Shown: positions 1 to 64,000 of the stretch, piece after piece
How positions within the stretch are numbered: the first letter of the stretch is position 1
How the letters are laid out: each line of letters opens with the position of its first letter
Source: Aquificaceae bacterium
Lineage (GTDB): Bacteria; Aquificota; Aquificia; Aquificales; Aquificaceae
Direction of reading: 5' to 3'
NCBI GenBank assembly: GCA_025057455.1
Contig: JANWWY010000002.1
Coordinates: 28,671 to 92,670 of the forward strand
DNA: 64,000 nt
Translations under genes and position numbers: made by a program
The notes under the pieces: model-generated
The model's input: only the letters and a program-made list of their open reading frames with translations
What the model was told of the DNA's origin: nothing
Databases searched by the model: none

Positions 1-1
1 T

Positions 2-589
2 AGGGATATTCTTGCCATATGGAATGGCGGTATGACCTTTTTTGGTGGTCTGTTGGGCGGTATTCTTGGGGGTATTGTTGGCATTCTTAGGTACAGGTTA
101 CCCTTCTGGAAGTCTGCGGATATGGCTGTAGTTGCCCTTAGCATAGCTCATTCGGTAGGAAGACTGGGATGCACGTCCGCAGGCTGTTGCTACGGAAAGC
201 CTTTCCCAGTAGATGGTATTACAACGCCCGGCATACATCTTTCTGATAAATTCCCCTTTTTTTACTTGGTCTTCCCAGTAGGTAGTGTAGCACCACCTTA
301 CATGCCCCTTTACCCTACGCAGATTATGGAATCCGTAAGCCTTCTTATAGTCTTTTTAATACTCCTTGCTGTATACAGAAGAAAGCCCTTTGACGGTTTT
401 GTATTTTCCCTCTACATGCTCCTTTATGGTTTACTGAGGTTTTTCCTTGAGTTCTTCAGGGGTGTAACGCCCCCAATAGCGGGTATAGGTCTTACTTGGA
501 ATCAGTTGGTTGCAATAAGTATGATGCTCTTCTCCCTCTTACTTGCTCTGTGGCTTTTCTGGAGTCAGAAACATGAAAAAGTGGCTTAA
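2..589 (+). CDS. lgt: prolipoprotein diacylglyceryl transferase, 5' end outside window
   Basis: Lgt moves the diacylglyceryl group of phosphatidylglycerol to the lipobox cysteine of prelipoproteins in the inner membrane. The reading frame is open from base 2 ([10 protein letters not shown] before the ATG at 32), so the gene starts upstream of the window and the track's ATG is internal. The signature region reads [15 protein letters not shown], the cysteine-rich variant of the usual GRxGN motif, and is followed by hydrophobic helices. Its 3' end overlaps sppA by 17 bp. The window encodes several substrates, including RlpA, a TPR/SPOR protein and a DUF4878-like lipoprotein. Family call is secure; the start is unseen. 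Confidence 0.9.
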
Positions 590-1418
590 AAGGCTCACCT
601 TAATTGTAATAATATTAGTTGTGGCTGGATTTGTAAGCTCCTTACTTTCAAGAATACCAGTAGGAGACCGCATAGCAGTGGTAAAGGTAAAGGGCACTCT
701 AATAGACCCAGAGCCAACAGTCCTCCGCATACAGCGTGCAAAGGAAGACAAAAGCGTAAAGGCTTTGGTTTTGAGAGTGGATAGCCCAGGGGGTTCTGTG
801 GGTGCCTCTCAGGAGATATACAGAGCTTTGGAGGACTTCAAAAGCACGGGTAAACCCTTAGTGGTTTCCATGGGTAATGTGGCTGCCTCTGGAGGTTATT
901 ACATATCCGCACCGGCTGACCTTATCATCGCCAACCCAGGAACTATAACGGGTAGTATTGGTGTAATAGTCCAGCATACGGAGCTTAAGGCTTTGCTTGA
1001 AAGGCTAGGAATAAAGATTACAGCCATAAAGACAGGAAAGTTTAAGGATACATTATCACCCTTCAGGGACCTAACAGAAGAGGAGAGGAAATACCTACAG
1101 GATACCATACAGGATGCCTACGAGCAGTTCCTGCAGGCTATTCTAAAACACAGGTCAAAGAAGATATCAGAAGAAAAGCTAAAAGAAATAGCGGATGGTA
1201 GGGTATTTACTGGTAGAGTTGCAAAAGATTTTGGTCTTGTGGATGAACTTGGAAACCTCCAAGATGCCATAAACAGAGCTAAGCAGTTGGCAAAGGTGCC
1301 AGAGGCAAGGGTGTTTTACATGGAAGACAGAAAAGGTCTTATAAGAAGGCTCATAGAAGAGGATTTCCAAGGTATTAGTGGGGATTACCCACTAATGCTT
1401 TATTACATTATGAAGTAA
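573..1418 (+). CDS. sppA: signal peptide peptidase SppA, short (S49) form
   Basis: Membrane-anchored serine protease that degrades cleaved signal peptides. The start chosen is the ATG at 573 (MKKWLKRL), which gives a proper N-terminal anchor at about residues 8-26. The track's start at 543 would add ten residues inside lgt. The nucleophile is probably Ser106 in [10 protein letters not shown] and the general base Lys158 in TGKFKD, by analogy with the short Bacillus-type SppA. At about 281 aa it is the single-domain form. It overlaps lgt by 17 bp, so coupled translation is likely. Its tail overlaps the convergent AmrB gene by 11 bp. Confidence 0.9.
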
Positions 1419-2181
1419 ACGCATAACCACCATAGCCCACAACCCTATGCCTGTCGCTACAAGTTTCTGCGGAAGTTTTATAATCTAAAAGATGAGCTTT
1501 TAACCCCTTTTCTCTGCTGTAAAGAATTGCCGCTTCTATACCACTTTTACCACAGGCTTCACATTTTTGTTTTGACTCTTCTTCTCTCTTCAAAATCCAC
1601 GCATGACAGTGACTGTCTAATACTCTTGCCTGGCTATCCTCGTAGTAATGGCTTAGGTCAGAGCTTATTACGAAGAGTGTATTCTCATCACAGAAATGCT
1701 CCAACACAAGCTTAAGCCTATAGCCCTCTACCTTTCCGTACACGACAGGCACAAGGAGAAAATCACCCAAAATCCTCTGTAGGAAAGGTAGCTGAACCTC
1801 AAGGGAGTGCTCGTAAATGTGAGGTTCATCCATCATCATCCTATGGTTTTCTGCAAAGCCCTGGATAGCTTCTTTGTCCACCGTTACCACACCAAGAGGT
1901 GTTTCAAAGGCATCAAAGCTTCCAAAAGAGAAGCCATCAAAGTCTACAAAATGAGAAGGTCCAACAAGAACTACCCTCTTGTAGCTTTTATTCCTTAAAG
2001 TAGAATAAACCACACCTGCGGTTGGTCCCGAACACTCGTAGCCTGCGTGAGGTGCTATAATACCCCTTACACACTCCCCTAAATCCAGCCTATTCTCAGT
2101 AAGCCTATCCACATAGTCCGCAAGCCTTTTTCTGTCTGAGGGATAAAAGTAGCCTACTACCCTTGGTTTTCTAACCTTCAT
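1408..2181 (-). CDS. amrB: MEMO-like protein, AmmeMemoRadiSam system protein B
   Basis: MEMO1-family protein, about 257 aa. Family hallmarks are GIIAPHAGYECSGPTAG near residue 40, LVGPSHF, and SSDLSHYY further on. These supply the histidines of a metal-site fold related to extradiol dioxygenases. Start taken at MKVRKPRV, because the 24 extra residues in the track run back into the divergent gene. It diverges from a radical SAM gene of the matching AmrS type. The AMMECR1 partner (protein A) is not in the window. The biochemical role of the system is not established. Start-to-start distance to AmrS is about 19 bp. Confidence 0.85.
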   Translation of the reverse strand: MKVRKPRVVGYFYPSDRKRLADYVDRLTENRLDLGECVRGIIAPHAGYECSGPTAGVVYSTLRNKSYKRVVLVGPSHFVDFDGFSFGSFDAFETPLGVVTVDKEAIQGFAENHRMMMDEPHIYEHSLEVQLPFLQRILGDFLLVPVVYGKVEGYRLKLVLEHFCDENTLFVISSDLSHYYEDSQARVLDSHCHAWILKREEESKQKCEACGKSGIEAAILYSREKGLKAHLLDYKTSAETCSDRHRVVGYGGYAFTS

Positions 2182-2200
2182 GTCATTAAATTTAACTTCT

Positions 2201-3211
2201 ATGGAAAGGCTTGCATGGCTAAGCGAAAAGAAAGACGGTAAAGTGCTTTGCAAGGCATGTCATCAAAGGTGCGTGCTGGCTGAAGGTGAGTTCGGTAAGT
2301 GCGGTGTAAGAGTAAACAGGAATGGAAATCTATACCTTACGGTATACGGGCTTGTCTCAGCCATGAATGTTGACCCAATAGAGAAAAAGCCACTATATCA
2401 CTTTCTACCGGGGACTTTTAGTCTCTCCATAGGCACTGTAGGATGTAATTTTTCCTGTAAGTTTTGTCAAAACTGGGAAATATCTCAGTATCCACAAACT
2501 CATCAATACAAGGTATTTGGAAAGAAGATGCACCCGGAGGAGGTGGTTAAACTGGCACAGGACTACGGAACACCTTCCATATCCTACACTTACAACGAAC
2601 CTGTGATTTTCTTTGAGTTTTCCTACGATGTTATGAGAATTGCTAAAGAAAAGGGTATAAGGAACGTCTTTGTAACCAGTGGCTATGAAACAGAGGAAGC
2701 CATAGATACGGCACTTCCCTACTTGGATGCCATGAACATAGACCTAAAATCCTTCTCCGATGAATTTTACAAAAAAATATGCGGAGCACGATTGAAGCCT
2801 GTGCTTAAAACCATAGAATACGCCTTCAAAAGGGGCATATGGATTGAGATAACTACACTCTTGATACCCGGTTATAACGATTCTGAAGAGGAAATAAGAG
2901 AAATAGCACGCTTCATAGCCGGCCTCTCTAAGGATATACCCTGGCATGTATCCCGCTTTTTCCCAGCTTACAGAATGTTGGATGTTATGCCTACGCCTTT
3001 AGATACGCTTGAAAGAGCCTACCATATAGGCAAAGAGGAAGGGCTTAACTTTGTGTATGTGGGCAACTACTGGAATGTGAACTTGGAATCCACCTACTGT
3101 CCATCTTGCGGAGAAAGGGTCATAGAAAGACACCAATACAGAACCTTAAACTTTTTGAAGGAAGGTAAATGTCCCAAGTGTGGTTATAGCTTGCCAGGAG
3201 TTTGGGCTTGA
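2201..3211 (+). CDS. amrS: radical SAM protein, AmmeMemoRadiSam system (AmrS)
   Basis: Radical SAM enzyme related to pyruvate formate-lyase activases, about 336 aa. The 4Fe-4S motif CxxxCxxC is seen in VGCNFSCKFCQNW. Extra cysteines occur at both ends: CKACHQRC near the N-terminus, and a C-terminal zinc-ribbon-like set (CPSCGE and CPKCGY). The ATG at 2201 (MERLAWLSEK) matches the usual family start. The track's ATG at 2180 overlaps the divergent AmrB start codon and is less likely. Divergent pairing with AmrB supports the AmmeMemoRadiSam assignment. The substrate is unknown. A second, more distant radical SAM protein of similar build lies at 44846-45745. Confidence 0.85.
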   Translation: MERLAWLSEKKDGKVLCKACHQRCVLAEGEFGKCGVRVNRNGNLYLTVYGLVSAMNVDPIEKKPLYHFLPGTFSLSIGTVGCNFSCKFCQNWEISQYPQTHQYKVFGKKMHPEEVVKLAQDYGTPSISYTYNEPVIFFEFSYDVMRIAKEKGIRNVFVTSGYETEEAIDTALPYLDAMNIDLKSFSDEFYKKICGARLKPVLKTIEYAFKRGIWIEITTLLIPGYNDSEEEIREIARFIAGLSKDIPWHVSRFFPAYRMLDVMPTPLDTLERAYHIGKEEGLNFVYVGNYWNVNLESTYCPSCGERVIERHQYRTLNFLKEGKCPKCGYSLPGVWA

Positions 3212-3212
3212 A

Positions 3213-3286
3213 CGTGTCCGGGGGGATTTGAACCCCCGACCTTGGGTTCCGGAGACCCACGCTCTATCCAGCTGAGCTACGGACAC
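3213..3286 (-). tRNA. tRNA-Arg (CCG)
   Basis: On the minus strand the acceptor GTGTCCG pairs with CGGACAC (7 bp). The D arm is GCTC..GAGC, the anticodon stem is TGGGT/ACCCA with loop CTCCGGA (anticodon CCG, reads CGG), and the T arm is GGGGGTTCAAATCCCCC. The discriminator is G and CCA is not encoded. It lies between amrS and murC. The track ORF 3146-3328 on this strand is a read-through of this gene. Confidence 0.95.
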
Positions 3287-3296
3287 TGCCAAAGGA

Positions 3297-3302
3297 TATA
3301 AT
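3297..3302 (+). promoter_or_regulatory. -10 element of murC, near-leaderless
   Basis: TATAAT lies six bases before the murC ATG (TATAATATACCCATG). The same 15 bases precede the SurA-like gene at 26798. With usual -10 to start-site spacing, transcription would begin at or within a base or two of the ATG, leaving no room for a ribosome binding site. No clear -35 was recognised. The leaderless reading is inference. Confidence 0.6.
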
Positions 3303-3308
3303 ATACCC

Positions 3309-4667
3309 ATGTTTAGGGAAAAGGTCAAAAGCTTTCACTTTGTGGGCATAGGCGGTATAGGCATGAGCGGAATAGCCCAAATATTGCTTGATATGGGCTA
3401 TAAAGTTTCTGGCTCAGACATAAAGGAGAACAGGAACATAGAGCTTCTAAGAAAGAAGGGGGCAAAGGTCTACATAGGACACAGAGAGGAAAATGTAGAG
3501 GGGGTTCAGGTGGTAGTTTATTCCTCTGCGGTTTCTGAAAACAACCCAGAAATAAGGAAGGCAAAGGCTTCTGGCGTGCCAGTGATACCAAGGGGTGAAA
3601 TGTTAGCGGAGATATTCAGGCTGGGTGAGGGTATTGCGGTGAGCGGGTCTCACGGAAAAACCACAACCACATCTATGATAGCCCATACCTTCCACCTCGC
3701 AGGACACGACCCAACGGTACTAATAGGTGGTGTGCTTCATAGCTTGGGTTCTAACGCCAAGCTTGGCAAGGATAAGCTAATCATATCTGAAGCGGATGAA
3801 AGCGATGGAAGTTTTCTCAGGCTTTTGCCGACGGTAGCGGTTGTGACCAACGTAGACAAGGAACACATAGGCTTTTATAAAGACATAGAGGACATAAAAA
3901 TGGCTTTTCTAAAGTTTGTGGACTCTGTCCCCTTTTACGGTTTTGCGGTTTTAAACATGGATGAAGAAAACTGCACATGGTTGGCTGAGAGGACACACAG
4001 AAGGGTTGTTGGCTACGGCATTCATAAGGATGCTCAAGTTATGGCAAAAAACCTCAGACTTCTTGAGGGAAGATACCTTTTTGAGCTTTTTTGGGAAGGT
4101 AGAAGGCTGGGGGAAGTGCATCTTGGAGTTCCAGGAAAGCACAACGTATACAATGCCTTAGCCTGTGCTTGTGTATGTTTAGAGGCGGGAATAGAATTTC
4201 CCACCATAAAGAAGTCCCTTGAAAGTTTCAAAAACGCAGAAAGGAGGATTGACCTAAAGGGCTATATAGGAAGTGTTCCCGTATACGACGACTACGGACA
4301 CCATCCCACCGAAATAAGAGCGGTTTTGAGAGCTATAAGGGATATGCACCCAGACAGGAGCATCATCCTTGCCTTTCAACCACATAGGTATTCAAGGACT
4401 TATCACCTCTTTAAAGAATTTTTAGAGGTGCTCAAAGAAGCGGACCTTTGTCTTCTCACCGATGTTTATCCTGCTGGAGAAGAAAACTACTACGGTGTAA
4501 GGGCTCAAGAGCTTGCGGAGAGAGCGGGCTGTATTTTCTGTCCAACAAAAGAAGACCTTTTTGATGCAATTGAAGAACAGATTTCAGAGGACAAGGTAGT
4601 TCTCTTTATGGGAGCAGGCAACATATCTAAGTGGTGCGAGGAGTTTTTAACTTTCAAAAGGTCATGA
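3309..4667 (+). CDS. murC: UDP-N-acetylmuramate--L-alanine ligase
   Basis: Cytoplasmic ATP-dependent ligase that adds the first amino acid of the peptidoglycan stem peptide. At 452 aa it is full length. It opens with a Rossmann motif (GIGGIGMSGIA), has the Mur-ligase ATP loop GSHGKTTTTSM near residue 112, the central DESDGSF and NVDKEH motifs, and a C-terminal region with DDYGHHPTEI and FQPHRYSRT. It follows tRNA-Arg with its own TATAAT and overlaps recJ by 4 bp (ATGA), heading the plus-strand run murC-recJ-DUF2227-maf-yggS. Confidence 0.95.
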   Translation: MFREKVKSFHFVGIGGIGMSGIAQILLDMGYKVSGSDIKENRNIELLRKKGAKVYIGHREENVEGVQVVVYSSAVSENNPEIRKAKASGVPVIPRGEMLAEIFRLGEGIAVSGSHGKTTTTSMIAHTFHLAGHDPTVLIGGVLHSLGSNAKLGKDKLIISEADESDGSFLRLLPTVAVVTNVDKEHIGFYKDIEDIKMAFLKFVDSVPFYGFAVLNMDEENCTWLAERTHRRVVGYGIHKDAQVMAKNLRLLEGRYLFELFWEGRRLGEVHLGVPGKHNVYNALACACVCLEAGIEFPTIKKSLESFKNAERRIDLKGYIGSVPVYDDYGHHPTEIRAVLRAIRDMHPDRSIILAFQPHRYSRTYHLFKEFLEVLKEADLCLLTDVYPAGEENYYGVRAQELAERAGCIFCPTKEDLFDAIEEQISEDKVVLFMGAGNISKWCEEFLTFKRS

Positions 4668-6286
4668 GAGGCGTATCGGGGAAAAAATGGGTGCTTCTGA
4701 GCGAGCTTATAACTCCAGATGAGCTCTTGTCCAACAAACTTGGCTACATAAAGGCTCAACTTTTAGCAAACAGGAGGGTGGATGAGAGCATCCTTGAAAG
4801 CAAGCTAAAAAACCTTCTCCCCCCCTTTCACATCCCCAACATACTGGAAGCGGTGAACCTCATATCGGACTTTGTGCGTGCCGGCAAAAGGATAGTTATC
4901 TTTGGAGATTACGATGTGGATGGTGTGACAGGCACAGCCATACTCTATGACCTTTTAAAAAGGGCGGGTGCAAGAGTTTTACCAATGCTCCCATCAAGGA
5001 AAAAGGGCTATGGCCTTACCAAGGATTTGGTAAGAAAGCTAAACGCCTACGCTGATTTGCTCCTTACCGTAGATAACGGCACCACCGCCCAGGAGGAATT
5101 GAGCCTCTGCAACATCCCAACCATCATACTGGACCATCACAATCCAGGGGATAGCCTACCTAAAGCTCTTATAGTAAACCCTAAACTGGGAAATGGAGAG
5201 TTTGAGGAGTTTAAGGAAATATCTTCCTCGGGGCTGGCTTTTTACTTAGCTACATTACTAAGGAAAGAGCTCGGGATAGATGCGGATGTGCGTGAGTATC
5301 TGCACCTTGCATGTCTAGGCACAGTTTCAGACGTAATGCCCATGAACCTTCTAAACAGGATAATAGTCTTCAACGGGCTTAAACTTTTAAACCACACCCT
5401 CAGGGGTAGTTTCAACGCTCCCGGCATAAGACTTCTAATGGAAAGGTCTGGTATAAAACAGGATGTTAGCTCAAGGGATATAGCCTTCTCCATAGCACCC
5501 AGGCTTAACGCACCTGGAAGGGTAGCAAGACCTTACATAGCCTTTAGACTACTTTTGGAAAAGGATGAAAACAGGGCAAAAGCCCTTGTAGAGAAAATAG
5601 ACAGGCTAAACCAATACAGAAGACAGCTAAGCCAGTTAGCTTTTGAAGAAGCTTTAAAGCAGGCTACCCAACAGAAGGGCAGTGTAATTGTGGTAAAGCT
5701 GGAGGATTGGGCTGGTGGTGTGGCTGGTATAGTGGCAGGTAGGCTATCAAGCCTCTTTTCAAAACCTGTGGTTGTCTTATCCCTTGGCAAAGAATATTCC
5801 AGCGCTTCTGTTAGAGGTCCAGAAGGAATGGATGTATACCTACCACTAAAGATACTCTCCCATCTTTTTGTAAAGTGGGGTGGACACAAATCTGCGGCTG
5901 GTTTTACCATAAAAACGGAAGATATTAAAGTCTTTGAAAACCTTGCGGAGGAGGTTTTCTCCAAGGCACCAATCTTAGAAAACAACCTCTACATAGACAT
6001 GCCCATGCCTACCCATCAAGTAAGGGAAGACCTTTACAACCTTCTCAGAGACCTTGAACCTTACGGAGAAGGCTTCCCTGAGCCTACCTTTCTGTCTGAG
6101 CCTGTAGAGATGAAATTAATGAAAAAAGAGGGTGACAGGATTCTTCTGAGAGCCGGGAACTTCTACCTCTATTGCTGGGACGCAAGAATGCTAAGAAGAC
6201 TAAATTTCCCTGTCAGGAAGAGAGTGGCTTACCAAATAGACAGGAGAAGAAGCAATACCCTTTTGCTTGTGGATGTGGAGGCTTAG
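4664..6286 (+). CDS. recJ: single-stranded-DNA-specific exonuclease RecJ
   Basis: DHH-family 5'-to-3' single-strand exonuclease used in recombination and mismatch repair. The start at 4664 (MRGVSGKKWV) shares the ATGA overlap with the murC stop. The track's earlier ATG would overlap murC by 37 bp for no gain. Metal-binding motifs include FGDYDVDGVTG near residue 83 and LDHHNPG further on. The DHHA1 region carries the GGHKSAAGF glycine/histidine motif. About 540 aa, typical of the core enzyme. Stop and next start abut, so it is cotranscribed with the DUF2227 gene. Confidence 0.92.
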   Translation: MRGVSGKKWVLLSELITPDELLSNKLGYIKAQLLANRRVDESILESKLKNLLPPFHIPNILEAVNLISDFVRAGKRIVIFGDYDVDGVTGTAILYDLLKRAGARVLPMLPSRKKGYGLTKDLVRKLNAYADLLLTVDNGTTAQEELSLCNIPTIILDHHNPGDSLPKALIVNPKLGNGEFEEFKEISSSGLAFYLATLLRKELGIDADVREYLHLACLGTVSDVMPMNLLNRIIVFNGLKLLNHTLRGSFNAPGIRLLMERSGIKQDVSSRDIAFSIAPRLNAPGRVARPYIAFRLLLEKDENRAKALVEKIDRLNQYRRQLSQLAFEEALKQATQQKGSVIVVKLEDWAGGVAGIVAGRLSSLFSKPVVVLSLGKEYSSASVRGPEGMDVYLPLKILSHLFVKWGGHKSAAGFTIKTEDIKVFENLAEEVFSKAPILENNLYIDMPMPTHQVREDLYNLLRDLEPYGEGFPEPTFLSEPVEMKLMKKEGDRILLRAGNFYLYCWDARMLRRLNFPVRKRVAYQIDRRRSNTLLLVDVEA

Positions 6287-6778
6287 ATGGCTTTAGGTAG
6301 GTCGCATGACTTTTTCAACCTTCTTGCCCTACCTTTTTGCCTGTACTATACGCCAAGAGAGTTCTACATACCCTTTATTGGTGGATATCTCTTTGGCACT
6401 TTTTTCCTCTCTCCAGACCTTGACCTACCAAAATCAAAGCCTTCAAAGAGGTGGAAGGTATTTAAGCTCCTTTGGAGACCCTATCATGCCCTTTCCAAAC
6501 ACAGAGGAATATCCCATATACCACTCGTAGGCACTCTCGTAAGGGTGGGCTACCTGGTGCTTACTTCTGTATTTCTCTACTTTGTTCTTTTAGGCTTTTC
6601 CTCAAAGTACGCACCGTGGTTGAAGGAATTACTCCTTAGCGTTGACCCTTTTGAGCTTTTTTCCTCGCTTGCAGGCAAGGAGGAAGTTTTTTACTTTGCA
6701 TTGGGCGTTGTGGCTTCTGAGGTTTTTCACCTTATTCTTGACTTTTTGACCAGCTCCTTAAGAAGGTTTAAAATATAG
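6287..6778 (+). CDS. membrane-associated metal-binding protein (DUF2227-like)
   Basis: 163 aa. It has the DUF2227 pattern: an N-terminal RSHD histidine/aspartate pair, SPDLDLP, and HRGISH, which together resemble the metal site of phospholipase-type membrane hydrolases (YdjM-like). Hydrophobic stretches near residues 35-45, 85-105 and 135-150 suggest a membrane protein. It starts on the base after the recJ stop and ends four bases before maf. Substrate unknown; the family call rests on motif recognition only. Confidence 0.7.
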   Translation: MALGRSHDFFNLLALPFCLYYTPREFYIPFIGGYLFGTFFLSPDLDLPKSKPSKRWKVFKLLWRPYHALSKHRGISHIPLVGTLVRVGYLVLTSVFLYFVLLGFSSKYAPWLKELLLSVDPFELFSSLAGKEEVFYFALGVVASEVFHLILDFLTSSLRRFKI

Positions 6779-6782
6779 AGGA

Positions 6783-7337
6783 ATGAGATTATTAGTCCTT
6801 GCCTCCGAGTCAAAAAGGAGGGTTCAAATCCTTAAAATGCTTGGCTTTAACTTTTTGGTAATACCCTCCTACATAGAAGAGAACCACATGGGACATCCTG
6901 TACTAACAGCGAGGAGGCTTGCCTTCAGGAAGGCTTTTACCGTATGGAAGGACTACAAGTTCGCCACCGTATTAGGTGCGGATACTATAGTAGTATTAGG
7001 CAACAAAATATTGGGTAAACCCAGGGATAAAGAAGATGCCAAGGCTATGCTTAGAAACCTTTCTGGAAAATGGCATAAGGTGATAACAGGCGTAGCAATT
7101 CTTTCCCCAAAGGGTAAAATAAGCTTCCACGATACCGTATGGGTAAAGTTTGCACCACTAAGCAATAAAGAAATAGAGGAATATGTAGACACGGAGGAAC
7201 CTATGGATAAGGCAGGAGCCTATGCTGTCCAAGGAATAGGTGCGAGGTTTATAGAAAAGATATCAGGGGATTTTTACACGGTTATGGGGCTTCCAGCCAG
7301 TAAAACCTACAGGATATTGAAGGATGTTTTGGATTAG
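6783..7337 (+). CDS. maf: Maf nucleoside triphosphate pyrophosphatase
   Basis: Maf/HAM1-like house-cleaning enzyme that hydrolyses non-canonical or modified NTPs. The 184 aa protein opens with LVLASESKRR (family SxSPRR region), has GADTIVV with the catalytic Asp, GKPRDKEDA, and the late AGAYAVQG motif typical of the family. Which subfamily (dTTP/UTP or m7GTP type) cannot be settled by eye. Its last 14 bases overlap a small lipoprotein ORF. Confidence 0.9.
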   Translation: MRLLVLASESKRRVQILKMLGFNFLVIPSYIEENHMGHPVLTARRLAFRKAFTVWKDYKFATVLGADTIVVLGNKILGKPRDKEDAKAMLRNLSGKWHKVITGVAILSPKGKISFHDTVWVKFAPLSNKEIEEYVDTEEPMDKAGAYAVQGIGARFIEKISGDFYTVMGLPASKTYRILKDVLD

Positions 7338-7443
7338 TCTGTTTTTCCTTGTCCTGTGTGGATGCTCCGCAGTGGTGGACGGCAAGAAGAGTAAGATTGA
7401 AGCCGGTGGTGGCGTTCAGATACACATACAGCATAGACGGTGA
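7324..7443 (+). CDS. small lipoprotein, 39 aa (below ORF-track cutoff)
   Basis: An ATG at 7324 opens a frame that overlaps the maf stop and ends at TGA 7441-7443. The product begins MFWISLFFLVLCGCSAVV, a short hydrophobic signal followed by a lipobox (VLCGC) that would place Cys12 or Cys14 at the mature N-terminus. The rest is a short basic tail ending IHIQHRR. It fills the 128 bp between maf and the true yggS start, which explains the spurious N-terminal extension of yggS in the track. It is missing from the track because of size. Real translation is inference. Confidence 0.5.
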   Translation: MFWISLFFLVLCGCSAVVDGKKSKIEAGGGVQIHIQHRR

Positions 7444-7465
7444 TTTACTTGCCAGAAACAGAAGC

Positions 7466-8146
7466 ATGAGTTGTGAGATTTTGCAAAAGGTAGAGGAGAG
7501 AATCAAAAGAGCCTGTGAGCGTGCTAAGAGAAAAAGAGAGGAGGTGCTACTTCTTGGGGCTTCTAAAAGCGTGCCTTCCCAGACGATAAGAGAATTCTAC
7601 GGATGCGGTCTTAGGAGCTTCGGTGAAAACCGTGTTCAGGAATTTTTGAAAAAGCACGAAGAGCTAAGGGATTTAAACATTGATTGGCACTTTATAGGGA
7701 GGCTTCAAAGCAACAAGGTAAAGTACATCATAGACAAGGTAAGCCTTATTCACTCTTTGGACAGGGAAAGTCTCCTTGAAGAGCTTCAAAAAAGGGCAAA
7801 AGCTATAAACAAAGTTCAAGAGGTTTTAATAGAAGTGAACGTAGGCGGTGAAGAGACGAAGGGTGGAGTGGAGCCAGATAATCTTAAAGCCTTCTTTGAA
7901 AAGTGTCTTTCCGCAAACAGCATTAAGGTTCTTGGTCTTATGTGCATTCCCCCGTACAGGGAAGACCTAGAAGAGGTCAGAGGCTACTTTTCTCTTTTGA
8001 GAGATTTAAAGGAAAAACTTGAGAGAGAGTACGGAGTCAGCCTTCCGCATCTTTCTATGGGCATGTCACACGACTTTGAGGTAGCCATAGAGGAGGGTGC
8101 AACCATAGTAAGGATAGGAACCCTGCTCTTTGGTGGGCGCAGATGA
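7466..8146 (+). CDS. YggS-family pyridoxal phosphate homeostasis protein
   Basis: PLP-binding protein without known catalytic activity that buffers free PLP. Start set at ATG 7466 (MSCEILQKVEER), giving about 226 aa, the family norm. The track start adds 39 residues that lie over the small lipoprotein frame. The PLP lysine is Lys34 in LLGASKSVP. Other family motifs are FGENRVQE, WHFIGRLQSNK, HSLDR and SMGMSHDFEVAI. Last gene of the plus-strand run; the unusual repeat region follows. Confidence 0.92.
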   Translation: MSCEILQKVEERIKRACERAKRKREEVLLLGASKSVPSQTIREFYGCGLRSFGENRVQEFLKKHEELRDLNIDWHFIGRLQSNKVKYIIDKVSLIHSLDRESLLEELQKRAKAINKVQEVLIEVNVGGEETKGGVEPDNLKAFFEKCLSANSIKVLGLMCIPPYREDLEEVRGYFSLLRDLKEKLEREYGVSLPHLSMGMSHDFEVAIEEGATIVRIGTLLFGGRR

Positions 8147-8265
8147 AAGGGTGACCATAAATAAAGCCACGCACAAAATCTGTGCAGTTTAAATGCACCT
8201 TACAACCTTAGCTTCTTCTATGGCTGTGTTTAGTGGCAAAATGATATGATTTACATCATAAAAGA

Positions 8266-8750
8266 TTTTCACACCCTATTCCTAAGTGCTGGTTTTTCCG
8301 TGCTTTTTAACCAGAGTTTTTCACATAGAATTTCACATTTTGCCCAAGAAATTCACACCCTATGGGTAATTTTTACGACCAGAAAGAGGGAATTTCACAC
8401 CCTGTTTTTAAATAGGGTTTTTCCCGAGATTTTTCTGAAGAGGGTTTATATTTAAAAATCAAGAAAAAAGCCATACTTAGAACTATAGGGTGTGAAATTG
8501 TGAAAATCTTCTGAAGTTATTCATACTCAAAGACTTGAAGCATGTATAAAAACAAGAAATGACAAGGCTTTCTGATGGGGTGTGAAAATTCTTTTTCTGA
8601 AACCGTTGATAGTCAAGGCTTTCCTGTATGGGGTGTGAATTTCTTGGGGTCTATTATTATATATAAAGTGAAATAAAATATAAAAAAAAGAAAAGAGAAG
8701 AGAAGAAGAATAAGAGGAAGAAATTCACATGTGAAAATTTCACACCCTAC
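8266..8750. repeat. TTCACA / TTCACACCCY repeat array in a 600 bp gap
   Basis: The gap between convergent yggS and bioB holds twelve TTCACA hexamers within about 480 bp. Plus-strand copies start at 8268, 8320, 8332, 8352, 8394, 8724 and 8739. Minus-strand copies (TGTGAA) start at 8491, 8499, 8581, 8634 and 8730. About 0.2 would be expected by chance. Seven copies extend to TTCACACCC(T/C). Left copies point one way and central copies the other, so 13-mers such as AATTTCACACCCT (8390) and its complement (8487) form a long inverted repeat. An AT-rich, purine-rich tract (about 8650-8720) lies near the right end. The last copy overlaps the bioB stop. No protein is supported here. Two small alternative hairpins occur at 8171-8198. 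Function unknown; an origin, partition or regulator-binding array are possibilities. Confidence 0.8.
8561..8645 (-). repeat. two longer copies of a repeat block, 51 bp apart
   Basis: Within the array, 8561-8594 and 8612-8645 share a longer block: G(A/T)CAAGGCTTTC, then TG, then ATGGGGTGTGAA, then TTCTT. Repeat similarity therefore extends about 15 bases beyond the TTCACACCC core for this pair. It suggests local duplication of a unit rather than independent point sites. Confidence 0.65.
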
Positions 8751-9745
8751 TCTGCGCTTACGAGTCTTTCAAGCTTTAAGTCTTCTAAAAGCTGGTAGTC
8801 CTTCTTTATATCCCTACCGGCTCTTGTTAGATATCCTCCGACCATCATAGCGTTAGTCATAAGAACTGCCATGCCGTGAAAATCTCTTAGGTTTTGCTCT
8901 CTTCCACCGCATAGCCTTAGCTCAGCTTTTGGGTTTGTAAACCTAAACATGGCTATAATCTTTAGGGCTTCTAAAGGTGTCACTCCTGGGGCGTTTTGTA
9001 GCGGTGTGCCCTCAATAGGCATTAGGAAATTTAGGGGAATAGAATCTACTTCCAGCTCCCTGTAAGTTAGTGCCAAGTCCACTCTGTCTTCGTTGGTTTC
9101 TCCCATGCCAAAGATACCACCACAGCAGGTAGAAAGCCCTACGGACTTAATTCTCTTTATGGTTTCATACCTATCTTTCCAAGAATGTGTGCTTACTATT
9201 TTAGGAAAGAAGTTTTCAGAAGCTTCAAGATTGTGATTTACTCTTTTTACGCCAGCTTCCTTTAGCTTTTCAAGAGACTCTTCGTCTAGAGTTCCAGCGG
9301 AAACGCATACATTTATAGGAAGATTTTCCTTTTTTATTTCTTCAATTGCATCACATATCTTTTCTACCTCTTCCTTAGTGGCCGATTTTCCGCTTAATAC
9401 CACACAGTACCTATTGGCTCCAAACTCTACACCTCTGTAAGCTCCTTCCACTATTTCGTCCTTTGGAACGAGGTTGTAAATGTTTATAGGTGTCTTGTAT
9501 AGCTTTGACTGAGCACAGAATTTGCAATCTTCTGAACAGGCACCACTCTTGGCGTTAATTATGGAACAGAACTCCACCTTGTTGGACGGATGAAAATGGT
9601 TTTTTACCTTCTGAGCTAAGTAGGTGGCAAGAGCTACATATTCGTCTGGTATGTTTAAAATCCTTAGGGCTGTCTCTTTGTCTATGCGTTGGTAATTTAT
9701 GGCTTTCTCCGCCACTTCAAACAAAAATAGCTCTACCCTATCCAT
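8747..9745 (-). CDS. bioB: biotin synthase
   Basis: Radical SAM enzyme that inserts sulfur into dethiobiotin, the last step of biotin synthesis. 332 aa. The 4Fe-4S motif is in GACSEDCKFCAQS (CxxxCxxC). Family motifs for the second cluster and substrate include CVSAGTL, NHNLE, TCCGGIFGMGE and LCGGRE. A strong AAGGAGG lies ahead of the ATG. It is the only biotin gene in the window and is followed downstream by the repeat array, whose last copy overlaps its stop. Confidence 0.96.
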   Translation of the reverse strand: MDRVELFLFEVAEKAINYQRIDKETALRILNIPDEYVALATYLAQKVKNHFHPSNKVEFCSIINAKSGACSEDCKFCAQSKLYKTPINIYNLVPKDEIVEGAYRGVEFGANRYCVVLSGKSATKEEVEKICDAIEEIKKENLPINVCVSAGTLDEESLEKLKEAGVKRVNHNLEASENFFPKIVSTHSWKDRYETIKRIKSVGLSTCCGGIFGMGETNEDRVDLALTYRELEVDSIPLNFLMPIEGTPLQNAPGVTPLEALKIIAMFRFTNPKAELRLCGGREQNLRDFHGMAVLMTNAMMVGGYLTRAGRDIKKDYQLLEDLKLERLVSAE

Positions 9746-9776
9746 GTAAGCCTCCTTATAAAGGTTTTAAAGCAAG

Positions 9777-9992
9777 TTAAATATATATCTCCTGAGTCAG
9801 TTCACCTTGGTAATGGAGTCTATCCAGCAGAGCCTTGCCTCTAAGCGTGTTGAGGGGAATCTCAAACACCTTACCAGAAGAGGCAAAAACTCTTATATTT
9901 TCCCCGTCTATTTCTATTTTCTCGGGAGGCTTACCTTCTTCCGATAGTATTATATTTTTATAAGATAGGTCTTCCTTGACATAAACCTTCAT
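9777..9992 (-). CDS. hypothetical protein, 71 aa
   Basis: Small acidic/basic mixed protein, MKVYVKEDLSYKNI at the start, with alternating charged and hydrophobic residues that suggest beta structure. No cysteines, membrane segment or recognised motif. It sits 31 bp upstream of bioB on the same strand, so cotranscription is possible. A TTATAG lies three bases before its ATG on the minus strand, again a near-leaderless arrangement. Probably a lineage-specific gene; function unknown. Confidence 0.55.
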   Translation of the reverse strand: MKVYVKEDLSYKNIILSEEGKPPEKIEIDGENIRVFASSGKVFEIPLNTLRGKALLDRLHYQGELTQEIYI

Positions 9993-10042
9993 GCTCTATA
10001 AGTTATGCTTTTTACTGGTTTTATGGATGATAGGTTTATGTG

Positions 10043-10399
10043 ATGAGAGTCAAGTTTAGAATAGCAGTCTATAGTGCGGAAGGCAAAAAGCTGAACAGGG
10101 AAGATTTTATTACACGTAAAAGTGCTCTGCACAGGGGTATAAGGTATGTGGTTGAATTTAAGTATCTTGAGGCTACCAAATGGCTCATGCTGGCACAGGA
10201 CTGCATGGAAAAGTATTTACTCCTCGGACTTTTATACTTATCCTTGGGTCAAGAAAGGGAGGGTAGGGAGTTTTTAAAGGAGGCACAGAATCACCGTAGA
10301 ATCACCGATTACCTTTTTTTAGTGGAAAAGCCAGAGGATGGACTAAAAATAATTATTGAAAAGCCAGAAGCCTTTTTGCCTGATTCTCTATTATCCTAG
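10043..10399 (+). CDS. hypothetical protein, 118 aa, helical
   Basis: ATG at 10043 preferred (the track used the GTG just before it). The protein has a short beta-like start (VKFRIAVYSAEGKKL), then helices with a TPR-like flavour (KWLMLAQDCMEKYLLLGLLYLSLGQEREG). No catalytic motif. Its 3' end overlaps the tail of the convergent VWA gene by 47 bp. It is the gene downstream of the encapsulin/VWA locus but on the other strand. The C-terminus does not resemble a known encapsulin cargo peptide. Confidence 0.55.
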   Translation: MRVKFRIAVYSAEGKKLNREDFITRKSALHRGIRYVVEFKYLEATKWLMLAQDCMEKYLLLGLLYLSLGQEREGREFLKEAQNHRRITDYLFLVEKPEDGLKIIIEKPEAFLPDSLLS

Positions 10400-12200
10400 T
10401 AAACACAAGAGGCAAGTCCGAAACATCCTTTATCTTTATGCCCGTAGTTTCAAAGTAGTAGTCCACATAGTTCTTTTCTTTTCCCACTCCTATACCCACT
10501 ACGGGTGTGGTCGCCTTTATACGGTTGATTAGTCCTTTGAGTTCCTGACCTCTTAAGCCTTTGGTAGGCTCACCATCGGAGAAGACAATCATACAGCCCC
10601 TTACATGGTTTTTTATACAGTAGAGCTGAAGGTCTTCAAAAGAAAAGAGCATAACCTTTTCAAGGTTTGTACCACCCCCCAGAAGGTTAAAAAGTTCTAC
10701 AATTCTCCACTTTATACTCCCGTAATCTTCCTGAAAATCTTTTAGCCTAAAGACTCTGTCGCTGAAAACGTCAATGGAAAAGGGCATCTTTAACGAGCTT
10801 ATAACTTCGGAAAAGAGAAGTAAAGCCTCTATAGCCTTTTTTATCTTGTCTTCTTTTTTCATAGAGGTGGAAACATCTATGATTAGCTTAAAAGCCAACT
10901 CTTTTTTTGTCTTTTCTTCTCTTCTTAGGTAGAACCTTCCTCTACCTATTGAAGCCTCTACGCTTATAGCTTTTGTGTTTAATCTTCTCCCGTAAAAGTG
11001 TTTCCCAGACCATAGCTCCTCTTCCTCTGGCATTAGACCCCTAAGTTTTCTCTTTAAAGCATCAATATAAGGTTTTACATTGGATAGAAGTCTTTGATAG
11101 ACCCTAAACTCTTCCTTGTTTAGTCCATAAGCCCTTTCATAAAGTTTATCTTCTTTTGAATGCTCCCCTGAGGATTTTCTTAGTTGCATACTACCTGTGG
11201 AGGATGCTGTTTGTTCTTCCCAGCCTTTTATCAAAAAGCTTAGAAAGCCCCTGTGCTCTATGTCCACCTCAAGGGTCTTGGGTAGGAAGTGCATTAAAAA
11301 TTTCACATCCCTTTCTATCATGTCAAGATACGACATCTGCTTTAGATAGTCCTTCATCCAGTCAGGCATGTTTTTTAGGCTCTTTAGTATATCTCTTCTT
11401 TCTACTTCCGGTATATCGACGGACCTTTTGTCCTTGTATTCCATGAGCAACTTTTGAAGATGGTCTGGTAGTTTTTTTAAAAGGTCTGTCATTATCCTGC
11501 CTTTGTGAGCATCTTTTCTTACCTTCCCCCTTGCTTCGTCAAGAAGTAAATCTATATAGTTCATTTCCTGAGCTTTTTCTATGTAAGCCATGTACTTACC
11601 CAGCAGGTCTTCCATAAGTATGTCGTATGCTTCTGAGTTCTTGGCGTTAAGGTATTCATAGAGAAGCTTTTCAACATCCCTTTGCAAGTTTCCGCTCCCC
11701 AACCAACCTTTAAGCAGACTAAGAGAGAAAAGATGATGTGGATAGTAGGTATCCACCATCCTAAGTATTTGTTGGTAGTTTTTCTGTAAGGAGGCTTGAG
11801 CTGACGGATGGCTGTCTATTATCCTTTGGTCGGTTTTCATGCTTTCAAGAACAGAATACAAAACAACAAAGGATGTGGGCGTAAAGCCAAACTTATAAAA
11901 CTCCCTCTGTCCTAACCTCCAGAGGTATAGTTCTGTGCTAAATAGATACTCTATTTGGTGCCTTATGGTGTTTATGGCATCCTCTTCAGATGTTTGGGAG
12001 AGGTCTTGGATGGAAAAGACAACTCCGACTGGTCTTTTTACAGGCTCTGGGACCTCTTGAACCTCTCCCTTAGCCCACATTTCGGTAAGGGGCAAAAAAC
12101 GAGTGTCATACCCTGCACCCCAACCCTCATAACTTCCTCGAACTTCTATGTGGTACTCGTCAGAAAGGAGCTTTTCTATTACCTTCCATTTCTCCTTCAC
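10353..12200 (-). CDS. large von Willebrand factor A-domain protein coupled to encapsulin
   Basis: 615 aa, GTG start overlapping the encapsulin stop as GTGA, so translation is probably coupled. The C-terminal VWA domain (about 435-610) has a complete MIDAS: IIDVSTSM (DxSxS) near 442, GGGTN, and VFSDGEP. The long N-terminal part (about 1-430) is helical and charged and has no motif I can name; its layout recalls CbbO/NorD/CoxE-type proteins that work with MoxR-family AAA+ ATPases. No AAA+ gene is adjacent. The C-terminus (AKRLLAFQ) lacks the usual encapsulin cargo-loading pattern. Its tail overlaps a convergent ORF by 47 bp. Function unknown; cargo or maturation factor of the shell are hypotheses. 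Confidence 0.75.
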   Translation of the reverse strand: MKEKWKVIEKLLSDEYHIEVRGSYEGWGAGYDTRFLPLTEMWAKGEVQEVPEPVKRPVGVVFSIQDLSQTSEEDAINTIRHQIEYLFSTELYLWRLGQREFYKFGFTPTSFVVLYSVLESMKTDQRIIDSHPSAQASLQKNYQQILRMVDTYYPHHLFSLSLLKGWLGSGNLQRDVEKLLYEYLNAKNSEAYDILMEDLLGKYMAYIEKAQEMNYIDLLLDEARGKVRKDAHKGRIMTDLLKKLPDHLQKLLMEYKDKRSVDIPEVERRDILKSLKNMPDWMKDYLKQMSYLDMIERDVKFLMHFLPKTLEVDIEHRGFLSFLIKGWEEQTASSTGSMQLRKSSGEHSKEDKLYERAYGLNKEEFRVYQRLLSNVKPYIDALKRKLRGLMPEEEELWSGKHFYGRRLNTKAISVEASIGRGRFYLRREEKTKKELAFKLIIDVSTSMKKEDKIKKAIEALLLFSEVISSLKMPFSIDVFSDRVFRLKDFQEDYGSIKWRIVELFNLLGGGTNLEKVMLFSFEDLQLYCIKNHVRGCMIVFSDGEPTKGLRGQELKGLINRIKATTPVVGIGVGKEKNYVDYYFETTGIKIKDVSDLPLVFTRIIENQAKRLLAFQ

Positions 12201-13045
12201 TTTTCACCTATTACCATTATAGAACCCGGTCTTTTTATCCTCGGTGCGACTATTTCCATAACTCTAAAGTGGTGCACCATGTTGGTAGATTCCACATAGG
12301 CAAGACTAAAGTCAAGGGCCACTACCAAGTCCATATTCTGGGGTCCTGCGGAGACCAGTATGGCTTTATTTTCTGGCACTATGGGCGTGTAATATACATC
12401 CGATACCAGCTTCTTTATCTGTTCTATTTCCAAAAGACCAGTGTTGTGGTATACCCTGTTTAGCTTGAAGTATTCCTTCGGGTTTAGAAGCAGGTGATAA
12501 GGTCCATAGAAGCCCTTTTCTGATAGTTTGCTTATAGCCAGGGACACGTCATTAAAGGCATTTCCGAGAACATCCCAATCACTCATAGACATGCTTTGCC
12601 TGCCTTCCACTGTAAGGAAGCCTTCAATATCAAGCCTTGGATTTCCATGTATGATAAGCGTATCTTCCGCAACGGCTGTAGCAAAGGAAGCAGCGGATGC
12701 CTGAGAAGTCTCAATGGGTAGATTAAACTGCCTAAAGTATTCTAAGTCTCTCCAACTTATGGAGAAGGGTTTATATATGGTTGGAAGGGTTATGTGTTTT
12801 CTTCTGCCTGTTCTTACTGGTTCACAAGACTCGCTTTCTTCTCCCGGTCTTACCTCACAGACGCCGGGCTCTACACCGAGGTATACATCGTAAGAAATAA
12901 CCTGATGTCCTACGCCTATGGGTCCCACTACGGGCATAAACCTCCTGCATATTAGCGTTTTCTTCGCTACTTCAATTATGGCATTCTCAAGTTGTGCCCA
13001 CTCTTCAAAGGTGATGGGTGATTGGTCCCTTCCTAAGAAGTCCAT
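12197..13045 (-). CDS. encapsulin nanocompartment shell protein (HK97 fold)
   Basis: 282 aa, close to the length of classical family 1 encapsulins. The N-terminus MDFLGRDQSPIT and the WAQLENAIIEVAKK helix match the Thermotoga-type shell. Other family-like stretches are FMPVVGPIGVG, DTLIIHGN, FYGPYHLLLNP, LVVALDFSLAYV and a C-terminal VAPRIKRPGSIMVI. Compared from memory with the Thermotoga protein there is an insertion around 56-80, in the expected E-loop, with Cys63 and Cys74. A strong AAGGAGGTG precedes the ATG and a TATAAT lies just upstream. No ferritin-like, peroxidase, hemerythrin or IMEF cargo gene is nearby. It is coupled to the VWA gene. Assignment is by recognition, not by search. 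Confidence 0.85.
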   Translation of the reverse strand: MDFLGRDQSPITFEEWAQLENAIIEVAKKTLICRRFMPVVGPIGVGHQVISYDVYLGVEPGVCEVRPGEESESCEPVRTGRRKHITLPTIYKPFSISWRDLEYFRQFNLPIETSQASAASFATAVAEDTLIIHGNPRLDIEGFLTVEGRQSMSMSDWDVLGNAFNDVSLAISKLSEKGFYGPYHLLLNPKEYFKLNRVYHNTGLLEIEQIKKLVSDVYYTPIVPENKAILVSAGPQNMDLVVALDFSLAYVESTNMVHHFRVMEIVAPRIKRPGSIMVIGEK

Positions 13046-13049
13046 TTTT

Positions 13050-13072
13050 ACACCTCCTTATGCTAAATTATA
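13050..13072 (-). promoter_or_regulatory. encapsulin -10 element and strong ribosome binding site
   Basis: On the minus strand TATAAT (13067-13072) sits at the very end of the preceding flavoprotein gene, followed by AAGGAGGTG (13050-13058) and then the encapsulin ATG. This would give a short leader with a near-ideal Shine-Dalgarno, unlike the leaderless starts elsewhere in the window. It suggests the shell gene can be expressed strongly and independently of the operon. No convincing -35 was found. Confidence 0.5.
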
Positions 13073-14103
13073 CGCCAGTACTCTTCAAAAGCTATCCAAG
13101 TTTTTGGAACTATTTCCTCCAAATTGTCCCATCTTTTCATGTGTTTTTTTCTTTTTTCCGCTGCTCTCCACAGGCTATTTCCAAATATGTCCTGCGCCTC
13201 TTCCTCAAAGTCTTGTAAATCCCCATTAGCCAAAGCCTTCCCTGCCATACTGCCAGATAGCACCGCATTGGCTATGCCACCACCCGTTATTGGATGACAG
13301 AAGCCTCCGGCATCACCAACAAGAACCACTCTTCCTCTAACGAGGGGCAAAAGACCATCCGCAGGTATCCATCCACCTGTCCTTTTGATAACTCTTCCCT
13401 CTACAACACCTATGTTAATTAACTCCTCTACAAACTTCTTTAGACTTTCCATCACATTTATGGGATATTCTGGGTCTATACCTACGCCCACGTTTGCCAC
13501 GCTACCCTTTGGAAAAACCCACCCGTACCCGCCTGGTATGTAGTCTCTGAAGTATATGAGTAAATCCTTTAGTTTCTCTCTTAAGGGCATTGTGGCTTGT
13601 GCGGTAGTGAGAAAGTTTTCCGTAACTTTTCCCGTGAGTTTTGCCACCTTTGACCTAGGTCCGTCAGCACCTACGACAAAGTTAGCCTTTACGCCAAACA
13701 CCGCTCTTGTGTCTATGTTTTCAAGCCATGCGTATCCGTCCTCGAAGCCCAAAAACCGAGTCCTTAACAGGATTTCTGTCCCCTTTTCCTGAGCCAAAAG
13801 TGCTATGTTGTAGTCAAACACTTCCCTGTTTAGCACAAAGCCCTCAGACCACATTTCTACTATCTGTCCCCAAGGTGTGTAATGAAGCATACTTTCTACA
13901 CTTTGAGCTATAGCCTCTTGAGTGAAAAACTCTCTAAACTGGTTGAAAAGTTGAAGGGGTACAAACTCCGCACATTGCACAGGCGTGCCTATTCTCCTTT
14001 TTATGTCTATGAGTAGAACCTTAAAGCCCCTTTTTGCAAGCTCGTAGGCACAGGTGGAGCCTGCCGGTCCTCCACCTACAATTAAGACGTCAACCTTTCT
14101 CAT
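13063..14103 (-). CDS. geranylgeranyl reductase-family flavoprotein
   Basis: FAD-dependent oxidoreductase, 346 aa. The N-terminal Rossmann motif is VLIVGGGPAGSTCAYEL, the substrate-side motif GYGWVFPKG is typical of the geranylgeranyl reductase family, and VVLVGDAGGFCHPITGGG is the second FAD motif. Members reduce isoprenoid double bonds (chlorophyll, quinone or lipid side chains); the substrate here is not evident. It overlaps the HU gene by 14 bp and lies 17 bp ahead of encapsulin. Some encapsulin shells bind flavin, so the adjacency is worth noting, but a link is only inference. Confidence 0.85.
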   Translation of the reverse strand: MRKVDVLIVGGGPAGSTCAYELAKRGFKVLLIDIKRRIGTPVQCAEFVPLQLFNQFREFFTQEAIAQSVESMLHYTPWGQIVEMWSEGFVLNREVFDYNIALLAQEKGTEILLRTRFLGFEDGYAWLENIDTRAVFGVKANFVVGADGPRSKVAKLTGKVTENFLTTAQATMPLREKLKDLLIYFRDYIPGGYGWVFPKGSVANVGVGIDPEYPINVMESLKKFVEELINIGVVEGRVIKRTGGWIPADGLLPLVRGRVVLVGDAGGFCHPITGGGIANAVLSGSMAGKALANGDLQDFEEEAQDIFGNSLWRAAEKRKKHMKRWDNLEEIVPKTWIAFEEYWRII

Positions 14104-14368
14104 TTTTTCTGCTTATGGTGCTAGATGCCCTAAATCCTATACTGAACCTCTCTTCCGCATAAATTTCTATGCCAGTCCTTGGGTTTTTTATAAACCTACC
14201 ACCAAGCCTTTTTATTTTAAAGACTCCAAAACCCCTAAGCTCAAGCCTTCCATTTTCCATTACCACATTTATAAGCTCTTCAAAGAAACTATCCACAAAA
14301 TTCCTCGCCTCCTCTCTACTCAGATTAAATTCCCTTCTAAGGCTTTCTATTAGGTCTGCTCTTTTCAT
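14090..14368 (-). CDS. HU/IHF-family DNA-binding protein
   Basis: 92 aa histone-like protein that bends and compacts DNA as a dimer. The N-terminal helical half is MKRADLIESLRREFNLS. The beta-arm region carries LELRGFGVFKIKR and the signature GGRFIKNPRTG with the intercalating proline. The C-terminus is slightly extended. It overlaps lptA by 32 bp and the flavoprotein by 14 bp. HU versus IHF cannot be separated by eye. Confidence 0.92.
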   Translation of the reverse strand: MKRADLIESLRREFNLSREEARNFVDSFFEELINVVMENGRLELRGFGVFKIKRLGGRFIKNPRTGIEIYAEERFSIGFRASSTISRKNEKG

Positions 14369-14795
14369 CCTTTTCCTCCACGTAAAAGGTCCTTACCCTT
14401 GAACCCTTACCTATGGCCAAAGCTTTGTCCTCTTTTCTGTAGTAGATTATCTTGTCCGCATCTACGAAGTTTTGACCTTCTTCTACCCTGGCTTTTCCTT
14501 CAAGGGTTATAACCTCATCTACAACATCGTATAACATCCTGTCCGCAAAGCCTCTTCTGTTGCCTTCAACGTATTTTACATTGCCCTCTGCTTCTATAAG
14601 TTTTGCCTTTTTCTTTTCGTCCAAATAGATTACGACCCTTTGAGCCGTCAGAAGGGCATTGCCCCTAGTCATTCTTACATTTCCCGTGTATATAATCTTG
14701 TCCCTTTCGTAGGTAAGACTGTCCGCCTCCCCAACTATAGGTTGTGCAAAGACAAAAATTGGAAAAAGCAGTAGAAGGATGGTCATTTTTTTCAT
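14337..14795 (-). CDS. lptA: LPS transport periplasmic protein LptA-like (OstA-like)
   Basis: 152 aa with an N-terminal signal peptide (MKKMTILLLLFPIFVFA, cleaved near FAQP). The rest is the OstA-like beta-jellyroll pattern: LTYERDKIIYTGNVRMTRG, LIEAEGNVKYVEG and so on. LptA bridges LPS across the periplasm. It is coupled by 4 bp to lptC and lies downstream of kdsC, a typical LPS supply/export set. Its 3' end overlaps HU by 32 bp. No LptB ATPase is in the window. Confidence 0.85.
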   Translation of the reverse strand: MKKMTILLLLFPIFVFAQPIVGEADSLTYERDKIIYTGNVRMTRGNALLTAQRVVIYLDEKKKAKLIEAEGNVKYVEGNRRGFADRMLYDVVDEVITLEGKARVEEGQNFVDADKIIYYRKEDKALAIGKGSRVRTFYVEEKDEKSRPNRKP

Positions 14796-15283
14796 TCCAT
14801 AATCACCCTTGCCCTACTAATTATAACTTGCACAGGTCTAAGCTTTATTTGAAAGCCTGTACCTTCCACTCTGTTTTTTCCTTCCGTCAGAGTTATCTCG
14901 CCATCTCCACCAAACTCCCCCTCTTTTAGGTCCACGTACGCCTCTTTTGCGATTGCTGTAATGTCCTTTGAATGTAGTCTTATGCCTCCCAAGAGTTTTC
15001 CTTTCCCTGTAAACCTATCTATGTATGCCTCACCTGCCCATATGTGTGCATCCTCTGAAGTTAGTTCTACCCCAAAGAACCTTACATCTTTACCCACAAC
15101 CTCTAAGGTTTTTCCTTTTATTGTCCACTCAATACCCTGTTTGCTATATGCCTTTATGGTCACGCCCTCTAACAGGTTAACCATCTCTTCTCTACCTTTT
15201 ACCACCTTAAAATTGTCCACATAAACCCTTAATTGGTATGCTATAAATATTATGAATAGACTCAAAAAGAAAATTCTAAGCAT
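14792..15283 (-). CDS. lptC: LPS export protein LptC-like
   Basis: 163 aa. One N-terminal membrane anchor (residues 3-19, IFFLSLFIIFIAYQL) leads into a periplasmic LptC/OstA-like beta domain (GVTIKAYSKQGIEWTIKG, FFGVELTSEDAHIWAGEAYI). It passes LPS from the LptBFG transporter to LptA. It overlaps kdsC by 8 bp and lptA by 4 bp, so the three are one translational unit. The family is divergent; synteny strengthens the call. Confidence 0.85.
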   Translation of the reverse strand: MLRIFFLSLFIIFIAYQLRVYVDNFKVVKGREEMVNLLEGVTIKAYSKQGIEWTIKGKTLEVVGKDVRFFGVELTSEDAHIWAGEAYIDRFTGKGKLLGGIRLHSKDITAIAKEAYVDLKEGEFGGDGEITLTEGKNRVEGTGFQIKLRPVQVIISRARVIME

Positions 15284-15797
15284 AGTAATGCTTTACCGCT
15301 TCTTCCCATTGTCCTCTTTGTTTTAACAAAAATTCTATGGCTTCCCTCACAGCTCCTTCTCCTCCCTTTGCTTTTGTAACGTAAATAGCGTGTCTCTTTA
15401 ACTCTTCTGGTGAATCAGCCACCACCATGGGAAAACCTACCCTCCTTAACACGGGAAGGTCCACGTAGTCATCCCCCAGAAATGCCACATTTTCATACTT
15501 TAGAGATAGCCTGCCGAGAATCTCCTCCAGTATGGGCAGTTTATTGTTTAATCCTAAGTGTATTTCCTCTATGCCAAGCTCTTCAAGCCTGTTTATGAGT
15601 GCCAGACTTTTCCTTCCGGAGATTACGCCTATCCTTATGTTTGCCCTCTGAGCCAGCTTAATGCCGAGACCGTCCTTGACGTTGAATACCTTTATCTCTT
15701 CACCCTGAGACGTATAGTACAGCCTGCCGTCCGTGAGAACACCGTCCACATCCAAGAGCAAAATTTTTACCCTCGTAGCCCTCTCTTTAATGTCCAT
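15276..15797 (-). CDS. kdsC: 3-deoxy-D-manno-octulosonate 8-phosphate phosphatase
   Basis: Cap-less HAD phosphatase (173 aa) that makes free Kdo for LPS core synthesis. Motif I is LLLDVDGVLTDG, the phosphate-contacting Thr/Ser motif is GVISGRKS, and FLGDDYVDLPVL supplies the late acidic pair. It lies 7 bp after deaD and overlaps lptC, consistent with an LPS operon. Confidence 0.93.
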   Translation of the reverse strand: MDIKERATRVKILLLDVDGVLTDGRLYYTSQGEEIKVFNVKDGLGIKLAQRANIRIGVISGRKSLALINRLEELGIEEIHLGLNNKLPILEEILGRLSLKYENVAFLGDDYVDLPVLRRVGFPMVVADSPEELKRHAIYVTKAKGGEGAVREAIEFLLKQRGQWEEAVKHYYA

Positions 15798-15804
15798 CTT
15801 TTGT

Positions 15805-16896
15805 CTATGCGTAGCTCTCCTTTAGCTTTCTTATTCTCCAGAGAGCTCGGCTATCCTCTGGAGCTATTAAACTATACGCCTTTCCGTATGCCCCTATCCT
15901 ACCAGTCCTTCCTATTCTGTGGATGTATACTTCAGGGTCTTCTGGTATGTGATAGTTTATTACGAGGCTTACACCCTTTATGTCCAGACCCCTAGAGGCC
16001 ACATCGGTAGCAACCACTATCTTGACTTTTCCCTCTTTAAATAGTCTCAGGGAATTCTCTCTTTGTTTCTGCGTCATATCACCGTGAAGGGAAACTACGT
16101 TAAAGCCTCTTTTCTTCAATTCCTCCGCTATGTCCCTTGCATCCTTTTTAGTTTTCACGAAGATTATGATTTTTTCCAGTATGTGTTCTCTTACAATCTT
16201 CTCAAGCTCTGAAAGCTTTTGTCCAGATGAGCTGAGTTTTATGAGTCTTTCTTCTATCCTTGGTTTTAGCTCCTCTGTTATGACTCTTACAAATTTGTAA
16301 TCCCTTCTGAGGTGCCTCTTAGCCAAGTCTTCTACTTGTCTGTCTATGGTTGCTGAAAAGAGGAAGGTTTGTCTTTCCTTGGGAAGTTGGGATATTATCC
16401 ATTCAATGTCCTCTATAAAACCCATATCTAACATTCTGTCCGCTTCATCAAGGACAAAGTATTTGAGCGTTTCAAAGTTGAAGAGTCCTCTCATGATAAG
16501 GTCTTTTATCCTTCCAGGTGTGCCCACTACTATGTTGGGAACAACCTTCCATAGAAGTTCAACATCCTTCTGTACGGGAGTTCCACCATAGAAGCTAAAA
16601 ACTTTTATACCCTTGTACTTGGAAAGCTGATATAGTTGTTCTTTAACCTGAAGGGCAAGTTCTCTTGTGGGTGCCATTATAAGGGCTGTTGTACCTTCCT
16701 CCTTCTTACTGCCTTCTATGATTGGAATGCCGAAGGCTGCAGTTTTTCCAGTTCCCGTAGCCGCCTGTCCAAGAATGTCGTAACCCTTAAGCGCCAAAGG
16801 TATGGCTTCCTTCTGTATGGGTGTTGGTTTTTCAAAACCCATGTCTTTCAGGGCTTTCCTTGTGGGTAAACTTAGTTGTGAAAAGTCAAATTCCAT
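15805..16896 (-). CDS. DEAD-box RNA helicase
   Basis: 363 aa RNA helicase with the full motif set: Q-motif GFEKPTPIQKEAIP, Walker A AATGTGKT, PTRELA, VLDEADRML, SAT, ATDVASRGLDI and HRIGRTGR. It has little beyond the core, like RhlE-type minimal helicases, with no CsdA-like C-terminal extension. Head gene of the minus-strand run that continues through LPS genes to encapsulin. A CCTCCTTTTT tract on the plus strand corresponds to an AAGGAGG ribosome site before the ATG. Confidence 0.93.
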   Translation of the reverse strand: MEFDFSQLSLPTRKALKDMGFEKPTPIQKEAIPLALKGYDILGQAATGTGKTAAFGIPIIEGSKKEEGTTALIMAPTRELALQVKEQLYQLSKYKGIKVFSFYGGTPVQKDVELLWKVVPNIVVGTPGRIKDLIMRGLFNFETLKYFVLDEADRMLDMGFIEDIEWIISQLPKERQTFLFSATIDRQVEDLAKRHLRRDYKFVRVITEELKPRIEERLIKLSSSGQKLSELEKIVREHILEKIIIFVKTKKDARDIAEELKKRGFNVVSLHGDMTQKQRENSLRLFKEGKVKIVVATDVASRGLDIKGVSLVINYHIPEDPEVYIHRIGRTGRIGAYGKAYSLIAPEDSRALWRIRKLKESYA

Positions 16897-16980
16897 TTTT
16901 TCCTCCTTTTTATATATCCTTTTCTAATTATAAGCGTGTGTTTAAAAATTACAATGAATCGGCTCAGAAGAAAAGATATT

Positions 16981-17010
16981 AAAGGCTGGAGGGAGAGCCT
17001 CCGGCTTTTT
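16981..17010 (-). terminator. possible intrinsic terminator after decayed transposase
   Basis: AAAGGCTGGAGGGAGAGCCTCCGGCTTT folds into an approximately 10 bp GC-rich hairpin with one bulge. On the minus strand it lies just past the stop of the transposase remnant and is followed by a weak T-rich stretch. On the plus strand it ends in TTTTT, so it could also act in that direction. It is the clearest terminator-like hairpin I noticed in the window. Confidence 0.4.
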
Positions 17011-17013
17011 GAA

Positions 17014-17504
17014 TTATATCCCCCTTGTCAACTCCTTATATTTCTTTCTGTCTTTCCTCCAAAGGTCAAAACGGTCTATGTGAAGAAGTTCGGTCTTTAA
17101 AACTAATCATTCAGTCTATTACATCGGGTGAGAAATTAATCATGGCATTGTAGCAAGCCTCCTTCACCTTCCCTACTCTGTAGGCTTTTGCCTCATGCAT
17201 CATAGGTAAACCACGAGTCATGCAACACCCTATTTTTACACCATCATTCTATTTGTCCAGAAAACTTTGCCAGAAAATCTTCTTATTTTCTGAGTTCTCG
17301 CTCTGTTTGTGTTTGCTACCTTTTCTAAATATGTGGTAGGAGTTTATGCTTAGGTCTACGTGTGAGGTATGAGAGCATGAAAAGTGCCATGATTTGCTAG
17401 TCTGAGAGTTTCGGCTTTTTTCTTACTTTGGGCTTTGACTGAATGAGCTTGTAGAAGGCTTCTATCTTCAATAGAACTTTGCGATACAATACTTGTAGTT
17501 GCAT
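17014..17504 (-). pseudogene. decayed insertion-sequence transposase
   Basis: No intact ORF, but minus-strand fragments read like transposase. 17504-17397 gives MQLQVLYRKVLLKIEAFY..KKPKLSD and then a stop. The same frame continues QIMALFMLSYLTRRPKHK to a stop at 17325. Further down, another frame gives MTRGLPMMHEAKAYRVGKVKEACYN. The end reads LLHIDRFDLWRKDRKKYKE before TAA at 17014-17016. The helical start followed by a KPKLSD segment resembles IS982/IS4-type enzymes. Multiple stops and frame changes show long decay. Terminal repeats were not identified. Confidence 0.65.
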
Positions 17505-17565
17505 AACATACTTTTTATATCTCTTACTCAACATATAAGAAACAGTTAGTGCGAATTAGAAAGTA

Positions 17566-17664
17566 GGGAGAGTTTGACGCGCTGGTGCGGTCCCGGGACT
17601 TCAAATCCCGTGAGGGACACTTCGGAGGGTCTCTGGAGGGTTCGATTCCCTCACTCTCCCGCCA
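17566..17664 (+). tRNA. selC: tRNA-Sec (UCA), selenocysteine
   Basis: Eight-base-pair acceptor GGGAGAGT/ACTCTCCC, discriminator G and encoded CCA (17662-17664). Anticodon arm CGGGA-CTTCAAA-TCCCG gives UCA, which decodes UGA. A long variable arm (GAGGGACAC..GTCTCT) precedes a GAGGG-TTCGATT-CCCTC T arm. The 8+5 acceptor/T helix and overall length of 99 nt are characteristic of bacterial tRNA-Sec. The organism should therefore make selenoproteins; selA, selB, selD and the target genes lie outside the window. The track ORF from 17585 wrongly runs through this gene. Confidence 0.95.
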
Positions 17665-17677
17665 TAATTTAGAAACT

Positions 17678-18010
17678 ATGAGGGTGGCACAATACATAAG
17701 AGGTGGGCTAAAAAACCTCGTAGATAAAAAGCCCGAGGGCTACACAGAACTTGGAAAATGCACCTCTGGCTGTCACAGCGTAAGCTTTTTCATAAGGGGA
17801 ACTTCTGAAAGAGTGGAGGATGTAAAATTTATCGCAAGCAAGAGGTGTAAAAAGCTGTTGGCGATAGCGGATTTGGTGGCGGAGAAGATAAGGGAAAGGG
17901 GTAAGGTTTATTTGGAAGAGGAGGAAATTCTCAAGTACTTTTCAGAGGAAAAGGAGCAGGATAAGTTAAAGGAAAGGCTTTCCATAGTTAGGACAGCTCT
18001 AAACCTTTGA
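17678..18010 (+). CDS. small cysteine-containing protein, TSCPD/NifU-like pattern
   Basis: 110 aa from ATG 17678; the track start at 17585 lies inside tRNA-Sec. The core pattern is KCTSGCHSVSFFIRG, then a short beta strand (VEDVKFIASKRC), then a helix (KKLLAIADLVAEKI). This spacing of a CxxxC and a later Cys before a helix recalls TSCPD domains and the IscU/NifU fold, but I cannot assign it firmly. It starts 14 bp after tRNA-Sec and precedes thrS by 19 bp, which has its own -10. Role unknown; an iron-sulfur or metal site is possible. Confidence 0.65.
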   Translation: MRVAQYIRGGLKNLVDKKPEGYTELGKCTSGCHSVSFFIRGTSERVEDVKFIASKRCKKLLAIADLVAEKIRERGKVYLEEEEILKYFSEEKEQDKLKERLSIVRTALNL

Positions 18011-18016
18011 GAAATA

Positions 18017-18022
18017 TATAAT
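18017..18022 (+). promoter_or_regulatory. -10 element of thrS, near-leaderless
   Basis: TATAAT seven bases ahead of the thrS ATG (TATAATTAACCCTATG). It overlaps the short gap after the 110-aa gene. No ribosome binding site lies between it and the start codon, and no T-box or other leader is possible in this space. Confidence 0.55.
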
Positions 18023-18029
18023 TAACCCT

Positions 18030-19949
18030 ATGGAGTCATTAAGAATAAGGGTAAACGGAAAGGAACTGCAGGTAGAGAAAGGTGTTAAGCTTGGAGAAGT
18101 TTTTGGAATTCTTGGTATACAGAATGCTGTTGGTGGGAAATCTGGGTCCAGGCTCATAGACCTCCTTACTCCCTTGCAAGAAGACATGGAGCTAACTCCT
18201 GTCTTCAAGGAAGACCCTGAAAGCCTTGACATTATGAGGCATACTCTTTCACATATACTGGCTCAGGCTTTAAAAGAGCTATACGGCTACGAAAAAGTCC
18301 ACTTAGGCGTAGGACCTACAACCGAAGAAGGTTTCTATTACGATGTGGAGGTGGAAGGTCATACCATAAGCTCTGAAGACCTACCAAGGATAGAAGAAAA
18401 GATGAGGGAAATAATAGCGAAGAATTATCCCATATTTAGAAAAGAGGTGGGCAGGGAAGAGGCTATAAAGCTATTCTCTGACCTAAAGGAAAAGTACAAA
18501 GTAGAAATCATAAACAGAATAGATGAAGGAGAAACAATATCCATATACGGTCAAAATGGTTTTGTAGACCTTTGTAGAGGTCCGCATGTGCCCTTTACTG
18601 GCATGGTGGGAGAGTTTAAGCTTACCCATGTAGCTGGTGCCTACTGGATGGGAGATTCTTCCAGACCCATGCTACAGAGAATTTACGGCATTGCCTTCTG
18701 GGACAAAAAAGACCTTGAAGAGAGGCTAAAGTTTTACGAGGAGGCTAAGAAAAGGGACCATAGAAGGATAGGTAGAGAATTGGAGCTTTTCCTCATAGAG
18801 GACGAGGTGGGTGCTGGTCTTGTGCTTTGGCTTCCAAAGGGTGCAATACTTAGAAAAACCTTGGAAGATTACTGGAAAGAAGAGCATTTAAAGAGGGGTT
18901 ACCAGCTTGTATACACTCCTCATGTGGGCAATGCAAAACTATGGCAGACGAGCGGACATCTTGACTATTATAGACCCAACATGTTCTCATCCATGGAGAT
19001 AGAGGGTGAAGAGTACTTTGTAAAGCCCATGAACTGTCCCTTCCACATAGCAGTATACAAAAGCAAAGTAAGAAGCTACAAAGAACTTCCCATAAAGCTT
19101 GCGGAATTGGGCACTGTTTATAGGTATGAGATGTCTGGTGTTCTTCATGGTCTTATGAGGGTAAGAGGCTTTACTCAGGATGATGCCCATATTATATGCG
19201 CACCGGAACAGGTGGAGGAAGTTATACAGGAGACCCTTGAGTTTGCCATCGACGTGCTAAGAGACTTCGGTTTTGAGGACTTTAAGGTTTACATATCTAC
19301 AAAACCGGCGGATGCCATAGGCTCACCCCAGCAGTGGGAGCTTGCAGAAAAAGCTCTAAAAAAGGCTGTGGAAAGAATGGGTATTGAGTACGAAATAGAT
19401 GAGGGAGGTGGTGCCTTTTATGGACCAAAGATAGATGTAAAGATAAGGGATGCTATAGGAAGACTCTGGCAATGTTCCACCATACAGTTTGATTTTAACC
19501 TCCCCGAGAGGTTTGATATGGAATACGTTGGGTCTGATAACAGAAGACACAGACCTTACATGATTCACAGGGCTATTTTTGGTTCCATTGAGAGGTTTGT
19601 GGGAGTCCTCTTAGAACACTACGCAGGTCTTTTGCCCCTCTGGCTATCGCCCGTGCAGGTCAGAGTCTTGCCAGTGTCCTCCGAAAAACACTTGACTTAT
19701 GCCAGAGAGGTGGAAGGCTACCTAAGGGAGAAGGGCATAAGGGTTGAATTGGACGCAAGGGACGAAAGGCTCAGCGCTCGTATAAGGGATGCGGAGCTCC
19801 AGAAGGTTCCCTATATACTGGTCATAGGTGATAAGGAGATGGAAGGCAAGCATGTATCTGTGAGAGGTAAGAAAGAAGGAAACCTTGGGTCTATGGCTGT
19901 CGAAGCATTTACCAACCTACTCTTGGAGAAGATAGGTAAAAAGGAGTGA
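18030..19949 (+). CDS. thrS: threonyl-tRNA synthetase
   Basis: 639 aa class II synthetase. Domain order: TGS-like domain (1-60), editing domain with HTLSHILAQAL and later DLCRGPHV, catalytic core with FVKPMNCPFH (zinc Cys), YRYEMSGVLHGLMRVRGF, DEGGGAFYGPKID and RPYMIHRAIFGSIERF, then an anticodon-binding domain. Length and order are standard for a bacterial enzyme with editing. It is joined to the next gene by overlapping stop/start, and the plus-strand genes to 22825 form a tight run. Confidence 0.97.
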   Translation: MESLRIRVNGKELQVEKGVKLGEVFGILGIQNAVGGKSGSRLIDLLTPLQEDMELTPVFKEDPESLDIMRHTLSHILAQALKELYGYEKVHLGVGPTTEEGFYYDVEVEGHTISSEDLPRIEEKMREIIAKNYPIFRKEVGREEAIKLFSDLKEKYKVEIINRIDEGETISIYGQNGFVDLCRGPHVPFTGMVGEFKLTHVAGAYWMGDSSRPMLQRIYGIAFWDKKDLEERLKFYEEAKKRDHRRIGRELELFLIEDEVGAGLVLWLPKGAILRKTLEDYWKEEHLKRGYQLVYTPHVGNAKLWQTSGHLDYYRPNMFSSMEIEGEEYFVKPMNCPFHIAVYKSKVRSYKELPIKLAELGTVYRYEMSGVLHGLMRVRGFTQDDAHIICAPEQVEEVIQETLEFAIDVLRDFGFEDFKVYISTKPADAIGSPQQWELAEKALKKAVERMGIEYEIDEGGGAFYGPKIDVKIRDAIGRLWQCSTIQFDFNLPERFDMEYVGSDNRRHRPYMIHRAIFGSIERFVGVLLEHYAGLLPLWLSPVQVRVLPVSSEKHLTYAREVEGYLREKGIRVELDARDERLSARIRDAELQKVPYILVIGDKEMEGKHVSVRGKKEGNLGSMAVEAFTNLLLEKIGKKE

Positions 19950-20737
19950 TGATTGGAAAGGTTGCAGTCTATGTTTCTGGGGAGGATAGGGATTATCTAA
20001 GTTATGTCAAGGACGTGTCCGCACGGCTTGGTATAACCCCGCATTTTCTGTACATAGAAGAGGAATACCTCCTCGGTGACCTGTTTGGTTTTTTTACAAA
20101 ACCTTCTGAGGAAAAACAAACAGCCGTAAAAAAACATATACAGGATCTCTTTGACAATTTTAATTTTTACGCCCTATCCGGTAGAGAGGAAAACACCGTA
20201 GCACAACTCCAGGAAAACTATGACCTCATCTTTGTAAAGTACAAAAAACATCTCTTTAGAAAATCCACACCAGAGTGGCTTTTATCGAAGGTGGATAACA
20301 TAAGGCTATGGGTTTATAAAGAGGGTTCTGTTTCAGACATAAAAAGGGTTTGTCTTCCCGTAGATTTTTCTGAAAGGTCCTTAAGACAGGTGGAGTTTGT
20401 GGAGCATCTGAAGAATTTTCTCAACTTTGAATACTGTCTTGTGTACTCTCTGAACGTAGGCAGACTAAGAGGAAAGTTAAGCGGAAAGGATTACAGCAGG
20501 AGTCTCTCCGACAAGCACGAGGAAGTAAGGCACATGTATACGGACCTCTTTGGGGAAAAGCAAATGGAGCTCATCTTACTTGAAGGCGACCCTTATAGGG
20601 ATATGGTTAGACATATAAATTCAGCCCAGTATGACCTTGTAGTTGTGGGTAGAAGGGGAAAGGGTATGAGGGAGCGTATTGGGAGTGTGTCCTTACATCT
20701 TATAAGGAGTACGAAATGTCCAGTGGTTGTCCTGTAA
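19949..20737 (+). CDS. universal stress protein (UspA)-family protein
   Basis: About 262 aa. The C-terminal half (from KRVCLPVDFSERSLRQ, about residue 130) is a Usp domain with the nucleotide-binding pattern VVGRRGKGMRERIGSVSLHLIRSTKCPVVV. The N-terminal half looks like a degenerate Usp or Rossmann-like domain. Start is ATG 19949, which shares bases with the thrS stop; a GTG at 19946 is also possible. It overlaps plsC by 22 bp. Physiological role unclear. Confidence 0.8.
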   Translation: MIGKVAVYVSGEDRDYLSYVKDVSARLGITPHFLYIEEEYLLGDLFGFFTKPSEEKQTAVKKHIQDLFDNFNFYALSGREENTVAQLQENYDLIFVKYKKHLFRKSTPEWLLSKVDNIRLWVYKEGSVSDIKRVCLPVDFSERSLRQVEFVEHLKNFLNFEYCLVYSLNVGRLRGKLSGKDYSRSLSDKHEEVRHMYTDLFGEKQMELILLEGDPYRDMVRHINSAQYDLVVVGRRGKGMRERIGSVSLHLIRSTKCPVVVL

Positions 20738-21348
20738 GTGCCATAGGCAGGTGGCTACTGTCACCTCTTTGCCCTGCTACAAAATACCTCTTTAGAAGAG
20801 TTTTCAGGGTTGAGGTTTCTGGGTTTGAAAATATACCCTCTGGACCTTGCATAGTTGCCAGCAACCACAGGAGCCATCTTGACCCGCCAGTGTTAAACAG
20901 TGTGTTCCCCGAGCCTCTGAGGTTTCTTGCAAAGGAAGAGCTATTCAGAGTTCCCATCATTGGCAGACTTCTGCCCCACATGGGTGCCATACCAGTTAGA
21001 CGGGGTTCTGGTGATTTGGAGGTTTTGGAGCTTGCAATAGAGCTTATGCACTACGGGTGTAAGATAGGCATATTTCCAGAAGGTACAAGGGCAAATCCCG
21101 GCGAGTTTTTAAAGCCCAAGCTGGGTATAGGCTTACTGGCAGTAAAGAGTCATAAACCAGTCCTGCCCGTGTACATTGAAGGCACCGATAAAGTATTCCC
21201 AAGACATGCCAAGCTTCCAAAGCCAGGACATCCAATAAGGGTTGTCATAGGCAAAGCTAAGGTCTACTCTGAGGAGGATAGCCCAAGGGGATATAGGATT
21301 GTGGCTACGGATATAATGGAAAGTATAAAGGAGCTTGCGCGTGCCTAA
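20716..21348 (+). CDS. plsC: 1-acyl-sn-glycerol-3-phosphate acyltransferase
   Basis: 210 aa membrane-associated acyltransferase making phosphatidic acid. Motif I is NHRSHLD (HX4D), motif III is IFPEGTRAN, and VLPVYIEG follows. A short hydrophobic N-terminal stretch would hold it at the membrane. It overlaps the Usp gene by 22 bp and mobB by 14 bp. Confidence 0.9.
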   Translation: MSSGCPVSAIGRWLLSPLCPATKYLFRRVFRVEVSGFENIPSGPCIVASNHRSHLDPPVLNSVFPEPLRFLAKEELFRVPIIGRLLPHMGAIPVRRGSGDLEVLELAIELMHYGCKIGIFPEGTRANPGEFLKPKLGIGLLAVKSHKPVLPVYIEGTDKVFPRHAKLPKPGHPIRVVIGKAKVYSEEDSPRGYRIVATDIMESIKELARA

Positions 21349-21754
21349 GGTGGTTAGCGTAGTGGGGTATCACAATTCCGGGAAAACTACGCTTATAGAA
21401 AGACTCATACCGGAGCTCCAAAAGCTAGGTTTAAGGGTAGGCTACATAAAACACGACCCGAAGGGTCACGGAATAACGGAAAAAGAGGGTAGCGATACAG
21501 ATAGGATTTTTAAGCTTTCGGAAAGGGTAGCCCTTCTTTCACCTTCAAAGCTAACCCTTTGGGAAAAAAGGGAGGACGACCCTCTTAAAGTTGTGGAAGA
21601 ATACTTTTATGACTGTCATGTGGTTATACTGGAAGGTTGGAAGTCTTTAAAAGGGGTAAAAAGAATAGTCGTTGGTAGTCTTGATGTGGAAGGCTTAAGA
21701 GTTGAAGACCTGCAGGATATGAAAAGCGTCTTAGATTATATACTGGAAGACTAA
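21335..21754 (+). CDS. mobB: molybdopterin-guanine dinucleotide biosynthesis adaptor MobB
   Basis: 139 aa P-loop GTP-binding protein that assists molybdenum cofactor guanylylation. Walker A is GYHNSGKTTLIE, followed by GYIKHDPKGHG and VILEGWKSLKG, all typical of MobB. The start is TTG at 21335 (or GTG 21341), inside the plsC tail. With tRNA-Sec a few kb away it fits an organism with selenium/molybdenum enzymes such as formate dehydrogenase, but that is inference. Confidence 0.88.
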   Translation: MRVPKVVSVVGYHNSGKTTLIERLIPELQKLGLRVGYIKHDPKGHGITEKEGSDTDRIFKLSERVALLSPSKLTLWEKREDDPLKVVEEYFYDCHVVILEGWKSLKGVKRIVVGSLDVEGLRVEDLQDMKSVLDYILED

Positions 21755-21770
21755 AGGTAGGAGGTAATGC

Positions 21771-22340
21771 ATGGTATGCTTGACCCATCTTGAATTGTGT
21801 CCCTACTGCAAGAGGTTGGCTCTGAAGGTATGCGAGTATGATGAGCCTTATCCAAGGGTTGAGGCGGAGTGTGAGTGCTGTGGCTACAAAGCCTACGATG
21901 TGCCCATGAGGCTAACTCAAGAGGATTTTAAAAATGTCCTTGATAAGCTTGGCAGAAAGCTCATAGGTGAAATATGCATAGATGACCGATGTGGGTCTAC
22001 AAAGGTGATAAGGCTCATAAAAGAGGGTAGCTATGCGGAATATCGCTGTCTTGAATGCGGTTCCGAGTGGAACAGCGATGAGGTCCAAAGGTCCATAGAC
22101 CGCGTAAAGAGCGTGCGGAATGGTATAAAGAACGGCAATAGACTTATGGAGCTTTTGAAGGCAGGAGAGGGTGAATGCCCTCTGTGTGGATGGGACATAG
22201 GACACATGCACATAGGATATGCGGTTTCCATTGACTGCTTTGTGTGTGGCTACCATACGGAAACCAAAGAATTAGTGCCTGAAGTGGACCTTTCCACTCT
22301 TGAATGTCCTGGGTATGAGAGGTCGGAGGAAACTGGTTGA
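21771..22340 (+). CDS. hypothetical multi-zinc-ribbon protein, 189 aa
   Basis: Contains several CxxC knuckles: CPYCKR, CECCGY, a CIDDRCG/CLECGSEW pair, CPLCGW and CFVCGY. Two or three structural zinc sites are likely. No catalytic motif. It follows mobB by 16 bp and overlaps the next gene by 4 bp. The richness in zinc ribbons suggests RNA, protein or enzyme-maturation binding. An FdhE-like accessory role was considered because of mobB but cannot be supported from sequence. Confidence 0.65.
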   Translation: MVCLTHLELCPYCKRLALKVCEYDEPYPRVEAECECCGYKAYDVPMRLTQEDFKNVLDKLGRKLIGEICIDDRCGSTKVIRLIKEGSYAEYRCLECGSEWNSDEVQRSIDRVKSVRNGIKNGNRLMELLKAGEGECPLCGWDIGHMHIGYAVSIDCFVCGYHTETKELVPEVDLSTLECPGYERSEETG

Positions 22341-22825
22341 GGCTACCCCATCACGAGTTTATAAGATACGAGGGCTGGAAAGAGCAGTTTATCAAGGATT
22401 ATGACCTTATAACCTCTAAGGATGTTAAAGACTTGGCAGAGGACTTGAAGGATCTTTATCCAGAAGCGGAGGAAAGGCTGTTAAAAGCTCTCATATCCAT
22501 GTACGTAGGCGGTTACGAAAAGAGACTTCAGGACCCAGAGGTTAGATACTGGACCAACTGGGCTGGTATTAAAACCTACAGGACCTTTAACGGTTTTCCA
22601 CAGCTTTCTGACAAGGAGCTTGCCTTTGTTTTTTATGCGATGGGTAAAGTTTTTGTCCCTCTACTTTTGCACGAAAGGGGAGTCAAATCTGAAAGCTTTA
22701 AAAGTCTTACATCCGATGACCAGGAAAAGGCTGTGATGGATGAGCTTGAGGTCATATGGGAAAATCATCTCATAAGGATTCTTCAGATTATCCCCTTTCT
22801 TGACCTCAGTTCAAAGACCGCATAG
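22337..22825 (+). CDS. hypothetical helical protein, 162 aa
   Basis: TTG start overlapping the zinc-ribbon gene stop by 4 bp. The protein is predicted helical, with acidic and tryptophan-containing stretches (WTNWAGIKTYR) and a late FVPLLLHERGVKSESF. No signal peptide or known motif. Coupling to the zinc-ribbon protein suggests the two work together. Its last 43 bp overlap the tail of the convergent histidine kinase gene. Confidence 0.6.
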   Translation: MRLPHHEFIRYEGWKEQFIKDYDLITSKDVKDLAEDLKDLYPEAEERLLKALISMYVGGYEKRLQDPEVRYWTNWAGIKTYRTFNGFPQLSDKELAFVFYAMGKVFVPLLLHERGVKSESFKSLTSDDQEKAVMDELEVIWENHLIRILQIIPFLDLSSKTA

Positions 22826-24510
22826 AAACCACCCTTCTGGGGTATTGCTTTCACGCTCCAACCGTGGAGCTCTGCAATGTGTTTAACTATTGCAAGACCA
22901 AGACCCATACCTTCAGGGTTTTCTGAATGATAGGGCAGGAAAATAACTTCCTCTTTGCCCTCTTCTATGCCGATTCCGTTGTCCTTGTAAACTATCTTTC
23001 CTTCTTCCAATTCTATCCAGACCCTCTTTGCCCCCCACTCAAGGCTGTTGTTAAACAGATTAAAAAGCATGTCTCTGAGCAGTCTTTCATCTCCAACAAC
23101 CTTTAGCTCTCCGCTTACTTCAATCTTTAAGTCTTGGTATATCCTTGCCACCTCCCTTATAAGTTCACCTAGTTCCAACTGTGAAAACTGTGGCTCCAGC
23201 TCCGTAGAGAGGCTACGAAATTGGTTTATGGTTCTTTTTATCCTCTCCAACTCTTCAAGCATGACCCTTGCCATAGGAACTATTTCCTCCTTACCGCATT
23301 GCCCCCTCTCCACAGACCTTATAAGTCTTTCCAGGTTTAGGTTTATTGGTGTCAATGGGTTTTTTATTTCATGGGCTATCCTCTTTACAGCCATTTGCCA
23401 AGTTTTGAACCTTTCCGCCAGCAGGATAGACTCAAGGTCTTCGTATATTACAACCTTCCCTATGTCCAGCTCTATAGAGCTCTCTCTTATGTTAGTTTTT
23501 TTGGAAAGCTCTTCGTAAGCTCTGTTTTTGAAAGTTTCCCCCTCCTTTGAGAAGAACACTATTCCTACTGGTAAGGCATTGAACAGTTCAATCAGCATCT
23601 CCCTTTCTTTACTAAGTCTCTTATAGAGCTCTTTTAGTTCTTCCTTCATAAGGGAAAAGCTTTTTGCCAGTTCCTCCACTTCGTCCGCACTTTTGGGCAC
23701 ATCTATGCTTACATCAAAGTTTCCCTTAGCTATCTCCTTGGACCTCTGTGAAAGCTTTTCAAGGGGTAGGCTAATGTACCTTGCTATAAGGTTTCCAAAC
23801 CATACCGCAGACAGAAAGGATACAAAACCCGACAGAACAAGGAAGTAAACATAGATGCCCCCTATTATGTCCCTTGCCTTTACCATGTTTCTCAGTTCCG
23901 TGGCGGTTTCCTTTATATCACCTATAAGGTAGTCTACTTTGCCTTCCCTTTGGACTACAACTCTGTAGCCTTCCACGCAGAGGGTTATAGTTTTTTCTCC
24001 CCTTGTTTCCTTACATTTGTTATCCTCTTTCACCTCCAGTATGCCACCCATACCCTCTGTAACACTTGGGTCTATGCCTCCCTTCTTTAGGTCTATAAGT
24101 ATGTTTCTGTAAATCTCTACTCTTTCCTTTTCTTCTTCTTGAAGAAGAAGGCTAAGAGTTTCCGATTTTTTGGCCACCTCTTTTAGCTGACCGCTTACAA
24201 AGGACTTTGTGGACTGAAGCAGTATAATGGCCGTAGCAAGGTTCAGGAAGATAAGGGGAGTTATTATGTAAAGCATAAGACTGGTGGAAAGCTTACGCCT
24301 TAGAGGTCCTTTTCTTCCTGTTAGGTAGGTTTTTAAAAATTTCCTAAAAAATACCACAAAAACCAAGAAGAGAACAAGAAGGTCAAGATTTATAACAAGC
24401 AAGACAAGAGGGTAGTTAACCTCCCATATTTCCCTTAGATTATCAAGGAAGGCTACATTTAGAGCGATGAAAAGAATTAAAAAGACCGCAAAGATAAGGT
24501 AAAGCCTCAA
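22783..24510 (-). CDS. membrane sensor histidine kinase, NtrY-like
   Basis: 575 aa. Three hydrophobic segments lie in the first 100 residues, then an extracytoplasmic region to about 215, another membrane segment (about 218-240), a HAMP linker, a PAS-like stretch (LFNALPVGIVFFSKEG), the phospho-acceptor motif RIAHEIKNPLTPINLN, the N-box LFNNSLEWGA, and G-boxes DNGIGIEEG and GMGLGLAIVKHI. The build is that of NtrY-type kinases. Its start overlaps phoU (4 bp). Coupling to phoU suggests a phosphate-sensing PhoR-like role, which is inference. No response regulator is adjacent. Confidence 0.85.
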   Translation of the reverse strand: MRLYLIFAVFLILFIALNVAFLDNLREIWEVNYPLVLLVINLDLLVLFLVFVVFFRKFLKTYLTGRKGPLRRKLSTSLMLYIITPLIFLNLATAIILLQSTKSFVSGQLKEVAKKSETLSLLLQEEEKERVEIYRNILIDLKKGGIDPSVTEGMGGILEVKEDNKCKETRGEKTITLCVEGYRVVVQREGKVDYLIGDIKETATELRNMVKARDIIGGIYVYFLVLSGFVSFLSAVWFGNLIARYISLPLEKLSQRSKEIAKGNFDVSIDVPKSADEVEELAKSFSLMKEELKELYKRLSKEREMLIELFNALPVGIVFFSKEGETFKNRAYEELSKKTNIRESSIELDIGKVVIYEDLESILLAERFKTWQMAVKRIAHEIKNPLTPINLNLERLIRSVERGQCGKEEIVPMARVMLEELERIKRTINQFRSLSTELEPQFSQLELGELIREVARIYQDLKIEVSGELKVVGDERLLRDMLFNLFNNSLEWGAKRVWIELEEGKIVYKDNGIGIEEGKEEVIFLPYHSENPEGMGLGLAIVKHIAELHGWSVKAIPQKGGFYAVFELRSRKGII

Positions 24511-25175
24511 TGCATTTCTTTCTCCTTCGTATGCTGGTGTTTAACCACTTCTCCCTCAGACCAGTATATGGTCATCTCCGCAATGTTCTCCGCATGGTCT
24601 GCCATTCTCTCAAAATGTCTTGCCACAAAGGAAAGATGTATAGACCTTTTTATGTTTCTGTGGTCTTCAAGCATGTAGGTTATAAGCTCTCTTTGCACCT
24701 GATGGTACAGTTCATCCACCATATCGTCCCTTTCTATAACTTTTTTTGCAAGAGCTACATCCCTTTGGAAGAAAGACAGCACTGCATCCTCTATCATGCT
24801 CTTTACGTTTGCAGCCATGAGATTAAGGTTTATGTATGGTTTTAGAGGTGGCTCTTGTGCCAATAGGATTGCTCTCTCCGCTACGTTTTCAGCCTCGTCC
24901 GCTATTCTTTCAAGGTCGGAGACTATCTTGTACATACCCATAATAAGCCTTAGGTCTACAGCTTCTGGTTGGTACAGGGCTATCATCCTAATGCAACGTC
25001 TTTCTATTTCCACCTCCATTTGGTCAATTTGGTCATCACCTTTTATGATTTCCTCTGCCAGCTCTATGTCTTGTCTGTTCAAAGCCTCTATGGCTTTATC
25101 CACCGCATCCTTCACAAGACCAGCCATCCTTATGACTATGTTTTTTGTTTCCTCCAACTCCTGAAAAAGTTTCAT
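24507..25175 (-). CDS. phoU: phosphate transport regulator PhoU
   Basis: 222 aa, two PhoU three-helix repeats. The motif pattern EIIKGDDQIDQMEVEIERRCI recurs in the second half as VIERDDMVDELYHQVQREL, with the metal-ligand DxxxD/E spacing, and each repeat ends with an ERIADEAENVAE-type helix. An AGGAGG lies at good distance from the second ATG (25175), so that start is preferred over the track's 25178. It overlaps the histidine kinase by 4 bp. No pst transporter is in the window. Confidence 0.92.
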   Translation of the reverse strand: MKLFQELEETKNIVIRMAGLVKDAVDKAIEALNRQDIELAEEIIKGDDQIDQMEVEIERRCIRMIALYQPEAVDLRLIMGMYKIVSDLERIADEAENVAERAILLAQEPPLKPYINLNLMAANVKSMIEDAVLSFFQRDVALAKKVIERDDMVDELYHQVQRELITYMLEDHRNIKRSIHLSFVARHFERMADHAENIAEMTIYWSEGEVVKHQHTKEKEMH

Positions 25176-25239
25176 CATGACCCTCCTATTAGTATAGCAT
25201 TTTAAAGTTGCTTTGTTAAGATTTGGTTAAGAATGCGCG

Positions 25240-25893
25240 CTATTCCCCACACCTTATCACCTTTATTTCTACCTCTGTAATACCATCTCTAAGCACGTCC
25301 AAATCTTCTGCTGCCCTGTAGGAAAGGTCTATGACTCTGCCTTCTTTAAAGGGTCCCCTGTCTATGATTTTTACGATAACTTCCTTCCCGTTTTTTAGGT
25401 TTCTTACTTTAGCTAAACTACCAAGAGGAAGGTCAGGACTTGCGGCGTAATACTGGTAGGCATCATACTTGACTCCGTAGGGTGTCTCTCTTCCGTGGTA
25501 TGGGTCTTTGTAGTAGCTGGCGAGACCTCTTATGTATCCAGTACATTCCCTTTTATCATCCACGCCGCACCTCTGCACTTCAACCCGTGCCTTAAAGGGT
25601 GGTTCTCCAAGTTGTCCTTTAAACTTCTCAGGAATGCATATACCCTTAACATCATCCCTTCTAAAGACGGCTATGGTTATACTTTTGCCACTTTGTAAAC
25701 TTACTATCCTCACCCTGCTCCCGCTTTGTACCTTGTCGCTGTAGGCTCTATCACCATCACAGTAAAAACCTGTTGTATAAACAACATCAGGGCAGTTTAC
25801 CTTTAGAAAACTTACAACCTCCTCCGTGCGTTCTCTAACCACAACAGAACAGGAGAGGGGAAGGGTCAGCAAGAGAGGAATAAGCCTTCTCAT
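25240..25893 (-). CDS. rlpA: septal ring lytic transglycosylase-like lipoprotein RlpA
   Basis: 217 aa. The N-terminus (MRRLIPLLLTLPLSCS) is a lipoprotein signal with Cys15 in the lipobox. The C-terminal double-psi beta-barrel is clear: GLASYYKDPYHGRETPYG, LPLGSLAKVRNL and VKIIDRGPFKEGRVIDLSYRAA. A region with four cysteines precedes it. It lacks a SPOR domain, unlike E. coli RlpA, although SPOR proteins occur at 38980-40631. It overlaps the transporter gene by 4 bp. Confidence 0.9.
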   Translation of the reverse strand: MRRLIPLLLTLPLSCSVVVRERTEEVVSFLKVNCPDVVYTTGFYCDGDRAYSDKVQSGSRVRIVSLQSGKSITIAVFRRDDVKGICIPEKFKGQLGEPPFKARVEVQRCGVDDKRECTGYIRGLASYYKDPYHGRETPYGVKYDAYQYYAASPDLPLGSLAKVRNLKNGKEVIVKIIDRGPFKEGRVIDLSYRAAEDLDVLRDGITEVEIKVIRCGE

Positions 25894-26780
25894 ATCCTTC
25901 TGTAGATTAGAGAGAGTAAAAGACCGTTTAGATTCTGGAAAAGGCTAAACAGAGCTCCAGGAAGTGCGGAAAGGGGTGAGAAGTATTTTACTGCCAGAAC
26001 CACCGCAAGCCCAGAGTTTTGCATACCTACCTCTATGGATAGTGTTTTTGCCATCCTTCTATCGAGTCCCACAAAAAGACCTAAAACGTACCCAAGAAAG
26101 AAGCCCAAAAGGTTGTGAAGAATTACAAGCACAAGCAGGCTAAATCCCACATCCTTTAACCTTCCAGCGTTCAGGGCAAGCACTATCGCTATTATGACTC
26201 CTATGAAAACTGCAACCAAGTAGGGAATAAACCTTTCTAGGAAAAAGGACTTTAATAAGAACCTTCTCAAGAAGAGACCAAAGACCACCGGCATTAGGAT
26301 AATGAGCAAGAGGTCTCTTACCATGTCCCAAAGGGGAACTTCCACTTTTTTGCCTATGAGCATATATGTCAACAGTGGCGTCAGTATGGGTGAAAGTAGG
26401 GTGGAAAAGGTGGTCATGCTCACCGAATAAGCAACATCGCCTCTTGAGAGGTAAGTTATTAGGTTAGAGGCCGTTCCGCCCGGTGCTGTACCTACTAGGA
26501 CCGCACCGTATAGAAAATTGACATCAACCTTCAAGGCATTGGCTATGGAATAACCAAGTAATGGCATAATGCTATACTGCAAGACTCCCGCATAAGCTAT
26601 GGAAAAGGGTTTTTTTAGTATGCGCGTAAAGTCCTGAGGTTTAAGGGCCAAACCCATAAAAAGCATGACAAAGGCAAGCATAGGGACTATGGCAGGCTTA
26701 AGATTAACAAAGAGGTCCCCTGCGTAAATTCCAAGAAAACTAAACACGAGCACTATAAGAAGAGTTAGGATGGGCTCCAT
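25890..26780 (-). CDS. bile acid:sodium symporter (BASS)-family transporter
   Basis: 296 aa with about nine or ten hydrophobic helices. Family features include GTAPGGTASNLITYLSRGD, which resembles the BASS sodium/substrate crossover region, and VGMQNSGLAVVLA. Substrate is not predictable; bacterial members move organic anions with sodium. Its ATG is only 17 bp from the divergent SurA-like gene, and the two -10 elements overlap. Confidence 0.85.
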   Translation of the reverse strand: MEPILTLLIVLVFSFLGIYAGDLFVNLKPAIVPMLAFVMLFMGLALKPQDFTRILKKPFSIAYAGVLQYSIMPLLGYSIANALKVDVNFLYGAVLVGTAPGGTASNLITYLSRGDVAYSVSMTTFSTLLSPILTPLLTYMLIGKKVEVPLWDMVRDLLLIILMPVVFGLFLRRFLLKSFFLERFIPYLVAVFIGVIIAIVLALNAGRLKDVGFSLLVLVILHNLLGFFLGYVLGLFVGLDRRMAKTLSIEVGMQNSGLAVVLAVKYFSPLSALPGALFSLFQNLNGLLLSLIYRRI

Positions 26781-26785
26781 ACTGC

Positions 26786-26791
26786 TATAAT
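26786..26791 (+). promoter_or_regulatory. -10 element of SurA-like gene in a 17 bp divergent gap
   Basis: TATAAT six bases before the ATG (TATAATATACCCATG), identical to the murC start. The opposite strand in the same 17 bp reads TATATT about eight bases before the transporter ATG. The two promoters therefore overlap, and each must use upstream DNA inside the other gene. Confidence 0.55.
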
Positions 26792-26797
26792 ATACCC

Positions 26798-27622
26798 ATG
26801 AAGCTCCTTGTTTTTCTGCTTGTGCTTATGGAGCTTGCCACCGCAAGAGTTGTAGCTAGAATAGACAAGGAAACAATAACCGTGGACGAGCTTAGGCAGG
26901 CCTTTAACGCCTACTGGCGGGAAATACTACACCTCCCTATAGCAAGGTCTACGCCAAGGGACCTTCAGGAATTTCTCGTGGAATATGTAAGGAGCAAGAT
27001 AATACAGGTGGAAGCTAAGAAAATGGGCATTTCCCTGTCCAGTTGGGAGATTGAGGAATACTTGGAAAAAAACGTAGGTAGCAAAAGATTAAGCAATGTA
27101 GCCAAAGAGCTCATAATAACAGAGGTGCTAAGTCAGAAGATAGTAGACAGAATAGCCAAGGATGTGGACTTAAAAGAGGGTCAGATAACAGCTTACTACT
27201 ATTTAAATTTGAGAGATTTTAAACTGCCAGCTCAGGTTCTGTTGGAAAGGTATTCCGCAGGGGACTTAGATAGTGCAAACGATGCCTACTACAACCTTAC
27301 GCGAGGCTTACCCGTTAAAGAAGATAAGAAGATAAGGGTGGGACAGCCCATGTGGTATTCTATACAAACCTTGCCAGAGGTGGTAAGAAGACAGCTACAT
27401 CCGTACGACATTGGAAAAGCCACCAAACCCATAGAGGTTGGTGGGATGTATGTGATATTTAGAGTGGCAGACAGAAGGGGAAGTGGTATAATGCCCCTCG
27501 AAGAGGCAAAACCCATAGTAAGGGAGAAGCTTCTTAGGGAAAAAAGGCAGGAGGTTTTCCAAAAATGGTTTCAAGAGGTATCAAAGAGGTACTCTGTGGA
27601 GTTTTACTTTGGACAGCTTTGA
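26798..27622 (+). CDS. SurA-like periplasmic chaperone / peptidyl-prolyl isomerase (1)
   Basis: 274 aa with a short signal peptide (MKLLVFLLVLMELATA). The N-terminal SurA chaperone-like helical region follows (RIDKETITVDELRQAF). The C-terminal part has a divergent parvulin-like strand/helix order (LPEVVRRQLHPYDIGKATKPIEVGGMYVIFRVADRR), comparable with the end of PpiC domains. It probably assists outer-membrane protein folding. It overlaps the second SurA-like gene by 58 bp. Confidence 0.75.
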   Translation: MKLLVFLLVLMELATARVVARIDKETITVDELRQAFNAYWREILHLPIARSTPRDLQEFLVEYVRSKIIQVEAKKMGISLSSWEIEEYLEKNVGSKRLSNVAKELIITEVLSQKIVDRIAKDVDLKEGQITAYYYLNLRDFKLPAQVLLERYSAGDLDSANDAYYNLTRGLPVKEDKKIRVGQPMWYSIQTLPEVVRRQLHPYDIGKATKPIEVGGMYVIFRVADRRGSGIMPLEEAKPIVREKLLREKRQEVFQKWFQEVSKRYSVEFYFGQL

Positions 27623-28404
27623 GCTTTGCTTCTTTGGTTGATAGGGTTGTAGCTTCTGTAAACTCAGAACCCATACTTGAGAGCGACGTGAAGATGGGCA
27701 TGCTTTTTTATGAGACCACAGACAGAAAGCTGGTAGTGGAAAAGCTTATAGAAGACATGCTCTTGTATCAATTTCTCTTGGGAAGGGGGCTACAAGTGCC
27801 CCAGGAGCTTATAGATGAAGCCCTGCAAAACATAGCGAGGGCTAATAGAACAAGCCTTGAGTCCATAGCGGAAGAACTTGCAAAGGAGAACCTAACCCTT
27901 AGGGACCTAAGAAGGTTCCTTGAAAGGGAAATACTTGCTACGCAGGGTTTGAGGGCTCTTTTAGAGAGAGAAGTCAGAGTATCTGATGCGGAGGTTGAGC
28001 TGGAAATGCTAAAGAGGGGTAATGTAAGAGTGTTAAGGAATATAGAGCTTCTTGTAGTTGAGAAAAAGGACTGGGACAAACTCAAGAGGGTTTTTGACCC
28101 ACAAAAGAGTCTTGAAGAAATTGCAAAGGCTATGGGCGTGAAGGTAGAAAGGTTAAAGGTTGGTAAAGGTGAGCTGATAGAGGTTCTGGACAGGGAGGTC
28201 TGGAAATCGGGTTTGGGAGAGCTGGTCTTTGCAGAGGACAGAGACAGTGTTTACATAGCAAAGGTCATATCTCAAGAGGAAGTTAAGGAAGATAAGAGTA
28301 AAGAAGAGCTAAGGCAAGAACTCCTTTCAAAGAAGGTAGAGCAAAGAAGAGCGGAGCTTTTAGAAAGACTAAGAAAGAACAGCTTTATTAAGGTAATCCA
28401 GTAG
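27565..28404 (+). CDS. SurA-like periplasmic chaperone (2)
   Basis: 279 aa. The N-terminus MVSRGIKEVLCGVLLWTALSFA works as a signal peptide, followed by the strong SurA N-domain signature VDRVVASVNSEPILESDV. No clear parvulin domain is seen after residue 150, so it may be chaperone only. The signal peptide is encoded within the last 58 bp of the preceding gene in another frame. Tandem arrangement suggests duplication and divergence. Its 3' end overlaps the convergent HAD gene by 36 bp. Confidence 0.78.
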   Translation: MVSRGIKEVLCGVLLWTALSFASLVDRVVASVNSEPILESDVKMGMLFYETTDRKLVVEKLIEDMLLYQFLLGRGLQVPQELIDEALQNIARANRTSLESIAEELAKENLTLRDLRRFLEREILATQGLRALLEREVRVSDAEVELEMLKRGNVRVLRNIELLVVEKKDWDKLKRVFDPQKSLEEIAKAMGVKVERLKVGKGELIEVLDREVWKSGLGELVFAEDRDSVYIAKVISQEEVKEDKSKEELRQELLSKKVEQRRAELLERLRKNSFIKVIQ

Positions 28405-29166
28405 TTCTCTCAAGTTATGGAAGGTAAAGTCTGGCCTAAAGCCAGATTTCTCCGTTTCCTCTTCCCCATATTTCCCAGTAGTCATAAAAACCGTTTTAAT
28501 GCCCATGTCCCTCGCACCCATCAAATCTGTGTACAGGTCGTCGCTAACTAAGTAAATCACGTCGCCAACCATACCCTTTAAGGCATGTTCCATATAATCC
28601 TTTGAAGGTTTTCCAAGATTTGGTAGGCTTTCGCCATAATTGCATGCATGAGCTATGGCAATTGCTACAGAGCCTGCACCAGGGAAATACAGCCCATCAT
28701 CATCCTTTACTATCCTGCTTAGGTTTATAGGTATTAGTTTTGCATTGGACAAAAAGACCGCCGAGGTAGCAATTTTTAACTTCTTAAAGTCTATGTTTCT
28801 ATCCTGACCTATAACCACCGCATCTACTCTGTGGTCTTCAGCCAGTTCAAACCCAAAGCTTTTTAAGTAATCCTCTACCGCTGGCATGCCTATAAAAAAG
28901 AGCCTTTTTAAGCCTTTTTCTCTTAAGTATTCAATTAGTATGGAAAGGGGCGATACAAATTCATCCTCCGCTAAGTCTATACCCTTTTCCCTGAGTTCTT
29001 CTATTATCCATTTTGGAGGTTTTGTGGAGTTGTTAGAAACGACGCGGAAGGAAACTCCCAGGTTCCTTATACCTTTGAGGAATTCTACAGTATCCGGAAA
29101 GGGGTTTAATGCTTTATCCTTGACCAGCACGCCATCCATATCAAGAAGGAGGATAGGTCTTTTCAT
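28369..29166 (-). CDS. HAD-superfamily hydrolase, subfamily IIA (NagD-like)
   Basis: 265 aa. Motif I LLLDMDGVLVKDKA, the FRVVSNNSTKP threonine/serine motif, and the late YLVSDDLYTDLMGARDMGIKTVFM motif are the NagD/PGP2-type set. Members dephosphorylate sugar phosphates, nucleotides or 2-phosphoglycolate; the substrate here is unknown. It overlaps minE by 4 bp, so it is part of the min operon. Confidence 0.88.
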   Translation of the reverse strand: MKRPILLLDMDGVLVKDKALNPFPDTVEFLKGIRNLGVSFRVVSNNSTKPPKWIIEELREKGIDLAEDEFVSPLSILIEYLREKGLKRLFFIGMPAVEDYLKSFGFELAEDHRVDAVVIGQDRNIDFKKLKIATSAVFLSNAKLIPINLSRIVKDDDGLYFPGAGSVAIAIAHACNYGESLPNLGKPSKDYMEHALKGMVGDVIYLVSDDLYTDLMGARDMGIKTVFMTTGKYGEEETEKSGFRPDFTFHNLRELLDYLNKAVLS

Positions 29167-29405
29167 TGCCTAAAAGGTATGCTTATCCAGAGCTCGTCAA
29201 AGCCTTCCTTTTCCCTCTTTATATCTACCTCTATCTTTCTTACTTCAAACTGTGGATACTTGGAAAACACATATATAAGGTCATCTTTGAGGCGGTCCAC
29301 GAAGTTTGGCGGAAGTCCCTTTCTCTCGTAAGATAACACCAGCGTAAGCCTTTTCTTTGCCTCATCTTTACTCTTACCTCTGCCGAAGAGAAGTTCCCAT
29401 ATCAT
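29163..29405 (-). CDS. minE: cell division topological specificity factor MinE
   Basis: 80 aa. The RLTLVLSYERKGLPP segment corresponds to the MinD-activating region, followed by the dimerisation beta domain with FEVRKIEVDIKREKEG. Length and position directly after minD fit. It stimulates MinD ATPase to drive oscillation, keeping the division site at mid-cell. Confidence 0.93.
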   Translation of the reverse strand: MIWELLFGRGKSKDEAKKRLTLVLSYERKGLPPNFVDRLKDDLIYVFSKYPQFEVRKIEVDIKREKEGFDELWISIPFRQ

Positions 29406-29407
29406 GC

Positions 29408-30196
29408 TTATCTCCCCAAAAGCCTTTCGAGTAAACTTTTCTTTTCACCGTATCTAACCATAGGCACATCCTCACCCTCCAGCCTTCTTGCCAAATCCAT
29501 GATAGCCTTTGAAGCGTCGTATTCCATTGAAAGCACTATTGGCTCGCCTCTGTTGGTAAAGTCTACGAGTTTTGGTTCTTCTGGAATTATGCCTATAGGT
29601 TGTGCCTTAAGTATATCCACTATATCCTCTACCGATAGCATCTCACCCTTTTTTACGTTCCCCCACCTTATCCTGTTTATGACCAAATAGTACTCTCTTT
29701 TGCCCATGTTTTCCAAGAGCCCTATTATTCTATCTGCATCCCTTATGGAGGATACTTCAGGATTAACTATGACAAGAGCAACATCCGCAGGTAGAGCAGC
29801 TATCTGAAAACCCCGCTCTATGCCAGCCGGTGAGTCTATAAGAATATAGTCAAACTCACCTGTTTCTTTAACCTTTTCTATCATCTCCACCCATTTGTCT
29901 CTATCAATGGCATCCTTGTTCTTAGTTTGATTGGCTGGTAATAGCCAGAGACTTAGACCCCTTTTGTCCCTTACAAGAGCCTTGTGAAATTCCGCCCTGT
30001 TTTCCAGTACATCCAAAACATCGTAAACTATTCGGTTTTCTAAGCCTAAGATCATATCAAGGTTTCTAAGACCTATGTCCGCATCCACTGCAAGGACTTT
30101 TCTGCCCAGGCTTGCAAGAGCAACACCAAGGTTTGCCGTTATGGTGGTTTTGCCTACGCCCCCCTTTCCAGAAGTCACCACAAAAATCTTACTCAT
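29408..30196 (-). CDS. minD: septum site-determining ATPase MinD
   Basis: 262 aa deviant Walker A ATPase: VTSGKGGVGKTTITANLG, switch motifs VDADIGLRNLDMILG and LIDSPAGIERGF. The C-terminus ends in a short amphipathic stretch (KKSLLERLLGR), the membrane-targeting helix. It recruits MinC and binds membrane as an ATP dimer. It lies between minC (abutting) and minE (2 bp). Confidence 0.97.
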   Translation of the reverse strand: MSKIFVVTSGKGGVGKTTITANLGVALASLGRKVLAVDADIGLRNLDMILGLENRIVYDVLDVLENRAEFHKALVRDKRGLSLWLLPANQTKNKDAIDRDKWVEMIEKVKETGEFDYILIDSPAGIERGFQIAALPADVALVIVNPEVSSIRDADRIIGLLENMGKREYYLVINRIRWGNVKKGEMLSVEDIVDILKAQPIGIIPEEPKLVDFTNRGEPIVLSMEYDASKAIMDLARRLEGEDVPMVRYGEKKSLLERLLGR

Positions 30197-30775
30197 TTAT
30201 ACCCTCTCAAGTATTATAATTCCATTTTCAACCCTTGCAACCTCGGGGTATCCTGGTGATTTTCTTTCCGCTTCATCCAGTATGGCTACTTTTTTTCCTA
30301 TTCTAACTTGCTGAGGTTCCATTTCCAAAGCTACCACCACAGCACCCTCGTCACCCAAAGCACCCGCAATGGCCACTCCCCTTAGCTTACCCATAACTAT
30401 GATGTTCCCCGTAGCTACAACTTGTGCATCCTTATTTACATCCCCTAAAACCAAGACATCCCCGCTATGTTCCACTCTTTGACCAGACCTTAGATGCCTC
30501 CGCACTATCAAAAGCCTCTCTCTAACAAAGCCTTCTTTTGGTCCACCGCTAATTTTCTTGACGCTCCTTACGCCTCTCTCGGAAAGCAAGCTCTCTATTT
30601 TTTCCACATCTTCCTTGGGTAATATATTATTCTTGCAGTCTATTAGCACATAACTGCCTTCAAAGAGTCGTGAGGATATTCTATTGCTTATCTCTTCCAC
30701 AAGGGTGTTTATGTCCCCCTTTTCTTTTATTTCTATTAGCACAACAGGAAGAGTGATTCCCTTTATCTCTATCAT
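30197..30775 (-). CDS. minC: septum site-determining protein MinC
   Basis: 192 aa from MIEIKGITLPVV at 30775; the track's longer form runs back into tRNA-Asn. The N-domain (1-100) is poorly conserved, as usual. The C-terminal beta-helix has HSGDVLVLGDVNKDAQVVATGNIIVMGKLRGVAIAG, the diagnostic MinC region. It inhibits FtsZ assembly away from mid-cell. Confidence 0.95.
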   Translation of the reverse strand: MIEIKGITLPVVLIEIKEKGDINTLVEEISNRISSRLFEGSYVLIDCKNNILPKEDVEKIESLLSERGVRSVKKISGGPKEGFVRERLLIVRRHLRSGQRVEHSGDVLVLGDVNKDAQVVATGNIIVMGKLRGVAIAGALGDEGAVVVALEMEPQQVRIGKKVAILDEAERKSPGYPEVARVENGIIILERV

Positions 30776-30784
30776 GTTTATCCT

Positions 30785-30860
30785 TGGCTCCGGGGGAGGG
30801 ACTCGAACCCCCAACCTGACGGTTAACAGCCGCCTGCTCTGCCCGTTGAGCTACCCCGGA
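30785..30860 (-). tRNA. tRNA-Asn (GTT)
   Basis: Minus strand: acceptor TCCGGGG/CCCCGGA, D arm GCTC..GAGC, anticodon arm GGCGG-CTGTTAA-CCGTC (anticodon GTT), T arm GGGGGTTCGAGTCCCTC with one imperfect pair, discriminator G, and an encoded CCA (30785-30787). It sits 9 bp upstream of the minC start on the same strand. Confidence 0.95.
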
Positions 30861-30911
30861 TGCTATATAATATTATACACCAATCTTTGATTTGCTATAC
30901 TTATATCTACT

Positions 30912-32057
30912 GTGGTTAGGGTATGGGATGGGTGGATTCTGTTTAGCACTATCACTCTTTTTCTAATTGGTGAAATTGTTATAGCAAGTGTGAACCTTGT
31001 GCCTTACATTTGGGAACAATACAGCACTGCTTCCATATACCGAAAACCCCTTCTCCAACTTTTTGTCTTCTTGCTCGGTTTCTGGTTGGCAACTGCATTG
31101 GCAAGGATGGATTACAGGCTTTTTGTAAGAGGGTCTGTTCCTTACCTTTTTGTATTTTTGTCCCTGATAAGCCTTTTTATCGTGTTCATTAAAAAGACTA
31201 TATCCGATAAAGCGGTGGATAGATGGCTTTTTGGTGTAAGCGTCCAACCTCTGGAATTTGCCAAGATAAGCCTTGTTATATTTCTTTCTTATTACATAGT
31301 AAGAAAGGGAAACCTTAGGCAATGGAAGCACCTATTTTGGGCTATCTTTTTCCCTCTTCTTATGGTTCTTCTTTTAATCATGCAACCCGACAAGGGTGGT
31401 GCAGTCTTCCTCCTGATTATGACAGCACTGATGGTTTATGTGGGCGGTGTGCCCAAAAGGGTCTATGTTGTAGTTTTCCCTCTTATGCTTATTGTGGTTT
31501 ACTATATTCTCACATCAAAGGGATATGTAGCTGAAAGGCTATCCGCTTGGAAGGACCCCTTTTTGGACCCAGAGGACAGCGGATATCAGATAATTCAGTC
31601 CCTCTATGCCCTTGCGAAAGGTGGACTATTGGGCGTCGGTATAGGGCAGGGGATACAAAAGATGGGACCTCTCCCAGCAGCTGATACCGACTATGTTATA
31701 GCAGTCTTAGGCGAGGAGATGGGTTTTTTAGGTGTTATGCTGGTAATTGTGCTTTATTCTCTACTGATGTTTAGGCTTCTGTGGTATTCTCTAAAGGTTA
31801 CAGAGCCAGTGGGGAAACTTATTCTTGTGGGCACAGCCATGAACTTTGCTTTATCCTTTTTTTGGAATTTGGCCATGGCTTCAAATCTCTTGCCCCCTAA
31901 GGGCATAGCTTTACCCTTTCTAAGCTATGGTTCTTCTAACCTCTTTGCGTCACTAATCTTTCTTGGAATAGCCCAGTCTGTTATCAATCACGCTGAAAGC
32001 AAGTCTGTCAGCTTTTCAAGCACATCCTCTACCCTTATAAATGTTAAACACGCCTGA
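30912..32057 (+). CDS. SEDS-family peptidoglycan polymerase (FtsW/RodA)
   Basis: 381 aa, about ten membrane helices, GTG start. SEDS motifs include VQPLEFAKISLVIFLSYY and GGLLGVGIGQGIQKMGPLPAADTDYVIAVLGEE, and the final LPPKGIALPFLSYGSSNLF, closer to the FtsW form of the signature. SEDS proteins polymerise glycan strands. It starts 51 bp from tRNA-Asn and the min operon, so a division role is plausible. The 3' end overlaps the convergent glycosyltransferase by 70 bp, the longest tail overlap here. Confidence 0.9.
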   Translation: MVRVWDGWILFSTITLFLIGEIVIASVNLVPYIWEQYSTASIYRKPLLQLFVFLLGFWLATALARMDYRLFVRGSVPYLFVFLSLISLFIVFIKKTISDKAVDRWLFGVSVQPLEFAKISLVIFLSYYIVRKGNLRQWKHLFWAIFFPLLMVLLLIMQPDKGGAVFLLIMTALMVYVGGVPKRVYVVVFPLMLIVVYYILTSKGYVAERLSAWKDPFLDPEDSGYQIIQSLYALAKGGLLGVGIGQGIQKMGPLPAADTDYVIAVLGEEMGFLGVMLVIVLYSLLMFRLLWYSLKVTEPVGKLILVGTAMNFALSFFWNLAMASNLLPPKGIALPFLSYGSSNLFASLIFLGIAQSVINHAESKSVSFSSTSSTLINVKHA

Positions 32058-32935
32058 GTACCCGTTTTGCACCTTTTGGGGTTTGGTGAGCAGGGTGAGC
32101 AAGAAAGGTCTGGCACGAGATAAAAACCTTTGAGAGGATAGAAACCGTACTGGGGTGATGTGGAGGTATACAGGCTAAGAGCTGGCACTCCCAAGGCGTT
32201 GGCGATGTGAACTGGGGACGAGTCGCATGAAACCACCAGCTTAGAGAGGCTTATTACAGCCATAAGCTCTCTTAGGCTTGTCCTACCCACCAAGTTTATA
32301 GCTTTTGTTCCGTTAAAGACCTTGGATTTTTCCACATCCCTTTTTGTTCCTACTATAACCACTGGCATGCTTATCCTTTTGGAAAGCTCAATCCATCCAC
32401 CAAGATGCCACTCTTTTAGAGGAAAGTTTGAAAAAGGAGAAAGCACTATAAACTCTTCTGGTAGTGCAAAATCCCTCTTAACCCTCTCCTTTTCCTCTTG
32501 ATAGAGGTAAAGGTATGGCATCCTTTCGTATTTTTTAATGCCAAGGGGTCGAAGAAGTTCCAAGTTTCTGTCCACTTCGTGCTTTTCCCAGCTGTGTTTT
32601 ACAGTATGTGTATATAGCCAAGAAAGTTCAGACCTATCAAATCCTATTCTCTTGGGTATTTTAGACATGAAAAGTATAAGTGCGCTTCTTGCGGATATGT
32701 GAGGGCTTATAACTACCTGAAAATCTTCAATCCTACGCAAGATTTGGAGGCTTTCCCTTAGACTTTTATTGAAGGTTATAAGCTCTATTTCATAACCCTT
32801 CAAGAGTTCCTGTATGAAACTCCTGCCTACAAAGGCTATGTGGGCTGTCGGAAGATTGTTTTTGATGGTTCTTATGAGGGGAGTGGTAAGCACCACATCC
32901 CCCAAGTATGCGGTCTGCCATATGAGGATTTTCAT
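31988..32935 (-). CDS. family 9 glycosyltransferase (heptosyltransferase-like)
   Basis: 315 aa GT-B enzyme. The N-terminus ILIWQTAYLGDVVLTTPLIRTIK is the ADP-heptose:LPS heptosyltransferase (RfaF/WaaF) pattern, and the C-terminal part has LVGRTSLRELMAVISLSKLVVSCDSSPVHIANALGVP. It adds heptose to the LPS inner core in the cytoplasm. The exact acceptor cannot be told. It overlaps the downstream end of ftsW by 70 bp and the upstream lipoprotein gene by 4 bp. Confidence 0.88.
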   Translation of the reverse strand: MKILIWQTAYLGDVVLTTPLIRTIKNNLPTAHIAFVGRSFIQELLKGYEIELITFNKSLRESLQILRRIEDFQVVISPHISARSALILFMSKIPKRIGFDRSELSWLYTHTVKHSWEKHEVDRNLELLRPLGIKKYERMPYLYLYQEEKERVKRDFALPEEFIVLSPFSNFPLKEWHLGGWIELSKRISMPVVIVGTKRDVEKSKVFNGTKAINLVGRTSLRELMAVISLSKLVVSCDSSPVHIANALGVPALSLYTSTSPQYGFYPLKGFYLVPDLSCSPCSPNPKRCKTGTQACLTFIRVEDVLEKLTDLLSA

Positions 32936-33360
32936 TTAATGCCCGAGATGCTGGCTATCTTCCAGCTTTTCTCGTCCTTTATAACTATAAAGGTAAATAT
33001 TTTCTCTACACCCTCCTTGTCTATTACCTTTAGTATAACCTCCGCATGCTTGTCGTCTATCTTACTGGTATCCAAGACTTTTACCTTCTTTATGTTTTCA
33101 CCCATTGATGAAAACACACAGGAAAGCACCTCCGAGGGCTTCATCTCCGTGAGCTGTACGGGCATTTTTAAGTCCTGAGCCAGGGCATCCCTAAAAGGTG
33201 GATATAGAAGCCTTACCGCATCCTTTCCCTCTCCATGCCTTATGCTTTCTATAAAGTCTACTACTGTATTCTTAGCGGACTTTTCTGGGTTTTCACCGCA
33301 ACCTCTTAAGAGGAGAAAAACTGCAAGTACTGCTACTACAGCTATTATTGCCTTTTTCAT
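32932..33360 (-). CDS. small lipoprotein, DUF4878/NTF2-like
   Basis: 142 aa. Signal MKKAIIAVVAVLAVFLLLRGC with a lipobox-like LLRGC, although the basic Arg at -2 is unusual. The mature part (VVDFIESIRHGEGKDAVRLLYPPF; VKVLDTSKIDDKHAEVILKVIDKEG) has the DUF4878/NTF2-like order of helices then long strands. Role unknown. It overlaps both neighbours by 4 bp. Confidence 0.65.
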   Translation of the reverse strand: MKKAIIAVVAVLAVFLLLRGCGENPEKSAKNTVVDFIESIRHGEGKDAVRLLYPPFRDALAQDLKMPVQLTEMKPSEVLSCVFSSMGENIKKVKVLDTSKIDDKHAEVILKVIDKEGVEKIFTFIVIKDEKSWKIASISGIK

Positions 33361-34784
33361 GGTTTTACCTCCTCTATGATAAATTTGTGTATAGACTGAG
33401 CAGCCTTTCTTCCTTCTGCAAGGGCACGCACTACCGTGTCACCACCGTTTACCACGTCGCCACCTGCAAAGAGACCCCTCACAGAAGTTCTAAAGTTTTC
33501 GTCCACCTTGACTGTGCCGTATTTTGTAAGTTCAAGCTCCGGTAGGTCTTCGTAGGCTACAGGGTTTGCCTTCTGCCCTATGGCAAATATGACAGAATCG
33601 CACTCAATTACATGCTCAGAACCCTCTATAGGTGTTGGCTTTGGTCTTCCGCTTTCGTCTGGTTCACCCAGAGCCATCTTTATGCATTCTATGCCTATTA
33701 CCTTACCCTCTTCACTTCCCAGTATGCGCAAGGGTTGGGTTAGCCAGTGTATTATGGCACCTTCTTCTGATATGTGGTCCCACTCTTCTTGTCTTGCGGA
33801 AGAGGTTTCTCTGGTTCGCCTGTAAACCACGTGGGTTTCTATTCCAAGTCTCAGGGCAGTGATGGCACAGTCTACCGCGGTAAAGCCACCACCAATTATT
33901 ACAGTCCTCTTTCCCAAGTCTATGGGTGTTCCGCTCTGCGGGAAAGTGTCCGCTCTCAAAAGACCCACGCGAGTTAAAACTTCTATGGCTGAGTACACAC
34001 CCCTCAGATGGTCTCCTTCAATACCAAGCCCTCCTCTGCCAGCACCCACACCCAAAAAGACCGCATGATAATCCCTTAAAAGGTCTGAAAGTTTTATGGT
34101 TTTTCCCACCACATGACCAAAGAAGAAACGAACGCCCAAATCCCTGAGCTTTTTCAATTCCCACTCTATTAGGTCTCTTGGAAGGCGGGCGTGGGGAATG
34201 CCATAAGCCATTACACCCCCAGCCTTGGGAAGGGCTTCATAGACGTGCACCTCGTGTCCAAGGCGTGCAAGGTCGTAGGCACAGGCAAGCCCAGCAGGAC
34301 CAGCACCAACTACAGCCACCCTGTAGCCTGTTGGCTCTCCCCTCTCTATATTCACCCTCATACCCGATATTCTTACAAAATCCCCTACAAACTTCTCAAG
34401 AGCACCTATGCTTACGGGAAGCCCCTTGTTTTTCTTGCCCCTTACCGTATCGTAATAGAGGATGCATGACCCTTCGCACTGTCTTTCTTGAGGACATATT
34501 CTTCCGCATATAGAAGGAAAAGGGTCAGCTTCTACGATTTTTTTGTAAGCACCTATCAGGTCTCCTTCCGTTATCTTTTTTATAAACCCTGGCACATCAA
34601 CACCTATAGGACAACCCTTTATGCACCTTTGGTCTGCATCCTTACAGAAAAGACACCTCTGTGCCTCATCCAAAGCTAAACTCACAGAGTAACCGAAAGC
34701 ATATTCCCTGAAGGTTTTGACTCTCTCTTGTGGGGGCATTAGAGGTTCTGAGTTTCTATCTTCATACCTTATACGTTTTGCCAT
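33357..34784 (-). CDS. gltD: NADPH-dependent glutamate synthase small-subunit-type oxidoreductase
   Basis: 475 aa. The N-terminal part has two cysteine sets (CLFCKDADQRCIKGCP and CGRICPQERQCEGSC) that bind 4Fe-4S clusters. FAD motif GAGPAGLACAYDLARLGHEV and NADPH motif IIGGGFTAVDCAITALRLG follow, ending with GLFAGGDVVNGGDTVVRALAEGRKAA. It resembles the homotetrameric glutamate synthase/NfnB-type subunit. No large GltB subunit is adjacent, so the electron partner is unknown. A minus-strand TATAAT (34796-34801) lies 11 bp from the ATG. Confidence 0.88.
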   Translation of the reverse strand: MAKRIRYEDRNSEPLMPPQERVKTFREYAFGYSVSLALDEAQRCLFCKDADQRCIKGCPIGVDVPGFIKKITEGDLIGAYKKIVEADPFPSICGRICPQERQCEGSCILYYDTVRGKKNKGLPVSIGALEKFVGDFVRISGMRVNIERGEPTGYRVAVVGAGPAGLACAYDLARLGHEVHVYEALPKAGGVMAYGIPHARLPRDLIEWELKKLRDLGVRFFFGHVVGKTIKLSDLLRDYHAVFLGVGAGRGGLGIEGDHLRGVYSAIEVLTRVGLLRADTFPQSGTPIDLGKRTVIIGGGFTAVDCAITALRLGIETHVVYRRTRETSSARQEEWDHISEEGAIIHWLTQPLRILGSEEGKVIGIECIKMALGEPDESGRPKPTPIEGSEHVIECDSVIFAIGQKANPVAYEDLPELELTKYGTVKVDENFRTSVRGLFAGGDVVNGGDTVVRALAEGRKAAQSIHKFIIEEVKP

Positions 34785-35013
34785 ATCTTAAAAAAATTAT
34801 AAGCCTAAGCCCCAGAATATGTCATAAAACCACTTTGTCCAGTATAGGCTTGTAAATTAATGTCACCCTACGAAAAAAGCTGGAAATTGGTAAATTGAGA
34901 TGGAGGATGTTAACGCAATCAGAGAGTGGGTAGGCGTATCAGGTGGCGTTTCCGTGAACACAACCACGTAGAATAATACGGGCAAAGAATAGTGGCAACA
35001 CAATGGGAAGGAG

Positions 35014-35032
35014 CTGTACACTCGTGTACGAG
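35014..35032. promoter_or_regulatory. overlapping palindromes upstream of argS
   Basis: GTACAC-TC-GTGTAC (35016-35029) is a perfect 6 bp inverted repeat with a 2 bp centre. It overlaps a second one, CTCGT-GT-ACGAG (35021-35032). They end 24 bp before the argS -10, overlapping the region just upstream of where a -35 would be. This could be an operator; no regulator is identified. Confidence 0.35.
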
Positions 35033-35056
35033 GAAAAGAAGTAGTGCAAGGCGTGG

Positions 35057-35062
35057 TATAAT
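35057..35062 (+). promoter_or_regulatory. -10 element of argS, near-leaderless
   Basis: TATAAT seven bases before the GTG start at 35070 (TATAATACAAAGTGTG). The short distance excludes a ribosome binding site on a transcript started at the usual position. It also helps reject the track's start at 34992, which would lie upstream of this promoter. Confidence 0.6.
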
Positions 35063-35069
35063 ACAAAGT

Positions 35070-36725
35070 GTGCGTCATCTTATAGAGAAAAATCTTAGGG
35101 AAAAAATAAAAGCCTTGTATTCCATAGAACTTAAGACCTTCAGTCTTGAACCACCAAAAGAGGAAGGACTTGGGGACTATGCTACCAACGTAGCTTTTCT
35201 CCTTTCAAAGACTCTAAGAAAAAGTCCTCAGGATATAGCACAGGAGCTCGCAAAGGAGCTATCAAGTGACCTTTTTACTGCGGAAGCGCTCAGGGGCTTT
35301 ATAAACATAAGGGTAAAGGAAAGCTTCCTGCTTGAAGAGTTTGAAGACCTTATAGAAAGGGGTGAGGACTACTTTTTCAGACCCGTGGACAATCCTATGT
35401 TTTTACAGTTGGAGTTTGTAAGTGCCAACCCCACTGGACCCCTTCATGTGGGACACGGAAGGGGTGCGGTAATCGGGGATGTGCTAAGCAAGATTCTCAA
35501 AAAGTTCGGACACAGAGTGGTCAGAGAATACTACATAAACGACGCGGGAAATCAGGTGCAAATGCTGGGTCTTTCCGTCTTATACAGGTATTGCCAGCTG
35601 TGGGGCAGGGAAAGGGAAGACCTCAAAGGGGTCTTTGAGGAAGAGGGTTATAAGGGCAAGTATGTAATAAAGCTGGCAAAGGACCTAAAGGCTTTTTACG
35701 GGGATAAGCTTTTAGAACTTCCCCAGGAGGAAGCCATAAGACTCTCAATGGAATACGCTCACAGGAGAATGTTAGAGGACATAAAGGAAACCCTTGACCT
35801 TTTAGGTGTAGAGTTTGATAGCTGGTTTAGTGAAAGAAGTCTTTACGGAAGAGGACTACTTGAAGAGGTTTTGAAACTTTTGGAAGAGAGGGGCTACCTA
35901 TACCAGCAGGATGGTGCTTTGTGGTTTAAAAGCACAGCCTTCGGCGACGACAAGGACAGGGTCATAAGAAAGTCTGACGGCTCCTACACCTACTTCGCCT
36001 CGGACATTGCCTACCACTGGGAAAAGCACAAGAGAGGTTTTGAGAGAGTAATAAACCTTTGGGGTGCGGACCACCACGGCTATGAGAAGAGACTAATGGG
36101 AGTGCTGAAGGCACTGGGAATTCCCGAAGACTGGCTAAAGGTGGAGTTTGTACAGATGGTAAGGTTGCTCAGCAATGGGCAAGAAGTGAGGATGTCCAAA
36201 AGAACTGGCGAATTTGTAACTCTTCAGGAGCTTATTGAAGATGTAGGCACCGATGCGGTCAGGTTTGTGTTTTTGACTAGAAGCTCCGACACACCTCTTG
36301 ACTTTGACATAGACCTTGTCAAGAAAAACACTTCAGAAAACCCAGTCTTTTATGTGCAGTACGCCTATGCGAGGATAAGAGGTGTATTTAGAGAGGTAAA
36401 AGAAAGGTATGGCATAGACCCAGACAAGGAGGACCTAAAACCTTGGTTGAAAGGGCTAAGCTCCCAGGAGGACTACAAACTAATGAAAAGGTGTCTCTAC
36501 TTAAAGGATGTTTACGAAGGCGTTCTTAATAGCCTCTCCCCACATTTGATAACCTATTCGCTCATACAGTTGGCAAAAGACTTTCATTATTACTATAACC
36601 ATAACAGGGTTATGGTGGATGACAGAAATATTATGCTCTCAAGGCTCTCTCTTTTTAAGGGTGTAGAATTAACTCTTAAAACTGCCTTTGAAATTCTTGG
36701 AATAAAAGCACCAGAGAGGATGTGA
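35070..36725 (+). CDS. argS: arginyl-tRNA synthetase
   Basis: 551 aa class I synthetase from GTG 35070 (VRHLIEKNLREKIKALYS). The N-terminal additional domain carries EGLGDYATNVAF; the HIGH-type motif is SANPTGPLHVGHGRG; the KMSK-type motif is VRMSKRTG; a helical anticodon-binding domain follows. The track's 26 extra residues lie upstream of the -10 and look non-coding. ugd starts one base after its stop. Confidence 0.96.
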   Translation: MRHLIEKNLREKIKALYSIELKTFSLEPPKEEGLGDYATNVAFLLSKTLRKSPQDIAQELAKELSSDLFTAEALRGFINIRVKESFLLEEFEDLIERGEDYFFRPVDNPMFLQLEFVSANPTGPLHVGHGRGAVIGDVLSKILKKFGHRVVREYYINDAGNQVQMLGLSVLYRYCQLWGREREDLKGVFEEEGYKGKYVIKLAKDLKAFYGDKLLELPQEEAIRLSMEYAHRRMLEDIKETLDLLGVEFDSWFSERSLYGRGLLEEVLKLLEERGYLYQQDGALWFKSTAFGDDKDRVIRKSDGSYTYFASDIAYHWEKHKRGFERVINLWGADHHGYEKRLMGVLKALGIPEDWLKVEFVQMVRLLSNGQEVRMSKRTGEFVTLQELIEDVGTDAVRFVFLTRSSDTPLDFDIDLVKKNTSENPVFYVQYAYARIRGVFREVKERYGIDPDKEDLKPWLKGLSSQEDYKLMKRCLYLKDVYEGVLNSLSPHLITYSLIQLAKDFHYYYNHNRVMVDDRNIMLSRLSLFKGVELTLKTAFEILGIKAPERM

Positions 36726-36726
36726 T

Positions 36727-38028
36727 ATGAGGATAACAGTGGTTGGTGGAGGCTATGTAGGTCTTACCACTGGTGTATGTTTTGCCCATCTGGGTAACCA
36801 AGTAATGGTGGTGGAAAAAATCAAAGAGAAGGTAGAGCTTCTAAGGGCTGGCAGGTCACCCATATACGAACCTGGGCTCGAGGAGCTCTTGCAGGAAAAT
36901 ATAAGACAGAAAAGAATAATCTTTACTACAAACCTGAGGGAGGGTATTGAGTTTTCTGAGGTTATTTTTATATGCGTAGGCACGCCCCAAAGACCAGATG
37001 GGTCTGCTGATTTGTCTCAAGTGGAAGAAGTAGCCAGAGAAACTGCCAAACTCATGACTTCCTACAAGCTCCTTGTAGAAAAGTCCACAGTTCCTATAAA
37101 CACCCACAGGCTTATAAAGAAAACAGTGCAAAGATACATAAGAGACCCTAACATAACTTACGATGTAGCCTCCAACCCCGAGTTTTTGAGGGAAGGTTCT
37201 GCCATAGAGGACTTTTTAAAGCCAGACAGAATTGTAGTAGGAGTGGAAAGTCAAAGGGCGAAGGAGATATTTGAGGAGCTCTACAAGGACTTTGACTGTC
37301 CCATTATATACACTGACCCTGCAACCGCAGAGCTTATAAAACATGCAAGCAACTCCTTTCTTGCTATGAAGATATCCTTTATAAACATGATTGCGGACCT
37401 CTGTGAAAAGGCTGGTGCGGATGTGAAGCTTGTGGCGGATGGTATGGGCTACGACAAACGTATAGGGAGAGCCTTCCTCAACGCAGGTATAGGCTACGGT
37501 GGTTCCTGCTTTCCCAAGGATGTGAAAGCCTTTATAAGAATAGCTCAAGATTACGGGTTGGATTTTGGACTTTTGAGAGAGGTCGAAAAGATAAACCAAG
37601 AAAGGCCTATAAAGTTTGTGGAAAAGATAAAAGGTATTCTTTGGAGCCTCAGAGACAAAAAGTTGGCAGTTTGGGGGCTATCATTTAAGCCCAATACAGA
37701 CGACATAAGGGAAGCACCCTCCATCAAAATAGTGGATTTACTCGTAAGAGAAGGTGCAAAGCTGTCCCTTTATGACCCAAAAGCCGTGGAAAACTTCAAA
37801 GTGCTGTTCCCAGAAGGCAAACAGGTAAGCTACGCAAGGGATATGTACGAAGCGTTGGATGGTGCAAGCGCTTTACTTATTCTAACAGAGTGGGATGAGT
37901 TTCAAAGGGCGAACCTAAAGAGAGTAAAGGAACTTATGGAGCTCCCAATAATCGTGGATGGAAGGAATATCTTTGAGACTGAGCATGTTAAATCTCTGGG
38001 TTTTGAATACTATCCAGTAGGAAGATGA
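36727..38028 (+). CDS. ugd: UDP-glucose 6-dehydrogenase
   Basis: 433 aa. It oxidises UDP-glucose to UDP-glucuronate with NAD. Rossmann motif [16 protein letters not shown] at the N-terminus, then [35 protein letters not shown], and the catalytic-cysteine loop [14 protein letters not shown], with a C-terminal UDP-binding domain. It overlaps the next gene by 4 bp; that gene would use its product to form UDP-xylose. Confidence 0.96.
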
Positions 38029-38957
38029 GAGTCCTTATAACTGGCGTAGCAGGCTTTATAGGGTCTCATCTGTGTGAAAGATTCCTGGAAGAGGGCTTTT
38101 ATGTAATAGGCATGGACAATTTTTTAACGGGCTCGCCAGATAACATAGCTCATCTTTTTGGAAATAAAAGATTTCACTTCATTCATTACAATGTAGTCAA
38201 CTACATATACATAGATGGTCCTGTGGACCTTGTGGTTCACTTAGCATGTCCAGCATCCCCCGTGGACTACATGAACCACCCTATTCACACCATGAAGGTG
38301 GACTCCTTGGGTACACTAAACACGCTTGGATTGGCAAAGCTAAAAAAATCCCGTTATGTGTTTGCCTCCTCTTCTGAGGTTTACGGCAGTGCGCAGGTGC
38401 ATCCCCAACCTGAAGATTACTGGGGGTACGTAAACCCTACGGGACCAAGAAGCGTTTACGACGAAGCAAAAAGGTTCTCAGAAGCCCTGTGTATGGCCTA
38501 TCACAGAGAGCATGGTCTTGATGTGAGGATAGCACGAATTTTTAACACTTACGGACCAAGAATGAGGAAGAAAGATGGAAGGGTGATTCCTACGCTTGTA
38601 GAGAAGGCTCTTAAACATGAACCATTGCCCGTATACGGTGATGGTTTACAGACAAGAAGTTTTTGCTACATAGAGGACATGGTGGATGGCTTGTTTAGAC
38701 TGTCGGTTAGGGAAAACTTAGAGGGTGAGGTGATAAACTTAGGCAATCCCCAAGAAATAACCATCTTGGAGCTTGCAAAAGAAATCATACGTATGACAAA
38801 CTCTTCCTCTGACATTGTCTTTCTCCCCCCCAGACCCGATGACCCAAGGAGGAGATGTCCGGATATAAAAAAGGCTAAAAGACTCTTAGATTGGTCTCCA
38901 CGCATTAGCTTACAGGAAGGTCTTGAGAGTACCATAAAGTGGTTTAAAGGTTTATAA
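38025..38957 (+). CDS. UDP-glucuronate decarboxylase (UDP-xylose synthase)-like SDR
   Basis: 310 aa extended SDR. NAD motif [12 protein letters not shown], the UXS-type segment [18 protein letters not shown], catalytic YxxxK in SVYDEAKR with preceding SSSEVYG, and [11 protein letters not shown]. The PASPVDY segment and pairing with ugd favour UDP-xylose synthase over UDP-galactose 4-epimerase. It would supply UDP-xylose (or the 4-keto intermediate) for glycans or lipid modification. It overlaps ugd by 4 bp. Confidence 0.88.
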
Positions 38958-38979
38958 TTATCAGACAAGGAGGGCAGAG

Positions 38980-39540
38980 TTGAAAAAGGAGAGACTCATT
39001 ATACTGCTTGGGATACTTGTGGCTCTTGTGTTTTTTTATCTTGGCCTTAACGAGTGGTTAAAAACTAAAGAAGAGCAGATAAAACCACCCCCACTCGTGG
39101 TAAAGCCCGCACCCATAAAGAGTGAGACCCAACAGCCTACTTCTCAAGAACAAGAGCAAAAACTGCCACAAGGTGAAAAAGACCTCATAGCCCAAAAGAT
39201 AAAAGAGGAAAAGCAAGAGCCAAAGGATAGAAAAGAACAGGAGGAAAAGGTAATAAAACCCCAAAAAGACCATACGGAGAAAGAAATTACCAAAAAGCCT
39301 TCTGAAGAGAAAAGCATACCCAAAGGGGAGTCCAAGACCTATACAGTTCAGGTAGGTGCCTTCAGAAGTAAGGAAGGAGCTCAAAAGGTAGCTCAGAAAG
39401 CTGAAGGTATGGGCTACAAGGTAAACGTAGTGGAAGAGGACAACTTTTACAAGGTCAGACTTATAGTCCGAACTAATAACATAAACCAAGAGCTTACAAA
39501 GTTAAGAAAGGCCTTTGGTAGTGCTCTAATAAAGCAATGA
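38980..39540 (+). CDS. SPOR-domain membrane protein
   Basis: 186 aa, TTG start after AAGGAGG. One N-terminal membrane helix (LIILLGILVALVFFYLGL), a long low-complexity linker rich in K, E, Q and P (about 25-115), and a C-terminal SPOR domain (TYTVQVGAFRSKEGAQKVAQKAEGMGYKV) that binds denuded septal glycan. Layout matches FtsN/DedD-type division proteins. It overlaps the next SPOR protein gene by 4 bp. Confidence 0.88.
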   Translation: MKKERLIILLGILVALVFFYLGLNEWLKTKEEQIKPPPLVVKPAPIKSETQQPTSQEQEQKLPQGEKDLIAQKIKEEKQEPKDRKEQEEKVIKPQKDHTEKEITKKPSEEKSIPKGESKTYTVQVGAFRSKEGAQKVAQKAEGMGYKVNVVEEDNFYKVRLIVRTNNINQELTKLRKAFGSALIKQ

Positions 39541-40631
39541 TAAGGTGGTTTTTGTTGTTTATTTTTTTCATACCTCTCTCTTGTGCGGTAAAGGAGGAGA
39601 ATGTAGGTAAATCCCAGTGGCAGTACAACTACGACCTTGGCATGTCCTCCTATTTGGCTAAAAACTACTCGGAAGCCATATCTCACTTTTTTAAAGCTTC
39701 TCAGATAGCACCCAACGAGCCAAAGGTTTGGAATGCCTTGGGACTTGTTTACATGGAAGTGAAAGAATACCAAAAATCGGAGAATGCCTTTTTAAGGGCA
39801 CTTCAGGTAAACAAGGACTATACAGAGGCTAAACTTAACCTTGGCCTTCTATACTACAGGCAAGGTGAATATGACAGGGCTATAAGGGTCTTAAGGGAAG
39901 TCCTGGAGGATGAAGCCTTCCCTCAGAAGCATATGGCCTTTTACTATCTTGGTAAGGTCTATCAGGCTTTAGGCAACAGCAAAGAGTATGTGCAAAACCT
40001 CCAAAAGGCTACCAACTACAACCCTATGTTCGTAGAAGCTCAGATGGAGCTAGCCCAGGCCTACGAGAGCGAAGGAGATTTCCAATCCGCTAAAATTGTT
40101 TACCAGACACTAATCAACAACAACATAAGTAGTCCTACTGTAGACTTAAATATGGCAAGGGTTGAGTATAGGCTGGGCAACTACGCCTCAGCAAAGGGAT
40201 ACATCAAGAGAGTTCTGGAAGACAGACAAACCACATCGCAACTAAAAGCACAAGCTTATGAACTCCTGAGCGAGGTGCTTATAGCAGAGCAAAGACTCCT
40301 AAGCGCACCAAAATCAGAAACTACTACACCCAAAAGCGTGCAAACTATTGCCCCTCAGGAAAGAACTTATAAGGAGGATTATTCCAAAAGTAATACTCAA
40401 CCACCTCTTAAGTTTTACAGAATACAGCTGGGTGCCTTCTCTTCTGTAGGTTCAGCTAAAGCATGGAAGGAAAAGCTTGAAAGGGAATTAAACTTAAAGG
40501 ATATAGTCGTGATAGAAAGTCCAGGAGTCTTTAAGGTTTACTACGGAGCCTTCACCAGCAGGGAGGATGCCATAAAAGAACTTGAAAGACTCAAAAACCT
40601 CAACCTCTACGGTTTTATAGTCTATGAATAA
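39537..40631 (+). CDS. TPR lipoprotein with C-terminal SPOR domain
   Basis: 364 aa. Lipoprotein signal MIRWFLLFIFFIPLSCA (Cys16). Several TPR repeats follow (YSEAISHFFKASQIAPNEPKVWNALGLVYMEVKEY and onward to about residue 225), then a linker and a SPOR domain (FYRIQLGAFSSVGSAKAWKEKLE). Two SPOR proteins in tandem suggest a shared cell-envelope or division role. TPRs resemble PilW/PilF but the SPOR domain is an addition. Its stop abuts the convergent hisB stop with no gap. Confidence 0.85.
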   Translation: MIRWFLLFIFFIPLSCAVKEENVGKSQWQYNYDLGMSSYLAKNYSEAISHFFKASQIAPNEPKVWNALGLVYMEVKEYQKSENAFLRALQVNKDYTEAKLNLGLLYYRQGEYDRAIRVLREVLEDEAFPQKHMAFYYLGKVYQALGNSKEYVQNLQKATNYNPMFVEAQMELAQAYESEGDFQSAKIVYQTLINNNISSPTVDLNMARVEYRLGNYASAKGYIKRVLEDRQTTSQLKAQAYELLSEVLIAEQRLLSAPKSETTTPKSVQTIAPQERTYKEDYSKSNTQPPLKFYRIQLGAFSSVGSAKAWKEKLERELNLKDIVVIESPGVFKVYYGAFTSREDAIKELERLKNLNLYGFIVYE

Positions 40632-41210
40632 TCAGAGGCTTTCCTTTGTAGATGGAAGTAAGCTACCAGATATACTAACTGCCTGTCTTAAACTTTGTGC
40701 AAAAGCCTTAAAGCAAGCCTCCGCCACATGGTGGAGTAGTTTTCCTGTAATGACTCTAATGTGGATTGTGCTCTTGCTCTCTAAAGCAAAACCCTTAAAA
40801 AACTCCCATATTAGCTCAAAGTCAAAATCCGTTATCTTTCCCCTTAGATTCATGTCTTCGTAAAAAAAGAGGGGTCTTCCCGATAGGTCTATACTTGCCA
40901 TTGCCAGGGCTTCGTCCATGGGAACTATGGCATAACCGTACCTATTTATACCCTTTTTGTCTCCCAAAGCCTGAAGAAAAGCCATACCCAATACTATTCC
41001 CACATCCTCCACTGTATGGTGATGAGAAACGTGCACATCGCCCTCTGCGTATAGCTGTATGTCAAACCTGCCGTGTCTTGCTAAAGTCTCTACCATGTGA
41101 GTTAAAAAACCTACGGGTGTTTCTACCTTATATGTGCCTTCACCATCAAGGTTCAAGGTCAAGTCTATCTTGGTCTCCCGTGTCTGACGAGTAATATGTA
41201 CCTTCCTCAT
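40632..41210 (-). CDS. hisB: imidazoleglycerol-phosphate dehydratase
   Basis: 192 aa, monofunctional HisB. ATG 41210 ([15 protein letters not shown]) matches the family start; the track's TTG is one codon earlier. Manganese-binding repeats are clear: [33 protein letters not shown] and later [17 protein letters not shown]. Sixth step of histidine synthesis. It overlaps the holA 3' end by 65 bp on the same strand. Histidine genes here are unlinked (hisD at 63006). Confidence 0.95.
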
Positions 41211-42189
41211 CAAGCATGTATTCTATCACAAAGTTCCTAAGAGATTGGGCTGGGTCTTCGTAAAACACTTTCATTTTTATGTCTAAAATATGAAGTTTCC
41301 GTATCAAGAACCATAGGTCTTGTTTTGAGTTTTTTCCCAAATACTTTTTGTAGTTCATAACCTGAAAAGGGTGTTTTACGTCTACTAAAGCCAGTGACTC
41401 TTCCACGCTTTTGCCTTCCTCCACCAAGCTCTTAGCTGTATAAAGCTTAAGGGCATAGTTGGTAAACAGGCTGTGCACCTGTAGTGGATGCGTTCCAGCC
41501 CTTAAAACAGAATTTAGGGAGTTTATGGCTTTTTCATAGTCTCGCAGTAACATGCCATCCACGAAATCAAAAATGCTCATCTCTCTGTCTGCTACGAGAA
41601 GGTGCTTTATATCTTCAAGGGTTAGATGGGTTTTTCCGTAGAGTATAAGTTTCTCCGTTTCAACCTTTAAGACCATGAGGTTATAGGAGGTGGCTTCCAA
41701 CATGTAATCCAGAGCCTGTTCCTCTATGTTTATGCCAGCCTTCTGTAGCTTGTTTTTTACAGTCTCCCTTATTTTTCTTTTGTCCAATTTACCCGCAGAT
41801 ATAACATCCCCAAGCTTTGAGAGACTCAAGAAGGGTTCCTTCTGCAAATCCTTATCGCTTAGCTTTGATTCCACATAGAAGAAAATCACCTTATCTCTTA
41901 GACGAGAAAGAGCGGAAATAAAGGGTTTTACGTCTTTTATGCTCTTGAAAAGGTCCAAGGCTTTGTAAACAAACAATACGCCTCTCCTATCAAACATACT
42001 TCCTGTGAGCAGCAGTCTTTCCAAATCCGCGGGAGAGATTTCATCACCCCAAAGTATGCTTACAGAGTACTTTTCTCTGAGTTTATCTACAAGGGTTTTT
42101 ACGAGGTATTCCTCTTCACCGTGCAACAGATTAACCTGTTTGGGTTGTTCCTTTGAGAGTTTCTTTTGGTATTCTAAGATGCCTATCAC
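41146..42189 (-). CDS. holA: DNA polymerase III delta subunit
   Basis: 347 aa clamp-loader subunit. Family features: [19 protein letters not shown] at the N-terminus, [10 protein letters not shown], the helical [19 protein letters not shown], and a C-terminal helical domain with [14 protein letters not shown]. It opens the beta sliding clamp; dnaN lies in the window at 45773. It overlaps rho by 4 bp and hisB by 65 bp, so its last 20 or so residues share DNA with the hisB start. Confidence 0.88.
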
Positions 42190-43472
42190 GTATGCATCGC
42201 CTTAAGGAAGTCTTTGTTGGTCTTGAACTTTTTGAGCTTGTCCAACAGAAACTCCATAGCCTCTATGGGGTCCATGGTTGCAAGGAACTTTCTGAGAACC
42301 CAGATTCTCTGAAGTTCCCAGTCTTCCAGAAGGAGTTCCTCTTTTCTTGTTCCAGACTTTTCTATGTTTATGGCTGGGAATATCCTCCTCTCCATAAGCT
42401 TCCTATCTAAATGAATCTCCATGTTGCCCGTGCCTTTAAACTCTTCATAGATAACATCGTCCATCTTAGAACCAGTCTCTATAAGGGCTGTGGCTATTAT
42501 TGTGAGAGAACCACCTTCCTCTATGTTTCTTGCAGCACCAAAGAACTTCTTGGGTCTCTGGAGGGCTGTAGCCTCTATACCACCCGTGAGCACCCTACCC
42601 GTTGGTGGTGTAACCGCGTTGGAAGCCCTCCCAAAACGCGTCATAGAGTCCAAGAGTATAACCACATCTTGTTTTAACTCTACGAGCCTTTTTGCCTTTT
42701 CTACCACAAGCTCCGCCACTTGCATGTGTCTTTCTGGTGGCTCGTCAAAAGTAGAGGCTACCACTTCCGCACCCTCTCCTACAATCCTTCTCATCTCAGT
42801 GACCTCTTCTGGCCTTTCGTCTATGAGGAGTATGATTAGGTGAACCTCCGGATGGTTTTGAATTAGAGCCTTGGCTATTTTTTGGAGCAAGACTGTTTTA
42901 CCTGCCTTTGGCGGAGCTACTATCATACCTCTTTGACCCTTACCTATGGGTGCTATAAGGCTTATTACCCTTGTGGAAAGCTCAGTAGGAGTGGTTTCAA
43001 GGTTAAACCGCTCTGTAGGATGGTAGGGGGTTAGCTTTTCAAACTGAGGTCTTGCCTTTAACACTTCTGGGTCTGGGGGAAGTCCATTTACAGATTCTAT
43101 CTTTATAAGTGCCTGATACTTCTCCTTCTCCTGAGGAGGTCTTGCAAAACCTATTATGTTATCCCCAGTTCTTAGACCAAACTTCTTTATCTGAGAGGGT
43201 GCCACATACACATCGGTATAGCTGGGCATGTAGTTGTTATCGGGACTCCTTACAAAGCCATAACCTTCTGGTAAAATTTCCAACACGCCTTTTACAAAGT
43301 TAAGACCTTCTTCCTTTGCCTGAGCTGTAAGTATCTTTTCTATTAGTTCCTCTTTCCTAAGACCTGTCACCCTTGATAGTTCAAGGTCTCTTCCTATCTT
43401 CTGAAGCTCTTGAAGAGAAAGCTTTTTTAGTTCTTCAAGGGTGTAAACCTTTTTTTCTTGCACTTGCTCCAT
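42186..43472 (-). CDS. rho: transcription termination factor Rho
   Basis: 428 aa RNA-dependent ATPase. N-terminal SAP-like domain ([23 protein letters not shown]), OB-fold RNA-binding domain with [15 protein letters not shown], Walker [15 protein letters not shown], Walker [16 protein letters not shown], and the Q/R-loop region [21 protein letters not shown]. Since convergent genes here overlap and almost no hairpin terminators were seen, Rho may carry much of the termination; this is inference. Confidence 0.97.
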
Positions 43473-43491
43473 TATTTGATAACCTCCTCAT

Positions 43492-44844
43492 CTATTTTCC
43501 TATGCAGAACTTTGAGAATATACTTTCAAGAACATCCTCTGTGCTAACAAATCCTACAATTTCTTCCAAGTAGCTAAGTGCTTCCCTCAAGTCAAGCATA
43601 AGTATTTCTGGAAATATGTCTTCTGTCTCAAGCCTGCTTATTAAAGATTTTAGCACTCCCTGAGATTTTTTCAAGAGGTTTTCATGCCTGACTGAGATAT
43701 ACACTTGCAGGCTGTCTAAGGCGTGTATGCCAAGCCTTTCTAAAAGTGTTCTTTTGAGCAGGTTTATACCCTCTCCTGTGAGGGCACTGACGCTTATGGC
43801 GTTTGGAAATGTTTCAATCACTTCACGTCTTTGAGCTTTGTCCTTTTTGTTTATGACGACGATGTGCTCCAGAGGCTTTACCATTTGAAATATGTGGAGG
43901 TCTTCTTCCTCTAAAGGTGAGCTTCCGTCTACCACAAATATAACCATGTGAGCGCTTTTAAGCTTTTCTAAGCTCCTTTCCACCCCTATTTTTTCCACTG
44001 GGTCTTCTGTGTGTCTTATACCTGCGGTGTCTATGAGGTTTATGGGTATGCCTTCGAGGGTAAAACTCTCCTGCAGGTAGTCCCTCGTTGTGCCTGGTAC
44101 ATCTGTTACGATTGCCCTCTCAATTCCGAGCAGAGCGTTAAAAAGAGAGGACTTACCCACATTTGGCTTGCCTACGAGGGCAAGGTTTATACCCCTTCTC
44201 AAAAACTCACCCGTCTTAACCGTAGTTAGCAGTACTTCAATGCTCTGGTTTAAACTCTTCAGCTGGCTTATGAGCTGTTGCTTGCTTAGTGTGGGAATGT
44301 CCTCTTCAGAAAACTCTATATCCGCCTCCACGTAAGTTAACACCTCAAGAAGTTTTTCCCTTAGGGTGTTAATGTAGGAAGAAAGTTCACCCTGGAGCTG
44401 TCTCTGAGCAGCCTTTATAGCCCTTTCAGACTTGGAACCTATGAGGTCTGCTACCGCCTCTGCCTGCAAAAGGTCCATCTTTCCATTTAAGAAGGCTCTC
44501 TTGGTGAATTCACCGGGCTCCGCAAGCCTTATGCCCCTTGATAAAAATAGCTGGAGTGCTTTTCTGAGAATGAGAGGGTTTCCGTGGAGGAAAAGCTCTA
44601 CCATGTCCTCGCCCGTGTAGCTTTTGGGTGAAGGATAGTATATGAGGATGCCTTCGTCCAATATCTGACCGTCTTCTTCCCTTAGCTTTACAAAGTGGGC
44701 ATACCTGGGTTTTGGATTTCCCTTTATTGAGAGTAAGTCCATTACCCTCTGTAGCACACCAAGCCCGGACATTCTTACAACGCCTATGGCGCTCTCCCCA
44801 AGTGGCGTGGCTATGGCTACTATGGGCTCTCTCTGCTTTACCAT
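43492..44844 (-). CDS. mnmE: tRNA uridine-5-carboxymethylaminomethyl modification GTPase MnmE
   Basis: 450 aa from MVKQREPIVAIATP at 44844; the track's extra residues overlap the upstream gene. It has a formyl-THF-binding N-domain, a G domain with P-loop LVGKPNVGKSSLFNALLG, DTAGIRHT and NKKD, and ends in the diagnostic FCIGK. It acts with MnmG on wobble uridines. Confidence 0.97.
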   Translation of the reverse strand: MVKQREPIVAIATPLGESAIGVVRMSGLGVLQRVMDLLSIKGNPKPRYAHFVKLREEDGQILDEGILIYYPSPKSYTGEDMVELFLHGNPLILRKALQLFLSRGIRLAEPGEFTKRAFLNGKMDLLQAEAVADLIGSKSERAIKAAQRQLQGELSSYINTLREKLLEVLTYVEADIEFSEEDIPTLSKQQLISQLKSLNQSIEVLLTTVKTGEFLRRGINLALVGKPNVGKSSLFNALLGIERAIVTDVPGTTRDYLQESFTLEGIPINLIDTAGIRHTEDPVEKIGVERSLEKLKSAHMVIFVVDGSSPLEEEDLHIFQMVKPLEHIVVINKKDKAQRREVIETFPNAISVSALTGEGINLLKRTLLERLGIHALDSLQVYISVRHENLLKKSQGVLKSLISRLETEDIFPEILMLDLREALSYLEEIVGFVSTEDVLESIFSKFCIGK

Positions 44845-44845
44845 C

Positions 44846-45745
44846 TTAGTCCAAGACAAGCATAAGGTCCTGAGCAAGTTCAAGGGCTTTTTTAAATTCC
44901 GCAGGATAAATCCTCCTGCTCAGCTCTGGGTAGTCAAAAGCCTTGTAGTAGGGCGTATACTGGTCCATGAGGTTAACAGCCATTTGTGAGGATATGGCTC
45001 TTATGTCCTCCAGCACCCTTTCCGTGTTAGCAATGCCATTAGGGAGTATTAGATGTCTTATCAAAACACCCCTTACCGCTACACCTTCTTCGTTTAACTG
45101 AAGGTCTCCTACTTGCCTGTGCATCTCTCTTATGGCTTGTAGTGCCTTTTCATAATAAGCTTTTACCTTTGAGTATTTTTTGCCCGTCTGGCTATCGCCG
45201 TATTTAAAATCAGCCAAGTATATATCCACTATGCCCTCGAGAAGTCTTAGAGTCTCAACACTATCGTAGGAGGAGGTGTTGTAAACTATGGGCAGGCGTA
45301 ATCCTCTATTTACCGCTATGTAAAGAGCCTCCAGAATTTGAGGCACCACATGGGAAGGACTGACTAAGTTTATGTTATGACAGCCGAGCCTTTGAAGCCA
45401 TATAAAGACTTCTGCCAGCTCCTCTGGCTTTAGCCTTTGACCCTCACCCATGTGGCTTATGGTATAGTTTTGACAGTAGACACATCTCATGTTGCAGTAT
45501 GAGAAGAATACAGTGCCTGAGCCTCTTTTTCCCCTTATAGGCTTTTCTTCACCTCTGTGGGGAAAGTAGTCTGCAACAACGGCATACCTTCCAGTTTTGC
45601 AGTAACCAGTCTTGTCCTCGAGCCTGTTTACACCGCACTGGTGAGGGCATACACTGCACTCTCTCAACATATCCATAGCTCTTTGAATACGACTTTGCCA
45701 ATCTTCTTCCCGAAGATTCAGGTAGGATGGATACATTTCTTTCAT
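44846..45745 (-). CDS. radical SAM protein, PflA/AmrS-like
   Basis: 299 aa. An N-terminal cysteine cluster (CSVCPHQCGVN, CKTGRYAVV) precedes the radical SAM motif in YCNMRCVYCQNYTISH (CxxxCxxC). It resembles the group of uncharacterised pyruvate formate-lyase activase homologues related to AmrS. It is not next to a glycyl radical enzyme. It diverges from dnaN across 27 bp; a CATACT -10 candidate lies 5 bp before its ATG. Substrate unknown. Confidence 0.8.
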   Translation of the reverse strand: MKEMYPSYLNLREEDWQSRIQRAMDMLRECSVCPHQCGVNRLEDKTGYCKTGRYAVVADYFPHRGEEKPIRGKRGSGTVFFSYCNMRCVYCQNYTISHMGEGQRLKPEELAEVFIWLQRLGCHNINLVSPSHVVPQILEALYIAVNRGLRLPIVYNTSSYDSVETLRLLEGIVDIYLADFKYGDSQTGKKYSKVKAYYEKALQAIREMHRQVGDLQLNEEGVAVRGVLIRHLILPNGIANTERVLEDIRAISSQMAVNLMDQYTPYYKAFDYPELSRRIYPAEFKKALELAQDLMLVLD

Positions 45746-45759
45746 ACCCTAGTATGGTT

Positions 45760-45765
45760 TATAAT
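45760..45765 (+). promoter_or_regulatory. -10 element of dnaN, near-leaderless
   Basis: TATAAT seven bases before the dnaN ATG (TATAATATAAGCCATG). The whole divergent gap to the radical SAM gene is 27 bp, so both promoters share it. No DnaA-box cluster is present here. Confidence 0.6.
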
Positions 45766-45772
45766 ATAAGCC

Positions 45773-46858
45773 ATGAAGCTTAAAATAGATAGGGAGGAGT
45801 TCCTTTCCGCTCTTCAAAAGGCAAAAAATGCCACGGAAAAAAAATCAGCCCTGCCCATACTCAATAACTTTCTACTTGAGGTTGAAGGAGGTAGGCTCCA
45901 ACTCAGGGCTACAGACCTGGAGAACTTTCTCTCTCTTGACCTACCAGCACAGGTAGAAGAGGAAGGAAAGGTAGCCACCAATGCGGATAAGCTGACAAAC
46001 ATCGTAAAAAGCCTACCTTCCGCCACCGTTTCCCTTGAGTGGAAAGAGGATAAGCTTGTAGTTAGCGGAGGCAGGAGCACCTTCAAGCTTTCCACTATAG
46101 ACCCCGAAGATTTCCCAGAGTTTCCACAGCCTTCAACATCCGCCCATTTTCCAGCCCTTGACCTACTAAAGGCTATAGACAAAGTGGAGTATGCCATATC
46201 AAAGGACGATGCTCGCTATGCCCTTCAGGGTCTTTACGTGCACGAGGTGGACGGCAAAACTCATTTTGTGGGGTCTGACGGTCATAGGCTTGCACTCTTT
46301 TGGAAAAGGGGCAACTTCCCGATGGAACTCCTTGTGCCGAGAAAAAGCCTTAGGGTTATACAGGGTTTGCTAAAGGACTATTTTGGTCAGGTTCACTGCG
46401 GTAAGGACGAGTCCTTTGCCCATCTTACGGGTGAAGATTGGAGGCTTGCCATTAGGCTACTGGAGGGTGAATACCCAGATTACATGTCCGTGATACCTAC
46501 AAGCTTCAACTACGATATCCTCGTGCAAAGAGACTCCCTCCTTGAAAGCCTTAAGAGGCTATCAGCCATCGCAGAATCCTCTGCCTTTCCTGTAAAAATC
46601 ACTTTCTCTGAAAACATGGCAATCCTTGAAATCTCTGACCCAGAGTACGGTGAAGGAAGGGATGAGCTTGATGTAGACTACAACGGTGAAGCTCTTGAGG
46701 TAGGTTTTAACGGCAGGTATCTTATAGAAGCCCTGGACAGCTTTGATGTGGACACAATTTGGATGAAGGTGGTTGACCCTGACAGTCCAGTAGTCTTAGA
46801 ATCCAACGACGAGGAGAAGGACCCATACCTTTGCGTGGTTATGCCAATGAGGCTCTAA
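45773..46858 (+). CDS. dnaN: DNA polymerase III beta subunit (sliding clamp)
   Basis: 361 aa, three clamp domains. Recognisable family segments: MKLKIDREEFLSALQKAKNATEKKSALPILNNFLLE at the start, LRATDLENFL, ALQGLYVHEVDGKTHFVGSDGHRLAL in the second domain, and the C-terminal CVVMPMRL that closes clamps. It stands alone, not next to dnaA or recF. It overlaps the convergent gcvPB tail by 20 bp. Confidence 0.97.
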   Translation: MKLKIDREEFLSALQKAKNATEKKSALPILNNFLLEVEGGRLQLRATDLENFLSLDLPAQVEEEGKVATNADKLTNIVKSLPSATVSLEWKEDKLVVSGGRSTFKLSTIDPEDFPEFPQPSTSAHFPALDLLKAIDKVEYAISKDDARYALQGLYVHEVDGKTHFVGSDGHRLALFWKRGNFPMELLVPRKSLRVIQGLLKDYFGQVHCGKDESFAHLTGEDWRLAIRLLEGEYPDYMSVIPTSFNYDILVQRDSLLESLKRLSAIAESSAFPVKITFSENMAILEISDPEYGEGRDELDVDYNGEALEVGFNGRYLIEALDSFDVDTIWMKVVDPDSPVVLESNDEEKDPYLCVVMPMRL

Positions 46859-48275
46859 GCACAGGCTTTCTGTTTGCTTCCGCCTCCTTTATCCTTTTCA
46901 CTGGTGTCTTTGATGGTGCAAGCTTTATAGACTGTGGGTCCTTTTGAGCAAGTTCCGCAATTTCACTCAAAGCCTGTGCAAACCTCTCTAAAGTTTTGGG
47001 GCTTTCTGTTTCTGTGGGTTCTATCATAAGAGCTTCTTTGACGGTGAGAGGGAAGTATACGGTGGGGGCATAAAAACCCCTGTCCAAAAGAGCCTTTGCC
47101 ACATCCATAGCAGTTATTTCATGCTTGAGAAGGTTCTGCGCAGACAGGACAAATTCATGCATGCGTGGCACATGCTCGTAAGGGTCAAGAAACACACCTT
47201 TCAGAAGACCTTTGAGGTAGTTGGCGTTAAGCACTGCATGCTGTGCAACTTTTTTTAGGTCAGAACCGTAGGAGAGAATATAAGCCAGAGCCCTTATAAT
47301 AACTGATACATGTCCGTAGAAGGTAAGAAGTTTCCCCACGCTTTTGGGTCTGTTCCAATTGAGCCTGTATTGACCATCCTCAAAAACCACAACTGGAACT
47401 GGTAGGTAAGGTTCCAGCTTGTCCGACACACCGACCGCACCCCCGCCTGGACCTCCACCACCGTGGGGCGTAGAAAAGGTTTTATGTAAGTTAAAGTGCA
47501 TAACATCCACACCCCAATCACCTGGCTTAGTCAAGCCAACCAAAGCATTCATGTTGGCACCATCCATGTAGAGGAGCGCATCCCTTCTGTGAAGAGCCTC
47601 AGCTATATCTCTTATTCTTCTTTCAAAAATCCCTAAGGTGTTAGGATTGGTTATCATAAAGCAGGCTACATCATCGGTGAGTTTTTTCTCAAAATCCTCC
47701 CAGTCAAGCTCTCCTTTCTGGTCGCTTCTGACGGTAATTACCTCAAAACCACAAAGACTGGCAGTGGCTGGGTTTGTGCCATGAGACGTATCAGGGACCA
47801 AAACCTTCCTTTTGTGGAGGTTCTCCCTGTCCTTGTGATAGGCAAGTATCATCAAAAGACCAAGCAACTCACCATGTGCTCCGGCAGCAGGTTGAAGAGA
47901 TACGGCCTTAAACCCCCCTACTTCTTTTAAAAGCTCCTGCAGTTGGTAAATCAACCTAAGAGTTCCCTGTGCATACTGGTCTGGTGTCATTGGATGGAGG
48001 TTTTTGAAGCCTTCAATGTCTGCAAGTTCTTCGTTTATCCTGGGATTGTATTTCATGGTGCAGGAACCCAAGGGCACCATGGTGGTATCTATGGCGTAGT
48101 TTAGTTGTGAAAGCCTGGTGTAATGTCTAACCACATCAAGCTGGGATAATTCTGGAAATTTCAGGTCTTCACGGAAGTATTCACCCAGATAGGCTTGAGG
48201 GTCTATTCTTTCCACATCCAACTGGGGCAGGTTGTAGCCCCTTCTGCCCTTTGAGGAAAGTTCAAAAATAAGCAT
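46839..48275 (-). CDS. gcvPB: glycine dehydrogenase (decarboxylating) subunit 2
   Basis: 478 aa PLP enzyme of the glycine cleavage system, split-subunit type. The PLP lysine lies in VDVMHFNLHKTFSTPHGGGGPG; other family segments are MKYNPRINEELA, LQPAAGAHGELLG and DTSHGTNPATASLCG. The partner GcvPA, GcvT and GcvH are elsewhere. On the minus strand TATAAT (48282-48287) precedes its ATG by six bases. Confidence 0.96.
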   Translation of the reverse strand: MLIFELSSKGRRGYNLPQLDVERIDPQAYLGEYFREDLKFPELSQLDVVRHYTRLSQLNYAIDTTMVPLGSCTMKYNPRINEELADIEGFKNLHPMTPDQYAQGTLRLIYQLQELLKEVGGFKAVSLQPAAGAHGELLGLLMILAYHKDRENLHKRKVLVPDTSHGTNPATASLCGFEVITVRSDQKGELDWEDFEKKLTDDVACFMITNPNTLGIFERRIRDIAEALHRRDALLYMDGANMNALVGLTKPGDWGVDVMHFNLHKTFSTPHGGGGPGGGAVGVSDKLEPYLPVPVVVFEDGQYRLNWNRPKSVGKLLTFYGHVSVIIRALAYILSYGSDLKKVAQHAVLNANYLKGLLKGVFLDPYEHVPRMHEFVLSAQNLLKHEITAMDVAKALLDRGFYAPTVYFPLTVKEALMIEPTETESPKTLERFAQALSEIAELAQKDPQSIKLAPSKTPVKRIKEAEANRKPVLRASLA

Positions 48276-48310
48276 TCTAAAATTATAGGCACAGTTTATA
48301 TTTTTTTACC
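48276..48310. promoter_or_regulatory. 35 bp divergent promoter gap gcvPB/resB
   Basis: Contains a minus-strand TATAAT at 48282-48287 for gcvPB (6 bp to the ATG) and a plus-strand TATATT at 48297-48302 for resB (8 bp to the ATG). No ribosome binding site is visible for either gene. Both transcripts would be leaderless or nearly so. Confidence 0.5.
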
Positions 48311-49978
48311 ATGACTGGACAAGAGCAAAGCTTTAGGGGTTATGCCCTCTTAGTGGTTTCCTTCCTTGTGTTTACTGCGGTTCTTATAGCTGGACTTTTC
48401 CACCTTGAAGAAAGGGGTATCCTTTACTTTGCACTCCTCGGTGGCACCCTTGCTCTGTTTAGCTTCTCCTTGGCTTCCTATGCCTATAGCATTTACATGT
48501 ATCTCAGACAAGAGTATGCCAAAAAAAGAAGTCTTTCTTCCTTTCTCTTTGACTTTCTTGCAGACTTACGCCTTGCAATCTTCATCATGATAGTGTTGGG
48601 ATTACTTTCCATGCTTGGTTCTACATATGTGCAACAGAACCAGCCTATAGAGTTCTACCTTGATAGGTTTGGTGCGGATGTGGGCTATTGGCTCTGGAGG
48701 CTTTGGATAACTGACGTTTTTCGTTCTTGGTATTATGTTGGTCTTATAGTGCTTCTGGCTATAAACCTAATAGCTTGTTCCTTCAAGAGGCTTCCAAGGG
48801 TGTGGGTTCAAACCTTTACAAAAGAGCGCTTTCAAAGGCTGGACGAGCACTTGGAAAGACATCTAAAGCCCATATCCTTGCATGCGAACATAACAGAGGA
48901 AAAGGTAGCAAAGTTTCTTAGGAGTCTCGGTTTTAAGGTTTACATGGATAGAGTAGGAGACATAACTTACTTTTACGCGGAGAAGGGCAAATACTCTCGC
49001 CTTGGCGTGTATGTGGTGCATATAGGTCTTTTGGTAATCATGGCTGGTGCCCTTGTGGATGCTCTGTTTGGCATAAGGGGGTCTGTAATAGTTCCGGAAG
49101 GTTTAAAGAGCGACACGCTTATAATACAGGCCAAGGAGCAAAGCGTTAAACTGCCTTTTCAGATTCAGCTGGAAGACTTTAGAATAGTTAGCTACGAGGA
49201 AGAGTTTCAGAGAAAAGGTAAACAAAAGGAAACACCTTTTAAGGATGCCATAGCAAGCTTTGAAAGTGACATAAAGATAATTCAAGAGGGAAAGGTAAAA
49301 GCAGAAGGTATGACTGCGGTAAACTCTCCCTTTGACTTTGGCACCTACCGAATCTTTCAGGCTACCTACGGGCTTACGGGGGAGGCTGGCAGGGCAAAAA
49401 TATCCATTTTCGACAAGAAGTTAGCTTCCATTGACCCAAGGAAGGCATTCATAGGTCAAGTAGAGCTAAAAGCGGGTAAAGTCTCAGAGTTTAAGAACAT
49501 GCTCCTTTCCATAGATAGGTCCACTTTAAACATTGAAGATGAACAGAAGGGCTTTCAGGGTGAGCTAAAACCAGCCCTTGTAGTAAAGGTTCTCCTTGAT
49601 GGAAAACCTTACAACGTGCCAGTAGTCTACTCGCCAGAACTTACGGTTTTTGCTCAATCTCAGATGGCTGAACTTGCGGACTTCCCCTATGTCTTCTTCC
49701 TCGTAGACTTTGAACCTCAATTCTTCAGTGGTTTTCAGGTATCCCGCCAACCTGGAACTCCCATAATATGGTTTGGTTCCATACTGGTGGTTGGTGGTAT
49801 GTTAATAGCTTTCTACACTGTCCACAGGAAAATCTGGGTAAAACTCGAAGGTAGCACTTTGAAGGTAGCCTTTTGGTCTCATAAGTTTAAGGAAGAATTT
49901 AAGAAGAGTTTACTAAACTCCTTGGAGGTGCTAAAGCATGAAAGTACTCCTCATGGAAAACAACCTAATACTTCTTAG
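48311..49978 (+). CDS. resB: cytochrome c biogenesis protein ResB
   Basis: 555 aa. Membrane helices near 13-30, 37-60, 85-105 and 138-155, then a large extracytoplasmic domain, with a further helix before it (YVVHIGLLVIMAGALVDALFG) and one near the C-terminus (IIWFGSILVVGGMLIAFY). ResB motifs include SSFLFDFLADLRLAIFIM and LGSTYVQQNQ. With ResA/CcsA it delivers haem to apocytochrome c (system II). No CcsA is adjacent. Its 3' end overlaps the next gene by 41 bp. Confidence 0.88.
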   Translation: MTGQEQSFRGYALLVVSFLVFTAVLIAGLFHLEERGILYFALLGGTLALFSFSLASYAYSIYMYLRQEYAKKRSLSSFLFDFLADLRLAIFIMIVLGLLSMLGSTYVQQNQPIEFYLDRFGADVGYWLWRLWITDVFRSWYYVGLIVLLAINLIACSFKRLPRVWVQTFTKERFQRLDEHLERHLKPISLHANITEEKVAKFLRSLGFKVYMDRVGDITYFYAEKGKYSRLGVYVVHIGLLVIMAGALVDALFGIRGSVIVPEGLKSDTLIIQAKEQSVKLPFQIQLEDFRIVSYEEEFQRKGKQKETPFKDAIASFESDIKIIQEGKVKAEGMTAVNSPFDFGTYRIFQATYGLTGEAGRAKISIFDKKLASIDPRKAFIGQVELKAGKVSEFKNMLLSIDRSTLNIEDEQKGFQGELKPALVVKVLLDGKPYNVPVVYSPELTVFAQSQMAELADFPYVFFLVDFEPQFFSGFQVSRQPGTPIIWFGSILVVGGMLIAFYTVHRKIWVKLEGSTLKVAFWSHKFKEEFKKSLLNSLEVLKHESTPHGKQPNTS

Positions 49979-50234
49979 CAGGATAAGGTCATCCCTTGCG
50001 GAGCATGAAGTTAGGTCGGGTAATGACTATAGGGGCGAGGAGGTGGTTTTGGTAAACCTTGAGCAGTTTCCCGTAGAGACCGTCAAAACTCTAAAGGATT
50101 GTGGGGCTAAGGTAATAGCCTACTGCGGACACAAAAGGACAGACCTAATGGAAAAAGCTAAGGGGCTAGGTGCGGATATGGTGGTTCCCAACAGTCAGAT
50201 AATTCGGGCAGGAAGTTTACTCCACATGCTCTGA
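49938..50234 (+). CDS. hypothetical protein, degenerate receiver-like, 98 aa
   Basis: Starts inside the resB tail (41 bp overlap). The sequence MKVLLMENNLILLSRIRSSL, VVLVNLEQFP, KVIAYCGHKRTDLMEKAKGLGADMVVPNSQI follows the alpha/beta rhythm of CheY-like receivers. However, the first acidic pair and the phospho-Asp positions are replaced (ENN, NLE), so it is probably a pseudo-receiver. Function unknown. Its tail overlaps the convergent EVE gene by 18 bp. Confidence 0.6.
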   Translation: MKVLLMENNLILLSRIRSSLAEHEVRSGNDYRGEEVVLVNLEQFPVETVKTLKDCGAKVIAYCGHKRTDLMEKAKGLGADMVVPNSQIIRAGSLLHML

Positions 50235-50615
50235 AAGCTTTAAAATCCTTTCTGCTTGGTTTTGTGTAAGAGGAACCACGGACAACCTTGGAATTTTTGT
50301 GAGCGGAGATTCCTTGAACTCCGCACACTCTTTGATATCTCTCAAGAACACATACCTTTTTAGCCTTTCCGTAGCCCTTATGTCCACAACCCAAAGTCCA
50401 TTTTTATCCTTGTACGGTTTGGATATAACTTCCGCAAGACCAACAACCGCTTTTATGTTACCCGTATGGTATATGAAACAAACATCCCCCTCTTTCATAC
50501 TCGCTATGTACTTCTGAGCCAGAGGATTTTTAACGCCGTCCCATTTTGTTTTTCCTTCCCTCCTCAGGTCCTCGTAGGAGTACTCGAAAGGTTCAGTTTT
50601 CAAAAGGTAGTACAT
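50217..50615 (-). CDS. EVE-domain protein
   Basis: 132 aa single EVE domain: YYLLKTEPFEYSYEDL, TKWDGVKNPLAQKYIASMKEGDVCFIYHTG, and VVGLAEVISKPYKD are the family hallmark (PUA-like fold). EVE domains bind modified bases in DNA or RNA. No restriction gene is nearby. Adjacent to a thioredoxin-like gene on the same strand. Confidence 0.92.
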   Translation of the reverse strand: MYYLLKTEPFEYSYEDLRREGKTKWDGVKNPLAQKYIASMKEGDVCFIYHTGNIKAVVGLAEVISKPYKDKNGLWVVDIRATERLKRYVFLRDIKECAEFKESPLTKIPRLSVVPLTQNQAERILKLSEHVE

Positions 50616-50882
50616 TCATGAACACTTTTCCGCCAAGGACTTTATAAGGGGTGGCATATAGCCGTAGACTCTACCTATTTCTTCGCCATTTTTTAGAAAG
50701 ATTATGGTGGGAGACCCTAAAACCTTATAGGACCTTGCAAGGTCTCTGTCCTTTGTTATATCATAGACCTCCACCCTTAGGTTTGGGTATCCACCAAGTT
50801 CTCTGTAAGAGGCTTTACATGATGCACAACCAGGCTGTTCAAATAGAAGAACCTGACATATGGCTAGTGCTACTGTAAGCAT
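50616..50882 (-). CDS. thioredoxin-fold protein, 88 aa
   Basis: MLTVALAICQVLLFEQPGCASCKAS gives a short hydrophobic N-terminus and a CASC active site (CxxC). LGSPTIIFLKNGEEIGRVYGY supplies the cis-proline loop of thioredoxins. Shorter than typical thioredoxin (about 105 aa). Secretion is possible if the N-terminus is a signal, but it lacks basic residues. It lies directly ahead of the EVE gene. Confidence 0.82.
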   Translation of the reverse strand: MLTVALAICQVLLFEQPGCASCKASYRELGGYPNLRVEVYDITKDRDLARSYKVLGSPTIIFLKNGEEIGRVYGYMPPLIKSLAEKCS

Positions 50883-50985
50883 GCTTTTAAATTTACTCTA
50901 ATAGAAGGCTTCTGGCAAGTTTAAAACCATTAGGCTTTGTAGCTTTTGAAGTTGTTTAGGCAAAGAGATGCTAAATTTATAAGAG

Positions 50986-51423
50986 GTGCAAGAGTTCGTA
51001 AACCTATGCATAGAGCAAGCAAAAACTGCTCTTAAAAGGGGTGAGGTTCCGGTAGGTTGTGTAATAGTGAAGGATGGTGTTGTATTGGCAAAAGCTCACA
51101 ACAGAGTGGAAGAGCTAAAAGACCCTACCGCCCATGCAGAAATTGTAGCCATAAGGGAGGCTACAGAAAAGCTTGGTCAGAAACATCTTTATGGCTGTGA
51201 GGTTTATGTGAGTTTGGAACCCTGTCCCATGTGTGCTTATGCTATGGTTTTGGCAAGGGTTGACAGACTTTTCTTTTTTGCTCTTGATGAAAAAGTTGGG
51301 GGTGTAATGAGCAGGTACAATCTCTTAGATGAGCCAGCCTTTAACCACAGAGTAAGGTGGGAGTATATACCCATAGAAGAAGCTGGCAAACTTCTAAAGT
51401 ATTTTTTCATAAACAGGCGATGA
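50986..51423 (+). CDS. tadA: tRNA-specific adenosine deaminase
   Basis: 145 aa, GTG start. Zinc site HAEIVAIREA (catalytic HAE) and EPCPMCAYAMVLARV (PCxxC). It converts A34 to inosine in tRNA-Arg(ACG). The family start and KRGEVPVGCVIVKDG segment are typical. It stands alone between the thioredoxin gene and the secretion operon. Confidence 0.94.
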   Translation: MQEFVNLCIEQAKTALKRGEVPVGCVIVKDGVVLAKAHNRVEELKDPTAHAEIVAIREATEKLGQKHLYGCEVYVSLEPCPMCAYAMVLARVDRLFFFALDEKVGGVMSRYNLLDEPAFNHRVRWEYIPIEEAGKLLKYFFINRR

Positions 51424-51464
51424 TAACAGGGTTTCAAGCAAAATATTTAGCAGTTTTTCTATAG

Positions 51465-51470
51465 TATAAT
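51465..51470 (+). promoter_or_regulatory. -10 element of the type II secretion operon
   Basis: TATAAT only four bases before the ATG at 51475 (TATAATTCTTATG). It is the tightest spacing seen in the window and implies a fully leaderless first gene. It heads the run of secretion genes to 59329. Confidence 0.55.
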
Positions 51471-51474
51471 TCTT

Positions 51475-52518
51475 ATGAGCAAATCCAGTATGAAGAGGAA
51501 AGCCGGAGTAGAAATTAGTGAGAAGGGTGTTGAGATTCTCCTTGATAATGGTGAGCGGATTTATCTGAACTCCCTGCAAGATTTTATTTCCTCTGAGTAT
51601 TCAAAGTCCAAGCTTGCAGTGGCCATTTCAAGGGACATGGTGATGGTAAGAAAGTGGCGTTTCCCCAAAGATGTTCTAAACAACATAGAGGAGGCCATTT
51701 ACTATAACATTGACGACATATTCCCCGCATCTACAGATGAACTTAAATTTGTGTATCATTTGACAAAAATCCACGAAGAAGCAATTGAGATTATGATTAT
51801 AGCCATTAAAAGGGAGATTTATGAACTTTTTAAAAGCTTGCGGAATGTTAAGTTACTCATCCCTTCGGCCTACGTTTATACTGCCATGGAAAGTTCAGAT
51901 GAATCCATGTGCATAAACAAGGGCTCCTATGCTGAAGTTGTTAGAATTCGAAACAAAGTTATTATGGATTGGTTATTAGAAGAGAATGCGGAATGTAGCT
52001 CCAAAATAGATGTACCTGCATTATTATTAAGTGTTTTAAATAAAGCATGGAAACCGCCCTCGTCTTTTATAGACAGGAGAATGATTATTAGCAAAAAACA
52101 ATTATTGTATATTGCCTCCGCAGTATTTTTACTTTTAACATCCATCATTGTGCCTATTGTGGACATAGCATACTGGAAATACAAGCTGTCTAACATAGAA
52201 AAAAAGGTAAAATCCGTTGAAAAGCTTGCTTCTGAACGTGATTTATTATCAGAAACAATATCTCGACATAAGGCTGTAATAGAACAATTGGATAGCAGAG
52301 TAAAACCAGTAGAGTTGCTGTCAGTAATATCAAATAGATTACCGAAGGATTCGTGGTTAGTATCCTTCTCCGTAACCAGAAACGAATTTATCATAGAAGG
52401 GTATGCAAAAGACGTAAAAAAGACCGAAGAAGCTCTAAGGAGCTCCTTTAACGTAGTAAGTTTCGAAACCAGAGAAAGTGAAGGGTTAAACAGTTTTACC
52501 TTAAAGGGTACTCGATAA
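51475..52518 (+). CDS. type II secretion inner-membrane protein, GspL/PilN-like
   Basis: 347 aa. An actin-like cytoplasmic half (KLAVAISRDMVMVRKWRFP; AIYYNIDDIFP resembles the GspL/PilM pattern), a single membrane helix near 205-225 (LLYIASAVFLLLTSIIVPIVDIAYW), a coiled-coil stretch (LSNIEKKVKSVEKLASERD), and a periplasmic PilN-like ferredoxin-fold domain. It appears to combine PilM- and PilN-type functions. Its DNA is clearly AT-richer (about 25-37% GC in sampled lines) than the neighbours. Confidence 0.75.
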   Translation: MSKSSMKRKAGVEISEKGVEILLDNGERIYLNSLQDFISSEYSKSKLAVAISRDMVMVRKWRFPKDVLNNIEEAIYYNIDDIFPASTDELKFVYHLTKIHEEAIEIMIIAIKREIYELFKSLRNVKLLIPSAYVYTAMESSDESMCINKGSYAEVVRIRNKVIMDWLLEENAECSSKIDVPALLLSVLNKAWKPPSSFIDRRMIISKKQLLYIASAVFLLLTSIIVPIVDIAYWKYKLSNIEKKVKSVEKLASERDLLSETISRHKAVIEQLDSRVKPVELLSVISNRLPKDSWLVSFSVTRNEFIIEGYAKDVKKTEEALRSSFNVVSFETRESEGLNSFTLKGTR

Positions 52519-53679
52519 ATGGAGTACAGGTATAAAGCCTTATATGAAAACCAAATATTAGAGGGTGTTGTAGAGGCAGAAGACAAATGGGAGGCTGTTA
52601 GTAAGCTAAAAAGTCAGGGTATGACCATAATACAGCTTGAAGAGCTGTCTGTTAGAGATAGTAAGGTAAACTACAAGTTTTTAGAAACCTTTACAAGACA
52701 GCTTTATCAACTGATTAAATCCGGTCTTACAACGGACAGAGCCATGGCCTTTCTGTCAAAGTCTGAAAAGAAATACTCACAACAACTGACCAATGTGCTC
52801 AACGATCTAAGGTCTGGCAGCTCCTTTAGCAATGCTCTAAGAAATTCTGGTATTTTTCCAAAAAGCTACATAGAAATGATAAAATCTGGAGAAGAAAGCG
52901 GAAATTTAGAAGAAATATTAGAACTCCTCATAGATGCACTGAGCGAGAGGAATGAGTTAAGGCGGAGTATTATTAATGCGATAATCTATCCGAGCTTCTT
53001 GTTATCTATAAGCTTATTCTCCTTCATGATGATAAGTATGTATGTTGTTCCAAAGTTTAAGACTGTACTTCAAACTGTAGACATAGAACTTCCGTTTATA
53101 ACTAAATTAGCATTTTTTATATCGGACGTATTTAGCTATATAATAATCGCCCTATTGTTTCTGGTGTTGTCCGTGCTTTTTACTCTTAGGTTTCTTATCA
53201 GAAAGAGGAAGGAGACGATAGAAAACCTTGTCTTAAGAATACCCTTCTTCGGTAGTATGGTGCTTAAGGTTGAGCTTATAAGGTTCTCGCAAAGTATTTA
53301 CTCCCTGTTAAGAAGCAATCTACCCCTAAACGTTGCACTTGATATATCTGTAGAAACTGTAAGCTTATTAAGCATAAAAAAGAGATTGCAGGATGTTAAA
53401 AGGGAGGTATTACGTGGCGCAGCTTTAAGTCAGGCAATCCGTAAACATAAGCTGTTCCCGGCTGTTTTTGTGGAGATAGTTTCTGTTGGTGAACAATCTG
53501 GGGAATTGGCTGGGGCATTTTACAGGATATACACTCAGTTTAACGAAGAGCTCAAGGACAACATAAGAAGATTTATAAGTCTCTTAGAGCCAAGCATAAT
53601 TGTATTGATGGGCCTAATAGTAGGCTTTTTAGTATTTTCCATGATGCTCGCAGTCTTTAGTATATCATCTGGTGTTTAG
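52519..53679 (+). CDS. gspF: type II secretion inner-membrane platform protein GspF (copy 1)
   Basis: 386 aa, with an N-terminal beta-rich stretch (YRYKALYENQILEGVVEAEDKWEAVSKL) and two GspF/PilC repeats (TRQLYQLIKSGLTTDRAM; FSQSIYSLLRSNLPLNVALDIS) and three membrane helices. It forms the platform contacting the GspE ATPase. The DNA is AT-rich like the preceding gene. It begins one base after that gene's stop. A second GspF follows. Confidence 0.9.
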   Translation: MEYRYKALYENQILEGVVEAEDKWEAVSKLKSQGMTIIQLEELSVRDSKVNYKFLETFTRQLYQLIKSGLTTDRAMAFLSKSEKKYSQQLTNVLNDLRSGSSFSNALRNSGIFPKSYIEMIKSGEESGNLEEILELLIDALSERNELRRSIINAIIYPSFLLSISLFSFMMISMYVVPKFKTVLQTVDIELPFITKLAFFISDVFSYIIIALLFLVLSVLFTLRFLIRKRKETIENLVLRIPFFGSMVLKVELIRFSQSIYSLLRSNLPLNVALDISVETVSLLSIKKRLQDVKREVLRGAALSQAIRKHKLFPAVFVEIVSVGEQSGELAGAFYRIYTQFNEELKDNIRRFISLLEPSIIVLMGLIVGFLVFSMMLAVFSISSGV

Positions 53680-53699
53680 GGTATTGTAAACTTTAAGCT

Positions 53700-54779
53700 A
53701 TGCTAAGCTTACCTAACAGCGTAGAGGAGATAAAAAGGCTAAAGCTAAAATTTTATAGAGGGGTCTCTTCCCAAGACCTTTCCTTTTTACTCCTTGAGCT
53801 ATACATGGTTTTAGAAGGTGGACTTGACCTACTGAAGGCTTTGGAGGTTGTGGCTTCTCAAACCCCGGAGAAGAGGCTCAGAGAAGCCTTAATGAAGGTA
53901 AAAGCATCCCTCGAAAAGGGCTATAGCGTTCACAGGGCTTTTTATGAAGCTGGAGTTTTCCCAGACTTTTTTGTAGAAATGCTAAAAGTAGCGGAAAGGG
54001 GTGAAAACCTAAAGCATGTTATCCGAATAGCGGGCGAGTACTTGCAGAAAACCGCAGAAACTAGGATGAAGGTTCTTACAACGCTTACTTATCCTTCCTT
54101 TGTAATATTGGCAAGTCTTTTGGCTGTTTTTGTGGTGGTCAAGGTGGTCGTGCCAAAGATAGTAAGTGTTTTGCAAGGTCTTGGGAAAGAGCTCCCACTT
54201 ATTACCAAAGCACTCATACTCTTTTCTGAGCTTCTGTCTTATATTCTTTATGCTTTTCCTTTACTTCTTGTCCTTTTTGTCCTGAGGTACAGAATCGTAG
54301 GAAGAGAGGTATGGGACAGATACTGGCTGTATGTCCCAATCTTTGGGAAGGTTTCCCTTTATTACAACCTATCAAGGTTTGCGGGAACTCTTCTAATGTC
54401 CTTATCTTCTGGGATTCCTATTACAAGAGCTTTGACCCTTAGCGTAGGAAGCTTTAACAATGCATACTTAAGGGCTTCTTTGCGGGGTGTTGAGGTTGAG
54501 GTGGCAAAGGGTAGGAGTATGAGCAGTGTTTTAAGAGATAGGGGAGTTTTGCCCGATAACTTCGTAAACTTACTTTCTATGGGCGAGAGAAGCGGTGAGC
54601 TTGAAAGAAGTCTAAAAATGCTTCAGGAACTTTATGAGCACCAGGCGGAGAGAATTGTTTCCTTTTGGCTGAGGTTTGTAGAACCCATTGCCATGCTCCT
54701 TGTGGGTGCCTTGGTGGCGGTGGTAGTGCTCAGCGTAGTTCTGCCATTGAGCGAAATAAGTGCGGGCGTTAGAAGATAA
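53700..54779 (+). CDS. type II secretion inner-membrane platform protein GspF (copy 2)
   Basis: 359 aa paralogue of the preceding gene, with the same two-repeat layout (FLLLELYMVLEGGLDLLKALEVV; FAGTLLMSLSSGIPITRALTL) and C-terminal FVEPIAMLLVGALVAVVVLSVVLPL. It lacks the beta-rich N-terminal stretch of copy 1. Base composition is back to the window norm, so the two copies likely have different histories. One may serve a different pilin set. Confidence 0.88.
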   Translation: MLSLPNSVEEIKRLKLKFYRGVSSQDLSFLLLELYMVLEGGLDLLKALEVVASQTPEKRLREALMKVKASLEKGYSVHRAFYEAGVFPDFFVEMLKVAERGENLKHVIRIAGEYLQKTAETRMKVLTTLTYPSFVILASLLAVFVVVKVVVPKIVSVLQGLGKELPLITKALILFSELLSYILYAFPLLLVLFVLRYRIVGREVWDRYWLYVPIFGKVSLYYNLSRFAGTLLMSLSSGIPITRALTLSVGSFNNAYLRASLRGVEVEVAKGRSMSSVLRDRGVLPDNFVNLLSMGERSGELERSLKMLQELYEHQAERIVSFWLRFVEPIAMLLVGALVAVVVLSVVLPLSEISAGVRR

Positions 54780-54809
54780 CCTACCGCTGGTGCTATACTA
54801 TAACCTATC

Positions 54810-55211
54810 ATGAGGCAAAAAGGTTTTACCCTTATTGAGCTTTTGGTCGTTATCATCATACTGGGCATACTTGCCGCCATAGTTATACCGCGTATTACGG
54901 GAAGGGTGGACGAGGCAAAGGTAGAGGCAACCAAAGTCCAGCTAAGAGCTGTAAAGGATGCCTTAGAGCAGTATAAATTAGACAACGGCTTCTATCCCAC
55001 CACAGAGCAAGGTCTTAGGGCTTTGGTGGAAAAGCCTACAACGCCACCGGTGCCACAAAGGTGGAGACAGTACATGGACAAAATTCCAAAAGATGCATGG
55101 GACAGGGAGTTTTTGTACATGTCGCCGGGTATAAACAGACCCTTTGAGCTTAGGTCTGCTGGACCAGACGGCAAGGAAGGCACGGAGGACGACATAGATG
55201 TGTGGCAGTAA
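54810..55211 (+). CDS. gspG: major pseudopilin GspG
   Basis: 133 aa. Prepilin leader MRQKG/FTLIELLVVIIILGILAAIVIP with Glu5. The C-terminal domain has FYPTTEQGLRALV and PDGKEGTEDDIDVW, the calcium-binding GspG signature. It polymerises into the pseudopilus. It overlaps the next pseudopilin gene by 14 bp. TATACT/TATAAC elements lie just upstream (54794-54804), so it may also have its own promoter. Confidence 0.95.
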   Translation: MRQKGFTLIELLVVIIILGILAAIVIPRITGRVDEAKVEATKVQLRAVKDALEQYKLDNGFYPTTEQGLRALVEKPTTPPVPQRWRQYMDKIPKDAWDREFLYMSPGINRPFELRSAGPDGKEGTEDDIDVWQ

Positions 55212-55482
55212 AGGTTTTACCCTTTTAGAGCTCATCGTTGCTATAGCTATACTGTCTGTTGGCTTTTCAGTTGTGTATCAGCTGTTGGCAAAAGCAAGGG
55301 CAGACCAATCTTACGCGGAGACCTTGGCAAAGGACCTAATCCAGCTCAATAACCTTTTGGTGGAAGGTCGCACAGAAGGTCTTGAAGAAAGTAGAAGCAC
55401 ACTAAGGGATTATCCAGAAATAGAGGAGCTCTCCTACAAACTTGGGGGTGCGGAGCTTGTCCTTTACAGACTAAAGAGATGA
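55198..55482 (+). CDS. minor pseudopilin, GspI-like
   Basis: 94 aa. Leader MCGSKG/FTLLELIVAIAILSVGFSVVYQLL with Glu5, then a short domain without recognised features. Order after gspG suggests GspI (or GspH). It overlaps the gspG end by 14 bp and the next gene by 4 bp. Confidence 0.75.
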   Translation: MCGSKGFTLLELIVAIAILSVGFSVVYQLLAKARADQSYAETLAKDLIQLNNLLVEGRTEGLEESRSTLRDYPEIEELSYKLGGAELVLYRLKR

Positions 55483-55961
55483 AAAGGGGCTTTACCCTTT
55501 TAGAAGTTCTTCTTGTTCTTGTTCTTATGGGAGTCTTTTTCAGTGTACTCTCTTACAGCTTCTATTCTTCAACGAGAAACTCATACTTTATGTTGGAGTC
55601 CGCAGAGCTCCTAAAGGGGGAGATTTTTCTATTCTGGGACTTGCAAAGAAAACTCACAGGTGCTACAGACCTGTATATAAAAAAGGATGGTCTATTTATG
55701 GTTACATCCTCGGGTGACTATTACCAAGGACTTGTAAAGTGTGCTTACATATACAGGGATGGCTGGCTCTACTACTACGAATTTCCTTACCCTTACGGAG
55801 ACATAACCTTTTATGAGGAGGACAAACTGGTAAGAGTTGGAAGGTTTGAGGAGCTTTCTTTTAGAGCCTTTTCTAATGGTCAATTCTTTGACGAGTTCAA
55901 AGGATTGCCACAGTGGATGGATATAAGGTTCAAGGATAAGACGTACAGAATAGGCTTATAA
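55479..55961 (+). CDS. minor pseudopilin, GspJ-like
   Basis: 160 aa. Leader MKRG/FTLLEVLLVLVLMGVFFSVLSY with Glu5, followed by a mainly beta domain (KKDGLFMVTSSGDYYQG; YYYEFPYPYGDITFYEEDKLVRVG). Size and order fit GspJ. It overlaps gspI-like by 4 bp. No GspK is recognised. Confidence 0.75.
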   Translation: MKRGFTLLEVLLVLVLMGVFFSVLSYSFYSSTRNSYFMLESAELLKGEIFLFWDLQRKLTGATDLYIKKDGLFMVTSSGDYYQGLVKCAYIYRDGWLYYYEFPYPYGDITFYEEDKLVRVGRFEELSFRAFSNGQFFDEFKGLPQWMDIRFKDKTYRIGL

Positions 55962-55972
55962 TACTATAGCCG

Positions 55973-56728
55973 ATGTACTGGGTACCTCCCTTCTTTCTTA
56001 TCTCAGTGGGGCTTTTAAGCCTTTTCTACCTGCTTTTTTTGACGGCTACACCAACAAAGGTACCGCAGATAAGAAGGGAGGAGGTAAACCCCTCTGGACT
56101 CTTTGCCAAGTTTGAGAGTCTGTATCCCAAAGAAGAGAAAACGGAGAAGAGTCTGCCATCCATAAAACTTATTGCTACGGTGACGGGAAGTGTGAGAATG
56201 GCTTTGGCTGAAGTGGATGGAAGCCCAAGGACCTTGCGAGTGGGGTCTCAGGTGAGTGCGTACAGAGTGGTCAGCATTGAGAGAAATTACTTGATTTTAG
56301 TTAAGGGTGAAGATAGACTTGCTATTGGCTTTAGATTTAGCCAGGAATCAGCGCCAGACGCAAGCTACTCGCCCGCCAAACCCCTACCCACGCCTCAAGC
56401 TTCAAAGAGCGTTCAATCAGCCATATCAAAGGGGGAGCTGGAACGTATAACCGCAGACCCAGGTATAATGTTTAGGCAGATAAGGTTGGTTCCCTTCGTG
56501 CAAGAAGGGAGAACGAGGGGTTTTCTCTTTGAGTGGGTTGAGCCAGGAAGCCTTTTTGAAAGGGCGGGCATAAGAGCGGGTGATGTGCTTCTGTCTATAA
56601 ACAACCAAGAAATAAGAAGCGGTGAGGATGCCTTTAGGATTTTGCAGGTTTTGAGAAATGAAAGCAGTATAAGGCTAAACATACAGAGGGGCAATGAGAT
56701 ATTAGAAATTTCTTTGAGGGTGGAGTGA
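55973..56728 (+). CDS. gspC: type II secretion protein GspC with PDZ domain
   Basis: 251 aa. One N-terminal membrane helix (FFLISVGLLSLFYLLFL), an HR domain (IKLIATVTGSVRMALAEVDGSPRTLRVGSQVSAY) and a C-terminal PDZ domain (LFERAGIRAGDVLLSINNQEIRSGEDAFRIL). It links the inner-membrane platform to the secretin. It overlaps gspD by 4 bp. Confidence 0.9.
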   Translation: MYWVPPFFLISVGLLSLFYLLFLTATPTKVPQIRREEVNPSGLFAKFESLYPKEEKTEKSLPSIKLIATVTGSVRMALAEVDGSPRTLRVGSQVSAYRVVSIERNYLILVKGEDRLAIGFRFSQESAPDASYSPAKPLPTPQASKSVQSAISKGELERITADPGIMFRQIRLVPFVQEGRTRGFLFEWVEPGSLFERAGIRAGDVLLSINNQEIRSGEDAFRILQVLRNESSIRLNIQRGNEILEISLRVE

Positions 56729-58707
56729 TGAAAAGGTTTCTGCCTCTTTTACTTCTGCTTTTCCTATGGGTGCCTGCAAAAACGCAGGAGATTGAAGAGC
56801 TTCAAAGACAGGCTCAGGAGCAGAGAAAAACAGGAAGGGTTTTCCTAAATTTTCAGAACGCAGACATAAGCCTCGTGGTCAAATTCATGTCGGAGCTTAC
56901 CGGGAAAAACATAGTGCTTGACCCAGCGGTAAAAGGAACGATTACCATAAGCTCCGCAAAACAGGTAAGCCTTCAGCAGGCATGGGAGCTTTTTGTTATG
57001 TCTCTTACGCTTCAAGGCTACGGCGTAATAGAGGATAAAAACTTTGTTCGTATAGTTCCCATAGCTCAAGCCATACCTCTTGCAGAGCCAAAAAAGCCAA
57101 TCACAGGTGCGGAGATAGTCATATACATATTCACTGCGGAAAATACTCAAGTAGCTCAGCTACAACAGGCTATACAACCCTTTCTCTCACCCTTTGCCAA
57201 GACGGGCGTTCATGCACAGACAAACACTCTAATAATCGCTGACATAGGCAAAAACGTAGATAAGGTAAAGAGAATACTCAAAGAGCTCGATTCTCCAGAA
57301 AGGACTCTGAAAGTAAAGTTCTATCCTCTACAGAAGGCAAGGGCGGAGAGCGTTTTTCAGAGCGTGCAAGGAATTTTGAGCGCTCTCCAACAGCAAACTG
57401 GTTCTTTGAGCGTTGCTACCTTTAGCAAGGACGCAAACGCCATCATAGTCATAGCGAGGGACGAAGTGCACAATGTGGTGGACGAGGTTATAAAAACCAT
57501 AGATAAGTCCACACAATTTGTGGAAGACAGAAGCTTCTATATCGTACCTCTCAAGTTTATATCCGCAGAGGAGCTTCACAAGAGCCTTCAGAGCCTCCTT
57601 TCTGGTGTCTCACCTACCGTGGTTCAGCCTCAGCCGACGCCACAACCTCAACCCGTTGACATAAGGGGGCTTGAAACGCCCCTACAGAGGCCGCAGCCTG
57701 CTCCAAAGCAACCAGTCCAACCCCTTTCTCCTATACAGACAAAAGAGGGCCTTCGCATAGGCTTTGATAGGGGCACCAATTCGGTGCTTATATACGCCAC
57801 ACCTCAGGAATTTGAAGGGTTGAAATCCCTCATAGAAAAGCTAGATGTGAGAAAAAGGCAGGTGCTTATTGCAGCGTCCGTCGTGGAGATGTCCACGAGC
57901 AGAGCCTTAGACATAGGCATAAGGTGGCAGGCTATTGGTTCAAAGGGAGGTGCAGGATTTGGTGCAGGTAGTCTTCAAGACCTATACAGCTCTTTGCTCT
58001 CGGGGAGCTTTATTTTGGGTTTTATAAACAACGTGGGTAGAACCGTTACCATAGGGGGTACTACTCTTTTCTTTCCAGACCTTGTGCTTTTACTTTCTCT
58101 CCTTGAAAAGGGCACTGGCTTTAACCTCATATCCAACCCAAAGGTCCTAACCCTTGACAATCAGACTGCGGAGATAAAAGTAGGCCAAGTAGTACCCTTT
58201 GCCTCGGGCGTGAAGTTTGACATAAACGGACAACCTGTCATAACTTACGACTACAAGGAGGTGGGTTTAGACCTAAAAATAACCCCCACCATAGCTGAGG
58301 GTAACCTAAGGCTCATGATTAACCTTCAGGTTCAGGAAATAGTGGACTTTATAAGACCACAGGTAGGGCAACTCAGCTATGCGGTGCCTGTTACCTCCAA
58401 CAGACAGGTAAACTCGGATGTGGTAGTAGAAAACGGACAAACCATAATAATAGGCGGGCTTGTTAGCACAAGAAGTATTAGCACAGAAGAGGGAGTGCCC
58501 GGGCTTAAAAATTTGCCAATCTTTGGCAGACTCTTTAGAAGAGATTCGCAGACGGAGGATAAAGTATCCCTTTTCATATTCCTGACTCCTTACATCGTTG
58601 AGAAACCAGAAGATCTGACGAGAATAACTCAGGAGCATCAGAGGCTGGCGGAGGAACTAAAAAAGCTAATGAAAAAGCAAAGGAAGAATGAAAAGACTGA
58701 ACCTTAA
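56725..58707 (+). CDS. gspD: type II secretion secretin GspD
   Basis: 660 aa. Signal peptide MKRFLPLLLLLFLWVPAKT, N0 domain (VFLNFQNADISLVVKFMSELTGKNIVLDP), N1-N3 repeats, a Pro/Gln-rich insertion within N3, and the secretin core with LTLDNQTAEIKVGQVVPFASG, VPVTSNRQVNSDVVVENGQTIIIGGL and IPFLTPYIV-type end. It forms the outer-membrane channel. The C-terminal S domain is short and basic. It overlaps the next gene by 20 bp. Confidence 0.96.
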   Translation: MMKRFLPLLLLLFLWVPAKTQEIEELQRQAQEQRKTGRVFLNFQNADISLVVKFMSELTGKNIVLDPAVKGTITISSAKQVSLQQAWELFVMSLTLQGYGVIEDKNFVRIVPIAQAIPLAEPKKPITGAEIVIYIFTAENTQVAQLQQAIQPFLSPFAKTGVHAQTNTLIIADIGKNVDKVKRILKELDSPERTLKVKFYPLQKARAESVFQSVQGILSALQQQTGSLSVATFSKDANAIIVIARDEVHNVVDEVIKTIDKSTQFVEDRSFYIVPLKFISAEELHKSLQSLLSGVSPTVVQPQPTPQPQPVDIRGLETPLQRPQPAPKQPVQPLSPIQTKEGLRIGFDRGTNSVLIYATPQEFEGLKSLIEKLDVRKRQVLIAASVVEMSTSRALDIGIRWQAIGSKGGAGFGAGSLQDLYSSLLSGSFILGFINNVGRTVTIGGTTLFFPDLVLLLSLLEKGTGFNLISNPKVLTLDNQTAEIKVGQVVPFASGVKFDINGQPVITYDYKEVGLDLKITPTIAEGNLRLMINLQVQEIVDFIRPQVGQLSYAVPVTSNRQVNSDVVVENGQTIIIGGLVSTRSISTEEGVPGLKNLPIFGRLFRRDSQTEDKVSLFIFLTPYIVEKPEDLTRITQEHQRLAEELKKLMKKQRKNEKTEP

Positions 58708-59329
58708 GCATCTTTTAGCCTACGTTGTTGGGTTTCCAATATTCCTTGCTGTGGTTTTTTTTCTGACCTTTCCCAAGTTTTTGTTTCTTGACAGGGAGCT
58801 CTCAAAGAGAAACCTATACTTGACAGCGGAGAAGGTAGAAGAGAGCCTTACAGAAGTAAAACTAACAGGTGTTAACCTCTACGACCAGAAGTCAAAGCTT
58901 GCAAGGTTTGACACGCTAAGAATTTCCCTCAGTTTCTTTAAAGTCACTGTTTATGGGCTTTGCGAGGGCAAGCCTTTGAGGTTAGGCTGGTCTCCTTTTA
59001 GCATAAGTATAAGGGCGGACGGCTTTACCTGCCTGCGTGGTTTAGAAGAGCTCTCCGCCGACCTTCTGGCAAAGGAAGGTATATACGGACGCATTAACAT
59101 AAAGGGTATAGAGGTGCAGGATACGAAGTTGGACAGTCTTTCCCTCGAACTGAAGGGAAGGGTGTTTACCGCAAGGGCTAAGTTTATGGGTACAGAGCTT
59201 GTGGGCGATGGTCAGATAGTTTTTAAGAGAAGAGACCCTCTAAAGTCTTCACTAAACGGACAGGTTTCTGGGCTTGGAATGAGGGTTTTGATATCTGGCA
59301 CCCTAGAGAGACCTCAGATAATGAGGTAA
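58688..59329 (+). CDS. GspN-like type II secretion protein
   Basis: 213 aa. One N-terminal membrane helix (YVVGFPIFLAVVFFLTFPKF) followed by a beta-rich extracytoplasmic part (YLTAEKVEESLTEVKLTGVNLYDQ; FDTLRISLSFFKVTVYG), the AsmA-like layout of GspN. Overlaps gspD. The operon lacks GspE, GspM, GspK and the prepilin peptidase, which must lie elsewhere. Confidence 0.75.
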   Translation: MKRLNLKHLLAYVVGFPIFLAVVFFLTFPKFLFLDRELSKRNLYLTAEKVEESLTEVKLTGVNLYDQKSKLARFDTLRISLSFFKVTVYGLCEGKPLRLGWSPFSISIRADGFTCLRGLEELSADLLAKEGIYGRINIKGIEVQDTKLDSLSLELKGRVFTARAKFMGTELVGDGQIVFKRRDPLKSSLNGQVSGLGMRVLISGTLERPQIMR

Positions 59330-59339
59330 AATTAGTTAG

Positions 59340-59510
59340 ATGTCAGAGCTTGACGTAAAAATCCTCGTAAACGGCAAGCAGGTAAACCTAAAAGACTTTC
59401 CCAAGAGGGTGCTATACAACCTTTTGCTTGGCTATGTAAAGAGCCTTAACTTAGAAGAGGAGCCGAAAGAAGTGCAGGTATATGTCAAACTTAAAGAGGA
59501 AAATAGTTGA
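59340..59510 (+). CDS. hypothetical protein, 56 aa (below ORF-track cutoff)
   Basis: ATG at 59340 to TGA 59508-59510, filling the gap between the GspN-like gene and rluD. Sequence starts MSELDVKILVNGKQVNLKDF and ends in a charged strand (EVQVYVKLKEENS). The beta-like NGKQV start and the helix (RVLYNLLLGYVKSLNLEE) look like a real folded small protein. It overlaps rluD by 29 bp. Function unknown. Confidence 0.6.
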   Translation: MSELDVKILVNGKQVNLKDFPKRVLYNLLLGYVKSLNLEEEPKEVQVYVKLKEENS

Positions 59511-60462
59511 AAGTCTGATTTTTGAAGTTCAGGAAGGACAGGAAGGGCTAAGGCTTGACCAGTTTTTGTCATTGGTATATCCAGACTTTTCAAGGAGCTA
59601 CCATCAAAAACTCATAGAAGAGGGTTACGTGCTTGTAGATGACCTTACTGTAAAAAAACCATCAAAGAGGTTAAAAGAAGGTCAGAGGATAACCTTTCTT
59701 TTGCCAGAGCCTGAACCCCTGCAGGTACTTCCAGAGAATATACCCATAGATATACTTTATGAGGACCAGCATATAATAGTGCTTCTAAAGCCCTGTGGCC
59801 TTGTTGTCCATCCTTCACCTGGCTATACTTCTGGCACTCTGGTAAACGCCCTTTTGTATCATGTAAAGAGTCTCTCCTCCATAGGTGGTGTGGAAAGACC
59901 GGGTATAGTCCATAGGTTAGACAAAAACACGATGGGTCTTATGGTGGTAGCAAAAACAGACATAGCTCACAGAGGCCTTACAGAGCAGTTCAAGGAAAGA
60001 AGGGTAGAAAAGTTTTACAAAGCTCTCGTAAAAGGCTTACCTCAGTGGGATTATAAATATGTTGAAGCTTCAATAGGTAGGCATCTGATAGACAGAAAAA
60101 GGTTTGCAATAAGGGAAGATGGCAAGCCTGCGATGAGCGAAGTATGGGTCTTAAAAAGGTTTTACCGTCAAAGTATAAGCCTGCTCAAGGTTAAAATACA
60201 CACTGGAAGAACTCACCAGATAAGAGTTCACCTTTCCTCATTGGGCTTTCCCATACTTGGGGATTATACCTATGGCTTTAAGAGAAGCTCCGTAGACAGA
60301 AGGTTGCTTGAAGTCATGGATGATTGTCACATGCTGTTTAGCTACCACCTTGCCTTTGAACATCCTGTGGAGAAAAGGTGGCTTAGCTTTGAGGCAGAAG
60401 AGCCAGAACCCTTTAGAAGCACCTTAGCTATGGTGCAAAAGTTGGAGGAAGAGCTCCCTTAG
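59482..60462 (+). CDS. rluD: RluD-family 23S rRNA pseudouridine synthase
   Basis: 326 aa. N-terminal S4 RNA-binding domain (LRLDQFLSLVYPDFSRSYHQKLIEEGYVLVDD), catalytic motif GIVHRLDKNTMGLMVVAKT with the active Asp, and RTHQIRVHLSSLGFPILGD. RluD modifies helix 69 of 23S rRNA; RluA/C specificity cannot be excluded. It overlaps the lpxB tail by 39 bp. Confidence 0.92.
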   Translation: MSNLKRKIVESLIFEVQEGQEGLRLDQFLSLVYPDFSRSYHQKLIEEGYVLVDDLTVKKPSKRLKEGQRITFLLPEPEPLQVLPENIPIDILYEDQHIIVLLKPCGLVVHPSPGYTSGTLVNALLYHVKSLSSIGGVERPGIVHRLDKNTMGLMVVAKTDIAHRGLTEQFKERRVEKFYKALVKGLPQWDYKYVEASIGRHLIDRKRFAIREDGKPAMSEVWVLKRFYRQSISLLKVKIHTGRTHQIRVHLSSLGFPILGDYTYGFKRSSVDRRLLEVMDDCHMLFSYHLAFEHPVEKRWLSFEAEEPEPFRSTLAMVQKLEEELP

Positions 60463-61530
60463 CTTAAGTATGGTACCTTCACCACCCAGCATATCCCTCA
60501 GCCTTTTAAACTCTCCTAACATCTGTTCCTTTGCCTTGACGTCTTCTAAAAACTCTTTAAGAGCTTTACAGAGCTGTTGGGGCTTTTTTTGCACCAGCTC
60601 GGGGACTGCTTCCTTGTTCAGTATAAGATTTGTTAACGATATGTGTTTTACCTTTACGAGAAGTTTCCCCAAAAGGTATGAGATAGGGCTGACTCTGTAA
60701 AAGACCAAGTGTGGAGAAAATAGGAGGCTTGCCTCGAGCTCCGCGGTTCCGCTGGCAACAAGCGTAAAATCCGCATAAGCCATAAGGTTGTAGGCGGGCT
60801 TTTCCATGTCCTTTGGGGTTATTGTCCTGACCGGAAAGTCCTTCAAACCCTCCCTTATGTAATCTTTGAAGCTCTCGAAGGTGGGAATAAAGATAGGCAT
60901 ACGAGGCTCCAAGCATCTAAAGACCTGCCTCAAATAAGGTACGTGCCTTTTTATTTCGCTCCAACGGCTACCTGGAAGCACAGCCATATAGCTCTCTACG
61001 CCGAGGATTTCCCTTACCTGCCTTTCGGTCAGAGATGCCTTTGCCAAGTCCACAAGAGGATGACCTACAAAGTGAACGTGAAAGCCTTCTCTTTTATATT
61101 TTTCGTAGAATTCCGCTTCAAATGGCAGTAGCACCACAAGGTGGTCCACAAGCTCAGAGATAAGTTTAGCTCTGTCTTCTTTCCAAGCCCATACCTGAGG
61201 GGATATGAAGTAGATGACCTTCTTTACTTTGCCCTTTGCACGCTTTAGCAGTGGAAGGTTAAAAGCAGGTGCATCACAAAGTATTATGGCATCCATGTCC
61301 GGCAGTAGCTTTTCTATCCTTTTCCATAGGCTGTAGACGTAGGGTATTTTGGGAATGGCTTCAGTTATGCCAACCACCGAAAGGTCCTCTATCTTGGCTA
61401 TGCTTTCAAATCCTATGCTTTCAAGCCTCTCGTCGGTTATGGCGGTAAAGTTTATGCCCTTAACGTCCTTGAATATCTCGTAAATGTAATTGCTCGCAGA
61501 CCTCTCACCAAGGGACACAAAAACCTTCAT
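60424..61530 (-). CDS. lpxB: lipid-A-disaccharide synthase
   Basis: 368 aa GT-B enzyme (GT19) joining UDP-diacylglucosamine and lipid X. Diagnostic segments are YFISPQVWAWKEDR, FVGHPLVDLA and VLPGSRWSEIKRH. The usual N-terminal GExSGD motif reads SLGERSASNY here, and the DAPDFN motif reads CDAPAFN, so two normally acidic positions are changed while the Glu of GE and the Asp of DAP remain. It overlaps the upstream 138-aa gene by 4 bp. Confidence 0.88.
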   Translation of the reverse strand: MKVFVSLGERSASNYIYEIFKDVKGINFTAITDERLESIGFESIAKIEDLSVVGITEAIPKIPYVYSLWKRIEKLLPDMDAIILCDAPAFNLPLLKRAKGKVKKVIYFISPQVWAWKEDRAKLISELVDHLVVLLPFEAEFYEKYKREGFHVHFVGHPLVDLAKASLTERQVREILGVESYMAVLPGSRWSEIKRHVPYLRQVFRCLEPRMPIFIPTFESFKDYIREGLKDFPVRTITPKDMEKPAYNLMAYADFTLVASGTAELEASLLFSPHLVFYRVSPISYLLGKLLVKVKHISLTNLILNKEAVPELVQKKPQQLCKALKEFLEDVKAKEQMLGEFKRLRDMLGGEGTILKLRELFLQLLHHS

Positions 61531-61943
61531 AAAGCCTTTGCAAAAAGTTCAAAATTCCCCTTACCCTTTTTCTCCACTCTTATCCTTATGCCCTTTAAAT
61601 CCATAAAAAGGGCGTGAGATATCTCTACCCTCCCAGAGCTCCTAATACTCACGTACCTCTCACCGTAGCAGTTTTCCAGACTATTTCTGAAAGTAGCCTT
61701 TAGGTATGCCCCGTCGTGATGCTCCATAATTTCCGTGTAAACTACTTCCATGTAGTTGTTTTCTTCCACAGCCTCTTTCCACAGGTCTTCTACGTCATGC
61801 ATTTTTAGTTCAAACCTAAGACCCATTTCAAGGTCTTCTGGGTCAGAATCTTGTATAAAAGCTTCTACGTGAGGCTCAATAAGGGAACATAACCTTTTGA
61901 GCCTTGAGAATGCTTCCTCTCTGTAGCTTTCTTGTATGGGCAT
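61527..61943 (-). CDS. hypothetical protein, 138 aa
   Basis: Acidic/aromatic cytoplasmic-looking protein: MPIQESYREEAFSRLKRL, EDLEMGLRFELKMHDVEDLWKE, a histidine-rich EIMEHHDGAYLK, then strands ending in IRIRVEKKGKG. No signal or membrane segment. Translationally coupled to lpxB (4 bp) and 13 bp after the dehydrogenase. Not recognised. Confidence 0.6.
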   Translation of the reverse strand: MPIQESYREEAFSRLKRLCSLIEPHVEAFIQDSDPEDLEMGLRFELKMHDVEDLWKEAVEENNYMEVVYTEIMEHHDGAYLKATFRNSLENCYGERYVSIRSSGRVEISHALFMDLKGIRIRVEKKGKGNFELFAKAL

Positions 61944-61956
61944 GGGTATATTTTAA

Positions 61957-62988
61957 CTAATCTACCCTCAAAACCACTTTTCCAAAGTGTCGGGATTCCT
62001 CTAAATACTTATGAGCTTCTGCGGCCCCTTCCAGTGGAAAAACCCTGTCCACCACTGGCTTCAAAAGACCCCTTTCAAAGAGTTCAGTAATCTTAAAAAG
62101 GTCAGCCCTTGGTCCAATGTAAACACCCAAAAGCTCTATCTCACGCACAAATACGTATCTAATGTCTATCTGAGCTTCGGAACCCGTGGTGGTGCCAAAA
62201 AACACCAGCTTTCCTCCCTTTTTAAGACATTCTACGCTCTTGCGGAAAGTTTGACTGCCCACATGGTCCACTACTATATCCACGCCTTCTTTGAAAAGCT
62301 CCCTGACCCTTTTGACTACATCTTCCTCGTAGTGGTTTATTACCACATGTGCTCCCAGTTCTATACATCTCTTTGCCTTTTCCTCTGAGCCTACAGTAGC
62401 AACAACAAAGGCACCAAAGAGTTTGGCAAGCTGTATGCCTGCCACTCCAACACCAGAAGAGCCACCCCATATTAGCACCCTGTGGTTGGGTTTTATCTGA
62501 GCCTTGTTTACCAAGGCATTCCACACGGTAAGAAAAGTAAGGGGATAACTGCTGGCTTCTTCAAAGCTAAGGTTGGAGGGTTTTTTTATGACGTTTTCCT
62601 TTGGTACCTTTACATACTGGGCGTAGCCCCCCTTAGTCTTGAGCCCAAGAATGTCGTAGTATCTACAGTGATTATCGTGACCTGATTGACATTCATGACA
62701 CACACCGCAGGAAAGCCCAGGAGCAATCACTACCTCATCCCCCTCCTTTACGTGTTTTACTAAACTTCCAACCTTTTCTACTACACCGCTCACATCTGAA
62801 CCAAGCACATGGGGGAGCTCAGGCTTTACCGCTAAGGCACCCATCCTAACCCATATGTCTAAGTGGTTCAATGCCACCGCTTTAACGCGCACAAGCACCT
62901 CATCTTCCTTTATCTGTGGCGTAGGGAAATTTTCCACAAACTTGAGTTTTTCTATACCTCCAAAGTCTTCAAGGATGACCGCTCTCAT
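61957..62988 (-). CDS. zinc-type alcohol dehydrogenase / quinone oxidoreductase family
   Basis: 343 aa MDR-family oxidoreductase. VLGSDVSGVVEKVG, the structural-zinc loop CGVCHECQSGHDNHC, the NAD(P) motif WGGSSGVGVAGIQLAKLFGA and GGKLVFFGTTTGSEA. The catalytic-zinc ligands of classical ADH are not obvious, so a zinc-structural but otherwise quinone-reductase-like enzyme is possible. A minus-strand TATAAT (62998-63003) precedes its ATG by nine bases. Confidence 0.88.
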   Translation of the reverse strand: MRAVILEDFGGIEKLKFVENFPTPQIKEDEVLVRVKAVALNHLDIWVRMGALAVKPELPHVLGSDVSGVVEKVGSLVKHVKEGDEVVIAPGLSCGVCHECQSGHDNHCRYYDILGLKTKGGYAQYVKVPKENVIKKPSNLSFEEASSYPLTFLTVWNALVNKAQIKPNHRVLIWGGSSGVGVAGIQLAKLFGAFVVATVGSEEKAKRCIELGAHVVINHYEEDVVKRVRELFKEGVDIVVDHVGSQTFRKSVECLKKGGKLVFFGTTTGSEAQIDIRYVFVREIELLGVYIGPRADLFKITELFERGLLKPVVDRVFPLEGAAEAHKYLEESRHFGKVVLRVD

Positions 62989-63005
62989 GGTATGCTAATT
63001 ATACT
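62989..63005. promoter_or_regulatory. 17 bp divergent promoter gap ADH/hisD
   Basis: TATGCTAATTATACT lies between two start codons. The minus strand carries TATAAT (62998-63003). The plus strand offers TATGCT (62991-62996) or TATACT (63000-63005) for hisD. The elements interlock, so both genes are probably leaderless and cannot easily be transcribed at once. Confidence 0.45.
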
Positions 63006-64000
63006 ATGCGTATAGAGGATTTAAGAAATTCCGCTTGGAGGTTCAACGAAAGGCTTCGCTTTTTGAAAGAAAGGGGGCAGATTCTTACAGAAGAGTATGA
63101 GCCTGTAGTAAAGGAAATCATTCAGAGGGTTCAAAGAGAGGGTAACAGAGCTGTGCTTGAATACACCAAGAGGTTTGATAATCTTGACCTAAAACCTGAT
63201 GCGATGGAAGTTCCTTACGAAGAACTTGAAAGGGCATACAACGAAATAGAAGAGGACATTAAATCCGCTCTTGAGATAGCTCACGAGAGGATAAGACGCT
63301 TCCACGAAAAACAGTTAGAAAGAAGTTTTTTTGTGGAAGAAGAAGGCATGATACTTGGTAATAGAGTTTTGCCCCTTGAAAGGGTGGGGTTGTACGTGCC
63401 AGGGGGAAAGGCTTCTTACCCTTCCACAGTGCTTATGAACGCCGTGCCTGCAATCGTCGCTGGGGTGGAAGAGGTTATAATGGTTTCACCAAAACCCAAT
63501 AAATACACCCTTGCGGCGGCTTTTGTTGCAGGTGTTAGTAGGGTTTACCAAATAGGTGGTGCTCAAGCCATAGCCGCTCTTGCCTTTGGCACAGAAACCT
63601 TGCCAAAGGTGGACAAAATAGTGGGACCGGGCAACATATACGTAGCTCTTGCCAAAAAGCTTCTATACGGAATTGTGGACATAGACATGATAGCCGGTCC
63701 ATCAGAGATACTTATCATAGCTGATGGGACTGTGGACCCAAAGTGGACTGCTTCGGACCTTCTTTCTCAGGCGGAGCACGATGAACTTGCGGGAGCTTTT
63801 ATGATAACTACCGACGAGGACTATGCGCAGGAAGTGTCCAGATGGGTGAAAAGGTTTCTTGAGGACTTTCCAAGAAGGGAAATAGCGGAAAATTCCATAG
63901 AAAGGTTTGGAACTATCTTTTTGGTTGAGGACCTATTCAAAGCCTGCGAAGTAGCCAACTACATAGCACCCGAGCACCTTGAAGTGCTTACAGAAGACCC
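63006..64000 (+). CDS. hisD: histidinol dehydrogenase, 3' end outside window
   Basis: Open to the end of the window with no stop, hence missing from the track. MRIEDLRNSAWRFNERL starts it; family segments include VGLYVPGGKASYPSTVLMNAVPA, GGAQAIAALAFGTETLP, KIVGPGNIYVALAKKLLYG, IAGPSEILIIADG and the zinc-site LSQAEHDELAGAF. Last two oxidation steps of histidine synthesis. About 331 of the usual 420-430 residues are visible. Confidence 0.96.
   Translation, partial: MRIEDLRNSAWRFNERLRFLKERGQILTEEYEPVVKEIIQRVQREGNRAVLEYTKRFDNLDLKPDAMEVPYEELERAYNEIEEDIKSALEIAHERIRRFHEKQLERSFFVEEEGMILGNRVLPLERVGLYVPGGKASYPSTVLMNAVPAIVAGVEEVIMVSPKPNKYTLAAAFVAGVSRVYQIGGAQAIAALAFGTETLPKVDKIVGPGNIYVALAKKLLYGIVDIDMIAGPSEILIIADGTVDPKWTASDLLSQAEHDELAGAFMITTDEDYAQEVSRWVKRFLEDFPRREIAENSIERFGTIFLVEDLFKACEVANYIAPEHLEVLTED

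Follow-up and report, generated by a model that had tools for sequence, protein, structure and literature searches.

Why is a type II secretion (T2SS) operon of an Aquificaceae bacterium preceded by an AT-rich pair of genes, one of which encodes an additional GspF-type platform protein, and is this pair still at work? The question was raised by a preliminary description of the window, the whole 64,000-nucleotide stretch of DNA analyzed here, which lies on contig C22 of a draft genome (G000; 1.42 Mb, 66 contigs, 99.7% complete). The two genes, named L2 and F1, lie in the interior of a 92.7 kb contig and are immediately followed by the main gspF-G-I-J-C-D-N operon of the first system (T2SS-1), in the order given below.

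51475-52518, + strand: L2, GspL-type protein of a second T2SS (T2SS-2); 347 aa, intact ORF
52519-53679, + strand: F1, GspF/PilC-type platform protein of the second T2SS; 386 aa, full length with N-terminal domain, intact ORF
53700-54779, + strand: main GspF of T2SS-1; 359 aa, two T2SSF domains, in a clade separate from F1
54810-55211, + strand: GspG major pseudopilin; TIGR01710 at 177 bits, over the cut-off of 88.85
55198-55482, + strand: minor pseudopilin (GspI/H-like); N_methyl
55479-55961, + strand: minor pseudopilin (GspJ/H-like); N_methyl
55973-56728, + strand: GspC-like protein with a PDZ domain (PDZ_6); GspC models below cut-off
56725-58707, + strand: GspD secretin of T2SS-1; TIGR02517 at 472 bits, over the cut-off of 351
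58688-59329, + strand: GspN-like protein, weak (TIGR04411, E 0.06 only), operon-conserved in relatives

The start codon of F1 (ATG) follows directly on the stop codon of L2 (TAA), and main gspF starts 20 bp after F1; because of this spacing, L2, F1, and main gspF are likely to be co-transcribed. Promoter and terminator scanning returned sites that were barely more numerous than chance. In the family at large, T2SS-1 is widespread, with E-L-M-K at one locus and F-G-I-J-C-D-N at another.

The compositional contrast on which the question rests is real. In a sample of 129 genes of this genome, each encoding at least 110 aa (mean GC 44.0%), L2 (36.9%, z -3.1) and F1 (37.4%, z -2.9) are the lowest and second lowest in GC, and the main GspF gene stands at 43.8%; the 25–37% GC first quoted was an impression from single sequence lines, the gene averages being 37%. 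TTA supplies 46% of the leucine codons of L2 and 30% of those of F1, against a mean of 12.6% over the 129 genes. The codon usage of L2 is the most deviant of the sample (rank 1/129, z 9.2), whereas the synonymous usage of F1, once its amino acids are allowed for, is ordinary (rank 35/129, z 1.1). Hence, the pair is compositionally foreign to this genome in GC and, for L2, in codon usage as well.

The two proteins can be identified as a GspL and a GspF, because F1 carries T2SSF domains with conserved motifs and the L2 model adopts the corresponding folds. L2 comprises an actin-like cytoplasmic domain (~8-200), one membrane helix near 212-232, a coiled coil, and a periplasmic ferredoxin-like domain (~280-347), although its Pfam match, to PilN, is weak. 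In its AlphaFold2 model (pLDDT 81), the actin-like domain, the single transmembrane segment, and the ferredoxin-like domain are joined in one chain, as is characteristic of GspL; the best solved folds retrieved by Foldseek are the GspL/EpsL cytoplasmic domain (4pht, with GspE bound, and 1yf5) and PilM, and the C-terminus matches the periplasmic domain of XcpY, a GspL (5n7l), at TM-scores that are modest throughout (0.5-0.66 by target). The cytoplasmic domain of L2 is thus predicted to share the fold of the GspE-binding domain of GspL, and from this fold match it may bind GspE. F1 contains two T2SSF domains (PF00482, two stretches, 156.7 bits) and scores best of all models against the GspF model TIGR02120, at 260.9 bits, which is under the curated cut-off of 424; the main GspF falls under the same cut-off at 215.6 bits. 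The Y157-P158 (TM1) and E357-P358 (TM3) motifs of F1 are retained, and the importance of such Tyr-Pro and Glu-Pro motifs, which line the channel of PulF, has been documented (PMC10790770). The usual N-terminal domain of GspF (~40-50 residues) is kept in F1 and in other Aquificaceae genera, and is missing from the main GspF in all sampled members of this genus.

The second platform protein had been described as a duplicated GspF; this does not hold, as F1 is not a copy of its neighbor. F1 and main GspF fall into two different clades, each with full support, in phylogenies of 38 and of 18 platform proteins, which included one non-Aquificota sequence; the F1 clade (100/99-100/100) is distinct from both main GspF and PilC. 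A recent duplication of main gspF was considered and rejected, since a tree constrained to unite the two proteins of the window is worse by 404 log-likelihood units. Similarly, a fission pair of the Tad type was rejected, each of the two proteins carrying two T2SSF domains. In Tad pili, TadB and TadC likewise provide two platform proteins for one ATPase; however, they are one-domain halves derived from gene fission (PMC6668835, PMC11300603), whereas F1 and main GspF each comprise both domains in full and stem from separate lineages. A scan of genome contigs for F1 returned a single distant Bacteroidota locus and nothing else.

These trees also bear on the proposal that L2 and F1 act in a type IV pilus or in some other filament powered by PilB. 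In one of the trees, the F1 clade is placed on the PilC side (98/94), not with main GspF, and genes for PilB and PilC are present in the genome; furthermore, the type IVa pilus proteins PilC, PilM, and PilN belong to the same superfamily, and PilM and PilN are the nearest PDB sequence matches of L2. Against this, the placement of F1 is unsure because it involves long branches, and F1 lies outside the PilC clade itself; L2 is GspL-like and fused into one chain, unlike the separate PilM and PilN; and the partners found in relatives are GspG, GspM, GspE, and a GspD-like secretin. Service in a pilus or other PilB-driven filament is therefore regarded as very improbable.

Those partners mark the pair as part of a second system. 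Six parts, namely a second GspE (E2), GspD-like secretin (D2), GspM (M2), GspL (L2), GspF (F1), and GspG (G2), constitute T2SS-2, which occurs in two further species of this genus (G010 and, incompletely, G008) and in two other Aquificaceae genera. All six types are present in G021, G010, and G019; in G010 they fall within 40 kb of one contig, G021 and G079 carry D2-M2-E2 with divergent L2-F1 adjoining, and G019, G063, G065, and G066 have D2-M2-E2 operons with F1 elsewhere in the genome. Among 41 relatives, orthologues of F1 occur in G008, G010, G019, and G021 at 46-64% identity (61-64% to G010/G008, 46-50% to the other genera), and those of L2 in G010 (37%), G021 (32%), and G019 (28%). The E2 proteins make up a clade of their own (100/100), separate from main GspE, to which E2 is ~51% identical, and the E2 group (identity of 66% or more) is confined to three genera of the family among 136 genomes of the phylum searched. 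Second-system proteins score below the curated GspE, GspD, and GspF cut-offs. In sum, the Aquificaceae hold two distinct type II secretion lineages. The likeness to known Gsp/Xcp/Pul systems lies in the GspL- and GspF-type proteins, in the GspD, E, F, G, L, and M types of the relatives, and in the retained pore motifs of PulF; the difference is that here the second system is reduced to L and F and joined to the operon of another system. Close to D2, G010 has a group of small pilin-like genes (L106:17616-18999 and L107:3-778) that may encode minor pseudopilins of T2SS-2. A conserved lipoprotein-like protein of ~230 aa without a Pfam match (L107:10492-11208, L112:4089-4790, L151:8558-9214) is always encoded just upstream of a choice-of-anchor-D protein adjoining E2.

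In the genome under study, among the parts tested, only L2 and F1 of T2SS-2 are kept, M2 being too divergent to exclude. The count of GspE ATPases, for which the preliminary description had called, amounts to one: the four T2SSE-family ATPases are one GspE (contig C7) and one PilB (C23), both for extension, and two of the PilT type, and E2 was not found. A second GspG was not found either, the GspG of the window being the single T2SSG match in the genome; nor was a second T2SS-type secretin, GspD of T2SS-1 being the only one and the other secretin a PilQ-like fragment at a contig edge. Also not found in this genome were the island acetyltransferase, which in G008, G010, and genus g7 occurs together with F1 or its island, and the E2-linked choice-of-anchor-D surface protein. 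Beyond the T2SS-1 set, the genome thus has no GspE, GspD, or GspG of the kind that would make up a complete second T2SS. Gaps in the assembly could produce the same picture, the strain then possessing T2SS-2 in full, with its other genes missing from the assembly; the draft is in 66 contigs, and in G008 contig ends do cut the island. Yet completeness is 99.7%, L2-F1 lies well within its contig, and several independent gaps would be needed because E2, D2, and G2 are encoded at different sites in relatives, which leaves this explanation with a rather small probability.

As to the AT-richness, replacement or addition by horizontal transfer had been suggested; addition from an unknown source does not fit, as L2-F1 belongs to a second T2SS of the same genus and two sister genera. 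The F1 and L2 genes match their hosts in GC in genera g7 and g9, and are depressed in this genus: 32% in G010, 33% in G008 (F1), and 37% here. Recent transfer of L2-F1 is not demonstrated, because the AT-richness is confined to the genus, F1 and L2 are host-like elsewhere, and E2 is host-like in every genome. The F1 trees do not significantly reject the groupings required by vertical descent and leave the branching order of the three genera undecided (AU p 0.12 and 0.27 for the alternatives). Instead of one Aquificales clade of matching composition, the outcome that had been set against transfer, there are two clades, and the composition matches the host outside the genus but not inside it. 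A recent horizontal gain of the whole T2SS-2 by the genus was likewise found unsupported, the GC of E2 and D2 in G010 being host-like and the E2 tree following the main GspE tree in the genera sampled.

In the genomes of this genus, L2-F1 lies within or next to an AT-rich island of glycan genes (Wzm/Wzt ABC exporter, sugar transferases, GNAT, PIG-L deacetylase); in G010 the island adjoins main gspF and encloses L2-F1 and G2. The low GC of the pair probably reflects this island, which may itself have been imported. The island, with its glycan and ABC-export genes, adjoins T2SS genes at L047:9696-18829 (G010) and L112:3-3609 (G008), and among 26 genomes tested its GNAT family is restricted to those with a second T2SS. 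In G008, F1 directly precedes main gspF as it does in the window, and L2, G2, and D2, which were not found there, may lie in gaps because the contig begins inside F1; main gspF is not in the vicinity of F1 in G010, G019, and G021, and inversion of the G010 island segment would yield the L2-F1-gspF order of the window. Because G008 has the window order and an inverted G010 would share it, the common ancestor presumably carried L2-F1 at the border of the island, adjacent to gspF, the island being subsequently deleted up to L2 in the lineage of G000.

Whether the surviving pair still works can be approached through its rate of change. If L2-F1 were decaying, its branches should be longer here than in G010, where the system is kept; the opposite is seen, with 0.22 vs 0.41 substitutions per site for F1 and 0.56 vs 0.85 for L2, which is evidence against decay. 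Tajima counts of unique changes in F1 (33-37 here, 37-45 in G010) do not differ significantly, and the same applies to L2. At 175 columns invariant in six F1 proteins of other genera, G000 alone changes 11, all mildly (V to I, K to R, and similar), and G010 alone changes 18, some of them drastically (D139Y, S150H, G332R).

The reading preferred, at slightly better than even confidence, is that L2-F1 is a working alternative inner-membrane platform that is driven by the sole GspE of the genome and was retained from an ancestral T2SS-2 otherwise lost. T2SS-2 would have been present in the ancestor of part of the genus, and it is still complete or nearly so in a sister species and two other Aquificaceae genera. 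The lineage of G000 would then have lost E2, G2, and D2 together with the associated glycan and surface-protein genes, and L2-F1 may have been spared because it lay at the junction with the T2SS-1 operon and ran in the same direction. For the family, it is established that GspL anchors GspE at the membrane and that GspF couples GspE to pseudopilin extraction (PMC10790770). L2 and F1 would recruit the only GspE, encoded on C7, as its second docking platform, and would share the pseudopilus, secretin, and GspC of T2SS-1; recognition of GspE by L2 and F1 is not guaranteed, because E2 and GspE are only ~51% identical. The ancestral layout with its deletion, the cross-use of GspE, and the function of L2-F1 are what we infer from these comparisons. 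Of the early proposals, a hybrid machine with alternative platforms thus appears to be the best remaining functional reading, and in a bolder, tentative form of it, one T2SS would possess two interchangeable platforms, L1-F and L2-F1, that compete for one GspE and one pseudopilus and secretin, so that the bacterium switches cargo or output through the platform alone.

The pair may instead be a relic, the rest of T2SS-2 having been lost recently and L2-F1 being intact for want of time or through carriage in the operon of an essential machine. Every other tested part of T2SS-2 is gone from this genome, and the pair is also missing from most of the genus, so its loss is common; a very recent loss of the rest could moreover escape the rate tests because synonymous sites are saturated and dN/dS is uninformative. 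The intact ORFs, rates equal to or below those of G010, and mild changes at conserved columns nevertheless render a relic unlikely, if still a serious contender. A further reading would combine F1 and main GspF into one mixed platform of T2SS-1, as TadB and TadC are in Tad pili: the two are adjacent in a probable single operon, the genome has one GspE, and F1 possesses the N-domain that main GspF is missing. However, TadB and TadC have one T2SSF domain each, by fission (PMC6668835), where F1 and main GspF have two each; main GspF is without the N-domain even in species without F1; PulF is functional without it (PMC10790770); and F1 is not close to main gspF in G010, G019, and G021. A mixed platform is accordingly held to be improbable.

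A separate observation concerns genes beside the T2SS loci. A gene for a CPBP protease of the myxosortase family adjoins gspK (Mrt_core, 9e-15, below cut-off), and proteins adjoining gspE or E2 (subtilase, choice-of-anchor-D) end in a Gly-rich Cys motif, a membrane helix, and an Arg tail ('GGGGCSTG...RR'), resembling MYXO/Synerg-CTERM tags at scores below the cut-offs of those models. The protease and tag loci are as follows.

Contig C7 of this genome: L055:6007-6498, - strand, and L055:10317-12188, + strand
Other loci: L106, L113, L107:8767-10479, L112:4781-6475, L151, L152, L153, L154, L174, L176, L181

To judge from these sequences, protease and tags possibly form an undescribed C-terminal sorting system of the Aquificota, a phylum not mentioned in a 2025 myxosortase paper (PMC11980579).

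In a published survey, the only secretion systems recorded for Aquificae were T1SS and T5SS, and T2SS proved very rare outside Proteobacteria (PMC4793230); no description of a second Aquificaceae T2SS was found in the open-access literature, subscription journals being outside the scope of the search. Two T2SS lineages are now shown in a phylum for which that survey had only type I and type V. The series of genomes in which the second system is complete, partial, reduced to the platform pair, or absent offers a natural setting for studying how parts are shared between two machines. If L2-F1 does work with the motor of the other system, platform and motor would be mixable in nature, which would bear on the origin of new filament machines.
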